64,000 bases of DNA from Spiroplasma sp. NBRC 100390 (GTDB lineage Bacteria > Bacillota_I > Bacilli_A > Mycoplasmatales > Mycoplasmataceae), in NCBI RefSeq assembly GCF_001886495.1, contig NZ_CP018022.1, positions 62,001-126,000 on the forward strand, written 5' to 3'. Below are positions 1 through 64,000 of the stretch, piece after piece. The notes beneath the pieces are model-generated. The model had not been told where the DNA came from, did no database searches, and saw nothing but the letters and a program-made list of their open reading frames with translations. The stretch's first letter is position 1; every line of letters starts with the position of its first letter. The position numbers and the translations under genes were made by a program.

Positions 1-2609
1 TTCGCACTCGCGTAGCGAATATTATTGGAATCGATCCAAATGCAACAGATGAATATGTTACTGTACCAGACATTTTGGCAACATTTTCATACTTATTAAA
101 TTTAACAGATGGAGTTGGTGAAGTTGATGATATTGATCATTTAGGAAACCGTCGTGTTCGAACAATCGGGGAATTGTTACAAAATCAATTTCGTATTGGT
201 TTATTAAGAATTGAAAAAAATGTTAAAGAAAAAATGTCAACATCAAACTTATTTAAAATGAAACCATCAAATATTATTAATAATAAACCGTTGTCTGCTA
301 TTATTGGAGAATTTTTCAATTTGTCACAGTTATCACAATTTATGGATCAGACAAATCCATTAGCAGAGTTGACAAATAAACGTCGTTTAACAGCTTTAGG
401 ACCAGGGGGGTTATCAAGAGAACGTGCTGGATTAGAAGTGCGGGATGTCCATTATTCACATTATGGTCGAATTTGTCCAATTGAAACACCAGAAGGACCG
501 AATATTGGGTTAATTAATAATTTAGCAACATATGCTAAGATTAATGCCTTTGGGTTTATTGAAACACCATACCGTCGTGTGATTGATTGTAAGGTTACTG
601 CTGAAAATGATTATTTAACAGCAGATCAAGAAAAAAATTATGTTGTTGCGCAAGCAAATATTCGTTTAAGCGATAAAGGAGAAATTCTAGACGAGCAAGT
701 AGTTGCACGGTTCCAGGGAGAAAATATTATTGCAACACGTAATGATGTTGACTATGTTGATGTTTCGCCAAAGCAAATTGTTTCAATTGCGACAAGTTGT
801 ATTCCTTTTTTAGAAAATGATGATGCTAACCGTGCGTTAATGGGAGCCAATATGCAACGTCAAGCAATTCCTTTAATTTCGCCAAATTCACCATATGTTG
901 GAACAGGGGTTGAATATGCGGCGGCACGTGATTCAGGATTAGCAATTGTGTCACAATATGATGGTAGTGTTGATTATGTTGATGCAACAAGAATTGTTTT
1001 AAAAACAAAAGAAGGTCTAAAGAACTATAATTTAGATACTTTTGTGCGTAGTAATCAAGGAACTTCATTAACACATGTTCCATTAGTAAAACATGGGCAA
1101 AAAGTTGAAAAAGGCCAAGTTTTAGCTGATGGACCATCAATTGATAAGGGTGAGTTAGCGTTAGGGCAAAATGTTGTTGTTGCCTTTACGACTTGAAATG
1201 GTTATAACTATGAGGATGCTATCATTGTTTCTGAACGTTTAGTATCAGAAGATGTTTTTACATCGATTCATATTGAAGAATATACAATTGAACGTCGTCA
1301 AACAAAACAAGGGTCAGAAGAAATTACCCGTGAAATTCCAAATATTTCAGAAAATGCTCGTAAATTCTTAGATGATGATGGTTTAGTTATTATTGGAACA
1401 GAAGTTAAACCAGGTGACATTTTAGTTGGAAAAGTAACCCCAAAAGGTCAAACACAATTATCACCAGAAGATAAATTGTTACAAGCAATTTTTGGTGAAA
1501 AATCAAAAAATGTTAAAGATAATTCATTACGAGTACCAAATGGTGGGGAAGGAATTATTCAAGCAATTAAACGCTTTCCGCGTGAAAAATATGAACTATC
1601 TGCTGATGTTTTAGAAGTAATTAAAATTTATATTGTTCAAAAACGAAAAATCCAAGAGGGAGACAAAATGGCCGGACGTCATGGGAACAAAGGGGTTATT
1701 TCGAAAATTTTACCATTAGAAGATATGCCACATATGGAAGACGGAACACCAATTGATATTATGTTAAATCCATTAGGAGTACCATCACGGATGAATATTG
1801 GTCAGGTGTTAGAAATTCACTTAGGAATGGCTGCCAAAAAATTAGGACAAAAAGTTTCTACTCCTGTTTTTGATGGAATGACAAATGAAGAATTAATTGA
1901 AATTATGGAAAAAGCTAATATGAAAAACTTTGGGAAAGAAGTTTTAATTGATGGTCGTAGTGGTGAAAAATTTGATAATCCAGTTTCGGTTGGAGTAATG
2001 TATATGTTGAAATTATCACATATGGTTGATGATAAATTACATGCCCGAAATGTTGGACCATACTCATTAATTACCCAACAACCATTAGGAGGAAAAGCCC
2101 AAAATGGGGGACAACGTTTTGGAGAAATGGAAGTATGAGCGTTAGAAGCTTATGGAGCGGCACATACATTACGAGAAATTTTAACAATTAAATCAGATGA
2201 TATTAAAGGAAGAACTCGTGCTTATGAATCAATTGTAAAAGATAAAAAAATTCCTGAACCAGGTATTCCAGAATCATTTAATGTTCTAACTCGTGAAATT
2301 CAAGGGTTAGGATTTAATATTCATATGATTGATGAAGAAGGAAACATTAAAAATATTAAAAGTTATGATGAATCAGATTATGTTGATGAAGACTTATTAA
2401 CAGATAGTGATGAATTTGAAGATGAATTTGATATTGACAATTTTATTTTAAATACAAATCGTGAACCACAACAAGATGACATTTTAGATGGCTTTGCTAA
2501 AATCGAAGATGAGTTTGATTTGCAAGATAATTTAGAAGAAGATTCTTATGGTAACGGTGATATTGAAAGTGAAGTTGATTATGTTGATGATCAAGAAGAA
2601 TTAAATTAA
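1..2609 (+). CDS. rpoB: RNA polymerase beta subunit, 5' end outside window
   Basis: Catalytic core subunit of RNA polymerase. The open frame enters from the left edge (codons start at multiples of 3) and ends at TAA 2607-2609. The rifampicin-pocket segment around 330-480 is clear ([39 protein letters not shown]). The active-site region around 1665-1700 ([13 protein letters not shown]) is also intact. The last ~90 residues form a very acidic Asp/Glu tail absent from the minimal beta core. Several Trp codons are TGA (1194-1196, 2136-2138). The N-terminal part lies outside the window. rpoC follows after 15 nt, so the two are surely co-transcribed. Confidence 0.98.
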
Positions 2610-2624
2610 GGGGGAAAGAAAAAA

Positions 2625-6377
<3,753 letters not shown>

Positions 6378-6379
6378 AG

Positions 6380-6400
6380 AAAAGACCGTATGGTCTTTTT
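6380..6400 (+). terminator. rho-independent terminator after rpoC
   Basis: The 8-bp stem AAAAGACC/GGTCTTTT with loop GTAT runs straight into a T-run three bases after the rpoC stop. Confidence 0.9.
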
Positions 6401-6423
6401 TCTAATAAACCGTTAAATAATTA

Positions 6424-6452
6424 TTGACTTAATTTTGGGTTTTATGTAATAT
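6424..6452 (+). promoter_or_regulatory. promoter for rpsL-rpsG-fusA
   Basis: TTGACT (6424-6429), a 17-nt spacer, then TAATAT (6447-6452). It lies between the rpoC terminator and rpsL, giving a leader of about 55 nt. Confidence 0.75.
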
Positions 6453-6512
6453 TATATATGGATTGTATTCTTTGATACACTCGGATATGTGAAAAAGAAA
6501 GGAGCAAGTTTA

Positions 6513-6935
6513 ATGCCAACAATTAACCAATTAGTTCGTAAACCACGTAAAGATAAAGTGTGAAAAACAAAAGCCCCCGCTTTAAATAGAGGGTTAAATT
6601 CTTTGCAAAAGAAACCAACTAATATAACCTCACCACAAAAAAGAGGGGTTTGTACACGTGTTGCTACAATGACACCAAAAAAACCAAACTCAGCGTTACG
6701 AAAATATGCCCGTGTTCGTTTAACAAACGGAATGGAAGTAACAGCATATATTCCAGGTGAAGGACATAACTTACAAGAACATAGTGTTGTCTTAATCCGT
6801 GGAGGAAGGGTTAAAGACTTACCAGGGGTACGTTACCATATTATTCGTGGAACATTAGATACTGCCGGAGTTAATAACCGTCAACAAGGAAGATCACTAT
6901 ATGGTACAAAAAGACCAAAAGCAGCGAAAGCTTAG
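6513..6935 (+). CDS. rpsL: 30S ribosomal protein S12
   Basis: 140-aa decoding-site ribosomal protein of normal family length. The ATG at 6513 lies 10 nt after AAAGGAG and starts [13 protein letters not shown]. An early TGA codon is read as Trp, so a standard-code reading would miss the first 30 residues. The conserved [11 protein letters not shown] and [24 protein letters not shown] blocks are present. Both lysines linked to streptomycin sensitivity in other bacteria are unchanged. rpsG follows 22 nt later in the usual str-operon order. Confidence 0.98.
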
Positions 6936-6957
6936 TTAAAAAGAAAGGAGGAATTTT

Positions 6958-7425
<468 letters not shown>

Positions 7426-7448
7426 GAGACATAGAAAGGAATATAAAA

Positions 7449-9527
7449 ATGGCAAGAGAATATTCTCTAGAAAATACGAGAAATATTGGAATTATGGCGC
7501 ACATTGATGCTGGAAAAACCACAACAACAGAGCGGATTTTATTCCATACTGGTAAAATTCATAAAATTGGAGAAACACATGATGGGGCTAGTCAGATGGA
7601 TTGAATGGCTCAAGAACAAGAACGTGGGATTACAATTACTTCAGCGGCAACAACAGCCTTTTGAAAAAATATGCGATTAAATATTATTGATACTCCAGGT
7701 CACGTTGACTTTACCGTGGAAGTGGAAAGGTCATTACGAGTACTAGATGGGGCCGTTGCAGTTCTTGATGGACAGTCAGGAGTTGAACCCCAGACAGAAA
7801 CTGTTTGAAGACAAGCATCAACTTATGGGGTGCCACGTGTTGTCTTTGTTAATAAAATGGACAAAATTGGAGCTGACTTTTTATATTCAGTAAAAACAAT
7901 TCATGATCGTTTACAAGCAAATGCACATCCAGTGCAAATTCCAATTGGAGCTGAAGATCAATTTTCAGGAATTATTGATATCATAGAACGAAAAGCTTAT
8001 CATTACGATGGTGCAGCGAATGAGGATGCTCAAGAAATTCCAATTCCTGATGATTTAAAAGATTTAGTGGAAGAATATCGTACGAAATTAGTTGAAGCAG
8101 TTGTTAACTTTAATGAAGAGTTAATGCTAAAATACTTAGATGGAAATGAAATTTCAGTTCCTGAAATTAAAAGTGCAATTCGTGCCGCAACATTAACCGG
8201 AGAGTTTTTTCCAGTCTTTTGTGGAAGTGCCTTTAAAAATAAAGGAGTTAAATTAATGTTGGATGGGGTAATTGATTACTTGCCTTCACCAGTTGATATT
8301 CCATCGATTAAAGGGGTTTTAGAAGACGGAACCGAAGTTGAACGTCATGCTGATGATAGTGAACCATTTTCGGCTTTAGCATTTAAAATTATGACCGATC
8401 CTTTTGTTGGAAAATTAACATTTTTCCGTGTTTATTCAGGAGTGTTAAAAAAAGGAAGTTCTATCTTAAATTCAACAAAAGATAAGAGTGAACGAATTGG
8501 ACGGTTATTAAAAATGCATGCTAATAATCGTGAAGAAATTGAGGAAGTTTATGCTGGTGATATTGCAGCAGCAGTTGGACTAAAATTAACAACAACGGGA
8601 GATACACTTTGTGATGAAAAAAATGAAGTAATCTTAGAATCAATGGTCTTTCCAGAACCAGTTATTAGTTTAGCCCTAGAACCAAAAACAAAAGCAGACC
8701 AAGAAAAAATGAGTTTAGCATTACAAAAATTAGCGGAAGAAGATCCAACATTTAGAACATGAACAGATGAAGAAACGGGGCAAACAATTATTGCTGGAAT
8801 GGGTGAGTTACACTTAGACATTCTAGTTGATCGAATGAAGCGTGAATTTAAAGTGGAAACCAATGTTGGAGCACCACAAGTTTCATATCGTGAAACCTTT
8901 AAAGATAGTGCAGATGTAGAAGGAAAATACATTAAGCAATCAGGGGGACGTGGACAATATGGACACGTATGAATTAAGTTTGAACCAAACCATGATAAAG
9001 GTTTTGAATTTGTTGATGGAATTGTTGGAGGAAAAATCCCAAAAGAATTTATTGGATCAGTTAAAAAAGGAATTGAAGAATCAATGCAAACTGGGAAATT
9101 AGCTGGTTATCCAATGATTGATATTAAAGCAACTTTATATGATGGGTCTTACCATGATGTCGATTCATCACAAATGGCTTACGAATTTGCTGCTAGTTTA
9201 GCATTAAAGGAAGCAGCAAAAAAATGTAAACCAGTTATTTTAGAACCAATTATGGCCGTTGAAGTTACTGTTCCAGAAGAATACTATGGAGATGTAATGG
9301 GGAACTTATCATCACGTCGTGGTCAAATCGAAGGAAACGACCAACGTGGAAATGCTCAAGTTGTTAAGGCAAAAGTTCCATTATCAGAAATGTTTGGATA
9401 TGCAACTGATTTACGAAGCTTTACCCAAGGGCGAGGAACATACACAATGTTATTCTCACACTATCAAGAAGCACCAAAATCAGTTACTGAAGAAATTATT
9501 AAAAAAGCTGGAAAATCAGCCGAGTAA
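7449..9527 (+). CDS. fusA: elongation factor G
   Basis: 692-aa translocase GTPase. The ATG at 7449 ([20 protein letters not shown]) has AGAAAGGAA upstream; an in-frame upstream ATG at 7419 overlaps rpsG and is rejected. G-motifs are visible: [14 protein letters not shown] (P-loop), [14 protein letters not shown]. Domains II-V follow, with the domain IV segment [24 protein letters not shown](Trp) codons occur in switch regions and domain IV. It is the last gene of the str unit; tuf has its own promoter. Confidence 0.98.
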
Positions 9528-9570
9528 GTTTATTAAAAACATGGTTTCATCCACCATTATAAAAAAAGGA

Positions 9571-9599
9571 TTGCAAAGCAAGACAAATTAATTTACAAT
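9571..9599 (+). promoter_or_regulatory. tuf promoter
   Basis: TTGCAA (9571-9576), 17-nt spacer, TACAAT (9594-9599). It lies in the 115-nt fusA-tuf gap, so tuf can be transcribed on its own. The rest of the gap holds only a weak ATGGT/ACCAT hairpin without a T-run. Confidence 0.75.
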
Positions 9600-9642
9600 A
9601 GTTATGACATTTGTCTATTAAATATAGGAGGAAAAGATTAAA

Positions 9643-10833
9643 ATGGCAAAACAAAAATTTGATAGAAGTTTACCACACGTAAATGTTGGAACAATTGGTC
9701 ACGTTGACCATGGTAAAACAACTTTAACAGCGGCTATTACAACTGTATTAGCTAAAAAAGGATTTGCAGAAGCACAAGGATATGATAATATCGATAAAGC
9801 GCCTGAAGAAAAAGAACGTGGAATTACAATTAATACTTCACACGTTGAATACCGTACTGATAAAAGACACTATGCTCATGTTGACTGTCCAGGGCATGCC
9901 GATTATGTTAAAAACATGATTACAGGGGCTGCACAAATGGATGGTGCGATTTTAGTTGTTGCTGCAACTGATGGGCCAATGCCTCAAACAAGAGAACATA
10001 TCTTATTATCAAGACAAGTTGGTGTACCAAAAATGGTTGTTTTCTTAAACAAATGTGATATGATGGGTGACGATACTGAAATGATCGACTTAGTTGAAAT
10101 GGAAGTTAGAGACTTATTAAGTGAATATGGATTTGATGGAGAAAATACCCCAGTTATTAGAGGATCAGCATTAAAAGCACTTGAAGGTGATCCTCAATGA
10201 GAAGAAAAAATTATGGAATTAATGAAGGCAATTGATGAATGAATTGACGAACCAGAAAGAGATATTGCAAAACCATTTATGATGCCAGTTGAAGATGTTT
10301 TCACAATTACAGGACGTGGAACAGTTGCAACAGGACGTGTTGAACGTGGGGTTGTTAAAGTTAATGAAGAAGTTGAAATTATTGGATTAAAAGAAGAAAC
10401 AAAAAAAGTTGTTGCAACAGGTTTAGAAATGTTCAGAAAATTATTAGATGACGCTAAAGCTGGAGACAATGTTGGGGTTTTATTACGTGGAGTAAACCGT
10501 GACGATGTTGAACGTGGACAAGTTATTGCAAAACCAGGTTCAGTTAAACCACATAAAGAATTTAAAGCACAAGTTTATGTTTTAAGTAAAGAAGAAGGAG
10601 GGCGTCATACGCCATTCTTTGGAAACTACCGTCCCCAATTTTATTTCCGTACAACTGATGTTACGGGTTCAATTAAATTACCAGCCGGAGTAGAAATGGT
10701 TATGCCAGCTGATAATGTTGAAATGACAGTTGAATTAATTGCCCCAGTTGCGATTGAAGAAGGAACAAAATTCTCAATTCGTGAAGGTGGTCGTACAATC
10801 GGTGCTGGAACAGTTGTTTCAATCATTAAATAA
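9643..10833 (+). CDS. tuf: elongation factor Tu
   Basis: 396-aa aminoacyl-tRNA carrier GTPase. It starts [20 protein letters not shown] after AGGAGG. GTPase motifs [20 protein letters not shown] and NKCDM are intact, and domains 2 and 3 are complete, ending [11 protein letters not shown]. Three TGA(Trp) codons occur around 10198-10240. The residue equivalent to E. coli Ala375 is Ser378, relevant to kirromycin response (see findings). It is a single-gene unit with its own promoter and terminator. Confidence 0.98.
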
Positions 10834-10843
10834 TTAACTTTTT

Positions 10844-10872
10844 AAAAATAGCTCGCTTAAGAGCTATTTTTT
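10844..10872 (+). terminator. terminator after tuf
   Basis: 11-bp stem AAAAATAGCTC/GAGCTATTTTT with loop GCTTAA and terminal T-run. Confidence 0.93.
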
Positions 10873-10892
10873 ATTATTTAAAAGTTTATATC

Positions 10893-10921
10893 TTGTTTTT
10901 ATTATTGTTTTCTTATATAAT
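10893..10921 (+). promoter_or_regulatory. promoter of lemA-like gene
   Basis: TTGTTT (10893-10898), 17-nt spacer, TATAAT (10916-10921); AAAGGAGGAG follows before the ATG at 10956. Confidence 0.7.
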
Positions 10922-10955
10922 AACTTACAAATAGGCCCGTAAAGGAGGAGCAAAA

Positions 10956-11570
10956 ATGGGATATAATCCAACAGTAAATAATGCAGAAGTTGCAGCGAAA
11001 AGTAGTTTTCTAGGCAAATTCTTTGTTTATATTTGGTTTATTTTAATTTTTCCAATTTTCTTATTTATTTTATCAAGAAATAATTTGATTCGTAATAAAG
11101 AAAAAATTGAAGAAACAGCATCAGATATTGATGTACAATTAAAACGAAGAGTTGATATGTTAACAAAGTTAATTGATAGCACAAAACAATATATGAAGTA
11201 TGAAAAAGATACCTTAACAACAATTGTTGAATTAAGAAGTCAAACTAATCAAAACTTAAATGTGAAAGAATTAGACAAGGTTAATAATGCAATTACTAGT
11301 CAAGCAGGAAAAATTAATGTTTTATTAGAAAATTATCCAGATTTAAAAGCAAACAACAGTGTTATTGAGTTACAAACAGGAATTAAAGATTGTGAAGATA
11401 ATATTGCAGCTGCTCGTCGTTTTTATAATTCAGCAGTTCGTGATTTTAATGCCAGTTTAAAAACTTGGCCATCAAATGTTGCGGCAAGTTCATTACGTTT
11501 GAATACGTTCTTATATTTTGAAGCAGATGTTGCTGATCGCCAAGATGTTAAAATAGATTTAGGACAATAA
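10956..11570 (+). CDS. lemA: LemA family membrane-anchored protein
   Basis: 204 aa. One N-terminal membrane segment (about residues 24-44) is followed by a helical, mostly soluble domain. That domain has the LemA pattern: SRNNLIRNKEKIEE, then VQLKRRVDMLTKL, and near the C-terminus AARRFYNSAVRDFNASLKTWP. LemA proteins are widespread but their biochemical role is unsettled. The start is fixed by a strong AAAGGAGGAG 6 nt upstream. It probably forms a unit with the DUF3137-like gene 53 nt downstream, a pairing seen in other bacteria. Confidence 0.9.
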   Translation: MGYNPTVNNAEVAAKSSFLGKFFVYIWFILIFPIFLFILSRNNLIRNKEKIEETASDIDVQLKRRVDMLTKLIDSTKQYMKYEKDTLTTIVELRSQTNQNLNVKELDKVNNAITSQAGKINVLLENYPDLKANNSVIELQTGIKDCEDNIAAARRFYNSAVRDFNASLKTWPSNVAASSLRLNTFLYFEADVADRQDVKIDLGQ

Positions 11571-11623
11571 TTAATTGTTTCTAATTCTATTTTTTAAATT
11601 AATGAAGGAATTAAAATTAGCAA

Positions 11624-12643
11624 ATGGAAAATAATATAACATCTTTAGAAGCGGTTGTTACAGAGAAATTTACTGAACTGGTTATGAAACATAAACTAAC
11701 AAACATTAATTTTAAGTATTTAAAAAAACGCTATATGTATTTAAATTGATTTTTAATGACAATTACTTTTTTATTATGATTTTTGTTAATAATCAGTTTT
11801 ATTAATATTCGATTCTCCTTTTTAACTGTATTAAGTTCCTTGGGAGTGATTGGACAAGTTATTCTTATTCTTGTAAGTTTAGTTACATTAAGTTGTGCGG
11901 GATACCTAACATTTAAATATTGAAAAGCAATAAAATTACAGAAACTTATCATTCAAGAATTACCTCTTGCAGAATTCTATCAAATAGCGATGGATGCTAT
12001 TGCAACAAAGAAATATCAAGTTGATACAGTTAAAAAAGAGTTTAACCTTTTTCCTCGTGTTGGGGTGCCATCAAAAAGTGAAATTAGACAAGATTATGTT
12101 ATTAATTTTCAAACAACAAATGTGAATTATTCATTTGGAACTTTAACAAGAAAAGAAGTAATTGATGCTGGTAAAAGTAAAGATATTATTTATACTCGTT
12201 ATCCATATTTAACAATTGATGTTAATGAAGCATGAGACTTAGTTGCAACAATTAAAGCCATGCGGACTTTTTTAAAAATCTTTAAATCAAAAGATAATAC
12301 TGATTTGGAATCAACAGAATTCGAAAAAATATTTGCTGTTAATGCAAATGATCAAATTTTAATTCGAAAGTTATTAACACCAAAGGTAATCGTTAACCTA
12401 ATCGAATTAGCTAATGACAATAAAAAAATCCCCTTAATGCAATTTAATGGGGGATATATTACAATTGTTTTTAGCAATTACAATGTGAATAGTTTTAATG
12501 ATATAACTGGCTGCTTACTTGGATTTTCTTTTGTTGGAACTTACCAAGAAGCAATAACGAATGTTATTAATGTTATTTGTAAGGACCTAGAATGATTATT
12601 AAGATCATTACAATGAATTGAAGCGTATGATTTTAAGCAGTAG
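11624..12643 (+). CDS. DUF3137-like membrane protein
   Basis: 339 aa, first ATG at 11624 (an ATG at 11602 gives only a 10-codon frame). The frame runs through TGA(Trp) codons to TAG 12641-12643. A soluble N-terminus of about 45 residues is followed by two hydrophobic segments (roughly 45-65 and 75-100), then a ~230-residue cytoplasmic domain. Position right behind a LemA gene, the two-TM layout and size suggest the DUF3137 group; this is inference from architecture and context. The last 11 nt overlap the 3' end of the opposing gene. The ribosome site is weak (AAGGAA 13 nt upstream). Confidence 0.6.
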
Positions 12644-13127
12644 TTTTTGATGGGGGAATTGGTCGGTTTAAAATAATTAGATTAACAGTGTTAAAACCAC
12701 CGATAATAGAACAACTTCATAAAGCATAGCCTAAACCAGCATATCATAACTGTTTAATTGCATTATTAAAAGTTGTTTTTAAAATTAATTGTATTGAAAC
12801 AATTGTTAAGAAGAAAAAAACAAGGGTAATAATAAAAACAAAAATATAAAAGTACAAGCTTAAACTTAATCTATTTTTATCATTATCATAGTGATAAATT
12901 TTTGAAAAAACAAAGGGGTTTTTAATAATTAAATAGTTAATAAATAATAATAGTAGATTAATGACAATAAAAATTGAGCAGTACATTAATTTATCTTGGG
13001 CGGACATTTTTTTTTGTAATAAAAAGATAATTAGAAAAATAATTGTAACCAAACCCAAAGCGGCAAGAAGCCATAATAAATGTCATTTTATTTTTTTAAG
13101 ATAACTACGAATATTAATAATTTCCAT
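12633..13127 (-). CDS. hypothetical four-TM membrane protein
   Basis: 164 aa on the - strand. The ATG complements 13125-13127, with AAAGGAGTTC just upstream, and the stop complements 12633-12635. TGA(Trp) occurs at residue 15 and twice near the C-terminus. About four hydrophobic segments can be traced (residues ~15-40, 50-70, 95-120, 130-155), with a charged loop YHYDNDKNR between the second and third. No family is recognised. It converges on the DUF3137-like gene with an 11-nt overlap. Confidence 0.7.
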
Positions 13128-13238
13128 TCTGAACTCCTTTTCTGCTAGTTGGTTATATCTTACTATAAATTTATAAGATAATATTATTTTTTCGGTTTTT
13201 ATGGTTAAATATAAATGGAAAACTTGAGGAGGACATTT

Positions 13239-14147
13239 ATGTATAAAGTGATTAAAGTAACCCCGTTTTTTTCGGAACGATTATGAGGTGGCCACAAGTT
13301 GGCTGATTTTGGGTTTCAATTACCAACAAATGATTTATATGGCGAAGCATGAGTTATTAGTGCTTTAGATAATGGAATGAGTTATATTGCAAGTGGAAAA
13401 GAACAAGGGGTTTCTTTAAAATCCTTTTATCAAAACCATCCTGAATATTTTGGCACTACGGAAAAAGAATTTCCGTTATTGTCAAAAATTATAACGGCAA
13501 ATGATTATTTATCAGTGCAAGTGCATCCTGATGATGAATACAGTTTAAAACATAATAAAATGTTAGGAAAACCAGAATGTTGATATATTCTTGATTGTCC
13601 ACCTGATGCTAAGATGATTTATGGACATCAAGCACAAACAAAAGCTGAATTAATTACAATGGTTGAACAAAAAGCATGGAAGCAATTATTTACCGAAGTA
13701 AAAGTTCAAAAGGGGGATTTTTTATATGTTCCACCGGGGAAAGTACATGCAATAACACCGGGGGTAACTGTTTTTGAGTTACAACGTTCATCAGATGTTA
13801 CATATCGTTTTTATGATTTTGATCGTATGGATAAAGATGGAAACTTGCGCCCCTTGCATTTGCAAGAATGTTTTGATGTAACAACAGTTCCCGATTCAAA
13901 TGAGCAAGTACAACATATTATAGAAGGAATTTTGGTTGATAATCAATATTTTACTTTACATTTACTAACAAAAACGCAAGAACTTGATTTATCATCCGTA
14001 AAATGAGGACAAGTAACAGTTGTCGAAGGGGAAATTATTATTGGGACAGTAAACCTTAAAGCCGGTGAATCAGCAATTATTGTTGATTTAAATCAGAAGA
14101 TTACTGTTACTGTTAATGGTAAAGCACTATTAAGTTATAAAAAATAA
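13239..14147 (+). CDS. manA: mannose-6-phosphate isomerase, class I
   Basis: 302-aa zinc enzyme interconverting mannose-6-P and fructose-6-P in the cytoplasm. It starts MYKVIKVTPFFSERLWGGHKL, with AGGAGGACA upstream. The metal-site motif VQVHPDDEY includes Gln94 and His96. A second cupin block, FLYVPPGKVHAITPG, is near residues 164-178. Length matches the short Bacillus-type enzymes. It is 139 nt upstream of a PTS IIABC gene, which suggests that the transporter delivers mannose-6-P (inference). Confidence 0.93.
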
Positions 14148-14165
14148 ATGGTTTAGGCGAAACTG

Positions 14166-14182
14166 TTTTTTTTTTTTTTTTT
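14166..14182 (+). repeat. T17 homopolymer between manA and PTS gene
   Basis: Seventeen consecutive T (14166-14182) lie 19 nt after the manA stop. AAACTG before and CAGTTT after the tract could pair, making a poor terminator. A run of this length is prone to slippage. Confidence 0.6.
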
Positions 14183-14286
14183 ATAGAAAAAAGTTCCAGT
14201 TTATTTAAAAAAATAGATTTTTTTAAGTATTTTATTGCTTTTTAATGTTTAACATAATAAACTACTTATAGAAAGGAAAAAACTAT

Positions 14287-16494
14287 ATGTATAATGAAAT
14301 TTTTAATGAGAAACATATCATTTTAGATTCAGCTGCAAAAACTAAAGAAGATGCTTTTTTAGAACTTGCTAAGTTGGCTGAAACATTAGGATATGTTTCT
14401 GACCCCAACGAACTTGTTAAGGGTTTTGAGGCTCGTGAAAAAGAATCTTCGACAGGTTTTGAAGATGGTTTTGCAATTCCGCATGCACGGATTGAAGCAG
14501 TTAAAAAAGAAGCAGTATTATTTATTCGTTTCAAAGATTCTGTTGATTGAAAAGCAATGGATGGAAAACCAACAAAAGTTGCAATTGCTTTAATTATTCC
14601 TGAAGCTAAATCAGGTGATATTCATTTAGGAATTTTAAGTGAAGTTGCACGGAAATTAATGGATGAAAACTTTAAAAAAGAAATGAAAGTTGAAACAAAT
14701 AAGGCTAAGATTCAAGCAGCACTGTTGGGTGGTTCTGATCAAAATGATCCTAAAAAACCATTAAAACCAACTGGCGAAAAACCGTTGATTTTAGCAATGA
14801 CCGCTTGTGCAACGGGAGTAGCACATACTTTCTTAGCTGCTGATAAATTAAATCAAACTGGTCCAAAATTAGGATATGACATTAAAGTTGAAACGCATGG
14901 GGCAGAAGGAATTCGCAATGATTTTACTGAAGCAGAAATTAAACGTGCGGAAGTAATTATTGCGGCAACTGATATTGGTCTTGATATGGCAAGATTTGGT
15001 GGGAAAAAAGTATATATTTGTCCTGTTGCTAAAGCAATTAAAGACCCCGAAGGAGTTATTAACGCTGCTTTAAAAGAGGGAAAAACCGAACCAGTTGGAG
15101 AATTTGCAACAAAAAGTGCCGGTAACAATGGTCAAAAAGTTGGAATCATGAAACACTTGATGGCAGGGGTTTCATATATGGTGCCAATTGTTATCTTGGG
15201 GGGGATTTTTATTGCCATCTCATTAGGATTGGCTAAAGCAATTTATGGTCCTAACTATGAGAACTTCCATGGTTCTTCAAAAGGAATGGGTTGAATTCCT
15301 GACCCAACAGGAAAAACAGCACATTGAGGAGAGTTATTCTATACTGATCCATTAACTGATCCTAAAAACTTTTTCTATTATTTAAATATCTTGGGGGCAT
15401 CAGCATTTACCTTAATGATTCCTGTTTTAGGAGCATTTATTGCTAACTCAATTGCTGGTCGTTCTGCAATTGCACCAGCAATTGTTGTATCATTTATTGG
15501 TAACAATGCTGCTAACTTTTATCCTTTGCCCGGGATTGAAGCAGTTAATACTCCGACCGGATTTATTGGAGCGATTGCGGCGGGATTAGCTGTTGGTTAT
15601 ACGGTTAAATGGATTAATACATGAAACGTACCAAAAGGTTTAAAACCAGTAATGCCAATCTTCTTTATTCCAATTGTTGTTGGATTTGTCTATGGAATGA
15701 TTATGATGTTCGTAATTGGTTCAACAGTTGGATGAGTAATGGGAAAATTCCAAGATTGAATTTCAAAAACATGAGGAAATACTACAAATGCTGCTAATGT
15801 AGCAATTGGATTAGCCTTTGGTTTATTAATTGGAGCAATGGCTGGATTTGATATGGGAGGACCAGTTAATAAAGTTGCTTTCTTAGCATGTACTGGATTA
15901 ATTGGTTCGAAAATTTATACTCCAATGGGAGCAATGGCAGTTGCTATTCCAGTTGCACCAATGGGAATGGGAATTGCAACATGAATATTTAAACCATTCT
16001 ATAATGAAGAACAACGAACAATGGGTTCAACAGCATTCTTTATGGGTTGCATCGGAATCTCAGAAGGAGCTATCCCGTTTGCAGTAAATGATCCAAAACG
16101 TGTTATTCCAAGTAACATTGTTGGTTCAGCAATTGCTGGTGGTTTAGCTGGAGCAGTAGGTATTGCTGATTTAGCGGGTCATGGTGGTCCAATTGTTGGA
16201 TTCTTGTCAGCTTTAGGTCGTGGAAATGGTGATACTGGAGTTTATGGTTGAGCTGGTGCTTGAGGATGAACATTATTAGCATTCTTATTTATGGCGATTG
16301 GAGCGTTAATTACTGCCTTTATGTACGGATTTTGACAAATTGCAGATAAAAAACGTACAGGTGAAACAATTTCAATGAAACAATTTGTTTTAAAAACACG
16401 TTCCGATAAAGTTGCTGCTGATAAAAAAATCAAAGCAGCTAAAAAAGAAAACAAAAATAACATTGCTAAAAAACAATCTTCAAAGCGAAACTAA
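14287..16494 (+). CDS. fruA: PTS fructose/mannose-family EIIABC
   Basis: 735-aa sugar transporter-kinase with domain order A-B-C. EIIA covers about residues 1-150, with His66 in GFAIPHAR. EIIB is about 160-265, with Cys174 in TACATGVAHT. EIIC is about 285-700 and opens MKHLMAGVSYMVPIVILGG. The C-terminus is a Lys-rich cytoplasmic tail. The start follows AGAAAGGAAA. No fruK or fruR neighbour is present in this window, but manA is. A mannose-type role is therefore as likely as fructose despite the family name. Confidence 0.92.
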
Positions 16495-16500
16495 ACAAGT

Positions 16501-16532
16501 AAAAAATTAATAACGTATGTTATTAATTTTTT
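16501..16532 (+). terminator. terminator after PTS EIIABC
   Basis: 14-bp stem AAAAAATTAATAAC/GTTATTAATTTTTT, loop GTAT. A TATAAT at 16542-16547 right after it probably serves the next gene. Confidence 0.9.
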
Positions 16533-16577
16533 ATTTTTGTGTATAATGGAAGATATTACAAAGGAGGAAATTAAATT

Positions 16578-16823
16578 ATGTTAATGGTAAAATCATTGTT
16601 TGATGTTCTTCCGTGATGAGCAGCATTATTAATTGTCATTGTAATTTTAACAGTTGTTGTTGGACTTGTTTTGTTCTTTAAACGAAAAACAGATCAAATT
16701 GAAAATCATGGTGAAAAGGTTGCGGTTGAAAGTTTATGACAAAAAATTCATAAAAACCGTAAGAATAAGAAAGCAAAAAAACTAGCAATTAAGAAAAAAA
16801 CGGAAAAGAAAAAACAAAAATAG
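16578..16823 (+). CDS. small single-TM protein with Lys-rich tail
   Basis: 81 aa, starting [17 protein letters not shown], with AAGGAGGAAA upstream. One strong hydrophobic segment (about residues 12-34) is followed by a cytoplasmic tail of which nearly half is Lys or Arg, ending [10 protein letters not shown]. The two adjacent TGA codons at residues 12-13 are Trp. No family is recognised. The next gene begins 17 nt later and is probably in the same unit. The basic tail could contact phospholipid or nucleic acid (speculative). Confidence 0.75.
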
Positions 16824-16840
16824 TAAAAATGGAGGCACTA

Positions 16841-17998
16841 ATGAATTTCACGAGTTATAGTTTTGGTGGATGAAAGGGGCCATGAGGTTTTTTTGACCCT
16901 TTAGGTAGTCAATGAGCACAACCCAAGGGACCTGTTACTTTTGGGATTGAATTTGGAATTGGTTTAAGTATGGTTGTTGTTTTATTATTAATAGTGTTTT
17001 TGTTGCCAAAGTTTAATGCTAAGTTAGCAGCAAAAAACGCCTTTCGTTATGGTCTGGGTAGTTATTTAATTTTTGCGTGATTAATTTTTTGATTGTTAAA
17101 AGTTATTTATTATTATAAAGTTATTCCAGGTTTAATGTTTAATGATAATAATATCTTAATTAATGGTTTAGAATATGGACAAAATAATATTGTAGAATAT
17201 CAAGGTCAATTATATGCGCATTTTTTTGACACTGGAACTGTTGATCGTTTGCACTTACCAATTTACAAAGCTTGAGTTAAACTCAGATTAGTTAGTCCGG
17301 GTGTTTATGAAACAATTTCTAGTGGTTCAACAATTCGTGCCGATAATTGAACGGATGCTGTACCATTAGAGTTATGTAAATGATTAAATTTAATTTATGG
17401 AATCTTATTATTGTGTCCGCAAAATAATAAAGTAACTAGAAGGTTGTATTCATATTATGCGCCGTGGGGAGTGTGATTACCAATCTTGGCATTAGTTTTT
17501 CCACCAGATGCTTATACTTTTGGGAATTATTATTATTGAGCGCATTATGGGAATCACGCTTTAATTATTGCTGTTTGTTGGTGAATGCATCTTTATGGAA
17601 CACCAAGTTATGATAAAAAACAAATTTTAGGAAGTTTAATAATGTTTTTAATATATGCTCTAACTGCATTCCTATTTTCAGCAGTTTTAAATGAGAATTT
17701 TCAATATATGGGTAAAGGTGGTTGAAGTTTTGGTGGCACTAATGTTCGTGATTGACTGGGTGGTTATCCATCTCAAATTATCCCGTTATTTACTTTAGGG
17801 GCATTGGGAACAATTAGCGGTCATTTAATGCTAAATGCTTGTGGACAGTGGTATCAAGTTAACTTTAATAACCATACAGCACAATTAATTCGAACAAAGA
17901 ACAATAAATTGGGGTTTTCAAAAGATGAATGAACATATCGTAATTTACTAAGTAATCAATTATACCAAAAATACCGTTCAAAAAAAATAAAAAAATAA
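16841..17998 (+). CDS. YwaF/TMEM164-like integral membrane protein
   Basis: 385 aa, at least six hydrophobic segments and very rich in Trp, most coded by TGA. The ATG at 16841 follows ATGGAGGCACTA. Features resembling the YwaF (TIGR02206/TMEM164) family are VPLELC before a membrane segment near residue 180, NYYYWAHYGNH near 230, and FSAVLNENFQYMG near 290. The match is by pattern only. The C-terminus ends with a short basic stretch, and the last codons lie inside the terminator stem. Confidence 0.55.
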
Positions 17999-18015
17999 TG
18001 TTTTTTTATTTTTTT
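17981..18015 (+). terminator. AT-only terminator overlapping stop codon
   Basis: A perfect 15-bp A7-T-A7 / T7-A-T7 stem with loop TAATG. The final codons and stop of the preceding gene form the 5' arm. Confidence 0.7.
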
Positions 18016-18065
18016 ATATTATAATATTTGCAGTGTAATTTAAGCTGGATGGAAAGGGGGATACA

Positions 18066-19742
18066 ATGACACAAATTCAAAGCAAAAGACGACCAAAATT
18101 TTTTGCTTCCAAAAAGTGATATGCGACAGCCTTAGTTTTAATTTTATTAGCAACACTGCAAGAGATTATTATGGAGTCAACAGATTTAGTTGATAATTTT
18201 TTTGCAAGTTCAATTAAAAGTAACGTGCATGGTTTTCAACATTTAGCTGATGACATTAAAACTATTTTTGGAGCGGATGATGTTTATAATGTAAAAGAAG
18301 TTTGAGAACAATGAGGCTTAGGAAACTATGTTGGGTTTCATTATACGGCAGGCCAATTAGCAATGAATGGAGTTGCTGCTTCAAATCAACTTTATTTTAT
18401 TATGTTTGCTATTTTAAGTGGAACTTGTTATGGATTTGGTGTTTTTAATGCACAATATTTTGGAGCGCAAAAATACAAGGAACTACAAGAAGTTACCTTA
18501 TTAAAAATTTATGTTTGTTTAATTATTTGTTTTATTGTGTTAATTTTATCGCAACTTTGTGGTTATCAGTTAATTAGTTTTACGACAACACCTAAATATG
18601 CCCCACGACCAGATGTTTTTAAACAATTACAACCAGGTGATAAAGATTTAGCAATTCAATGGTTTAAGTACTTTGAATATCAAGCAGCAACAATTTCAAC
18701 GCAAGAAGGAGCAGAGTATTTTAAAATTATTGCTTTATCATATCCACTATTAGCAATTAATATTGCTTTTATTACAACACTTCGAGAAACGGGGCGAGCT
18801 GGTTTGGCGGTTTGAATTTCAGTTATTGCTTTAAGTACAAATTGTTTTATGAATCCTTTTTTAATTGAGCCACATTTTCTTGGCGACTTTAAAGGAATTG
18901 GTGTTCAGGGCGCAGCAATTGCGACCTCTGCTTCACGAATATTACAGCTTGTTTTTATTATTCTTTTGTTTTGATATAAACGCTATGAATTTATTCCGCG
19001 TAATTGATATCGTTTTGATGGCTATGTTACCCGCCGCGCTTTTCAAAAAGCATGGCCAATTGTATTAAATGAAATCTTTTGATCAGTTGGAATGGTTTTA
19101 CAAGTTAAACTACGAGCATATTATAGTTTAGATGCTTTAACAGCAAATGCAATTTTTTCAACAATAATTGCTGCTTTGTACACACCATTATATCATGGGT
19201 TCTCGGCTGGAACTTCGGTACTGGTTGGAAGCCGGTTGGGAGCTAATAATTTAGAAGAAGCAGAATATAATGGAAAACATTTAGTGATTTTAGCCTTCTT
19301 TGTTGGAATTATTTCAGGTTTAATTTTAGTTGCGGGGGGTTGATTTTTACCAGAATTATTATTTAGAAATAATACTCCAGAAACATTTAGAATTGCCCAT
19401 TGAATGCTCTTTGCTTATGGACTTTGATATCCTTGCTTGATGATTGCTGCAACAAGTTACGCGATTATTAGAACCGGTGGGGCAGTTATGAATGCATTTA
19501 TCTTAGATGCTTTATTTACATGATTACTCCCTGTTCCATTATTAGCAATTTTAATTTTTACATCAAATTTAGATATTGTTTATATTGTTTTAATTATGCA
19601 AACAGTAGATAGTTTAAAAGCAATTTGAGCAATCGTAATTTTAAGTCGCAAAAAATGAGTTAAAAATCTAACAGCAGCAAAACATATTACTGAATTTGAT
19701 AATAAAGTAAAAGAATTAAAAGAAAATGCAAAAGAAATTTAA
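18066..19742 (+). CDS. MATE-family efflux transporter
   Basis: 558-aa polytopic membrane protein; the start follows AAAGGGGGATAC. Repeated MATE-like blocks are visible: GVAASNQLYFIMFAILSGT then FNAQYFGAQ in the first half, and NAIFSTIIAALYTPLYHGF then SVLVGSRLGANN in the second. These proteins exchange cations for drugs or metabolites. It is longer than typical (~450 aa) because of an extracytoplasmic-looking insertion in the first half (near residues 40-95) and another before residue 240. The substrate cannot be inferred. The terminator overlaps the stop codon. Confidence 0.85.
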
Positions 19743-19756
19743 AAATTTTGCATTTT
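19723..19756 (+). terminator. terminator overlapping 3' end of MATE gene
   Basis: 11-bp stem AAAATGCAAAA/TTTTGCATTTT followed by T-run; the CDS stop is in the loop. Confidence 0.85.
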
Positions 19757-19788
19757 TTTATTTTTTGTGTATAATATTATTTTTAATT

Positions 19789-19817
19789 TTGGCAGGTATA
19801 AATAGGGAATATATGAT
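19789..19817 (+). promoter_or_regulatory. promoter of E2-like gene
   Basis: TTGGCA (19789-19794), 17-nt spacer, TATGAT (19812-19817). A leader of roughly 85 nt precedes the CDS. Confidence 0.7.
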
Positions 19818-19860
19818 ATAATTATCTTGTAATAAGAATGGGTAGAAAAACGGCTAGGCA

Positions 19861-19889
19861 AAATTTAATAAAACAAATTAAATTTTTTT
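19861..19889 (+). promoter_or_regulatory. attenuator-like hairpin in leader
   Basis: 9-bp all-AT stem AAATTTAAT/ATTAAATTT with loop AAAACAA, followed by TTTT, placed between promoter and start codon. It could act as a weak intrinsic terminator. Confidence 0.4.
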
Positions 19890-19909
19890 GAATGGGGTAA
19901 ATTGGAACA

Positions 19910-22900
19910 ATGGAAAAAATTAAAGTATCATTTTTAGAAAAAAAAGGAATTTTAAAAGAATTCTTATATCAAGATGTTGCTGTCAAAGCGGGGGATGATA
20001 TCGCCCTGATTGAAAGCGACAATGGTGAAGCTATTATTAAAGCCCCAATGGATGGAGTCATTGTTAAACCAATTAAAGCCGGCAGCAAAATTAAGAAAAA
20101 TGCTGTTATTGCTCATTTATTAACAACAGAAGCTGAAATTGAAAAATATTATTTTAAACATCTTGAAAGTGATGAATTTAGTCATTTAGATAAAAAGGGT
20201 GTTACATTTACAACAACAAAAAATGGTGAATTTGGAACAAAATGAAAAGAAATAGAAGAGGATGATTATTCTGGTGCTGATTTTATTAAACCAAATACTT
20301 TAAATCCCGCTTTTACACCACCATTATTAGATCAACAACAAGGACAAAGTAGCGGTAGACCAATGCAACCTATGGCCAATGAAATGAATATTAATTCTAA
20401 AGCAGAGCTAATTAATGAACAACCTTTTCTAAATGAAAGTTTAAGACAAGGCTTTGAACAAAATAATTTAAGTCAATCATTATCAGAAGGAATGGAATTT
20501 AATCAACCAGGACAAAATATTAATAATTCTAATTTAATTGCGAATAATTTTGCACAATCACAAAATAATATGGGTCAACAAGGGCAAGATTTTGGTTCTA
20601 ATGCAACTGTTCAAACAACACCAGCAAGTGAACAAGAAACAGTTTTAGAAACTAAACCAACTGAAATCAAAAGATGAGATGAAACAGAGCTAACATTTGG
20701 CCCTAAAAAAACTCGTCGACTTTCTTTTAAAGATTTAAAAATTGATGATGATCATATTATTAATAACCGTGCGAAAATTCCTTCAATTGATACAATTAAA
20801 CAACCGACTAATCAAAATGTGAAGAGTGGAGGAGATAATACGATGGTTAATATGCCTAATATAAATGATGTTATGAAAGAAAATAACTTTGATTCATCAG
20901 TTAGCAGTTTTGGTGTCAATACACAATCAACTGGGCAAAATATTATTGCTAATGCTGTTCCAATTGGGCAAAAAAAATTAGAAGAAGAAAATCAAGCAAA
21001 AGAATATGCTAAGTATTTAGTAAATGAAACAAAACAGCAAGATGAAATGCCAGCTAATGCAGCAGTTCTTTTTGGGGGTCAAGCGGAGAATAGTAGTTTT
21101 CGTAATCTTGTGAATCAACGTCGTCAACAGTTACATAATAAAAATGATTTTCATGAATTGTCATTAGAAAGTGATAATTCAAAAAATTCAATGGATTTTT
21201 TAGATGAAGATGGGCGACCAAAAATTTTACGTAATATTGTGCAAGGAAGGATGAATGATTTAATTAAAAGGAATGCAACCCCAGAAATGTTAAGTAGTCA
21301 TGGTGGAAGTAGCGCTTATGGTTATGACCAACCGGATTATCGTGCTAAGGATGAAGACTTATCTGATGAAGTTTATATTTCAGCTGATGGCTATACGATT
21401 GACCCTAAGGACTCGGAAAAGGCAACTCCGAAAAAACCAGGTTATTTTTCACCTTTAAAATCTTATCGTGATCGTTTGTATGAAAAATTAAATGATGGGG
21501 GACAACGTGAAAAAATTTTAAAAACAAGAAACCAACGCGAATTAATTAAAAAAAGAATGGAACAAATTGCAAAAGGGAATGTTGAAGTTGATTCAGTATT
21601 AGGGGAAATTAATAATTATCGTCGTCCTTCTTTTGAAGAAATTGAATCACAATACGAAATGTTGGATAATGAATATTATGGTAATGAGAATCAGCCAGAT
21701 CAATCATCAACAAATTATCAACAAGATTCTGCTATTCAAAATAAAAACCAACCACCATATGGACAGGTAAACTTTGATGGAAAACAGGGAACAGTTACTG
21801 TACCGCCAATCACAAATAACTATCAGTGTCCACCAGTTCAACAATCAACAAGTGATAATAACATGCTTGTTGAGTTAGCTGTTTTAAAAGAAAAACTATC
21901 AAATCAAGAACAAAATAATCGTCAAAATGAATTGCTACGTGAAATCCAAGGTTTACGAGAAGCAAATAATAATATGAATCAAAACAATAATACTAACAAC
22001 TTGGATAAAATGATGCAATATATGTTAGTACAACAAATGTTAAAAACAATGAACGAACCAGATCCAATGGTAAAAGAAATGCTGAAAGAATTTAATTTAA
22101 ATAATAAACAAATTCTTAACCAAGGAATTGAAAATACTTCTAATGGTAATAACTTACAAGTTAAAAAGTTTAATAACGAAACAAGTTCAATTCCCAATAC
22201 TTATGGAAATTTAGTTCAACCATTAAACAATAATTTAAATATTGTTAATACGAATAGTAATATTGAACCACAAGGATTAGAAACAAGAGAAGAAATTAAA
22301 GCGACAAGATATCCAGCTATTCAATCAATGATTATGTCACAAACGCATGTACCACCATTAACAATTAATGCTGAAATTGATATGTCTTCAATTATTGATC
22401 AACAACGAAAATTGAAAAACGCTAATACGGAGTCTGGTGTTCGTTTTTCAACAATGAGTTTTCTTGTTAAAGCTGTTTCATTAGCATTAAGTGAGTATCC
22501 AAAATTAAATTCATATTATGATTCAAAAACAAATCAAATTGTTATTAAAAATTCACAACATATTGGTTTAGCAACAGAAACTAGTGAAGGTTTAGTTATT
22601 CCAGTTATTAAGTTTGCAGAACGAATGAGTTTAAAACAAATTGCAATTAATATTCAAGAAACAATTGAACGTTTACGTCAAGGTGAATTATATGATTATG
22701 AATTACAAGGAAGTACGATTACAATTGCAAACTATGGGACTGTCGGTGCTGTTAATGCGACACCAACGATTTTTTATCCAAACTCAGCGGTAATTGGAAT
22801 TGGTCGAATTGTTCGTAAGCCAGTTGTTATTAAAGGTGATAAGTTAGTAATTCGTTCAATGATGAACATTGCTTTAACAGTTGATCAACGAATTATTGAT

Positions 22901-22975
22901 GCAGCTGAAGCGGGAATTTTCTTAACACGTTTAAAAGAAATTTTGGAATCACCAGAATTAATTACTTTATCATAA
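19910..22975 (+). CDS. E2-like (dihydrolipoamide acyltransferase-related) pseudoenzyme
   Basis: 1,021 aa in one frame with two TGA(Trp) codons. Residues ~1-75 have a lipoyl/biotinyl fold pattern, but the lipoyl motif ETDKA reads ESDNG, with Asn38 in place of the modified Lys. Residues ~80-790 form a long Gln/Asn-rich, low-complexity linker with some coiled-coil-like segments. Residues ~795-1021 are a full-length E2 catalytic domain (GLATETSEGLVIPVI, STITIANYG). Its active-site DHRxxDG reads DQRIIDA, with Gln993 in place of the catalytic His. It looks like a PDH E2 paralogue kept for structure, not catalysis. Ribosome site is weak. Single-gene unit. Confidence 0.85.
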
Positions 22976-23010
22976 AAAAATCTTATTAATATTTATTAAT
23001 AAGATTTTTT
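22975..23010. terminator. bidirectional terminator
   Basis: 10-bp stem TCTTATTAAT/ATTAATAAGA flanked by A6 and T6, between two convergent genes; the - strand gene's stop lies in its T-run. Confidence 0.9.
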
Positions 23011-23614
23011 AATTCTTTAAAATTTTATAACTATATATTATTCCTTTAATAATTAAATTATCTAATTCGATTAAAACACTGTTGTTACGATCGATGATTA
23101 TAGTAAAAATTAAGTCACCACGATAAATTAGTCTAGATACAATATTGATTTCATATTTGTCTAAAAGTTCTCGTACGAATACTTCGTTCAGTGGGCGTAA
23201 TAAAATTCCAATTTTAATTTGTTCATTTATTTTTTCTAATTGGGCGGAAGTTAAAATAATACGGGTGATGGTTGCATACCCATTCTTAATTCAGTCTTCG
23301 GGTAAATTATAAATGGGATTATAATACCGATGAACTAAGACAATAATATTTGTTAAATTTTTGTCAATAATGTTTTCCAAAATAGTTTTTCCAGCGATAT
23401 GTCGCACTTCACCATTATCAGTTTTATAAATATTTTCACGTCTACTGCCAATGACATATGCATATGCGTTATGGTTTGCCTTTTTATTTTTATACTTTTT
23501 TAAGAAGTTAATAACATCTGTCTCTGTTTGAACGTAACTAGCGAAACAAAGGAATTTAACATTTTGAATTATTAGTTCTTTAGTTAAAATTTTGTTCTTT
23601 TTAATTATATACAT
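23009..23614 (-). CDS. YigZ/IMPACT-family protein, divergent
   Basis: 201 aa on the - strand, stop complement of 23009-23011. The IMPACT N-domain pattern is present: FASYVQTETD, then HNAYAYVIG, DNGEVRHIAGKTILE, and NIIVLVHRYYNP. The Gly-rich K-L-G-x-G-G-L segment that normally follows is replaced by YNLPEDWIKNGYAT. The C-terminal ferredoxin-like half is present. The family is linked to translation control, though the bacterial role is unclear. No strong ribosome site precedes the ATG, so the start is uncertain. Confidence 0.75.
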
Positions 23615-23687
23615 GTAGTTATTCTTCTTCCATTCGCACTCCTTTGGGTACTGTATATATGTACCTAATACATTATAATATAAAACT

Positions 23688-23831
23688 ATGGATAAGATTT
23701 ATTGACAACCTAATACTTTTAAAATGTTTGGGTTAACGAAAAGAAAATTTTGAGAAACTAGAAAGAGTTATGATCCTCTGCAAAATAATAAAATGTTAAA
23801 ATATGCAAATTGTGAAACTAGGATCCTTTAA
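23688..23831 (+). CDS. possible 47-aa small ORF
   Basis: ATG 23688 to TAA 23831, with two TGA(Trp) codons; starts MDKIYWQPNTF and is basic. A TATAAT sits at 23674-23679, too close for a normal leader, and there is no ribosome site. It could be a gene remnant, a leaderless small protein or chance. The stretch 23832-24037 holds nothing recognisable. Confidence 0.25.
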
Positions 23832-24037
23832 TTTAGAGCTTCAAAGAATAATTAATATATTTAAATTATTATAAAACATTTATAAAAAAGTATTAGACAA
23901 AATGAAACATGCACTTAAGAAATTTAAACTCTAAATAAAGTTATATTTTAATTAAAATCATTTTAGATAATTAAAAATATAAAGTTATTATCGAATAAAA
24001 TATTTACCATAAATTTTCACATCAAACAAATAAAAGA

Positions 24038-24069
24038 GCAATACTGTTCTAAAACATTATTGTTTTTTT
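24038..24069 (+). terminator. orphan terminator-like hairpin
   Basis: GCAATA and TGTT pair with AACA and TATTGT around loop CTAA (one mismatch), followed by a T-run. No confident + strand gene precedes it, so it may end an unannotated transcript from the 23.7-24.0 kb gap. Confidence 0.5.
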
Positions 24070-24099
24070 ATTAAAGTAGAGTTATAAATAAACTAGGTA

Positions 24100-24143
24100 A
24101 AGGTTTTGATATAACCTTATCTAATCTATCAAAAATGTATAAT
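24100..24143 (+). promoter_or_regulatory. palindrome plus -10 before exported-protein gene
   Basis: AAGGTT-TTGATAT-AACCTT (24100-24118) covers the expected -35 position of TATAAT at 24138-24143. The -35 itself is poor, so activation or repression at the palindrome is plausible. Confidence 0.45.
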
Positions 24144-24175
24144 AAAAATTTAATATCGGAAAGAAGGAAAAAATT

Positions 24176-24649
24176 ATGGGAACATTATTAAGTCTTTTGG
24201 GTTCAATTGGAATTATTAGTAGCGGTGTTGGTACTGCGGCAAGTGCTACAGCAGTAGAAGACATGATTGTCGATCAATGATTATCTACAATTCCAAAATA
24301 TGTTGATCTTGACGTCTGATTAGAATTGACAGCAGCTAAAACAAATTTTGCTGCTTGACTAGAAAATCAAATTGCAGCTGAAAATGCTTTGGTGCTTGAT
24401 TGATTAGCAGCAGATAGTTTAGCGGTTGCAGAAACAGCAACACTTGAAAATGGTATTCTTGTGGGTTCATTGGGAACGGCGGCTGAAACTTTGGGTATTT
24501 CATTAGCAATTGGAGCCGTTATTTATGGTGGTTATTATGCTTATCACCATTGAGATAATATCAAATATTTTACTAGTGAATCGGTAAAAACTGCTGGACA
24601 TTATATTTCATCTGCGACAAATTATTTAAAAAGTTGATGGGTTTTTTAA
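24176..24649 (+). CDS. isolated exported/membrane protein, unknown
   Basis: 157 aa, ATG 24176 after GGAAAGAAGGAAAA, stop TAA 24647. Six of seven Trp codons are TGA, so a standard-code reading fragments it. The N-terminus MGTLLSLLGSIGIISSG resembles Spiroplasma lipoprotein signals but has no Cys. An Ala-x-Ala signal-peptidase-like site occurs near residue 29. The middle is Ala/Leu-rich and probably helical, and a second hydrophobic stretch lies around residues 100-125, followed by YHHWD. No family is recognised. It stands alone between long noncoding stretches. Confidence 0.65.
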
Positions 24650-24925
24650 TTAATTATATTAAAAAATAAAATTAACCATTCTGATATTTTTAAAACTATT
24701 GAAAACATTAATAAAACCTTTCTTCTCCAAATAAAATACTTTCTCTTAAAAGGAAAGTACAAGATAGGGTAAGAAAGGTTTTTATGAATAAAGATAAGAT
24801 ATTAGTAAACTAATTATATAAGAGAGTTTTTTATTTTTTCCAAAATTAAAACGTAAGTCTAGAAATTTTTGCTTGATAGTTATTATAAAATTATCACAAA
24901 ATAAAAACACTTAGGAAATTTTCTA
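24650..24925 (+). other. noncoding gap with large hairpin
   Basis: 276 nt without a credible gene. The only structure seen is the hairpin at 24713-24784; the remainder is AT-rich. Confidence 0.5.
24713..24784 (+). ncRNA. 72-nt nested inverted repeat, structured RNA or terminator
   Basis: Outer arms AAAACCTTTCTT (24713-24724) and AAGAAAGGTTTT (24771-24782) are perfect 12-mers. Inside, TACTTTC (24737-24743) pairs with GAAAGTA (24753-24759). A short T-run ends the element. It is too large for an ordinary terminator here; function unknown. Confidence 0.45.
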
Positions 24926-24953
24926 TTTACATTTTCTTGTTTTAAGTTATAAT
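24926..24953 (+). promoter_or_regulatory. tRNA-His promoter
   Basis: TTTACA (24926-24931), 16-nt spacer, TATAAT (24948-24953). The segment around the -10 is identical to the metK promoter segment. Confidence 0.7.
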
Positions 24954-24981
24954 AAATAAGGTTATTTGTTTAATCACACGT

Positions 24982-25058
24982 GGCGGTTGTGGCGAAGAGG
25001 TTAACGCTCCGGATTGTGGCTCCGGCACTCGTGGGTTCAAGTCCCATCAGCCGCCCCA
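24982..25058 (+). tRNA. tRNA-His (anticodon GTG)
   Basis: Cloverleaf: acceptor GCGGTTG/CAGCCGC; D-arm GCG/CGC; anticodon stem CCGGA/TCCGG with loop TTGTGGC; T-arm GTGGG/CCCAT around TTCAAGT. The extra G-1 (24982) pairs with discriminator C73, the identity mark of tRNA-His. CCA is encoded (25056-25058). Confidence 0.95.
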
Positions 25059-25064
25059 TTTTTT

Positions 25065-25097
25065 AACTACAGATGAGTAGTTTTTTTTTTTTTTTTT
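25065..25097 (+). terminator. terminator after tRNA-His
   Basis: 6-bp stem AACTAC/GTAGTT with loop AGATGA, followed directly by a long T tract ending at 25097. Confidence 0.85.
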
Positions 25098-25345
25098 GTA
25101 AATTTGTTAAATGACCAAGACTTTTTTTCGCGCTAGTTACTGCTTTTTTATTTACTTAATAAATATAACTGTTATAATTATTGTGTTGACGTATTTAAAA
25201 TAATTTTTATTTTAAATTAATTAATATCAAAAAACAAAATTTTATATTATGGCAACTTATAATTTTACAAACATCTTTTTATTGTGTTATTTTTAATTGT
25301 TTTTTGTTGTAATTTTTATTAATGGATTAATAGGGAGGCAGCATA
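25098..25345 (+). other. noncoding leader/gap before DUF402 gene
   Basis: Possible promoter TTTACT (25151-25156), 16-nt spacer, TATAAT (25173-25178), implying a leader near 160 nt. A second TATAAT is at 25258-25263 without a good -35. No ORF is seen. Confidence 0.4.
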
Positions 25346-25888
25346 ATGGACACGTTACAAGTTGGAGATAGCGTTTTAGTACATGCTTACAAACATAATG
25401 GTTCGGTTTATCGTAGTTGAGAATCAGCTGTTGTTTTATTATTAGAAGAGGAATATATTGTTTTAGTAAATGAAGATGTGACCGTGACTGAATTAAACGG
25501 AAGAAAATGAAAAACAAATGAGCCAGCAATTTGGATTTTTAATCGCAAAAATTGAAGTAATATCATTTGTATGTTCAAAGAAACCGGGATTAATTATTAT
25601 TGTAATATTGCATCACCATTTATTATGGATCAAAAGACAATTAAATATATTGATTATGATTTAGATATTAAAGTTTTTACTGATGGAAGTTATAAAATTT
25701 TAGATTTAAAAGAATTTAATCGGAATCGAATTGCCTGAAAATATACACGTGATATTATTAATGTGATTTGAACAGAAATTGATAATTTAAAATATCTAAT
25801 TAAAAATAAAAAATTTATTTTTGAGCATGAACGAGCATTGGAATTGTGAAAACAGTATTTAGAATTAAAACCAAAAATTAGAAAATAA
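25346..25888 (+). CDS. DUF402 nucleotide phosphatase-like protein (YgaC/Ntdp type)
   Basis: 180 aa, ATG after AGGGAGGCAGCATA. It follows the DUF402 pattern: VHAYKHNGSVYRSW, then TNEPAIWIFNRKNWSNIICMF near the middle. Next come FKETGINYYCNIASPF, YIDYDLDIKVFTDG and LDLKEF. Relatives in Firmicutes hydrolyse nucleoside tri- and diphosphates with metal held by the acidic DYDLD-type residues. TGA(Trp) is used throughout. The stop overlaps the terminator. It is a single-gene unit behind tRNA-His. Confidence 0.85.
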
Positions 25889-25908
25889 ATCCGTTATGGA
25901 TTTTTTTT
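25887..25908 (+). terminator. terminator overlapping stop of DUF402 gene
   Basis: 6-bp stem AAATCC/GGATTT with loop GTTAT, then T-run. Confidence 0.8.
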
Positions 25909-25959
25909 AATTACAACAAATAATTTGGGGATAGGAAGACAAAGTCAACTAGGAAAGAG

Positions 25960-26022
25960 ATTATTTTTTATTAAAATAATTCTTATTGTTTGTATTGTTT
26001 CTTTAAATATAATGGATATAAT
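25960..26022 (+). promoter_or_regulatory. operator-like repeat and double promoter of GH1 gene
   Basis: Inverted repeat ATTATTTT/AAAATAAT (25960-25980). Then two staggered promoters: TTGTTT 25986 with TATAAT 26008-26013, and TTGTTT 25995 with TATAAT 26017-26022, each with a 16-nt spacer. Confidence 0.5.
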
Positions 26023-26051
26023 AAGACTTGTATTTAGAGAGGAGATTTCTG

Positions 26052-27458
26052 ATGGGACAGTATAATTTTGAAAAAAATTTTTTATGAGGGAGTGCCTTTT
26101 CAGGACCACAAACAGAAAGTGCTTTTTTTGAAGACGGTAAATCCGCTTCAAATTGAGATCATTGATTTAAAATTGAAAAATATCGTTTTTTCAATCAGCA
26201 ACCGTGCTTAAATGATTTTTACCATCGTTATCCAGAAGATATTAAAATTGCGAAAGAATTAAATTTTAATTCATTACGAACATCAATTCAATGAACTAGA
26301 TTAATTCCAGATGGTAAAACAATTAACCCAAAAGGGGTTGAGTTTTATAATAATGTTATCAATGAGATGTTAAAAAATAACATTAAACCAATTATTAACT
26401 TATTTCATTTTGATATGCCACATTGAGCACAAGAAAAAGGTGGATGGTTATCACGCGAAGTAGTTGATGCTTTTGTTTTTTATGCTAGAACTTGCTTTGA
26501 ACTATTTGGTGATCGTGTTGAAATGTTTACAACTTTCAACGAACCAATTGTTGTTATTGAAGGCGGATATTGATATGATTGACATCGACCAAATGAAGTT
26601 AATATGCAAGCAGGGATGCAAGCACAATGGAATAGTTTAATTGCTCACTTAAAAGCAGTTAAAGAATATCGTAATTTAAAATTGCCAGGACAAATTGGAG
26701 CGATTTTAAGTATTTCACCATCGATTCCTCGCAGTCAAAACAAAGCAGATTTGCAAGCAGCAAAATGATATGATTTGTTCACAACTAATAGCTTTTTAGA
26801 CCCGATGGTTAAAAACATTTATCCCCAAGAGTTAAAAGAAGTGGCGGAAAAATATCATTTTATGTGAAACATTACAGCCGGAGATGAAGACTTAATTAAG
26901 GACGAAAATTTGAAACTTGATTTTTTAGGAATTAATTTTTATCAGCCAATGCGAGTAAAATGTGTTGATTTTATTCCAGATTTTGCCAATGGAGCAATTA
27001 CACCACATTACTTTTATCAACCATATGAAATGCCGGGACGTCGGATGAATCCTTACCGTGGGTGAGAGATTTTCCCAAAAGCAATTTATTTGGCCTTAAT
27101 GAATTTAAAAGAAAATTATGGTAATATTCCTGTCTATATTTCTGAAAATGGTATGGGAGTTGAAAATGAAGAACGGTTTTTAGACAATGGAGTTATTAAT
27201 GACCAATATCGAATTGATTTTGTCAAAGAACATTTGGCATGAGTTCATAAGGCAATTAGCGAAGGATCAAATTGTTTTGGTTATCATTCTTGAGCTTATA
27301 TTGATAACTGATCATGAATGAATGCTTATAAAAATCGTTATGGTTTTGTTCAATTAGATTTAGAAAATAATGCAAAACGAGTTTTAAAAAAATCAGCAAT
27401 CTTTATTGCAAAAGTGGCCAAGACAGGTACTTTTGAATATGATAGCGAATTAATTTAA
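26052..27458 (+). CDS. bglA: GH1 6-phospho-beta-glucosidase
   Basis: 468-aa cytoplasmic glycosidase that would split PTS-imported 6-phospho-beta-glucosides. It begins NFEKNFLWGSAFSGPQTES, the family N-terminus. The acid/base is Glu164 in TFNEP and the nucleophile Glu365 in SENGMG. The C-terminal phosphate-binding segment WSWMNAYKNRYGF keeps the Lys/Tyr typical of phospho-glycosidases. The ATG follows AGAGGAGATTTCTG. A small hypothetical gene starts 10 nt downstream and is likely co-transcribed. The gene symbol is by family, not by proven substrate. Confidence 0.9.
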
Positions 27459-27468
27459 AGGTTTTATA

Positions 27469-28083
27469 ATGAAGATTACAAACCAAGAGCATTTGGATGC
27501 GTTACGAAAAGAATATGATGATAATCATGCCAAGTTTAATCAACAAGTTTATGTTTCTCGTTATAGTGAGTCATCACGGATTTTAAAGTTAATTCGTGTT
27601 GTAAAAGTAAAAAAACCATTGGATGAAACTTTTCAGACATTACTAACAATGTTAGCGAAAGATATGAACGGAAATTTAACCTATGATGATTTAGAAGATG
27701 GCGCATTTTATCGTGCCGGAACAAAGGATAAAAAACGAGAAATGCATTTAGCTGCTTTTCATGAAAATAAAGAAGTTACTTTAGAATGATTTACTCCAGA
27801 AGCTTGGATTAGCAAAAATTTTCGTTTTGTTAGTAAAAATAAAGGTAAAACAACAAAAATTATTTATTTAGAAATTGTTAAAAGTTTAAAAGCAAAAACT
27901 GGATACTTAGAACAAATTATGCGAAATAATTATATTAAAGCAGAGGTTATTCGTTTTGATATGCAAATGTATGAGTTAAAGAAAAACTTAGCAGTATTAT
28001 CACCAAAACAAGTAGAGAATTATCAAATTAAAATGAGTAGTTGAAAAGAACGTTTGGGAAGTATTCGCTTATTTTCAAAGTAA
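27469..28083 (+). CDS. hypothetical soluble protein
   Basis: 204 aa, starting MKITNQEHLDALRKEYDDNH; ATG after AAAGGTTTTATA. No signal peptide or membrane segment; rich in Lys and predicted mostly helical in its second half. Two TGA(Trp) codons. No domain is recognised. It lies 10 nt behind the GH1 gene and ahead of a strong terminator, so expression should follow the glycosidase. Confidence 0.75.
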
Positions 28084-28086
28084 ATT

Positions 28087-28130
28087 AAAAAAAGATATAT
28101 TAATTGACAATGTCAAATATATCTTTTTTT
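28087..28130. terminator. long bidirectional terminator
   Basis: A-rich arm with GATATAT pairs with ATATATC plus T-run; an inner TTGAC/GTCAA stem extends it. It separates the GH1 unit from the opposing small gene. Confidence 0.85.
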
Positions 28131-28133
28131 AAT

Positions 28134-28328
28134 TTATTTAATAAAAAAAGAAACAATAATAATAATTAACACTGCTAAACTACAAACTGCACCAGAAATA
28201 AAAAGAATATGGTTTTTATAATATAAATACCGATGAAAGTGTTTTTCAATAACACGAATTATCATTCAAATGATAAAAAAGACAGCAGCAGGAATAAATG
28301 CAAAATAAATATAAAAAGATGGTGTCAT
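28134..28328 (-). CDS. 64-aa two-TM membrane protein
   Basis: ATG complements 28326-28328 behind AGAGAGGTAAAAAG; stop complements 28134-28136. It starts MTPSFYIYFAFIPAAVFF. Two hydrophobic segments (about 5-25 and 42-63) flank a basic loop with HRYLYYKNH. The layout is like the 66-aa protein at 30976-31176, and both lie on the - strand beside the PTS EIIBC genes. Function unknown. Confidence 0.65.
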
Positions 28329-28408
28329 ATCTCTTTTTACCTCTCTATCTTATTATTATATCAAAAAATAGAATAATTTTCTTAATTTTATAGAAAGTTT
28401 AAAAAATA

Positions 28409-28438
28409 TTGCTTTATTATTATTTCCTAGTATATAAT
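28409..28438 (+). promoter_or_regulatory. promoter of EIIB-EIIC genes
   Basis: TTGCTT (28409-28414), 18-nt spacer, TATAAT (28433-28438); AGAAAGG precedes the EIIB start. Confidence 0.6.
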
Positions 28439-28476
28439 AAAAAAGAAGGTAACTTCAATAGAAAGGTAGCGTTGTT

Positions 28477-28767
28477 ATGAAAAAAATTTTACTAGTATGT
28501 TCAGCTGGAATGAGTACTTCAATTTTAGTTAAAAAAATGAAGGAAGCGGCTGAAAATATGGATATTGATGTTGAAATAGAAGCAAAAGCAATGGCTGAAG
28601 CACAATCGGTTTTAGAAGATTGAGATGTTATTTTACTTGGTCCACAAGTAAAATATATTGAAAATAATATTAAAAGTATGACAAAAAAACCTGTTTCAGT
28701 TATTGATCCTAAGATTTATGCTTTAGGAAAAGGGAAAGAGGCCTTAGAATTAGCTTTAAAATTATAA
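28477..28767 (+). CDS. celA: PTS lactose/cellobiose-family EIIB
   Basis: 96-aa cytoplasmic phosphocarrier of the Lac family. MKKILLVCSAGMSTSIL carries the phosphorylated Cys8 in the signature loop. The rest follows the EIIB fold, with DVILLGPQVKY near residues 50-60. It would pass phosphate from EIIA (34770-35102) to sugar held by EIIC, which starts 54 nt downstream. Confidence 0.93.
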
Positions 28768-28821
28768 TTGCTTAATTCTAGATTACCATTAAGAAAGAAT
28801 TAGGAAGGAATTCAATATATA

Positions 28822-30912
28822 ATGGAAAAAAATAATGATAAGTTTACTCCTGATAAGGTTAAAAAAGAGCACAAGGTAGCTTTTAAAACTTGGTGGAATA
28901 ATAAAGCATTACCAACAATGTCAAAATTAGGAAACCAACGACACTTATCAGCAATTCGTGATTCATTTGGAACGATGATTCCGTTGATTATTGCCGGAGG
29001 GATCGGTTTATTAATTGATGCGATTATATTTGGGGGTGCTGGTTCTGGGAAAGTATCTTTATTAGGACTTTTTGCCAGAGCAGCAGGATATAGTTGAGAT
29101 TCAATTGGGGCATTATTTGCTGACACAACAACTAGTTGGGGAAAAGCATCTCAAATTGGGGCTTTAGCTTTTGGGCAAATTCAAATTGCAACAATTGGGG
29201 CAATGTCATTATATTTTGCTTTCTTATTAGGCTATTTTTTAGCTTTATCAAGAAATTATAAATCACCGGTTATTGCTGGTTTAGCATCTTTTGCCGGGTT
29301 TATTATTGCAAGTATGGGACAAGTTTCATTCTTTATGGATTCAAAAGGATTATTTACTGCTTTAATTATTGGGATCGCCACAACTGAACTTTTTGTCTGG
29401 TTTGGAAATATGAAAAAATTAGAGATTCAATTACCTGCTGGTGTACCACCAGCTGTTGGAAAATCATTTGCGGTATTTTTACCAATGGTTTTTACCTTAA
29501 GTATTATTGGTGTTTTTAATATTTTATTTTTAGCACCAGCAATTGCCCTACCAAATATTGGTTTTGAGGTTGAACAATGAAATACATTAGTTTCTTCAGG
29601 AAACTTATGAAATGCAAATATGAGTGGGAACGTAACACTTAACAATTTTGCTAATTTCTTATCATCGACTTATGGTGTGGAAATTTTTCAAAAAATTAAT
29701 GGTGGCTGAGACTTTACAGCAAAAGGAGCGGGTTGAGCAATGATTTTTGGTCAAGCCGATATCACAGCTGTTCAAGCAGCTTTTGGTAACTTTGGAGTAG
29801 GAAATCAAGCAACAATGGAAGCTTGATTCGCTAACTTTGATCCAAAGAATGCTGGTGGATTAATGTCTTCAACAGGGTGAAATTCACTAGGACAATTTAT
29901 TTTAGCACAAGGTGGTAACCATGGTGGTATCATCGGTGGTAATAAAGGCATTGAATTTTTATCAGCAAATATGTTCTTTTCAACAAATGCTGCTGGTGAA
30001 GCGTTCTTGACAATTTCAGAACGTTATGTAACTGTTCCAATTGGAGCTAATGCATTTGGGTTTGGAGCAGCAATTTATCGCTTCTTTACTTCATGATTCA
30101 TTGGTTTTGCAACTGGTAACGGTGGACTAGGTTTAGCTGTTATTTATGTTTTCTTTATTTCATTCTTCTGATTTTTTGGAGTTCATGGTTCAAACATTAT
30201 GGCTGCTATTTTTGAACCAATTTGATGAATGATTATTGGTGTTAATACCGCATTAATTTCAGCGGGGTTATCAGCAAGAACGAATTTAAATGATCAAGTT
30301 GGAATATTTGGGAAACCATTCTTTGATATCTATATGAATATTGGAGGTTCAGGAGCAACATTAGGATTACTAATTATGGTTCTGATTCTATCACGTCGTC
30401 GTGAACTAAAAGAGGTTTCTAAATATGCTTTACCTGCTGGATGTTTTAACATTAATGAGCCAGTTATCTTTGGGTTTCCGTTAGTATTAAATCCGACTTA
30501 TTTGGCACCGTTTATTTTATCACCAATGACAGCGATGTTAATTGGGTGAGTTGCAACAGGACCATTACATCTTGTTAATGTTGTTTATGTTACTGTTCCT
30601 TGGACAACGCCGTGATTCTTAGGGGCGATTCTCGCCACAGTTGATCCAATGGCAATTCTTATTGCATTAATATGTTTTGTTGTTTCGACAGCAATTTGGA
30701 TTCCGTTTATTTTGTTAGATAATATGACATATTATCGTAAATTAAAAAAAACTGATCCAGTTGCATATGAAGAAGAAATGAAATACTTACATGATAAAAC
30801 ATATCGGAATCAAGTTAAAGCAGAAGCAAAAGCAGAAAAAAATCAAGCAAAAATTGATCTTAAAAAAGCTCGTGAAGCAAAAAAAGCAGAACATCGTTCT
30901 GCTAAGAAATAA
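28822..30912 (+). CDS. celB: PTS cellobiose-family EIIC with large insertion
   Basis: 696-aa membrane permease, well above the ~420-450 aa norm of cellobiose EIIC. The N-terminal half (to about residue 250) and the C-terminal half (from about 410) match the family, including GVHGSNIM and NINEPVIFG. Between them (about 255-405) lies a Gly/Asn-rich mostly polar insertion with few long hydrophobic runs, so probably an extracytoplasmic domain. The C-terminus is a charged Lys/Ala-rich helix. The partner EIIA is encoded 3.9 kb downstream with the GH1/GH170 genes. Confidence 0.88.
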
Positions 30913-30918
30913 TATAAT

Positions 30919-30954
30919 GCGCCTACTGCTAACTAATTAGTGGTTGGTGCTTTT
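30919..30954 (+). terminator. terminator after EIIC
   Basis: 14-nt arms starting GCGCC and ending GGTGC pair with some G-U pairs around loop CTAA; TTTT follows. Confidence 0.75.
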
Positions 30955-30975
30955 CAATTTTTCTGATAAATTATT

Positions 30976-31176
30976 TTAAGCAAAAACAGTTACTGCTAGA
31001 ATTAATAAAATTAGAAAAATGCTAAGACAAACACTATAAGAGACAATTAAAGCAATTTTGTGTCATGCTGAATAACGTTGTAATACTCTTGTTCGAAATC
31101 TTGTTATTGTTCAAACAATAAAAGGAATAACAAAGAAGATTACCGCTATAATTATGACAATATATTGTGTCGACAT
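30976..31176 (-). CDS. 66-aa two-TM membrane protein
   Basis: ATG complements 31174-31176 after AAGGTGATTAAAA; stop complements 30976-30978. It starts MSTQYIVIIIAVIFFVIPF. Two hydrophobic segments enclose a basic loop with RFRTRVLQRY. Similar in size, layout and orientation to the 64-aa protein at 28134-28328. A possible - strand promoter lies in 31195-31225. Confidence 0.65.
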
Positions 31177-31249
31177 TTTTAATCACCTTATATAATCTTA
31201 ACGAAATAAAATTGAGAAAACAACAATAAGGTTTAGAAAGAGGGAAATT

Positions 31250-32734
31250 ATGACTGAAAAAAAATTTATTTTTGCTGCATCAACATGTGCTTTTCAAATT
31301 GAAGGTGGCCGCAATTTAGGAGGACGAACAGATTCAATTTGAGATGAGTTTACAAAACGTAATTTTTCAATTCCGCCATTAGGAAAAGCAGAACGTGAAA
31401 TTAATTCAATTGCAGTGGCAGCTGATTTTTATAGTAAATATAAGACTGATGCGCGTATTATGAAACGGATGGGATTGCAAGGGTTTGTTTATAATATGGA
31501 TTGAACACGAATTTTTCCAAAAAATAGTACAGATTTTAATCCAGAAGGACTTAAGTTTTATGATGATGTTTTCAAGACATTACTTGAAAATGGGGTTAAA
31601 CCAATCCCAATCTTATATCATTGAGATACTCCAATGTGAGCAGAAGTTCAAGGTGGTTTTGAGAATCGGGATGTGATAGAATGATTTCGAAACTATGTAA
31701 AAATTGTTTTTCGTTATTTAGGGAAATATAGTGATTTATGATTTGTTAATGATGAAAATTCAAGTTTTACTTTAGATGGATATTTAAGTGACTATTTACC
31801 ACCAGCAAAAAATAACAAAACAGCTTTTGTTAAAGCTATTCATCATTTAAATCTTAGTGCGGCGATTGCCAAAGAAGAATTCGAATTAGCAAAAGAAGCT
31901 GGTTATATTGCAAAAGATGCTTTATTAGGAATTGATCATGATTGAGCACCACCACACCAATACCAAACCGGTGATGAAACTGCAGTGGAAAAATATAATG
32001 CATGATTTAAAGACTTTTTCTTAGATCCAAACTTAAAAGGAACTTATCCAGATGTTTTTTTTCAATGATTACAAGATGAAAAAATTAATTTTGTTATTTC
32101 AGAACAAGATTTAGCATTATTAGCAAAAAACCGGTTAGATTTAATTGGGTGAAATTATTATCGCCCCTGTTATATTACAAACGATCAAAACAAAGATGAT
32201 TTAAAACTACTTCATCAAAAGAGTCATACTTTCTTTGTTTCTGGTTTTAAACAAGTCTTTCCAAAAGATATTGAATATACAAAATGGAACTGGATTATTG
32301 ATCCATCAATGCTAGCAACGGGGGCTGAAATTTTATGAAAAGAATATCAGAAACCCATTATGATTATTGAAAACGGGATGGGTGATTTTGATGATAAAAC
32401 GGGACAATTAATTCTTGATAAAGATCGCATTCGTTATTTAAGTCTCCATTTGGCAGAAGTTTTGAAGGCGATTGAACGGGGTGTTAATTTAATTGGATAT
32501 TCATTATGAACTTACTGTGACATTTTTTCACCAAGTGGTGGCTATCGAAAAGACTATGGTCTAGTTTCGGTTGATTTTAATAGCAAAGTTAAAACACGGA
32601 CACCGAAATTATCTTATGTTTGATATAAACGGGTAATTGCTTCGCAGGGAAAAAATTTAGCCTTTAATGATGATGAGACCTTAACAGAGCTATTAAAAAC
32701 GGAATTATCAACATGAGATTTTTGGTATCAATAG
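31250..32734 (+). CDS. GH1 family protein, divergent phospho-glycosidase
   Basis: 494 aa. It starts MTEKKFIFAASTCAFQIEGG; ATG after AGAGGGAAATT. GH1 blocks include LYHWDTPMWAE and IENGMG with nucleophile Glu374. The acid/base region reads FVNDENS instead of TFNEP. Glu169 is in register, but the invariant Asn before it is Asp168. The phosphate-binding area SGGYRKDYGLVSVD is recognisable. A TATAAT at 31191-31196 may drive it together with the next four genes (gaps 5-19 nt). Confidence 0.85.
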
Positions 32735-32744
32735 GGAGGTTTAA

Positions 32745-33779
32745 ATGAAAATAGTCTTTATTGGCGCAGGGCGAATTGTAAAATGATTTTTAGATGATTT
32801 AAAAAATACAAAGTATCACGATAAAATAACATTATTTGGGATTTATAATTTAACATATGAGAAAGCGGTGCACTACCAGACTGAATATCAAATTCAAAAA
32901 GTTTATCAATCGTTAGATGATGTTCTTCAAGATGCAGCAAACTTTGATTTAGCCTATATTGGAACAAGTGATGCAACCCATTATGAAATTGCAAAGCAAT
33001 TGTTAACTAATAAAATTAATGTTTTTTGTGAAAAACCGTTAACTTTATCATATCAAACTGCAAAAGAATTATATGATTTGGCAAGGAGTAATAATGTTTT
33101 ATTATTTGATGGTATTAAAACTGGTTTTTCGCCAGTCTATCGCTTGATGCGTAAAGATATTGAAACTGGTCTAATTGGAACAATTGAGTATTTAAATGCT
33201 AGTCATGCTAAGGTTTCAACTAGTGGTAAGAAACCGCAACCAATTCCAAATGATCCAAGATTTGTTGGGTTACATCTCGCCGGAGGGATGTATGCTTTAT
33301 TTATTGGTCTTGATTTATTAGGACCAGTCCAATTAATAACCCATTTAAATAATGCTTATCCAACACATCCTGCGATTTCAACTTCTGTTTTGAATCTTCG
33401 TCATAAAAATAATGGTATTTCAACAATTTTATCAAGTGATAATTTATCAAGTGATTTATCTGCTCAAATTTTAGGAACAGCAGGCTATATTAAATTAGGT
33501 GGTAATTTACAAAAATATAATGTTGATTATCATAAAGATTCGTGCCATATGGCATATACTTATCAAGTTTATGATTTACAAGGAAATTTAATTAAAAATG
33601 TTGATAAACAATTAGTAACCAATGGCGAGGGGTTATGCTTTGAAATTGAACATATTTACGAACTATGAAAAAACCAAAAAATAGAATCAGACATTGTCAC
33701 AAAAGCTATTTCACTAGAAATTATTAAAATTCTAGAATTAACTAATAATACTAATGATAAACAAATTATTGAGTTATAG
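32745..33779 (+). CDS. Gfo/Idh/MocA-family oxidoreductase
   Basis: 344 aa. It starts MKIVFIGAGRIVKWF (Rossmann GxGxI; here IGAGRI), ATG 10 nt after the previous stop with AGGGAGG. FCEKPLTLS near residue 96-104 holds the conserved Lys of the family. The C-terminal alpha/beta domain has the HLAGGMYALFIGLDLLG block. These enzymes oxidise or reduce sugar-like compounds with NAD(P). Its place inside the PTS/GH cluster suggests processing of an unusual sugar released there (inference). Confidence 0.85.
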
Positions 33780-33796
33780 AAAGGAAATAAATTATT

Positions 33797-34750
33797 ATGA
33801 ATGTTTTGGCAATTGATTTAGGGGGGACTAGTTCGAAATGTGCGGTCTTTTCAGCAAAAAAAGCAATTCTTTGTGAATTTAAAGTTGCAACAAAAAAAGG
33901 AGCAATTTTGCAAAATTTAAAAACAGAAATTGATGAACAATTAATTAAATATCAAATTGATTGAACAACAATAGGACAAATTGGTTTTGCTATTCCTGGT
34001 TTTTTAGATGAAAAAAAGGGAATTGTTGTTTTAGCAGGTAATTTAAATTGACATTATTTTAATATTAAAGACGAAGCAGAAAAGATTTTTCAAAAACCAG
34101 TTCATATTATTAATGATGCTAATGCGGCCGCATTAGCTGAATATTGAGATCGAATTTATGATAAAAAAGAATCATTAGTATTATATACTTTAGGAACTGG
34201 TATTGGTGGTGGAATTGTTTTAGATGGTAAACTATGAACTGGTGCAAATGGCTATGCTGGTGAATTTGGTCATGGTGGTTATTTCCAAGACCGCTTTGCT
34301 TGTACTTGTGGATTACCGCATTGCATTGAACCAGTTTCATCTGCAACAGGACTAACAAGATTAATTAATCAAGTGGCTGATGAAAAGTCAGAAAGTTTGT
34401 TAGCTACTTTAAAAAATGAATTACAACGTGATTTAAGATTAGTTGATATTAAACCGTTGTTTGATAAAAATGATGAAATTACAATTGTAACCATTACGGA
34501 AGGATTAATTCCGTTGGCATACCACATTGTTACAATGCTTTATATTTTAAACCCCGAGGTGATTATTTTAGCAGGAGGGGTTACTAATTTGGGTATAAAA
34601 TTAAAACAAATTCTTGAAAATTTAGTTAAAGCGCGAATTGGTGATTTTATGTTAAAAACTTTTAAAATTGAAATTTCTAATTTACAAGATAAAGCAGGAA
34701 TGTATGGAACAGGATATTATGCTCTTTCAAAGATGAATGAGGTAAAATAA
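33797..34750 (+). CDS. ROK-family sugar kinase
   Basis: 317 aa. It starts MNVLAIDLGGTSSKCAVFS, the phosphate-binding motif. Next come NDANAAALAEY (catalytic Asp region) and TLGTGIGGGIV. GEFGHGGY leads into the zinc site with CTCGLPHCIE, the ROK fingerprint. It phosphorylates free glucose-like sugars with ATP, here probably the unphosphorylated half released by the glycosidases. No HTH domain, so a kinase, not a repressor. ATG follows AGAAAGGAAA. Confidence 0.9.
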
Positions 34751-34769
34751 AGAAAAGGAGAAAATTATT

Positions 34770-35102
34770 ATGGAACAAGTAAATTTTGAGGAAGTATCAT
34801 TTGGTATTATTACTTTTGCTGGAATGGCAAAGTCAAATGCTTTAATTGCGATTAAAACAGCAAAAGAAGGAAGCATTGAAAATGCAAATAATTTAATTAC
34901 TGAAGCAGAACAAAACATTATTGAGGCCGAAAAACAACATATGAGTATTATTCAACAAGAAGCCCAAGGTGTTAAACACCAAGTTCCGGTGTTATTTATT
35001 CATGCCGAAGATCAAATGATGACAGCGCAGATGGTTATTGAACTTGCAAAAGAATTTATCGATTTATATGATAAATTGCAAGCAAAAAAGGTTTTAGATT
35101 AA
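34770..35102 (+). CDS. celC: PTS lactose/cellobiose-family EIIA
   Basis: 110-aa helical phosphocarrier. His78 in LFIHAEDQMM is the phosphorylated residue (family VHAQDHLM). The N-terminal segment FGIITFAGMAKSNAL is typical. It accepts phosphate from HPr and hands it to the EIIB at 28477. It lies in a different transcript from EIIB/EIIC, so the three proteins may not be strictly co-expressed. AGAAAAGGAGAA precedes the ATG. Confidence 0.92.
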   Translation: MEQVNFEEVSFGIITFAGMAKSNALIAIKTAKEGSIENANNLITEAEQNIIEAEKQHMSIIQQEAQGVKHQVPVLFIHAEDQMMTAQMVIELAKEFIDLYDKLQAKKVLD

Positions 35103-35107
35103 TTATT

Positions 35108-36226
35108 ATGCGTCTTGGTATTAGTTTATATCCACATTTGATTGAAGCAAACTATGAGTTAGAAGGGTATTTAACAAAGTGTGCAAAAGCACAGATTAAA
35201 GTTATTTTTACTACTTTAATTAATATTAAAAAAGGTGACAAAGAGTTATTTCAGCGTTTTATCACCTTAACGAAAATAGCTAACAAGTTAGGCATGGAAG
35301 TTTATGGGGATGTTGATAATACGGTTTATGATGAATTTAAATTGGATAAAAATAATCGCGAAGAAATTATGCATTTTTTTACAACAGAATTAGGATTAAA
35401 AGGAATTCGATTTGATGCCGGAGTTAGTGCCGAAGGAATTGCAAAATTAACACATAATTGTGCGGATATTAAAATTATTTTAAATAGTTCAAATCCAGCC
35501 CAAGAAATCCCGTATTTACTTTCATTACAAGCAAAGAAGAGTAATTTAGTAGCATGTTGAAATTTTTATCCGCAACGTTATACTGCTAGTTCATTGTCAT
35601 ACTTTGTTGAAAAAACAAGAACCTTGAAAGCAGCAGGGATTTTATCACAGGCCTTTGTTGCTTTACAACGTTCTGATGCCCAAGGTCCTTGACAACATAA
35701 TGATAAATTACCAAGTATTGAAATGCACCGGGATTTATCATTAGATTTTCAAATTCGTCATTTTGTTGCCCTAGGTGTTGATGATATTATTGTTTCAACC
35801 CAATTTCTAAATGATGAAGAATTGATGATATTAAATAGTATTAATTTAAATAAAATAACATTAAATTTAAAACCATCGATTGAAATTACTCCAGCAGAAA
35901 AAACAATTTTAAGTGATCAAAGTGTCCATTTTGTTCGTCCGGATTTGGCAGAATATATGATTAGGAGTACTTTTTCTCGATTAAAATATCATGATCATGA
36001 TATTCCTCCTCGTCATTTTGAGGGAAAATATTTTGAGAAAGGTGATATTGTCATTTTAAATAATAAGGCACAGAATTATCGCGGAGAATTACAAATTATT
36101 AGCAAACAAATGGTAAATGATGGAATTCGAAATTGAGTTGGACAGTTGGACAAAAGTGAATGAAATATTGTTGACTGTTTAATGCCCAATCGTGAGTTTA
36201 GTTTTAATTTAGTAAAAAAATCTTAA
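35108..36226 (+). CDS. mupG: DUF871/GH170 (MupG-type) 6-phosphoglycosidase
   Basis: 372 aa, beginning MRLGISLYPHLIEANYELEGY, 5 nt after the EIIA stop. It has a TIM-barrel half (GIRFDAGVSAEGIAKL; WNFYPQRYTAS) and a cyclophilin-like C-terminal half (RPDLAEYMIRSTFSR; ILNNKAQNYRGELQII). The characterised founder splits MurNAc-6-P-GlcNAc after PTS uptake. Spiroplasma has no peptidoglycan, so the natural substrate is unknown. Function assignment is by family resemblance. The stop codon lies in the terminator. Confidence 0.85.
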
Positions 36227-36245
36227 TGACTTGTTAAGGTTTTTT
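36215..36245 (+). terminator. terminator overlapping stop of GH170 gene
   Basis: 12-bp stem AAAAAATCTTAA/TTAAGGTTTTTT with loop TGACTTG (one G-U pair), then T-run. Confidence 0.85.
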
Positions 36246-36275
36246 TATTTTTTGTTGTTAATTGTTTATTAAATC

Positions 36276-36305
36276 TTGGTATCTTTTCTTAATTTATGTT
36301 AAAAT
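36276..36305 (+). promoter_or_regulatory. upp promoter with extended -10
   Basis: TTGGTA (36276-36281), 18-nt spacer, TGT-TAAAAT (-10 36300-36305). Confidence 0.65.
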
Positions 36306-36333
36306 CTAATAAATTAAGGAGGAAAAATAATTA

Positions 36334-36957
<624 letters not shown>

Positions 36958-36972
36958 AAAAAATAAATTGCA

Positions 36973-37001
36973 TTGAAAAAAACATTTTAAAGGTGTAGAA
37001 T
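36973..37001 (+). promoter_or_regulatory. possible internal promoter before ATP synthase operon
   Basis: TTGAAA (36973-36978), 17-nt spacer, TAGAAT (36996-37001). The predicted start of transcription falls at or near the first ATG, so it may be weak or give a leaderless message. Confidence 0.45.
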
Positions 37002-37006
37002 ATAAA

Positions 37007-37387
37007 ATGTCAATAATAAGTTTAATTATGTTTTTGGGAATATTTGCGATATTGGCGATTATATATTTGACATTAAAACAAGACTGAACTTTATACTCGG
37101 GATTAGTCTTAGGGTATTTGTTTTCTCTTATAGGTTTCTTAATCATTTGCTTTGCGGGATGATTGTTAAGTATAAGTTTAAATAAGTACTTTTTTATCTT
37201 ATTGTACCTAGTTCGCTTAGTTATTTATGCTATACCAATAGTCATTTATGCTAAGAATACTAGTTTTTTTAGTATATATACGGTAATTGTGGGGATTAGT
37301 CTTTGCCCATTATCGTCATTATTTGTTAATATTAAATTTCCAAGTCATAAGCACAGAAAGGAAGGGATAAATGGTGATGAAAGCTAA
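37007..37387 (+). CDS. AtpI/MG406-like membrane protein
   Basis: 126 aa with four hydrophobic segments; starts MSIISLIMFLGIFAI after AAAGGTGTAGAA. Position directly before atpB, size and topology match the poorly conserved AtpI/MG406 group, which assists ATP synthase c-ring assembly or Mg supply in some bacteria. Sequence alone gives no strong motif. The last 17 nt overlap the atpB start, suggesting translational coupling. Confidence 0.7.
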
Positions 37388-38195
37388 TTTTTATCAACTT
37401 TTTGCAATGAATTTGGTTCCTGATCCAAATAAAACTGGAATGGAAGCATGAAGTTATACAATTTTATTACCACAACTAATAACGATAGTATTAACTACTT
37501 TTATTATTATGCTTTTATCAATTGGTTATTATAAACGGTTAAAAAAAATTGGTCCAACTGATGTTCCAACAGGCTTAGTCCTTTTTGCTGAAATTGCAAT
37601 TAAATGAGTTGAAAAACAAGTTGTGGATTTAATGGGACCAAAATATAAATTCTTAACAGTTTATGTTATGTACTTATTATTGTATATTGGCATTGGTAAT
37701 TTAATGAGTGTTGTTGGATTTGATTCACTTGCAACCGCTTATACAGTACCATTATCAATGGGATTAGTTACTTTTATTGGGATATATTATTTTGGGATTA
37801 AATATCAAAAAATGATGTATTTTAAAAAATTTGTTAATCCATTAGAATTATTAACGCAATTTGTGCCGTTAATTTCAATTTCGTTTCGTTTGTTTGGAAA
37901 CATTTTGGGAGGAACAGTTATTATTGCTTTGTTTACTGCTTTGATGGGCTTTATTTGAGGGCAAATTCCTTATATTGGGCCAGTTGATTTATTAGCGGGA
38001 GTATTTTTACCATTCTTAAGCATTTATTTTGATGTTTTTGATGGTTTAATTCAGGCGTATATTTTTTCTATTTTAACAATTGCGTATTGAGCAATGGAAA
38101 TGCACACGGATGAAGAACCAGATAAAGAAAAAACAATTAAATTAAAAAAACATAAAAAAAGAAAAAATGTTCAAAATGTCCACTTAAATGGATAA
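37371..38195 (+). CDS. atpB: ATP synthase subunit a
   Basis: 274-aa membrane subunit forming the proton path beside the c-ring. The segment SISFRLFGNILGG (about residues 168-180) holds the essential Arg. ATG 37371 is best placed behind AGAAAGGAAGGG; an alternative ATG is at 37377. The C-terminus after the last membrane segment is a Lys-rich tail of ~30 residues, longer than usual. Confidence 0.95.
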
Positions 38196-38246
38196 AAAAG
38201 TATTAAAATAAAATTATATATTTTTAAAGAAGAGGAGAATTACAAT

Positions 38247-38534
38247 ATGTTAGATTTAATGTCAAATATGATTGGCGTATGATTAATGGCAGGAATTAAT
38301 GATGGTTTTACCAAAGGAATGTCCTTATTAGGAGCAGGGTTAGCTGCGATTGGATGTTGTGGTTCAGGAATTGGACAAGGATACACTGGGGGGAAAGCAG
38401 TTGAAGCGATTGCTCGTAATCCAGAAGTTGAGGGGAAAGTTCGTACCCAATATATTATTGCTGCTGCTATTACAGAATCAGGGTCAATTTATGCATTAGT
38501 TATTGCAATTATTTTAGCATTTGTTACTGGTTAA
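38247..38534 (+). CDS. atpE: ATP synthase subunit c
   Basis: 95-aa hairpin protein of the rotor ring. The polar loop has AIARNPEVEGKVR. The ion-binding carboxylate is Glu77 in AITESGSIYAL. The start ATG at 38247 (MLDLMSNMIGVW) follows AGAAGAGGAGAA. The N-terminus is slightly longer than in most bacteria, as is common in mollicutes. Confidence 0.95.
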
Positions 38535-38583
38535 GAATTGATAATATTAAAAGAATTTTAAAACAGAAAGGTTTGGATGTCTT

Positions 38584-39111
38584 ATGTTATGATTAATGTC
38601 AAAACCAATTGAACCAGCAGAAATTATTAATCAACTATTTCCGAATTTATGAATTTTTATTGCCCATGTTATTGCAACAGTTATTTTACTAATTTTATTA
38701 TCAAAATGAGTATACAACCCATTCCGTAAGGCAATGCGTTCTCGTCGTAATAAAATTCGTGAATTAATTCAAGATGCTGCTGATAAGCAAGCAAAAGCAA
38801 CAATTGACCAAAAGGAAGCTTCAAAATTATTAACAACAGCAAAAGTAGAAGCTAATGGTATTCTTGCTGACGCTCGTACTGAAGCAGAATCAAAGCGACA
38901 TCAAGTATTAGAAACAGCAAAAGCGGAAGTAGTTCGTTTAAATGAACAAGCGCATAAAGAAATACAAAAAGAAAAAGAACAATATAAAGATGATATTCGA
39001 AAATCGATCATTAATATTGCGTTTAATGCAGCGGAACAATTATTAGAAAAAGAAATCACAAAAGAAAAAAATGAGAAATTAGTTGAAGATTTCATTAAGG
39101 ATTTAGATTAG
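38584..39111 (+). CDS. atpF: ATP synthase subunit b
   Basis: 175 aa. One N-terminal membrane segment (about residues 19-41) is followed by a long charged coiled coil starting RKAMRSRRNKIRELIQDAAD. It is the peripheral stalk linking subunit a to delta. The ATG at 38584 gives MLWLMSKPIEP behind AGAAAGG; a second in-frame ATG at 38596 is possible. No lipoprotein Cys, unlike some mollicute b subunits. Confidence 0.93.
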
Positions 39112-39117
39112 AATATT

Positions 39118-39663
39118 ATGTTAGTTAGTGAGAAATTTGTTGATAATTATGCCGCGGCTTTAATGGATTTAGCTGTTGAAACAAAAAGACTTGATCATTA
39201 TTTAGAAGTAAGTAATATGATTGTGGAATTATTTAAACGGAGTCCAGATTATATTAAATTAATGATGAATGCTGATCTTCTTAAAGAAGAACGCAAAAAA
39301 ATTTTAGCAAAACCATTTCAGAAAGCGGTCGATCCATTAATTCTAAATGCGCTTTTTTTATTAATTGATCGAGAAGCCTTTTGCTATGTACGAAGAATTT
39401 TTAAGCGTTTACGAAAAATTATTAATATTAGTTATGATGTTCAATATGGGAATATTTTTTCAACACAGCCATTAACAAAAAAACAAATTGAAACAATTGA
39501 AAATAAATTAAGTAAAAAATTTGGATACCATATTGAGTTAGTTAACAAAATTGATCCATCACTACTTGGTGGTGTTCGCGTTAAAATTAAACATGAAATT
39601 ATTGATGGATCAATTGCTGGACAATTAGAAACAATGCGTCAAAAAGCAATACATAATAAATAG
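39118..39663 (+). CDS. atpH: ATP synthase subunit delta
   Basis: 181-aa peripheral-stalk subunit capping F1. It starts [19 protein letters not shown], the standard N-terminus. The C-terminal signature [13 protein letters not shown] is present (about residues 144-156). It begins 6 nt after atpF. Confidence 0.95.
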
Positions 39664-39680
39664 AAGATGGGGTGGAAGAA

Positions 39681-41252
39681 GTGGCTTTAAATATAAATGA
39701 AATTTCTGAAATAATTAAAAAACAGATTAAGGAATATGGAAAGAAAATTGAAATTCATGAAGAAGGAACTGTTGTAACCGTTGGAGATGGAATTGCTTTA
39801 ATTGATGGACTTGATAATGCGATGATGAGTGAGTTATTAATTTTTCCAAATGAAATTTATGGGATGGTCTTAAACTTAGAAGAAGGAGCCGTTGGTGCTG
39901 TTTTAATGGGGGATGACACAACTGTCCGTGAAGGTGACCAAGTTCGTCGTTCAGGAAAAATTGTTGAAACTCCTGTTGGTGATGTCCTATTAGGACGTGT
40001 TGTTAATGCTTTAGGTCAACCAATTGATGGGAAAGGACCATTGAAAGCAACAAAAACAAGACCAGTTGAAAGAATTGCCCCAGGAGTTATGACCAGAAAA
40101 TCAGTTGACCAACCAATGGAAACAGGAATTATGACAATTGATGCTATGATTCCAATTGGAAAAGGACAACGGGAATTAATTATTGGTGATCGTCAAACAG
40201 GAAAAACAGCAATTGGAATTGATACAATCTTAAATCAAAAAGGGAAACATGTAAAATGTATTTATGTTGCGATTGGGCAAAAAGCGTCAACTGTTGCTCA
40301 AATTGTTGAAAAATTACGTGCGGCAGGAGCAATGGAATATACAACTGTCGTTTCAGCAACAGCAAGTGAATTAGCGCCATTACAATATTTAGCACCTTAT
40401 ACTGGTGTGACAATTGGAGAAGAATGAATGGAATCGGGAGATAATGTTATTATTATTTATGATGATCTTTCCAAACATGCGGTTGCTTATCGAACAATGG
40501 CCTTGTTATTGCACCGCCCACCAGGTCGTGAAGCGTATCCGGGGGATGTTTTCTATTTACATAGCCGTTTATTAGAACGAGCAGCACGAGTAACAAAAGA
40601 ATATGGGGGTGGAAGTATTACAGCCCTGCCAATTGTAGAAACGCAAGCGGGTGATATTTCTGCTTATATTCCAACAAATGTTATTTCAATTACAGATGGT
40701 CAAATATTTTTAAATAATGATCAATTTAATGCTGGAATTCGTCCTGCTGTTGATGCTGGATTATCAGTGTCACGGGTAGGGTCAGCTGCACAAATCAAAG
40801 CAATGAAACAAGTAGCGGGTTCTTTAAAATTAGAATTAGCACAATATCGTGAATTACAAGCTTTTGCACAATTTGGTTCGGATTTAGATGATACAACCAA
40901 GGAAGTGTTAGAACACGGAAAACGGGTAATTGAAATTTTAAAACAAAAACAATACGCCCCTCTTTCACAAATTGACCAAGCAATTATTTTATTAGCAGTT
41001 AATAAAAAAAGAATTCGTTGAATTCCAGTTGATAAAATTCAGGAATTTAAAGAAGAAATTATTGAACATTTTAATACAAAAGCAAAAGAATGTTATGCTG
41101 AATTAGCGAAAGAAAAAGCTTATAGTGAAACTTTAATGGTAAATGTTGATCATGAAATTATTAGTGTTGTGAAAAAAGTTACTAACAAAATTGCTGATTA
41201 TAATCCAGAACGATTTGGGCGAATTGAAGAATGAAATACACTGGGACGATAA
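39681..41252 (+). CDS. atpA: ATP synthase subunit alpha
   Basis: 523-aa regulatory nucleotide-binding subunit of F1. The P-loop GDRQTGKTA is present (about residues 170-178), as is the signature [17 protein letters not shown]. The GTG start at 39681 gives [16 protein letters not shown], which fits the family and sits 5 nt after GGGGTGG. An upstream in-frame GTG at 39672 would add only 3 residues. TGA(Trp) codons split a standard-code reading at 40425 and 41019. Confidence 0.96.
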
Positions 41253-41267
41253 AAAAGGTTATTCAAA

Positions 41268-42125
41268 ATGGCAGTCGGAACAGGTTTAAAAAAACAAATT
41301 ACTTCAATTAATTCAACTTCAAAAATAACACAAGCGATGAAGTTAGTAGCTACCGCAAAATTAAAAAAAATTGGAAAACGAATTTCAAATGCAAAACCAT
41401 ATTTTGCTGAAGTTTATACGGTTTTTAACGATATTATTAGTAAAGCGGATGATTCAATTTATCAAAAAAAAGACCCAACTAAAGCTAGTATTAAAACTTG
41501 TTGAATTGTTGTTAATTCAAATCTTGGTTTGTGTGGTGGTTATAATATTAATATTAATAAATTAGTTTTAAAAGAGTTGCGATCAAATGATTGTATTATT
41601 GCAATTGGTTCAAAAGCAGAATCATTTTATCTTCATAAAAATTTTAAAATTATGCATACAAGAAAAGATATTGATATTAATTTTTCTTATGATGATGCTC
41701 GTGAATTTGCGCAAGAAATTCTATCTGGTTTCAATAGTAATACTTATGATGAAATTAAAATTGCTTATACAAAATTTATTAACAATGTTACTTTTGAACC
41801 AACCATTTTACAATTGTTGCCAATTGTTAAAGCAAGTAGTACAGAAGAAACTAAACATCTCCATGTTATTACTGAATTTGAACCAGATCCAGCAACAATT
41901 TTAGAAAATGCAGTACCAATGTATTTAAACACAATTTTATTTTCAACAATTGTTGAGTCGCAAGTTTCTGAACAAGCATCACGAAGAGTGGCAATGGAAA
42001 ATGCAACTGATAATGCTAACGCAATGTTAGAAAAGTTATCATTATTATATAATCGTAAGCGTCAAGCAGCAATTACTCAAGAAATTACTGAAATTGTTGC
42101 CGGAGCAGGCGCACAAGAAAATTAA
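41268..42125 (+). CDS. atpG: ATP synthase subunit gamma
   Basis: 285-aa central rotor shaft. It starts MAVGTGLKKQITSINSTSKITQAMKLVATAK-like (conserved N-terminal helix). The C-terminal helix with RRVAMENATDNANAML (around residues 235-250) is intact. SNLGLCGGYN is the conserved mid-domain motif. ATG follows AAAAAAGG. Confidence 0.95.
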
Positions 42126-43538
<1,413 letters not shown>

Positions 43539-43539
43539 G

Positions 43540-43803
43540 ATGGCTAATCAAATTGCTTTAAAAATTATTACTCCACAAGGGGTAATTGTTGATAATCCAG
43601 TTGATATTGTAACAGTAAGAACAATTACTGGTTATATGGGAATTTTGTATGGTCATATTCCTCTTGTTTCAACGCTTATTCCATCGGAAATGTCATATAA
43701 AATTAATAATCAAGAGCATAAATTAAGCATTGGTGGAGGAATTTTACAAGTTGAACAAGAATTTGTTAAGATTCTAACTGATGAAGTTGAAATTATTAAT
43801 TAA
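43540..43803 (+). CDS. atpC: ATP synthase subunit epsilon, short form
   Basis: 87 aa, starting 1 nt after the atpD stop, so probably translationally coupled. It covers only the N-terminal beta-sandwich (KIITPQGVIVDNPVD, GYMGILYGHIPLVSTL, LSIGGGILQVEQEFVKILTD). The usual ~45-residue C-terminal helical hairpin, which can inhibit ATP hydrolysis, is missing. The TAA stop is followed at once by a good terminator, so no downstream remainder exists. Confidence 0.93.
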   Translation: MANQIALKIITPQGVIVDNPVDIVTVRTITGYMGILYGHIPLVSTLIPSEMSYKINNQEHKLSIGGGILQVEQEFVKILTDEVEIIN

Positions 43804-43815
43804 ATAAGAAAAAAT

Positions 43816-43838
43816 AAAATCTCTTTTTGAGATTTTTT
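43816..43838 (+). terminator. terminator of ATP synthase operon
   Basis: 8-bp stem AAAATCTC/GAGATTTT with T5 loop and trailing T-run. Confidence 0.9.
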
Positions 43839-43902
43839 ATGTTAATTATAGTAAAAACACGATAAGATAATAAGTAATAGGTAATAGAAAGTGGGAATTC
43901 CT

Positions 43903-44733
43903 ATGGCAGTAAAAATGATTGTTTGTGATATTGATGGAACATTGGTAACGGATAAAGAAAAAATGATTCCATTAGCTAATATTGAAGCATTAAAAAAGGC
44001 CCAAGCTGCTGGGATTTTAGTAACAATTGCATCAGGACGAGTACCAAGTAGTTTATATGATTATGCTATGGCGTTAGGAATTGTTGATAATTGTCAGTAT
44101 GTTGTTGGTAGTAATGGTGGTGCTGTTTTAAATTTGAAAACTAAAGAGTATGTTTATGATGAAGTAATTTCATATGAAGATACGTTATGAGCAATGGCAA
44201 TTGTAAAAACATTTGGTTATGATTTTTACTTAGCTCCCCTTGATGAACAAAAAGCTTTTGTTTCGCGAAAAAATGTTATTGAAGAGGATACTTTTTTATT
44301 TCGAAATAGTGATATCAAACCAGAACTACTTGATTGAAATAACATTCCACAAATGCGAAAAGTTGTTATTTCTTGTCATGATGAAGAAAAACAAAATTGG
44401 TTACGACAACAAATTGTAGTTAGTTCTACCTTACGTACCGAGGTTACAGGTTATGGTTTTATTGAAATTATTCCTAAGAACGTTAATAAATGGCAAGGAA
44501 TTTTACGATTAATTGCAGCGTTGAAAGATAATGCAAATATTCATATTGATTGAGATGAAATAATGTGTTTTGGCGATCAAATGAATGATTATGAAATGAT
44601 TAAAAATGCAAAATATGGTATTGCATTAGCTAATGCAACGCCACAACTAAAAGAAATTGCAACAGCTGTTACAAGGAAAGATAATAATGATGCTGGGATT
44701 GCTGATTATCTTTATAACACTATCTTAAAATAG
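43903..44733 (+). CDS. Cof-type HAD-IIB phosphatase
   Basis: 276-aa cytoplasmic phosphatase. HAD motif I is VCDIDGTLV, motif II TIASGR, motif IV FGDQMNDYEMI. Such enzymes dephosphorylate sugar phosphates, flavin or nucleotide metabolites; the substrate is not deducible. ATG 43903 is preferred over an upstream GTG that overlaps the AAAGTGG ribosome site. A paralogue follows 14 nt downstream. Confidence 0.9.
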
Positions 44734-44747
44734 AAAATGAGGTCCAA

Positions 44748-45599
44748 ATGTTAAAAATTAATAATCATGAAATTAAGTTAATTGTCACTGATGTTGATGG
44801 AACATTGATTACAGATCAACAAGAGTTGCCAGTTATGGTCCAAAATAAATTAATTGTTTTGCAAGAACAAGGGGTTTATGTTTCAATTGCATCAGGACGA
44901 ATGCCATTGGGTTTTGATGATTATACAACCGCATTAAAAATTAAGGATTACTCACGGTATGTAATTGGGGCAAATGGTTCATTGGTTTATGATGCAAAAA
45001 ACAGCAAAATTGCTTATAGTAATTTAATGTCTATTAATGATGTTCAAACTGTTGTCACAATTTTATTAAAATATCAGTGTGAGTTTAGCATTTCATATGA
45101 AAATGATGACACTTTATATTGTGCTGGGGAAATGCTTTTAAAAATAAAATCTGAACCAGGTGCTTTTTTAGATGGAATGAAAATAGCAAGACCATTTCAA
45201 CTTGATAAAATTAAACGCGCAAATAAAATTGTTGCTAAGCATACTTCAACAACAGTTTTTGCAGAAATATTTCAGGTGTTAAGACAAATTCAAAATATCA
45301 ATGTTGAACGATTATCTGATTATGGTTGTGATATTGTTCATGCTCAGTCAAACAAAGGCCAAGCAATTTTACATTTAGTTGATATTTTAAATCAAACCCA
45401 AGAGACAAATATTAAAATTGAAAATGTTTTGTACTTTGGTGATAACTATAATGATCGTTCTGCTTTTAAACTTTTACCATATGCTATTGCAATGGAACAT
45501 GCACCGCTGGAAGTGTTAAAGTTAGCTTTTGATGTTACTGGTAGTAATAATACTGGTGGAATTTATCATTATTTAAATAAAATTGAACAAAATAATTAA
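44748..45599 (+). CDS. Cof-type HAD-IIB phosphatase, tandem paralogue
   Basis: 283 aa. Motif I VTDVDGTLIT, motif II SIASGRMP, motif IV FGDNYNDRSAF. The same TLI/V-TD, SIASGR and VIGANGS spacing as the preceding gene shows a tandem duplication with strong divergence. ATG follows ATGAGGTCCAA. No TGA codon is present. Confidence 0.88.
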   Translation: MLKINNHEIKLIVTDVDGTLITDQQELPVMVQNKLIVLQEQGVYVSIASGRMPLGFDDYTTALKIKDYSRYVIGANGSLVYDAKNSKIAYSNLMSINDVQTVVTILLKYQCEFSISYENDDTLYCAGEMLLKIKSEPGAFLDGMKIARPFQLDKIKRANKIVAKHTSTTVFAEIFQVLRQIQNINVERLSDYGCDIVHAQSNKGQAILHLVDILNQTQETNIKIENVLYFGDNYNDRSAFKLLPYAIAMEHAPLEVLKLAFDVTGSNNTGGIYHYLNKIEQNN

Positions 45600-45613
45600 A
45601 AATTACCGTTAAA

Positions 45614-45642
45614 ATACTATAATTTTTTTGATATTATAGTAT
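45614..45642. promoter_or_regulatory. inverted repeat over secG -10
   Basis: ATACTATAAT (45614-45623) and ATTATAGTAT (45633-45642) are perfect 10-bp arms with a 9-nt T-rich spacer. TATAAT within the left arm may be the secG -10. No T-run follows, so it resembles an operator more than a terminator. Confidence 0.45.
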
Positions 45643-45683
45643 GATTAATAAGGACATAAATTAAGTTAGAGAGGACGGTTTTA

Positions 45684-45980
45684 ATGAGCCTATCAAATGT
45701 AATGCTTTTAGCAATTGATTCACAAACAGCTAATACAATTATTTATGCTTTTGAAATTGTTGCATTAATTGTTTCAATTATTATGATTATTATTGGTTTG
45801 CTACAAAATAAAAAAGCCCAAACTGGCTTAAGTGCTTTAAATGGTGGTAATGATGAATTATTTGCTAATAGTAAAGAAAGAGGATTAGACCGCACATTAT
45901 CAATTTTTATGTTAAGCTTTGGATCAACATTATTAATTATTACATTATTAATAAGTTTATTGACCAAAGTATTATTTTAA
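45684..45980 (+). CDS. secG: preprotein translocase subunit SecG
   Basis: 98-aa two-TM protein of the SecYEG channel. Membrane segments at about residues 21-41 and 72-96 bracket the cytoplasmic loop QNKKAQTGLSALNGGNDELF, with the family's Gly-rich pattern. ATG follows AGAGAGGACGG. As in many Firmicutes it precedes rnr and smpB. Confidence 0.92.
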   Translation: MSLSNVMLLAIDSQTANTIIYAFEIVALIVSIIMIIIGLLQNKKAQTGLSALNGGNDELFANSKERGLDRTLSIFMLSFGSTLLIITLLISLLTKVLF

Positions 45981-46011
45981 AAAGTAGATTACTAATAATG
46001 GCATTAATTTT

Positions 46012-46038
46012 AAAGAGATTTAAAAATGTCTCTTTTTT
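46012..46038 (+). terminator. terminator after secG
   Basis: 7-bp stem AAAGAGA/TCTCTTT with a 10-nt loop and T-run, only 19 nt before rnr, so read-through may feed rnr. Confidence 0.75.
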
Positions 46039-46056
46039 CATTTAGGGGGAAGTTGT

Positions 46057-48174
46057 ATGCATGAACAAATCATTGCAATCTTAAGAAAACAAGCAAAACC
46101 ACTTGATACAATTGAATTGGCACAACTATTGGCAATTAATAATGTTGATGATAACAAGATGATGTTAAAAACCTTAGTTGAACTAGAAAACGATAATATT
46201 ATTGCGGTTACAAATCACAATTGCTTTTATTATTTAGATCCAAAAGTCTATTTGCAAGGAATTGTTAGTGTTAATAAAAAAGGATTTGGTTTTGTTAAGG
46301 TTGCCGATGGCCAAGAAGAATATTTTATTAAGCAAGATGATTTGAATAATGCATTAGACCAAGATACTGTTTTATTTATTTTAAAAAAACATAAACATAA
46401 TAATAATGCCAAAAAAATTGAGGCACAGGTTATTAAAGTTGTTAAACGAAATAATGAATATGTTGTTGGGATTGTTAAAAAAAATCGTAATAATCAGAAG
46501 TATCTAGAAATTTTAAATAATAAATTAACACAGTATCGAGCTGAAATTATTAATTTCAAAGAAGCAATTGAAAATACAATTATCAAAGGTAGTATTGTTA
46601 ATATTAATAGTAAGACAAATTTAATGCAAGTTAAGATTAATGAAATTATTGGAAATGCTAATCAAGTTGGTGTTGATGTTTTAGCAATTTTACATGAATT
46701 TAATATTCCTACTAAATTTAATGAACAAGTCTTATGTGAAGCTAACCAAATTAAACAAGACCTTGATGTGACAGAAGCATTAAAAAATAAATCACGCCGT
46801 GATTTGCAAAATGAAATGTTTGTTACAATTGATGGTAATGATTCAAAAGACTTTGATGATGCGATTTTAGTTAAGCAAAATGCAAAAGGAAATTATTTAC
46901 TATCAGTTGCAATTGCTGATGTTGCCCACTATGTTCCATTGAACAGTGCACTTGATAAAGAGGCATTTGACCGGGGTTGCTCTGTTTACTTAATTGATCG
47001 GGTTGTGCCAATGTTACCAGAAAAATTAAGTAACGGAATTTGTTCATTAAATCCTTTTGAACCACGGTTAACATTAACTTGTGAAATAGAAATTGATGGA
47101 GAAGGACATGTTGTTACTTCAAGCATTTATGAGGCGGTTATTATTTCAAAAGCACGGTTAACTTATGATGAAGTCAATAAGTTTTTTCAAAATGAAAAAA
47201 ATCAAATTCCCCTTGAGTTAACAAAAATGCTTTCTTTGGCGCATAAGTTGTACCAAATTTTAGTAAGAAAAAAACAACAAGATGGTGTTGTTGATTTTGA
47301 TTTAGATGAACCAAAATTTATTGTTGATAAAAATGGCAAAATTAAAGATATTATTGCCCGCGAGCGCGCTGATGCTGAAAAGTTAATTGAAAGTTTTATG
47401 ATTCGTGCAAATGAAACAGTTGCTGAAACTATTTACTGAATGGACTTACCATTTGTTTATCGTGTGCATAATAAACCAAAACCAAAAAAATTATTTGATT
47501 TATATACCCAGTTATCTTATTTAGGACTAAATATTAAAGGCAAGATGGAAAATATTCATTCAAAAGATTTACAACAAATTCTGAATAAATTAAAAGACAA
47601 AGAAAACTTCAAAGTTATTTCAGCATTAGTTTTACGCAGTATGGAAAAAGCAAAGTATAGTCCAATTAATGATGGCCACTTTGGATTAGCCTCTTGGTGT
47701 TATACACATTTTACTTCACCAATTCGTCGTTATCCTGATTTAATTGTGCACCGGTTATTAAAAGAATATTTGTTTCAAGCAAAAGTTAAAGTTACTGATT
47801 TAGAACAAACACGTATGTTGGTTGGCCACGCTAGTCAACAGTCATCATTAGCAGAGTTACGAGCAATGGAATGTGAGCGAGAAGTTGATAAAATGAAAGA
47901 AGCTGAATATATGGAGGATAAAATTGGTTATCAATATGATGGGATTGTGGCTGGTGTAACGGCATTTGGGATTTTTGTTGAGTTACCAAATACGATTGAA
48001 GGATTAGTCCACATTACGGATTTGAATGATGACTATTATCTTTTTGATGAAAAAAGTTTAAAATTAATTGGAGAACGAAAACGAAAAGAATATTTTTTAG
48101 GACAAAAAGTACGAGTAAGAGTTAAGAAAGCAAGTAAGAAATTACGACAAATTGATTTTGAATTAGTTAACTAA
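46057..48174 (+). CDS. rnr: ribonuclease R
   Basis: 705-aa 3'-5' exoribonuclease. Order: N-terminal winged-helix (residues 1-60), cold-shock domains (about 70-225), RNB catalytic domain with DSKDFDDAI near residue 265, and S1 domain (about 625-700). Its metal-binding Asp cluster is complete. It degrades structured RNA and tmRNA-tagged messages; smpB follows 17 nt later. ATG after AGGGGGAAG. One TGA(Trp) at 47437. Confidence 0.96.
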
Positions 48175-48191
48175 GCAAGGAGTTGAGGACA

Positions 48192-48623
48192 ATGTTAATA
48201 ATTACAATTAATAAAAAAGCACGATATAATTATGAAATTCTTGAAACTTATGAAGCGGGCCTTGCTTTGACAGGAAGTGAAATTAAATCAATTCGAAATA
48301 ATGATGTTTCTATTAATGAAGCGTTTGTTATTATTCGTAAAAATGAAGCGTTTGTTATTAATATGGTGATTGCGCAGTATAAATTTTCAACAGCTTATTC
48401 TCCTGATGCTGATCGTACTAGAAAACTACTTTTACATAAATCTGAAATTAAAAAGATTTTGCAGCGAATTAAATTAGAGCGATTAACAATGGTACCATTA
48501 AAGTTATATTTAAAAAATAACTATGCTAAATTAGAAATTGGTCTGGTTCGTGGGAAAAAGAATTATGATAAACGAGAATTAATTAAGCAACGTGATAATG
48601 AACGATTACGTCAACAACGTTAA
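48192..48623 (+). CDS. smpB: SsrA-binding protein SmpB
   Basis: 143-aa tmRNA partner for rescuing stalled ribosomes. It has the family pattern: [21 protein letters not shown] near the N-terminus, then [31 protein letters not shown] at 48192 follows AAGGAGTTGAGG; an upstream TTG is rejected. The C-terminal basic tail is short. No tmRNA gene lies within this window. Confidence 0.96.
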
Positions 48624-48633
48624 TAAACAGATT

Positions 48634-48663
48634 AAAAAGATATCTTTGGGTGGTATTTTTTTA
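48634..48663 (+). terminator. terminator after smpB
   Basis: 11-bp stem AAAAAGATATC with GGTATTTTTTT (G-U pairs), 7-nt loop, T-run. Confidence 0.65.
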
Positions 48664-48771
48664 TTTTAAAGCAATTTGTAGGTTGATATTTCAGTTACCT
48701 AGTATCTTTCTTTTAGTTGCATTTTGTAGTATAATTAATATGGTAAATTTTCTAACTAAGGGGTAAACAAT

Positions 48772-49530
48772 ATGAAATGAGATCCACAGCAAACGATTGA
48801 AATATTAAAAGAATATGTTTATAGTAAAAATCGAATTGATGAATATCGTAATCGAGTTGCTTTGTCAAATCTACAATTGCCACCTTTTTATGTCAAAGAA
48901 AATAATAATCAGTCGTTGTCATCCGTTGTTGTTCGTTTCATTAATGAAAAAGAAATTAAAAAAACATATGATAAAGAAACCTACCAATGAATTGTGACTA
49001 GTTTAGAAGAAACAATTTTAAATTCACTAAAGATGGCAGAAGATATTGTTGGGATTCATCGCCATGAAGATATTTATTTAGCATTATATGAAGATGATGG
49101 TGATCTGGATTATTTAATTGAAATTGCTAATTATATTAATACGACTGTTAAAATTATTAACTATACTTTATATGAAAAACATCAAACGGTAAAAGAAGTA
49201 AGGGTTGGGATTGGAATTGCAAATGATCCTTCGGAAGCAAAAATTTATGATTTAGAAGATAATTTTTTAGTTCCTTTTGATGATGGTGTTAAAGATAGTG
49301 TCCAGTTAGCAGAAATGTATGCTGCAGAAGTTATTATGTTTAATAACTTACCAGTTTGTACTGATGCATGGGTTTTTGTAAATTTAAGTGATGAGAATCA
49401 AGAATTGATTCGAAAAAATTCTCGTCAGTATTTTAACACTAAAATGCCACATCAACGATTATTTACTGATTTAGTTGATCCCAATATTGCATTAAAAATC
49501 GAACAAGGAACATTACAAGTTTCAGAATAA
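48772..49530 (+). CDS. hypothetical protein, possible degenerate nucleotidyl-cyclase fold
   Basis: 252 aa, starting MKWDPQQTIEILKEYVYSK after AAGGGGTAA. No membrane segment. The stretch SSVVVRFINEKEIKK, a helix, HEDIYLALYED, then VKEVRVGIGIA and VQLAEMYA recalls the order of secondary structures in class III cyclases and GGDEF domains. The metal-binding Asp residues are not in place, so enzyme activity is unlikely. The resemblance is by eye and may be wrong; otherwise unknown. Confidence 0.6.
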
Positions 49531-49532
49531 GT

Positions 49533-49578
49533 TAAAACAATGTTATTTAAAGTTGTTTTAGCTTGTTCTTTTTTTTGT
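49533..49578 (+). terminator. terminator after hypothetical gene
   Basis: 8-bp stem TAAAACAA/TTGTTTTA with 12-nt loop; the T-run starts about 8 nt later. Confidence 0.5.
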
Positions 49579-49605
49579 TTGATATTGTTATTATTTGGGT
49601 ATAAT
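49579..49605 (+). promoter_or_regulatory. promoter of ADH-like gene
   Basis: TTGATA (49579-49584), 15-nt spacer, TATAAT (49600-49605). Confidence 0.5.
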
Positions 49606-49634
49606 CATAGGTAGAAAGAAGAGAGGGCAAAAAT

Positions 49635-50636
49635 ATGAAAGCGTTAATTTTCAAAGGAAAAGATAAAATTGAATGAACAGAAACTATGGAACCAGTTATT
49701 ATTGAACCAACGGATATTATAGTAAAAATTGAAGGGTTTACTTTTTCGCATGCCGATTATCGTCCTTATTTGGGCCAAGATGATAGTGTTGCTCCTGATA
49801 CAATTATGGGACACGAAGGAGTTGGCGTTATTACTGCTGTTGGGGGTAGTGTTATTAATCTTCAGGTTGGTGATCGTGTTGCGATTGGATGTATTATTCA
49901 TTGTAACATTTGTCAGTGGTGTCTTCGAAAAGCTTTTGCCAAGTGTGTTAATGGTGGTTTTATTTTGGGAACAAAAATTAATGGGACGCATGCTGAATTC
50001 GTTCGTATACCATATGGTGATAATAGTGTAATCAAAATTTCTTCAGCAATGAATTTAGCGGATGCGTTAATGCTTAGTGATGTTTTACCAACGGGTTATG
50101 AAAATGTTATTAAAAAAGTTGATTTTCAAAATATTAATAATATTGCAATTATTGGTGATGGACCAATTGGACTTGGGATTCTTTTATTAATAAATAAATA
50201 TAATAAAGAAGTTGATGTATATGGTCATCATAGTAAAAAGTTAGATTATTTTGAAAAACTAGGAGCACATAAGGGATATAATAGTACCAAAACTAGTTTT
50301 GATATTAAATATGATTTGGTGATTGAATGTGTTGGTAATGATCGTGGAACCTTTGAACAAGCTCAACAAATGGTTAATTTTAATGGTACAATTATTACAA
50401 TCGGTGTTTTTAATAAATCTGTTGTTTTTAATTTACAACAATTATGATACCAAAACATTACTGTTCACACTGGGATTTTAAATGTTTACACCCTTGATGA
50501 ATTAGTTGCAAAAATTGAAACAAAAGAAATTTCACCAATGCAGTTAGTGACAAAAGCCTTTAATAAGAATCAAGTTTTACAAGCGTATGAAGCTTTTATG
50601 GACAAAGATATGTTTAAAGTTATGGTGAAGTTATAG
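49635..50636 (+). CDS. zinc-type alcohol dehydrogenase-like protein, catalytic Cys replaced
   Basis: 333 aa of the medium-chain dehydrogenase family. The structural-zinc motif C-x2-C-x2-C-x7-C is present in CNICQWCLRKAFAKC. MGHEGVGVI and the Rossmann motif IGDGPIGLG are intact. The catalytic-zinc Cys of the usual CHxD motif reads Ser38 in FSHAD. Active zinc binding is therefore doubtful. Substrate unknown. ATG after AGAGGGCAAAAAT. Confidence 0.82.
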
Positions 50637-50664
50637 CAAGAAATAGAATAGGGTGAAGTTAAAA

Positions 50665-51651
50665 ATGGGTTTTTTCCAAAGATTAAAAGCAAAACGAGAA
50701 GAAAAAAAACAAATTAAATTAGAAAAGGCGTTACGTAAAACAAGGTTAACTTTTTCAAGTGATATTAAAAAATTAGCAAATAAATATAAAGAATATGATG
50801 ATGAATATTTAGAAGATTTAGAAACAATTTTAATTGCTAGTGATATGGGAATGAATATGGTTTTGCAAATTACTGATCAGATTCGAAAAAAAGTGCAAAA
50901 AGGATGAAGTATTGATGATACTAATGACTATTTGGTTGAAGTAATTATGGATTTATATAATGATCCCAAAAGTAAACAAAACCAATTAAATTTAAAAGAC
51001 AACCGTTTAAATGTTATTTTAATGGTTGGTGTTAATGGTTCTGGAAAGACAACGACAATTGCTAAATTAACTAAACAATTTCTTGACCAAGGTAAAACCG
51101 TTTTATTAGTTGCCGGTGATACGTTCCGTGCTGGAGCAGTTGAACAATTAAATCAATGAGCAGCACGTTTAAATGTTAATATTGTTAAACCAGTTAAAGA
51201 AGGACAGGATCCAGCCAGCGTAATCTATGATGGTTTAATAAAGGCAAAAAATGAGCAAGTTAATGTTGTTTTAATTGATACTGCTGGTCGTTTACAAAAT
51301 AAAGTTAATTTAATGAATGAGTTAAATAAAATTAATCGTATTATTAAACGTGAAATTCCTGATGCTCCGCATGAAACATTATTAGTGATTGATGGAGTGA
51401 CTGGCCAAAATGGCATTTCACAAGCAAAGAATTTTTCGGAAGTAACAGATGTAACTGGGATTGTTTTAACGAAGATGGATGGAACTGCTAAAGGCGGTGT
51501 TGTCTTAGCAATCAAAGACCAATTAAATATTCCAGTTAAATTAATTGGTCTTGGTGAGCAACCAGAAGATTTACAAGAGTTTGATATTGAACAATATATT
51601 TATAATCTAACAAAGGATTTATTTAATCATGACGAAATGGATGAGGCATAA
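50665..51651 (+). CDS. ftsY: signal recognition particle receptor FtsY
   Basis: 328-aa SRP receptor GTPase. A short basic N-terminal helix replaces the long acidic A domain of E. coli. NG domain motifs: [48 protein letters not shown] 50665 follows AGGGTGAAG; a GTG at 50653 lies in that site. The stop overlaps the ylxM start by one base. Confidence 0.96.
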
Positions 51652-51971
51652 TGAAAGATTTAGAAAAATCAAATGAATTAATTATTTTATATGATTTATA
51701 TAGTTCGTTACTAACCCCTAAGCAAATTGAATATTTTGAATTATATTTTTTTGATGATTATTCTTTAAGTGAAATTGCTGGACAAAAAAATGTTTCTCGT
51801 AACGCAGTTTATGATTCATTATTAAAAATTACAAATGCTTTGCATAAATTTGAGAAAAACTTGCAATTAGGATATAAACAACAACAACGTGAAGTTATTT
51901 GTCAACAGTTTGATAAAGTTGATGAATGTGTTCCATTAATAAAAAAGTTAAAAGAAATTGATAATGATTAA
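51651..51971 (+). CDS. ylxM: YlxM-family SRP-associated helix-turn-helix protein
   Basis: 106 aa, starting in the TAATG overlap with ftsY. It has the sigma-70-region-4-like HTH: TPKQIEYFELYFFDDYSLSEIA then NVSRNAVYDSLLKI. In Gram-positives it works with Ffh/FtsY in membrane targeting, in keeping with its position here. Confidence 0.92.
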   Translation: MKDLEKSNELIILYDLYSSLLTPKQIEYFELYFFDDYSLSEIAGQKNVSRNAVYDSLLKITNALHKFEKNLQLGYKQQQREVICQQFDKVDECVPLIKKLKEIDND

Positions 51972-51983
51972 GGAGAAACTCTA

Positions 51984-52784
51984 ATGAAAATTTTAATGAT
52001 TGGTGATATTTATGGGAAGGCTGGCCGAATAGCAGTCAATAAATATTTGCCCTTAATAGTAAAAAAATATCAAGTACATTTAGTTATTGCAAATGGTGAA
52101 AATACAACTCATGGAAAATCGATTTCAAAGTATCATTACAATGAATTAAAATCATATGGTATTAATATTATTACATCTGGTAATCATATTTTTCGTAATC
52201 CCGAAGTATTAAACTATATTGAGGAAGTTAATGATTTATTGAAACCAGCAAATATGAATTCATTTACACCGGGAAACGGGACTGTTACGATTAAAGTTGA
52301 TAATAAGAAAATCCGGATAACTAATTTAATGGGGCGTAGTTTTATGGACCCTGTTGATAATCCGTATACTATTTTTGAAGAAATTATTGCAAATGATGAT
52401 AGTGATTTACATTTTGTTGATTTCCATGCAGAAGCTAGTGCTGAAAAATTGGCATTTGCTTGGAATTACGATGGTATTATTACTGGTTTTTTTGGGACAC
52501 ATACGCATGTGCAAACAGCAGATAATCGATTATTACCGCAAGGAACAGCATATATTACTGATGTTGGAATGTGTGGTAGTTATAATTCAATTATTGGTGC
52601 TAATCCAGATGAAATTATTATTAAAGAAAAAACGGGATTACCAGTACGGTTTGAACCAGCAGAAAATGATGATCAATTAATTTTTTCTGCTGCTTTATTA
52701 GAAGTTGATGACAAAACAGATAAAGCAGTTAAAATTGAACGAATTTTAATTCGTCCCGAAAACGAAGCAGACTTTTTAGGATAA
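51984..52784 (+). CDS. ymdB: YmdB-family metallophosphoesterase
   Basis: 266 aa. Metal ligands are in MIGDIYGKAGR, NGENTTHG, SGNHIF, DFHAEASAEK and GTHTHVQTADNR. Family members hydrolyse cyclic nucleotides such as 2',3'- or 3',5'-cAMP. It is 12 nt behind ylxM with AAGGAGAAA, so probably co-expressed. Confidence 0.95.
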   Translation: MKILMIGDIYGKAGRIAVNKYLPLIVKKYQVHLVIANGENTTHGKSISKYHYNELKSYGINIITSGNHIFRNPEVLNYIEEVNDLLKPANMNSFTPGNGTVTIKVDNKKIRITNLMGRSFMDPVDNPYTIFEEIIANDDSDLHFVDFHAEASAEKLAFAWNYDGIITGFFGTHTHVQTADNRLLPQGTAYITDVGMCGSYNSIIGANPDEIIIKEKTGLPVRFEPAENDDQLIFSAALLEVDDKTDKAVKIERILIRPENEADFLG

Positions 52785-52800
52785 AAAAGGAGAAATTTAA

Positions 52801-53745
52801 ATGGCTAGTTTTATTAAAACAGATCTTATCATTATTATTGTTTGCACCATTTTAGGAATTTTTCTTTGTTGTTTTTTGTTTTTTCGGTTTTACCGCCTGT
52901 TAAATAAAAAAGCGAAACCAGGGCAAATTCAATTACCAGAATATATTGAGAATAAGCATTTTCTTACTGCTGATCAGTATGAATTAGCAACATTGGGAGC
53001 AATTAATAAAGATAGTGAATATATTATTTTAGCAGTGCATGACTTATATGGTGCAAAAGAAAATTTTGCGGGATTAATTAATAATGACAAGTTATTAAAA
53101 AATAAAATAAGCATTATTACTTTTAACCAACGAAATGTTAAAGATAATGTGCCAGCTTGTATTAAAAATGTTGGGGTTTTAGTTAATGATATTTTTGATG
53201 TTATTATAGCATTAAAAAATAAATACGAACAACAGAAAATTATTTTGTTATTAGAAGGGTTTTCTAGTAATTTAATTGGCTTATTGTTAAAAAAACAACC
53301 ATTAATTGAAAAAGTTATCTTAGTTAATCCAGTTACTAATCAGAAAGGAATTCGTTTCTCAATTAGTAGTAAAATTGGAATTGGGTTTGGTTTTATTTTT
53401 AATTTAGATAAATTACTTAAAATTCATATTGATTATCAAGTTTTAAGTCAAAATGAAAATTATAATCAATTAATGTTGCAAAAAGAACAAACTTATTTTT
53501 TAAATCAAATTTTACAATTTAATAATTTAAATAAAAAACTTCTTAAGCAACTTAATAAAATAAAACTAGCAACTTTAATTATTCAAGCAGAAAATGATAA
53601 ATTTTATAATATTAAAAAAGCAAACTTAATTAATAATAAAATGATTAACACTGTCAATATTGCAACAGAAAAACATTATCTTTTTACTGATAAAAATATT
53701 AATGATAAAATTTTTACAGAAATTATTAATTTAAAACAAAATTAG
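52801..53745 (+). CDS. membrane-anchored alpha/beta-hydrolase-like protein
   Basis: 314 aa. One N-terminal membrane anchor (about 7-29) and a cytoplasmic alpha/beta-hydrolase pattern: AVHDLYGAKENF (oxyanion region), LLEGFSSNLIG (nucleophile elbow, GxSxN in place of GxSxG), AENDKFYNI (acid) and EKHYLF (His). The triad is in order, but the altered elbow leaves activity uncertain. ATG after AAGGAGAAATTTAA, 16 nt behind ymdB. Very AT-rich in its second half. Confidence 0.75.
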   Translation: MASFIKTDLIIIIVCTILGIFLCCFLFFRFYRLLNKKAKPGQIQLPEYIENKHFLTADQYELATLGAINKDSEYIILAVHDLYGAKENFAGLINNDKLLKNKISIITFNQRNVKDNVPACIKNVGVLVNDIFDVIIALKNKYEQQKIILLLEGFSSNLIGLLLKKQPLIEKVILVNPVTNQKGIRFSISSKIGIGFGFIFNLDKLLKIHIDYQVLSQNENYNQLMLQKEQTYFLNQILQFNNLNKKLLKQLNKIKLATLIIQAENDKFYNIKKANLINNKMINTVNIATEKHYLFTDKNINDKIFTEIINLKQN

Positions 53746-53757
53746 TTAATTTTAAGT

Positions 53758-53788
53758 TATAATAAATATGTTGTCAAGTAACAACATA
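53758..53788 (+). promoter_or_regulatory. metK promoter -10 and 5' hairpin
   Basis: TATAAT (53758-53763); the -35 is poor. The transcript would begin at or inside the hairpin TATGTTGT/ACAACATA (53767-53788). Confidence 0.55.
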
Positions 53789-53791
53789 AAA

Positions 53792-53893
53792 CTTATTTAG
53801 AAGTGGTTAGTACGCTAAACGATGATCCACTAGCAACCCTATATTTAATTAGAAGGTGCTTTTAGCAGGGCAAGATGATATGCTACCAATAAG
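53792..53893 (+). promoter_or_regulatory. SAM-I-like riboswitch
   Basis: P1 CTTAT/ATAAG closes a ~100-nt domain. P2 AGTGG...CCACT is followed by AGCAACCC. Then AAGGTGCTTTTAGC and GGGCAAGATGATATGC give the core AAGGTGC element and P3/P4. These match the SAM-I (S-box) consensus order, and the gene downstream is SAM synthetase. Binding SAM would be expected to favour the terminator at 53955. Confidence 0.85.
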
Positions 53894-53954
53894 ATTTGTT
53901 AGTTATTGAATAAAGTTAACTATTAATTTAAGTGTAAACATATTGCTATTAATG

Positions 53955-53978
53955 CCACATTATTATGATGTGGTTTTA
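53955..53978 (+). terminator. riboswitch-controlled terminator before metK
   Basis: 6-bp stem CCACAT/ATGTGG with loop TATTATG and TTTT, 23 nt before the metK start. The 5' arm CCAC could compete with riboswitch or linker sequences. Confidence 0.7.
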
Positions 53979-54000
53979 TTTATGATTAAGGAGAAAAGGT

Positions 54001-55152
54001 ATGAAAAAAGAAAGAATTTTATTTACTTCAGAATCAGTATCAGAAGGGCACCCCGATAAAATTTGTGATCAAATTTCTGATGCTGTGTTAGATGCTTGTT
54101 TACAAGAAGATCCGTTTTCACGCGTTGCTTGTGAGTGTTTCGTTACAACTAATCGTGTTATTATTGGCGGTGAAATTACAACAAAAGCAAATGTTGATTA
54201 TGCAGCAGTAGCGCGCAAAGTGTTAAAAGAAATTGGTTATAATAATGCTGAATGAGGAATTGATTGAGAAACTTGTGAAATTGAGGTTTTAATTAAAACA
54301 CAGTCACCAGATATTTCACAAGGAGTTGATAATTTTGGTGCTGGTGATCAAGGCATTATGTTTGGCTATGCAACCAATGAATCAGATAATTACATGCCGT
54401 TGGCTATTTCATTAGCCCACGCCCTAGTTAAAAGAGCAAGTATTCTACGAAAAGAAGGAATTTTTCAAGGAGCACGTCCTGATATGAAATCACAAGTAAC
54501 ATTAGATTTAACAAATTCTAAAAATATTTTTATTGATACAATTCTAATGTCAGTTCAACATGATGAAGACATTGATGAAAAAAAATTTAAAGAATTTATC
54601 ATTACCGAAATTATGGAACCAGTTGTAAAAGAATTTAAAATGAACTTAGATTTTAAAGTATTAATTAATCCAACTGGGCGTTTTGTCATTGGTGGGCCAA
54701 AGGGCGATGCTGGCTTAACTGGTCGTAAAATTATTGTTGATACATATGGTGGTTATGCTCGTCATGGGGGAGGTGCTTTTTCTGGAAAGGATGGGACAAA
54801 AGTTGATCGTTCAGCTGCCTATATGGCCCGTTATGTTGCTAAAAATATTGTTGCAGCAGGATTAACAGAACGTTGTGAAATTCAATTGTCCTATGCGATT
54901 GGGGTTGCTGAACCAATTTCAATTTTTGTTGAGACATTTGGAACAAACTTAGTTTCTAATGATGTAATTTTAACTGCCATTAAAGAAAACTTTGATTTTC
55001 AACCACAAGCAATGATTACAAAATTAGAATTACAAAAACCAATTTATCAGCAGACAGCAGCTTATGGTCACTTTGGTCGTTATCATAGTGAATTACCTTG
55101 AGAAAAACTAGATAAAGTCCAAAGTTTAGTAAAATATCTACTGGTTTCTTAA
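54001..55152 (+). CDS. metK: S-adenosylmethionine synthetase
   Basis: 383-aa enzyme making SAM from methionine and ATP. The N-terminal ATP motif [15 protein letters not shown] holds His17. [12 protein letters not shown] and [16 protein letters not shown] (P-loop and metal-binding) are intact. ATG after AAGGAGAAAAGGT. Four TGA(Trp) codons. Regulated by the upstream riboswitch (inference). Confidence 0.97.
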
Positions 55153-55196
55153 TTTTTAGATATAATTAAAATAAAGAAAATAAGGAGAAAAAACTA

Positions 55197-56018
55197 ATGG
55201 AATATAAGTTAATTGCTCTTGATTTAGATGGAACAACGGCTAGTCGAAATCGTATTTCAAAACAAAATATTGCTGCAATTAAATGAGCATTAGCAAATGA
55301 CATTAAAGTTATTATTGCAACTGGACGTAGTATTGGTGCAATTCGGAAAGTGGCAAAAAAATTAGGAATTATCGAAAAGCAAATGCCAGTGGTTGGTTTT
55401 AATGGTGGGATTATTTATGATTTTGCAAAAGAAAAAATTATCCAACAAAATGCTTTTACAAATGAAGAATTAATTACGGTTTTTAATATTGCTAATGAAT
55501 ATCGAATTCAATTATGAGCTTATTCGGTTGCTAATGATCATTTAGCCTATGTTAATACTAACCGTGGCTTTATGGTAAAATGGATGAGTATTCATACAAA
55601 GCGAAAAAGAATCTTAGTAAAAAATAGTAATACTTTACATGATCAAGCGTATAAGTTTGTTGTTAGTGGGAAAAAAGAAAATGTTTTAAAATTTAAAGCA
55701 AAAATTTTAGTAAAATATGAATTCAATGTTTTTGATTCATCATATTTAATGAATCAAAGTTTAAATTTAGAAATTAGTCCAAAAAATAGTGATAAAAAAG
55801 ATGCTTTAGAGTATGTGACAAAAATATATAATATTCAACCATCTGAAGTTATTGCAATGGGGGATAGTTCAAATGATTATGAAATGTTAAAATGAGCTGG
55901 CCTTGGAATTGCAATGGGAAATGCAAAGAACCATATTAAAGACATTTCAGATGATGTAACAGCCCATTATCGTCGTTCGGGGGTTGCGAAAGCAATTAAT
56001 AAGTATTTTAAAAAGTAA
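55197..56018 (+). CDS. Cof-type HAD-IIB phosphatase
   Basis: 273 aa. Motif I ALDLDGTTAS, motif II IATGRS, motif IV AMGDSSNDYEML, and IAMGNAKNHIK; closest in pattern to YcsE/YidA-type sugar phosphatases. ATG after TAAGGAGAAA. TATAAT at 55161-55166 lies between metK and this gene, so it may have its own promoter. A third HAD-IIB enzyme in the window. Confidence 0.9.
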
Positions 56019-56048
56019 AAAATATCAAAAAAGTATTGATATTTTTTT
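56018..56048 (+). terminator. terminator after HAD gene
   Basis: 11-bp stem AAAAATATCAA/TTGATATTTTT with 7-nt loop; the 5' arm starts at the stop codon. Confidence 0.88.
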
Positions 56049-56063
56049 TGTTTTCCCTATAAT
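56036..56063 (+). promoter_or_regulatory. promoter of pot operon, -35 inside terminator
   Basis: TTGATA (56036-56041), 16-nt spacer, TATAAT (56058-56063). The -35 box is part of the preceding terminator's 3' arm. Confidence 0.55.
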
Positions 56064-56091
56064 TATTATGGTTGTAATTCAAAAACAAAAA

Positions 56092-56108
56092 GTTTAGTAT
56101 AACTAAAC
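56092..56108. promoter_or_regulatory. 17-bp palindrome, putative operator
   Basis: GTTTAGT-ATA-ACTAAAC, perfect 7-bp arms, in the leader of the XRE regulator gene, 13 nt before AGGAGGGG. Confidence 0.55.
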
Positions 56109-56133
56109 AAAATTACAAAAAGGAGGGGTGCAT

Positions 56134-56667
56134 ATGATATTAGGTGAAAGGATTAAGTTGTTACGTCAGAAAAACAATTTAACAATTGAGGAATTAGCTA
56201 ATCGCTGTGAATTAACAAAAGGTTTTATTAGTCAACTTGAACGAGATATTTCTTCGCCCAGTATTGAAACACTTCAAAATATTTTAGAAGTTTTAGGCAC
56301 CAACTTAGCAGATTTTTTTAAACCAGAAAAAAACAAAAAGTTTGTTTACCAAGGAGATGACCACTATGAAGTTGAACAAGATAATTATCGTATTGAATGG
56401 TTAGTTCCAAATGCACAGGCAAACGAATTAGAGCCAATTTTAATTCAGATTAAACCATATAGTGAATCTGAACGAATTTTACCATTTGAAGGTGAGATTT
56501 TTGGATATGTTTTAGAGGGAACAGTAATGGTTTACTCCGGACAAAAAGCGCAAAAAGCACAGGCAAAAGATAGTTTTTATTTATATGGAAATAACCAACA
56601 TTATTTAAAAAATGAGACAGCTGATATTGTTGAAGTATTGTGAATATCAACACCACCAACATTTTAA
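56134..56667 (+). CDS. XRE-cupin transcriptional regulator of polyamine operon
   Basis: 177 aa. N-terminal HTH: ERIKLLRQKNNLTIEELA then TKGFISQLERDISSPSIETL (residues ~4-55). The C-terminal cupin (about 75-170) has EGEIFGYVLEGTVMV. This PuuR-like layout commonly controls polyamine genes. ATG 56134 lies 5 nt after AGGAGGGG; the GTG at 56128 is inside that site. It heads the potA-potB-potCD unit. Confidence 0.88.
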
Positions 56668-56690
56668 ATTAGTAGAAAGGAAGAAAAAAA

Positions 56691-57743
56691 TTGGAAAAAA
56701 ATATTTTAGAATTACGTAACATTTCAAAACAATATGATGGTAAAGTTGTTTTAAAAGGAATTAATTTGAACATTAAAGAAGGGGAATTTGTTACATTATT
56801 AGGGCCATCAGGATGCGGAAAAACAACAACATTAAGAATTATTGCTGGATTTGAGCAACCAAATAGTGGTGAATTATTATTTTTAGGGAAAGACTATCTT
56901 AAAACTCCTGTTCATAAACGAGAAGTTAATACAGTTTTTCAAAACTATGCTTTATTTCCACATTTAACTGTTTTTGATAACATTGCCTATGGTTTAAAGA
57001 TTAAGCGAACTAAATATGATATTTTAGAAAAGGAAGTTAAAAAGTTTCTTCTCTTAGTAGGATTAGAAGGTTTTGAAGATAAGTCAGTTGAGCTATTATC
57101 GGGAGGACAACGTCAGCGGGTAGCTTTAGCGCGGGCTTTAATTAATAAACCGAAGGTCTTATTATTAGATGAACCAATGGCAGCGTTAGATGTAAAATTA
57201 CGAAAAAAAATGCAAGCTGAATTAAAAGCACTACAAGGAGAAATTGGCATTACTTTTATTTTAGTAACTCATGACCAAGAAGAAGCATTAACCATGTCTG
57301 ATCGAATTATTGTAATGAATGATGGAGCAATCCAACAAGTTGGAACACCAACTGAAATTTATAATGAACCAGAAAATATTTGAACAGCGCAATTTATTGG
57401 TGATTCAAATATTATTTCAAATGCCATTTTTTTAAAAGATAATTTTGTTCAATTTGATGGAAAAAAATTTGAATGTGTTGACCGTGGTTTTGGTGAAAAA
57501 GAAGATCAAATTGATATTATGATTCGCCCTGAAGATATTGATATTGTTCCAGTTGGAAAAGGATTTTTCACTGGTGTAGTAACTAGTGTTAATTTTAAGG
57601 GTGTTCATTGAGAAATCATTGTTGAATGTAAAGAGCGAAAGTATTTAATTCATTCAACCGATAAAGTTGAAGAAGATGAAAAAGTTGATATTTCATGAAA
57701 TGTTGAAGATATTCATGTTATGTGAAAAGAGATTGATGATTAA
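56691..57743 (+). CDS. potA: spermidine/putrescine ABC transporter ATPase
   Basis: 350-aa cytoplasmic ATPase. Walker [11 protein letters not shown]-loop [24 protein letters not shown], Walker [14 protein letters not shown]-loop [10 protein letters not shown]. The C-terminal TOBE-like domain spans ~235-350. The start is TTG at 56691 ([17 protein letters not shown]) behind AGAAAGGAAG; no ATG is available in that region. Confidence 0.95.
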
Positions 57744-57752
57744 GAGGAGGAT

Positions 57753-58724
57753 ATGATGACAAACAAAGAAAAACCGCCAGGGAAAGTTAAAACTTGATTT
57801 AAAAAACAAACTAGTCGTATTAAATCACTTAGTCAGCATTTTGCGGCTTGATGTCGAACAAAATATCTTAATATTTCTTATCAAACAAAACAAAGTAAAT
57901 GATTTAAGCGAGGTTTAAATCCAATTTTATGACCTTACATCATTATTATGATTTTATTAATTGTTGTTCCATTACTAATTATCTTATTATATTCATTTAT
58001 TCAACCAACCGGAAATAGTTTAGTTTTTGAAATTAATTTTAAAAATTTTGTAACTTTTTTATCAGAACGAAAATTTGTAATTGCATTATTATTAGCACTA
58101 GGTTATTCATTTATTGCGGCGCTAATTGCAATTGTAATCGCGTATCCGGTTGCTTATGTAATGGCCTTTTGTAAGTCAAAACTATTATCAAAAAATATTT
58201 GAATTCTGGTAACTTTACCAATTTGAATTAATATGTTACTAAAAATTATTGGATTACAAACTTTATTTAATATTATTGCCCCAGGATTATTGGGAACCCC
58301 AATTTCAGTTGTAATCGGAATGGTATATGCTTTTTTACCGTTTGTAATTTTGCCAATTTATAACAGTTTAGATAAAATTGATAAATCATTAATTGAAGCT
58401 TCAAAAGATTTGGGGGCAAATGGTTTTAAGACATTTTGAAAAGTTGTTTTTCGCCAATCAATTCCAGGAATTATTGCTGGAGGAACGTTGTTATTAGTTC
58501 AAGCAGCAACCTCTTTGATTATTGTGAAGTTTATGGGGAATGGCCGTATTAATTTAATTGTTGATGTAATTGAATCGTATTTCTTTAAAGGAGAAAACTT
58601 TGGAATTGGTGCCGCAATTTCAGTTATTTTAGCAATTATTGTTTTTCTAATTATTGTGTTATCAAACTTATTATCAAGATATTTTGAAACAAGAAAGGGG
58701 CGTCGTAATGAAAAAATTTCTTAA
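57753..58724 (+). CDS. potB: polyamine ABC transporter permease
   Basis: 323-aa membrane permease with six hydrophobic segments. A Lys/Arg-rich cytoplasmic N-terminus of ~60 residues is longer than in E. coli PotB. The EAA-loop ([22 protein letters not shown]) that docks on PotA is clear. ATG 57753 follows AGAGGAGG; a second ATG is 3 nt later. It overlaps potCD by 17 nt. Confidence 0.93.
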
Positions 58725-61323
58725 ATCATCTTATATGGCATTAATTATGTTGTTTATTTATGTTCCAATTATGATTTTAATTTTGTTTTCATTTAACAGT
58801 GGAGAGAGTATGAGTATCTTTAATGGTTTTTCTGATCGTTGATATAAGCAACTTGCCAATGAGCAACCATTTCTTCAAAGTATTATTGTTTCTGTTTTTA
58901 CCGCTGTTATTGCAACAGTAATTTCGGTTGTAATTGGTACATTAGCAGCGATTGGTTTAAGTCGTGCCCGCAAAATTACACAAAAAATGACATTATCAAT
59001 TACTAATATTCCATTAATTAATGCTGATATTATTACGGCTGTTTCGTTAATGATGTTATTTATTGCGTTGGGAGCTAACTTTGGGATGCTTACCTTAGTA
59101 ATGGCCCATATTTCGTTTGATGTTCCTTATGTAATTATTACCGTTTTACCACGGTTACGAAAAGTTGATCCAAAATTACTTGAAGCATCATTAGATTTAG
59201 GAGCAAAACCATCACAAACATTACGAAAAATTATTTTGCCAATTTTAAAACCAGCAATAATTGCTGCTGCTGCAATTGCTTTTGCAATGAGTTTTGATGA
59301 TTTTATTATTTCATATTTCACGGGGGGTGATGATGTTAACGTTGCAACATTCATTTACACAATGAAACGGATCAAACCTTTTATTAATGCATTTGGAACA
59401 ATTTGCATTGCAATTATTGCTTTTGTTATTATTGGTTGAAACGGTTGAAACATTTATAAAATTAATTACAATCGCTTACGTCGTGAAATGTTAAAAGGAA
59501 CCTACAAAGATAAAGATATTATGCGTTATGAAAAGAAATTAGCGTTATTCTATCATCAACTTAATACCAAAACATTTCAAAGTGAAAAACAAAAAGAACA
59601 TTTACGTTGAAAAATTATTAAATTAGAAAAAAAATATGACAAAACTTTAGTATGAATTAAAAATAAAAAACAAACTTTTATTGAACGACAAGAAATTAAA
59701 GAAAACATTAATAAGATGTCACGAAAAAAATTTCGTTGATTTGCTCGTAGTTGAAAACCAGCAACGTTAGCAATCATTTCAGTTGGTTCAATTGGACTAT
59801 TAACAGGAGTTTATATTAGTAATAATATTTATGACTTAGCAGTTGCAAACTGAGGTGGTTATATTACTTCGGACTTAATTAGTAACTTTGAAAAGAAATA
59901 TAATGTTAAAGTTAAATATAGTGTTTATGATAGTAATGAAACATTGTATAACAAACTATATACAACACATTATGATGTTATGGTTCCAAGTGATTATATG
60001 GTTAATAAATTAGCACAAGAAGGACGCTTAGAAGAGATCGACTATCAAAAATTAAATAGTGTTGATAAAAACTTCAATATTATTAAACCTAATCCAACAT
60101 ATGATGAAAATAATTCAGGTAAATGAACAATTGGTAATCAATATTTTAATGATTTGAATGTTGATATTGCCGCAGTCAAAAAGATAAATCCAGAATTTTA
60201 TAAAAATTGTATTGAGACAAATATTGATCCAACGCAATCAAAATGTTTTGATAAAACATATGCGGCGTCATTAAATAATGGTTTGTTAAATATTTTAAAT
60301 AAAAACGAAGTTAAGGTTACTGACAAATTAGCGGTCCAATCTAATGCTGATATCAAAACAATTGTAAATTACAGTTTACCATACTTTTGAGGAGAAGTTT
60401 CGTTAGTTGTTAATCCAACAAAAAGTAACTTAGATTTTTTACAAGACATTTTTTCCAAAGCAAATGTTAATTTACCAGGACAAGCAAAAGGTAAATTTGG
60501 TTATCAACGTGAAAAATGAGATTCTGCAATAAATCGTGATCAAATTGCTATTAATGAAGTTACTTACAACAATGTTTATTCAAATGGAATTTCATGAGAT
60601 ATTCTATGACAAGCAGCGGCAGCTAAGAAACGAGTTCTAGTAAATAATGATCCACGAAATTTATTTATGTTAGCGAATGAAAAAAACTATTTTGAACCAG
60701 TTCCAAAAACACAAAGTCAAGTTGACGTAGATTATAATGAGCTAACAACACTGTTAAAATATAATAATGTTGCTTTAATGAACGATGAGTTGCTTAATGC
60801 TGTTGGTGATGGAAACTTTGACTTTGCTTTTATGTATAATGGTGATGCTATTTATGCTGACACATTATTCGCAAATAGTAGAAAAGAAGCTAGTGGGACA
60901 AAATTAATTATTACTCGCCCACGAGCAACAACACAGTGAACACCGCAAACAACTGAAGGAACAAATATTTGAAGTGACAATATGGTATTAGCAAAAAATG
61001 CTCGGCATAAAGATTTAGCCTATAAGTTTATGAATTATGTTGTTCAAAATTCAACAGCATTAACAGAAGAAGCAAATTATACTTCACCTTATCAACAAGT
61101 AATGGATTATGAAAATAATTATAACTATTATAGTAATGGTCATAATCCTGATTCGGGGGCAATGGTTAACTATCGTCGTGATTATGTCCCAGTAGCAAGA
61201 TTTGATCAAACTCTTCAACAGTATATTGCTAAGCCGCAAATTTCAGATGGTCCATTTATGTTAACTGACTTAGACGCGTATCTTTTAAATAAATATAATA
61301 TTTTAATTGCTGGAAAAAATTAG
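58708..61323 (+). CDS. potCD: PotC-PotD fusion: permease and polyamine-binding protein
   Basis: 871 aa in one open frame with 13 or more TGA(Trp) codons. Residues 1-~250 are a PotC-type permease, with the EAA loop LLEASLDLGAKPSQTLRKII. About 255-345 is a highly charged cytoplasmic linker. About 350-372 is an extra membrane segment. About 375-871 is a PotD-type substrate-binding domain (FEKKYNVKVKYSVYDSNET; YDVMVPSDYMVNKLAQEG), tethered outside the cell. Fusion replaces a lipoprotein anchor. ATG after AAAGGGGCGTCGTA. Confidence 0.92.
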
Positions 61324-61345
61324 AGATGTTTTATCTCTTTTTTTC
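61322..61345 (+). terminator. terminator of pot operon
   Basis: 6-bp stem AGAGAT/ATCTCT with loop GTTTT and T-run; starts inside the potCD stop codon. Confidence 0.85.
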
Positions 61346-61393
61346 TTGCAAGGAAAATAAAAAGGTAATGATTATATAATAAGTTGAAGGCGG

Positions 61394-61951
61394 GTGGTTC
61401 TTGTTAAAAAGAAAGGATATTTTATTTTTACAATATTATTTGGTATCTTAGTTACCTTAATTTATTTTTTATTTGCTTGACGAATAAATGGTAATAATTT
61501 TGTAGAAAAAGATTTTCGAAAATATGATTATAAAATAATTTTTATAAATAAATATAATTTACCCTTAAGTCAACCAAAAATAATTCCAGCTTCTGTTTGA
61601 CTTTCTACTGAGGTGGTTGGTTGAACAATTGAAGCAATTCTATTAAATTATCAATTTGATTTTAATTCTTTTGTGCCAATTAATAAAAATACGTTACAAA
61701 AAAAATATCAACATATAACAACAATTGGTCTAGTTCCAAAAGCACAGTACATTAAATGATATCCACGACAGTTAGTGACAAAGCAGCTTTTAGCTCAAGT
61801 TTCAATTCCAAATTTTCTCCAACCAGAAGTTATAAAAATGCTACAAGATAGGATAAATTCTTCGACGATTATTATTACCAAATTACAACAATATTTAAGC
61901 GGTAGTTATTTAAAATATTTTAATATTATTAGGTTATTTTGTGTTTTTTAA
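61394..61951 (+). CDS. hypothetical N-terminally anchored protein
   Basis: 185 aa from a GTG start at 61394 (reads VLVKKKGYFIFTILFG after the initiator), with AAGGCGG close upstream. One membrane segment (~10-30) is followed by an extracytoplasmic-looking domain with no recognised family. Trp codons are all TGA. TATAAT at 61375-61380 may be its -10. It overlaps the comEC start by 11 nt, suggesting coupled expression with the DNA-uptake channel protein. Confidence 0.6.
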
Positions 61952-64000
61952 TTTAAAAAAGATATGTCATTTTTTAAAGAAGGAATATTTTATTTTGCTT
62001 GGAGGAATAATTCTTTTTAATTATTTACTATTAATAAATAGTTACTATACCATTTTAATTATTTTTATTCTAATTTTTATTTTAATTTGACAGCAACAAA
62101 AGATTTACTTATGAGTTTTAATTTTGGCAATTATTATATCAGCAATTTTATTTTATTATTTAAAGCATCCAAATTTTTATCAAAATCAAATTGCTTCTGG
62201 GCAAATTCAAAAAAAGGGGGTCGGATATTATTATTTACAAATTGGTTGAAAACAATATTTTTTAAAAACAACACTTAATTTTGAGTTGCATGACCAAGTT
62301 TATTTGCAAGGATATTATTCTGCGATTACTTCATCACCTAATATTTATGAATTAAATCTTCATCATTGATTAAATGCTAACAATATTTTTTATCAGTTTA
62401 ATTTAACAAAAGTAATTGAAGTTAAAACGGGAACTAGTATTCTTGCTAAGATTACAAATTTTTTTAATAATTATGATGACTTAACTAAAGACACAATTTA
62501 TTTAATTTTGTTTGGTCAAAAAACAAAAACAACATTTAATTTATATAATGATTTTGTTAAAATGGGGGTCATTCATTTGCTAATTGTTTCTGGATATCAT
62601 ATTAATATTTTATTTTATTTTTTAGATAGATTGTTTAAACGAATCTTTCGAAGAAAGATTTACTATTATTTTATTTATGGTTTCCTGTTTTTTTATTTGT
62701 ATCTTTTGAACTATTCTTTTGCAAGTGTTAAAGTCGTTATTTTATTAACCCTTTCATTATTTAATACTCATTTTTTGCAAAAAAAATTATCATTACATCA
62801 AATATGAGGACTAAATGTTTTTTTAGTTTTATTATTTTTCCCGTATAGTTTTTTGTCAAGTGGTTTTTGATACAGCTTTACCGTAACTTTATTTATTTTT
62901 ACTTTTCAGACAAAAACAAAACATTATGCTTTTTATCAAAAATTATTTTATTATAATTTTATGATTTTTGTTGTATTACTTGGTTGAACAATCTATTTTA
63001 ATTATCATTTAAATTTTGCTAGCATGTTGTTTAATTTGTTATTAACACCAATTTTAGTGGTAATCTATTTACTTTCATTTTTAATTGTCTGATTGCCACC
63101 TTGTTATTTTATTTATCAATTCTTTTACTTTTTATTAAGTAACTATGTTGCTCTTTGTACAAAAATTAATTTAATGTGGAATGTCGGTGTTGTTAATATC
63201 GGTTATATTGTTTTATATTATCTTATTTTATTAAGTATTATCAATAGCATTCGATGATGAAAAAAGTTATTTACTTTTATGTTAATATTTTTTTTACTTT
63301 GTACTAGTTTTCAAAATAGTTTTTTTAGTGTTAATTATTCTATAACAATGTTAAATGTTGGTAATGGTCAGACAATTGTTCTTCAGGATCATCGAGCTTT
63401 AAAAACTGTTTTGTATGATGTTGGTGTTGGCAGGGGACGGTCAAAACAATTAGTAAGAAATTATTTAAGATGAGCAGGGATTAATTGGATTGATGCAGTT
63501 TTTATTTCGCATCAACATGATGATCATTATAATAATCTATTTGAAGTTCAAAACTATTTTTTAGTTAAGCAAATTATTCAAAATAACACTAACTTAAAAA
63601 CTATTTGATTTGGCGGAATGAAGTTTACGATTTTACATCGAAGTATTAACGATGCTGATGAGAATAATAATAGTTTAGTTGTTTTAGTTAAAATTAATAA
63701 TATTAAAATTCTATTGACAGGAGATATTAGTCAAAAAGTTGAACTTAATTTATTAAACCAAGATTTAAGTACTGTTAATTTATTACAGGTTGCCATCATG
63801 GTTCGGCAACGAGTTCTAGCTTGCCTTTTTTTACAAAGGATACAGCCAAGATTTTGTTTTATTTCCGGTGAAAAAACAAAACAACAAAAGTACCCTGCTG
63901 CAACAGTTTTAGAAAATTTACAAACTGTTAACTGTCAAATTTATTTTACTGGTGACAAACAAAATCTTCAATTTAATATTATTGGTAAACAACCAATGCT
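61941..64000 (+). CDS. comEC: ComEC/Rec2-family DNA-internalisation protein, 3' end outside window, motif frameshifted
   Basis: Open frame from GTG 61941 to the right edge. Order: OB-like N-domain (~60-160); multi-TM competence domain with MGVIHLLIVSGYHINILF (~205-225) and further segments to ~455; metallo-beta-lactamase-like domain with MLNVGNGQTIVL and ISHQHDDHYNN. The expected VAHHGSATSSS motif is encoded in another frame at 63791-63825. A missing base near 63793 and an extra T in the run at 63826-63832 shift the frame out and back. The start is the first in-frame codon after the previous gene. Confidence 0.85.

Follow-up and report, generated by a model that had tools for sequence, protein, structure and literature searches.

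The window, i.e., the whole stretch of 64,000 nucleotides that was analysed, carries on its forward strand a gene for a large protein with the architecture of a 2-oxoacid dehydrogenase E2 subunit and a replaced active site. The open reading frame starts with ATG and, under genetic code 4, contains two TGA codons read as Trp. The protein and its orthologues are referred to below as family A, and the following features were assigned to the locus, with the basis of each assignment in brackets.

19910..22975, + strand: coding sequence of the pseudo-E2 (family A), 1021 aa (ORF call, Pfam, intact orthologues)
19910..20125, + strand: lipoyl-like beta-barrel domain, residues 1-72 (Pfam match below cut-off, AlphaFold2, dN/dS)
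20021..20023, + strand: Asn38, at the position of the lipoylated Lys (codon AAT, direct reading)
20165..22279, + strand: linker of 705 residues (86-790), mostly disordered (conservation, AlphaFold2, composition)
21095..21274, + strand: conserved two-helix motif, residues 396-455, FRxL[VI]xxR ... GRPxI[ML]RNI[IV]xxR (alignment, AlphaFold2)
21857..22117, + strand: conserved long helix or putative coiled coil with the MMQYMLxQ motif, residues 650-736 (alignment, AlphaFold2)
22280..22969, + strand: core with the E2 acyltransferase fold, residues 791-1020 (Pfam, Foldseek)
22727..22729, + strand: Ala940, at the position of the oxyanion-stabilising Ser/Thr (alignment to catalytic E2s)
22886..22888, + strand: Gln993, at the position of the catalytic His (codon CAA, direct reading)
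22978..23012, + strand: inverted repeat followed by a T run, probable terminator at the transcript end of the gene (direct reading)

The domain layout originally proposed for this protein, in which a very long linker joins a lipoyl-like domain, here degenerate, to a complete E2 acyltransferase domain, was confirmed by Pfam HMMs and AlphaFold2. The C-terminal domain matches 2-oxoacid_dh at residues 791-1019 (E 6e-66), and a Foldseek search with its AlphaFold2 model returned solved E2 catalytic domains as the closest folds (1b5s, E 5e-23). At the N-terminus, the Biotin_lipoyl match (residues 24-69, E 0.0014) lies under the curated cut-off, and AlphaFold2, run as a monomer with 41 orthologues, predicts a beta barrel with a pLDDT of ~77. 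The E3-binding (peripheral-subunit-binding) domain PF02817 was found by Pfam in none of 41 family A members; true PdhC matches it at E 7e-13. The C-terminal sequence PE[LI]xT[LV]S, the would-be inter-trimer anchor, is kept in most A orthologues. Both substitutions on which the original prediction rested, Asn38 for the lipoylated Lys and Gln993 for the catalytic His, are plain in the codons, and alignment to catalytic E2s reveals a third lost active-site residue, the Ser/Thr responsible for stabilising the tetrahedral intermediate, replaced by Ala940. Despite the loss of His and Ser/Thr, D992, R994 and D997 are still present; the roles of the His, the Ser, the adjoining D-R salt bridge and the following Asp have been described for the E. 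coli E2 (PMC8421416).

The linker is mostly disordered in the AlphaFold2 model but contains conserved helical islands, the strongest of which (residues 396-455) consists of two predicted helices and is kept in all genera, including the divergent genus g10; elsewhere in the source genome this motif has no counterpart, making it unique to A. The helix at residues 650-688, together with the MMQYMLxQ segment that follows, is conserved outside g10. A prion-like function of the linker, suggested at the outset by its Gln/Asn-richness, was rejected, as composition varies among orthologues: Asn and Gln together make up 22% of the linker in the source protein and 10-23% among orthologues, and other genera have charge-rich linkers instead.

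The surroundings of the gene are variable. In most genomes of the source genus (g1), a MATE-family gene precedes A and no particular gene consistently follows it; in much of g8, A is found near pta-ackA. Directly after A and on the same strand, a gene termed F1 (420-470 aa) occurs in g4, g6, g8, g9 and one g10 genome (G051), for example at L072:2620-4047 and L067:9861-11138 and in their relatives; in G030 it is split or multiplied away from A. For F1, neither Pfam nor PHROG gave a convincing family, and no convincing structural match was obtained with the beta fold predicted for it. It was considered as an operon partner of A and rejected, being absent from g1. Elsewhere in the window, 16829-17998 encodes a multi-pass membrane protein with a Pfam TMEM164 match (E 2e-16), a family named for a eukaryotic protein.

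Among 60 genomes of the source family, A is present in 42, comprising 40 full orthologues and two strongly diverged copies in g10 that do not contain the lipoyl domain; a class-wide scan of 100 genomes yielded no member outside the source family. The original prediction proposed to check whether both replacements are conserved, and this proved true of one of them. All 40 full orthologues have Gln in place of the catalytic His, the two g10 copies having Gln or Arg, and the oxyanion Ser/Thr is Ala in 37 of the 40 and Ser in the remaining three. The lipoyl Lys site is mostly Asp or Asn, but five of the 40 carry Lys (three in g9 by alignment column, G014 and G026 by a one-column shift judged by eye), so that loss of the Lys is not strict, and a strict loss of lipoylation cannot be claimed for these five. 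On a tree of the core domain, all A sequences group together (support 98), apart from every PdhC of the family, which indicates a single old duplication. Family PdhC (90) and a further group of E2 relatives, B (100), each form one clade as well; the deeper joins are unsure owing to long branches, above all those of B.

The source genome contains three PF00198 genes on its 1.2 Mb chromosome, namely pdhC, A and B. The separate catalytic E2 that the original prediction presupposed is the true pdhC, located at G000:C1:295.8 kb in an lplA-pdhA-pdhB-pdhC-pdhD run and encoding an intact lipoyl Lys, E3-binding domain and DHR motif with its His. Family B, represented by a 751-aa gene outside the window (287261-289516 of G000:C1; L004:7262-9517), adjoins this run a few kb upstream and has neither the catalytic His nor the Ser/Thr, thus constituting a second dead E2 family; by our own count, the one Lys that it has close to the lipoyl site misses the expected register by one position. 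B is present in all helical genera except g10, where it was not found, and is decayed in G024. The B linker is His-rich, and B is fast-evolving.

The distribution of A coincides exactly with that of the helical cytoskeleton: Fib, true MreBs and A occur in the same 42 genomes. True MreBs (E ~1e-128) are confined to g1, g4, g5, g6, g8, g9 and g10, and the weaker matches of the MreB search in other genera (1e-19 to 1e-61) are probably DnaK relatives. In G048 (C1:366301-367833) and G036 (C1:424287-425815), fib is interrupted and not missing (one TAA; two frames), for which sequencing error is possible. Because the genomes lacking A form one clade on the rpoB tree (support 99), the co-loss of A, Fib and MreB happened once, and co-occurrence alone is therefore weak evidence. 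A less confounded sign may be the joint divergence of A and Fib in g10. Core identity of A to the source genome is 33% in g10 and 56-61% in the other genera, and that of Fib is 34-42% and 65-70%, respectively, whereas PdhC of g10 stands at 48%, the usual between-genera value. Across 21 genomes, A identities correlate with those of Fib at r = 0.985 and with those of PdhC at 0.909, the points not being independent.

Published inventories of the cytoskeleton place limits on such a role. For S. eriocheiris, the list of 16 proteins from the Triton-insoluble cytoskeleton has no member close to 1000 aa (PMC5289999), and the isolated ribbon, with five bands or six proteins, contains none of A's size (PMC9582952); both lists cover visible gel bands only, and they suggest that A is no abundant ribbon part. 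In addition, MreBs confer helicity on non-spiroplasma cells (PMC9663586, PMC9710875), from which it follows that A is not required for helicity as such; the dumbbell is absent from these reconstructions (PMC9663586). If A belongs to the helical cytoskeleton, it would be a minor or polar part. The docking on the cytoskeleton raised in the original prediction is suggested by the phylogenetic profile, and it is plausible that A serves the helical cytoskeleton.

The strongest challenge comes from the possibility that A is a lineage-specific protein unrelated to helicity, for example a scaffold of the envelope, division or secretion, which was lost together with fib and mreB in one gene-losing ancestor. 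The single co-loss event, the location of the A gene away from the mreB and fib loci and its absence from the published cytoskeletal fractions would all agree with this, but the retention of A wherever Fib and MreB occur (42 genomes), and the joint acceleration of A and Fib in g10, which PdhC does not share, make it unlikely.

A second alternative is that A is a ligand-sensing pseudoenzyme, in which the CoA/lipoamide channel would report the level of acetyl-CoA or CoA to the motility or cell-cycle machinery. This would fit the persistence of the channel neighbours D992, R994, D997 and N941, which vary little or not at all in spite of the lost catalysis, the retention of 36 of the 62 columns conserved among E2s, and the pta-ackA neighbourhood in g8. 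Fold stability alone, however, predicts equal conservation, and we consider a sensor distinctly unlikely.

In part of the source genus, PDH itself has been lost. When 14 genomes of g1 were searched at the DNA level with the entire lplA-pdhABCD stretch, nine gave a full or almost full copy. The stretch is absent from G021 and G024, remnants persist in G017 (two pieces) and in G020 (its first 1.66 kb), and the copy in G025 is broken. This agrees with the PF00198 search, in which PdhC was missing in G017, G020, G021 and G024 and interrupted by stops in G025. In all five, A retains an open frame of 985-997 aa, and between G024 and G025 the A core has a dN/dS of 0.06 at a dS of 0.37. On the rpoB tree, the PDH-intact G018 and G015 fall between G024 and the other genomes that lost PDH, so that the loss occurred at least twice. 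Since A is intact where lplA-pdhABCD is deleted or broken, a role in docking on PDH cannot be its only selected function. A function depending on lipoylation was also discarded as unlikely, lplA being gone as well in G021 and G024 and the Lys being mostly absent. As a separate observation on PdhC, that of L023 (G038, g8) groups with PdhC of the non-helical g7 at ~0.07 changes per site, which may reflect horizontal transfer.

These results bear on a third alternative, that A is a structural subunit assembled together with the true E2 into the PDH core, where it would act as a tether. The precedent is E3BP (protein X), a catalytically inactive homologue of E2 that stands in for it in the core (PMC9681731), most genomes with A do have a true PDH, and the pta-ackA genes that A adjoins in g8 belong to the same pathway. 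Nevertheless, A has outlived PDH in at least two lineages, which refutes this as its sole function; it has no E3-binding domain; and relatives possessing PdhC but neither Fib nor MreB do not have A (16 of the 18 genomes without A have a PF00198 match, which is PdhC). Such a subunit role is accordingly quite improbable, the docking on the PDH complex envisaged in the original prediction is not supported as its function, and the conclusion that A is free of PDH and does not work as one of its subunits is well supported.

Selection on A is strong. For the same five closest pairs, the dN/dS of the core is 0.016-0.022 in A versus 0.022-0.072 in PdhC, and over a shared set of 20 genomes, 85 core columns are invariant in A and 45 in PdhC. 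Constraint extends to the lipoyl-like domain, which has a dN/dS of ~0.1 in the pairs nearest to the source genome. These values indicate that A is selected for its fold and is not decaying, as had been claimed from the source sequence. The active-site residues are gone, but a decaying or annotation-artefact gene can be dismissed, given that each of the 40 full orthologues has an open frame of ~860-1075 aa, one of them interrupted by a single frame break. That break (L066, G042) lies between the lipoyl domain and the rest and represents decay or a sequencing error. The view of A as an ancient, catalytically dead paralogue of E2 with a single origin is, on these sequence comparisons, well supported.

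Considering all of these lines of evidence, the reading we favour is that A is a dead E2 paralogue recruited as a structural hub, either a trimer or a cage, probably for the helical cytoskeleton or the cell pole, with a rough probability of 0.55; that it acts as a scaffold of some kind is likely. E2 cores form trimers, which mostly assemble into 24- or 60-mers. By analogy, the E2-fold cores of A, modelled here as a monomer, would associate into trimers and perhaps further into a cage, whose long arms would offer partners the two-helix motif, the coiled coil and the lipoyl-like barrel. Such a hub may serve the helical cell body, for instance as an anchor or ordering element of the ribbon or the cell pole, and would be present in low copy without being a main ribbon component. 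A more specific version, in which an E2-derived, long-armed cage or lattice is a low-abundance organiser of the Spiroplasma pole or ribbon (e.g., the dumbbell core) with B as its partner, is rather unlikely as stated; if true, it would mean that a metabolic enzyme core has been turned into a cytoskeletal organiser.

No description of a Spiroplasma pseudo-E2 was found in the literature, and A is apparently a real, conserved and undescribed pseudoenzyme family. The dead E2 subunits known to us are parts of a dehydrogenase complex. The favoured reading, by contrast, would make A, which has outlived its complex and is conserved above the living enzyme, a clean case of the passage from enzyme core to scaffold in a near-minimal cell. 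A also adds one gene to the short list, Fib and MreB1-5, that is common to all helical spiroplasmas.

Compared with the PDH E2 of Gram-positive bacteria (Bacillus stearothermophilus, 1b5s), A has the same core fold, with 34% identity over 240 columns, and likewise places a lipoyl-like domain first and the core last; it differs in the replaced catalytic His, oxyanion Ser/Thr and lipoyl Lys, in having no E3-binding domain, in persisting where E1 and E3 are gone, and in a linker of 700 residues with conserved helices of its own. A resembles E3BP (PDHX) of the eukaryotic PDH in being an E2 homologue that is non-catalytic and whose linker is longer (PMC9681731). Unlike E3BP, A has no E3-binding domain, is not tied to PDH, and occurs in wall-less bacteria, where it arose by duplication of a bacterial E2. 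The third comparison is with Fib of Spiroplasma itself, a protein of nucleosidase ancestry that belongs to the cytoskeleton and is a main component of the ribbon. The fold of Fib differs from that of A, and A is unreported in the ribbon of which Fib is a main part, but both would represent an enzyme fold turned structural, and both are found in the same 42 genomes.
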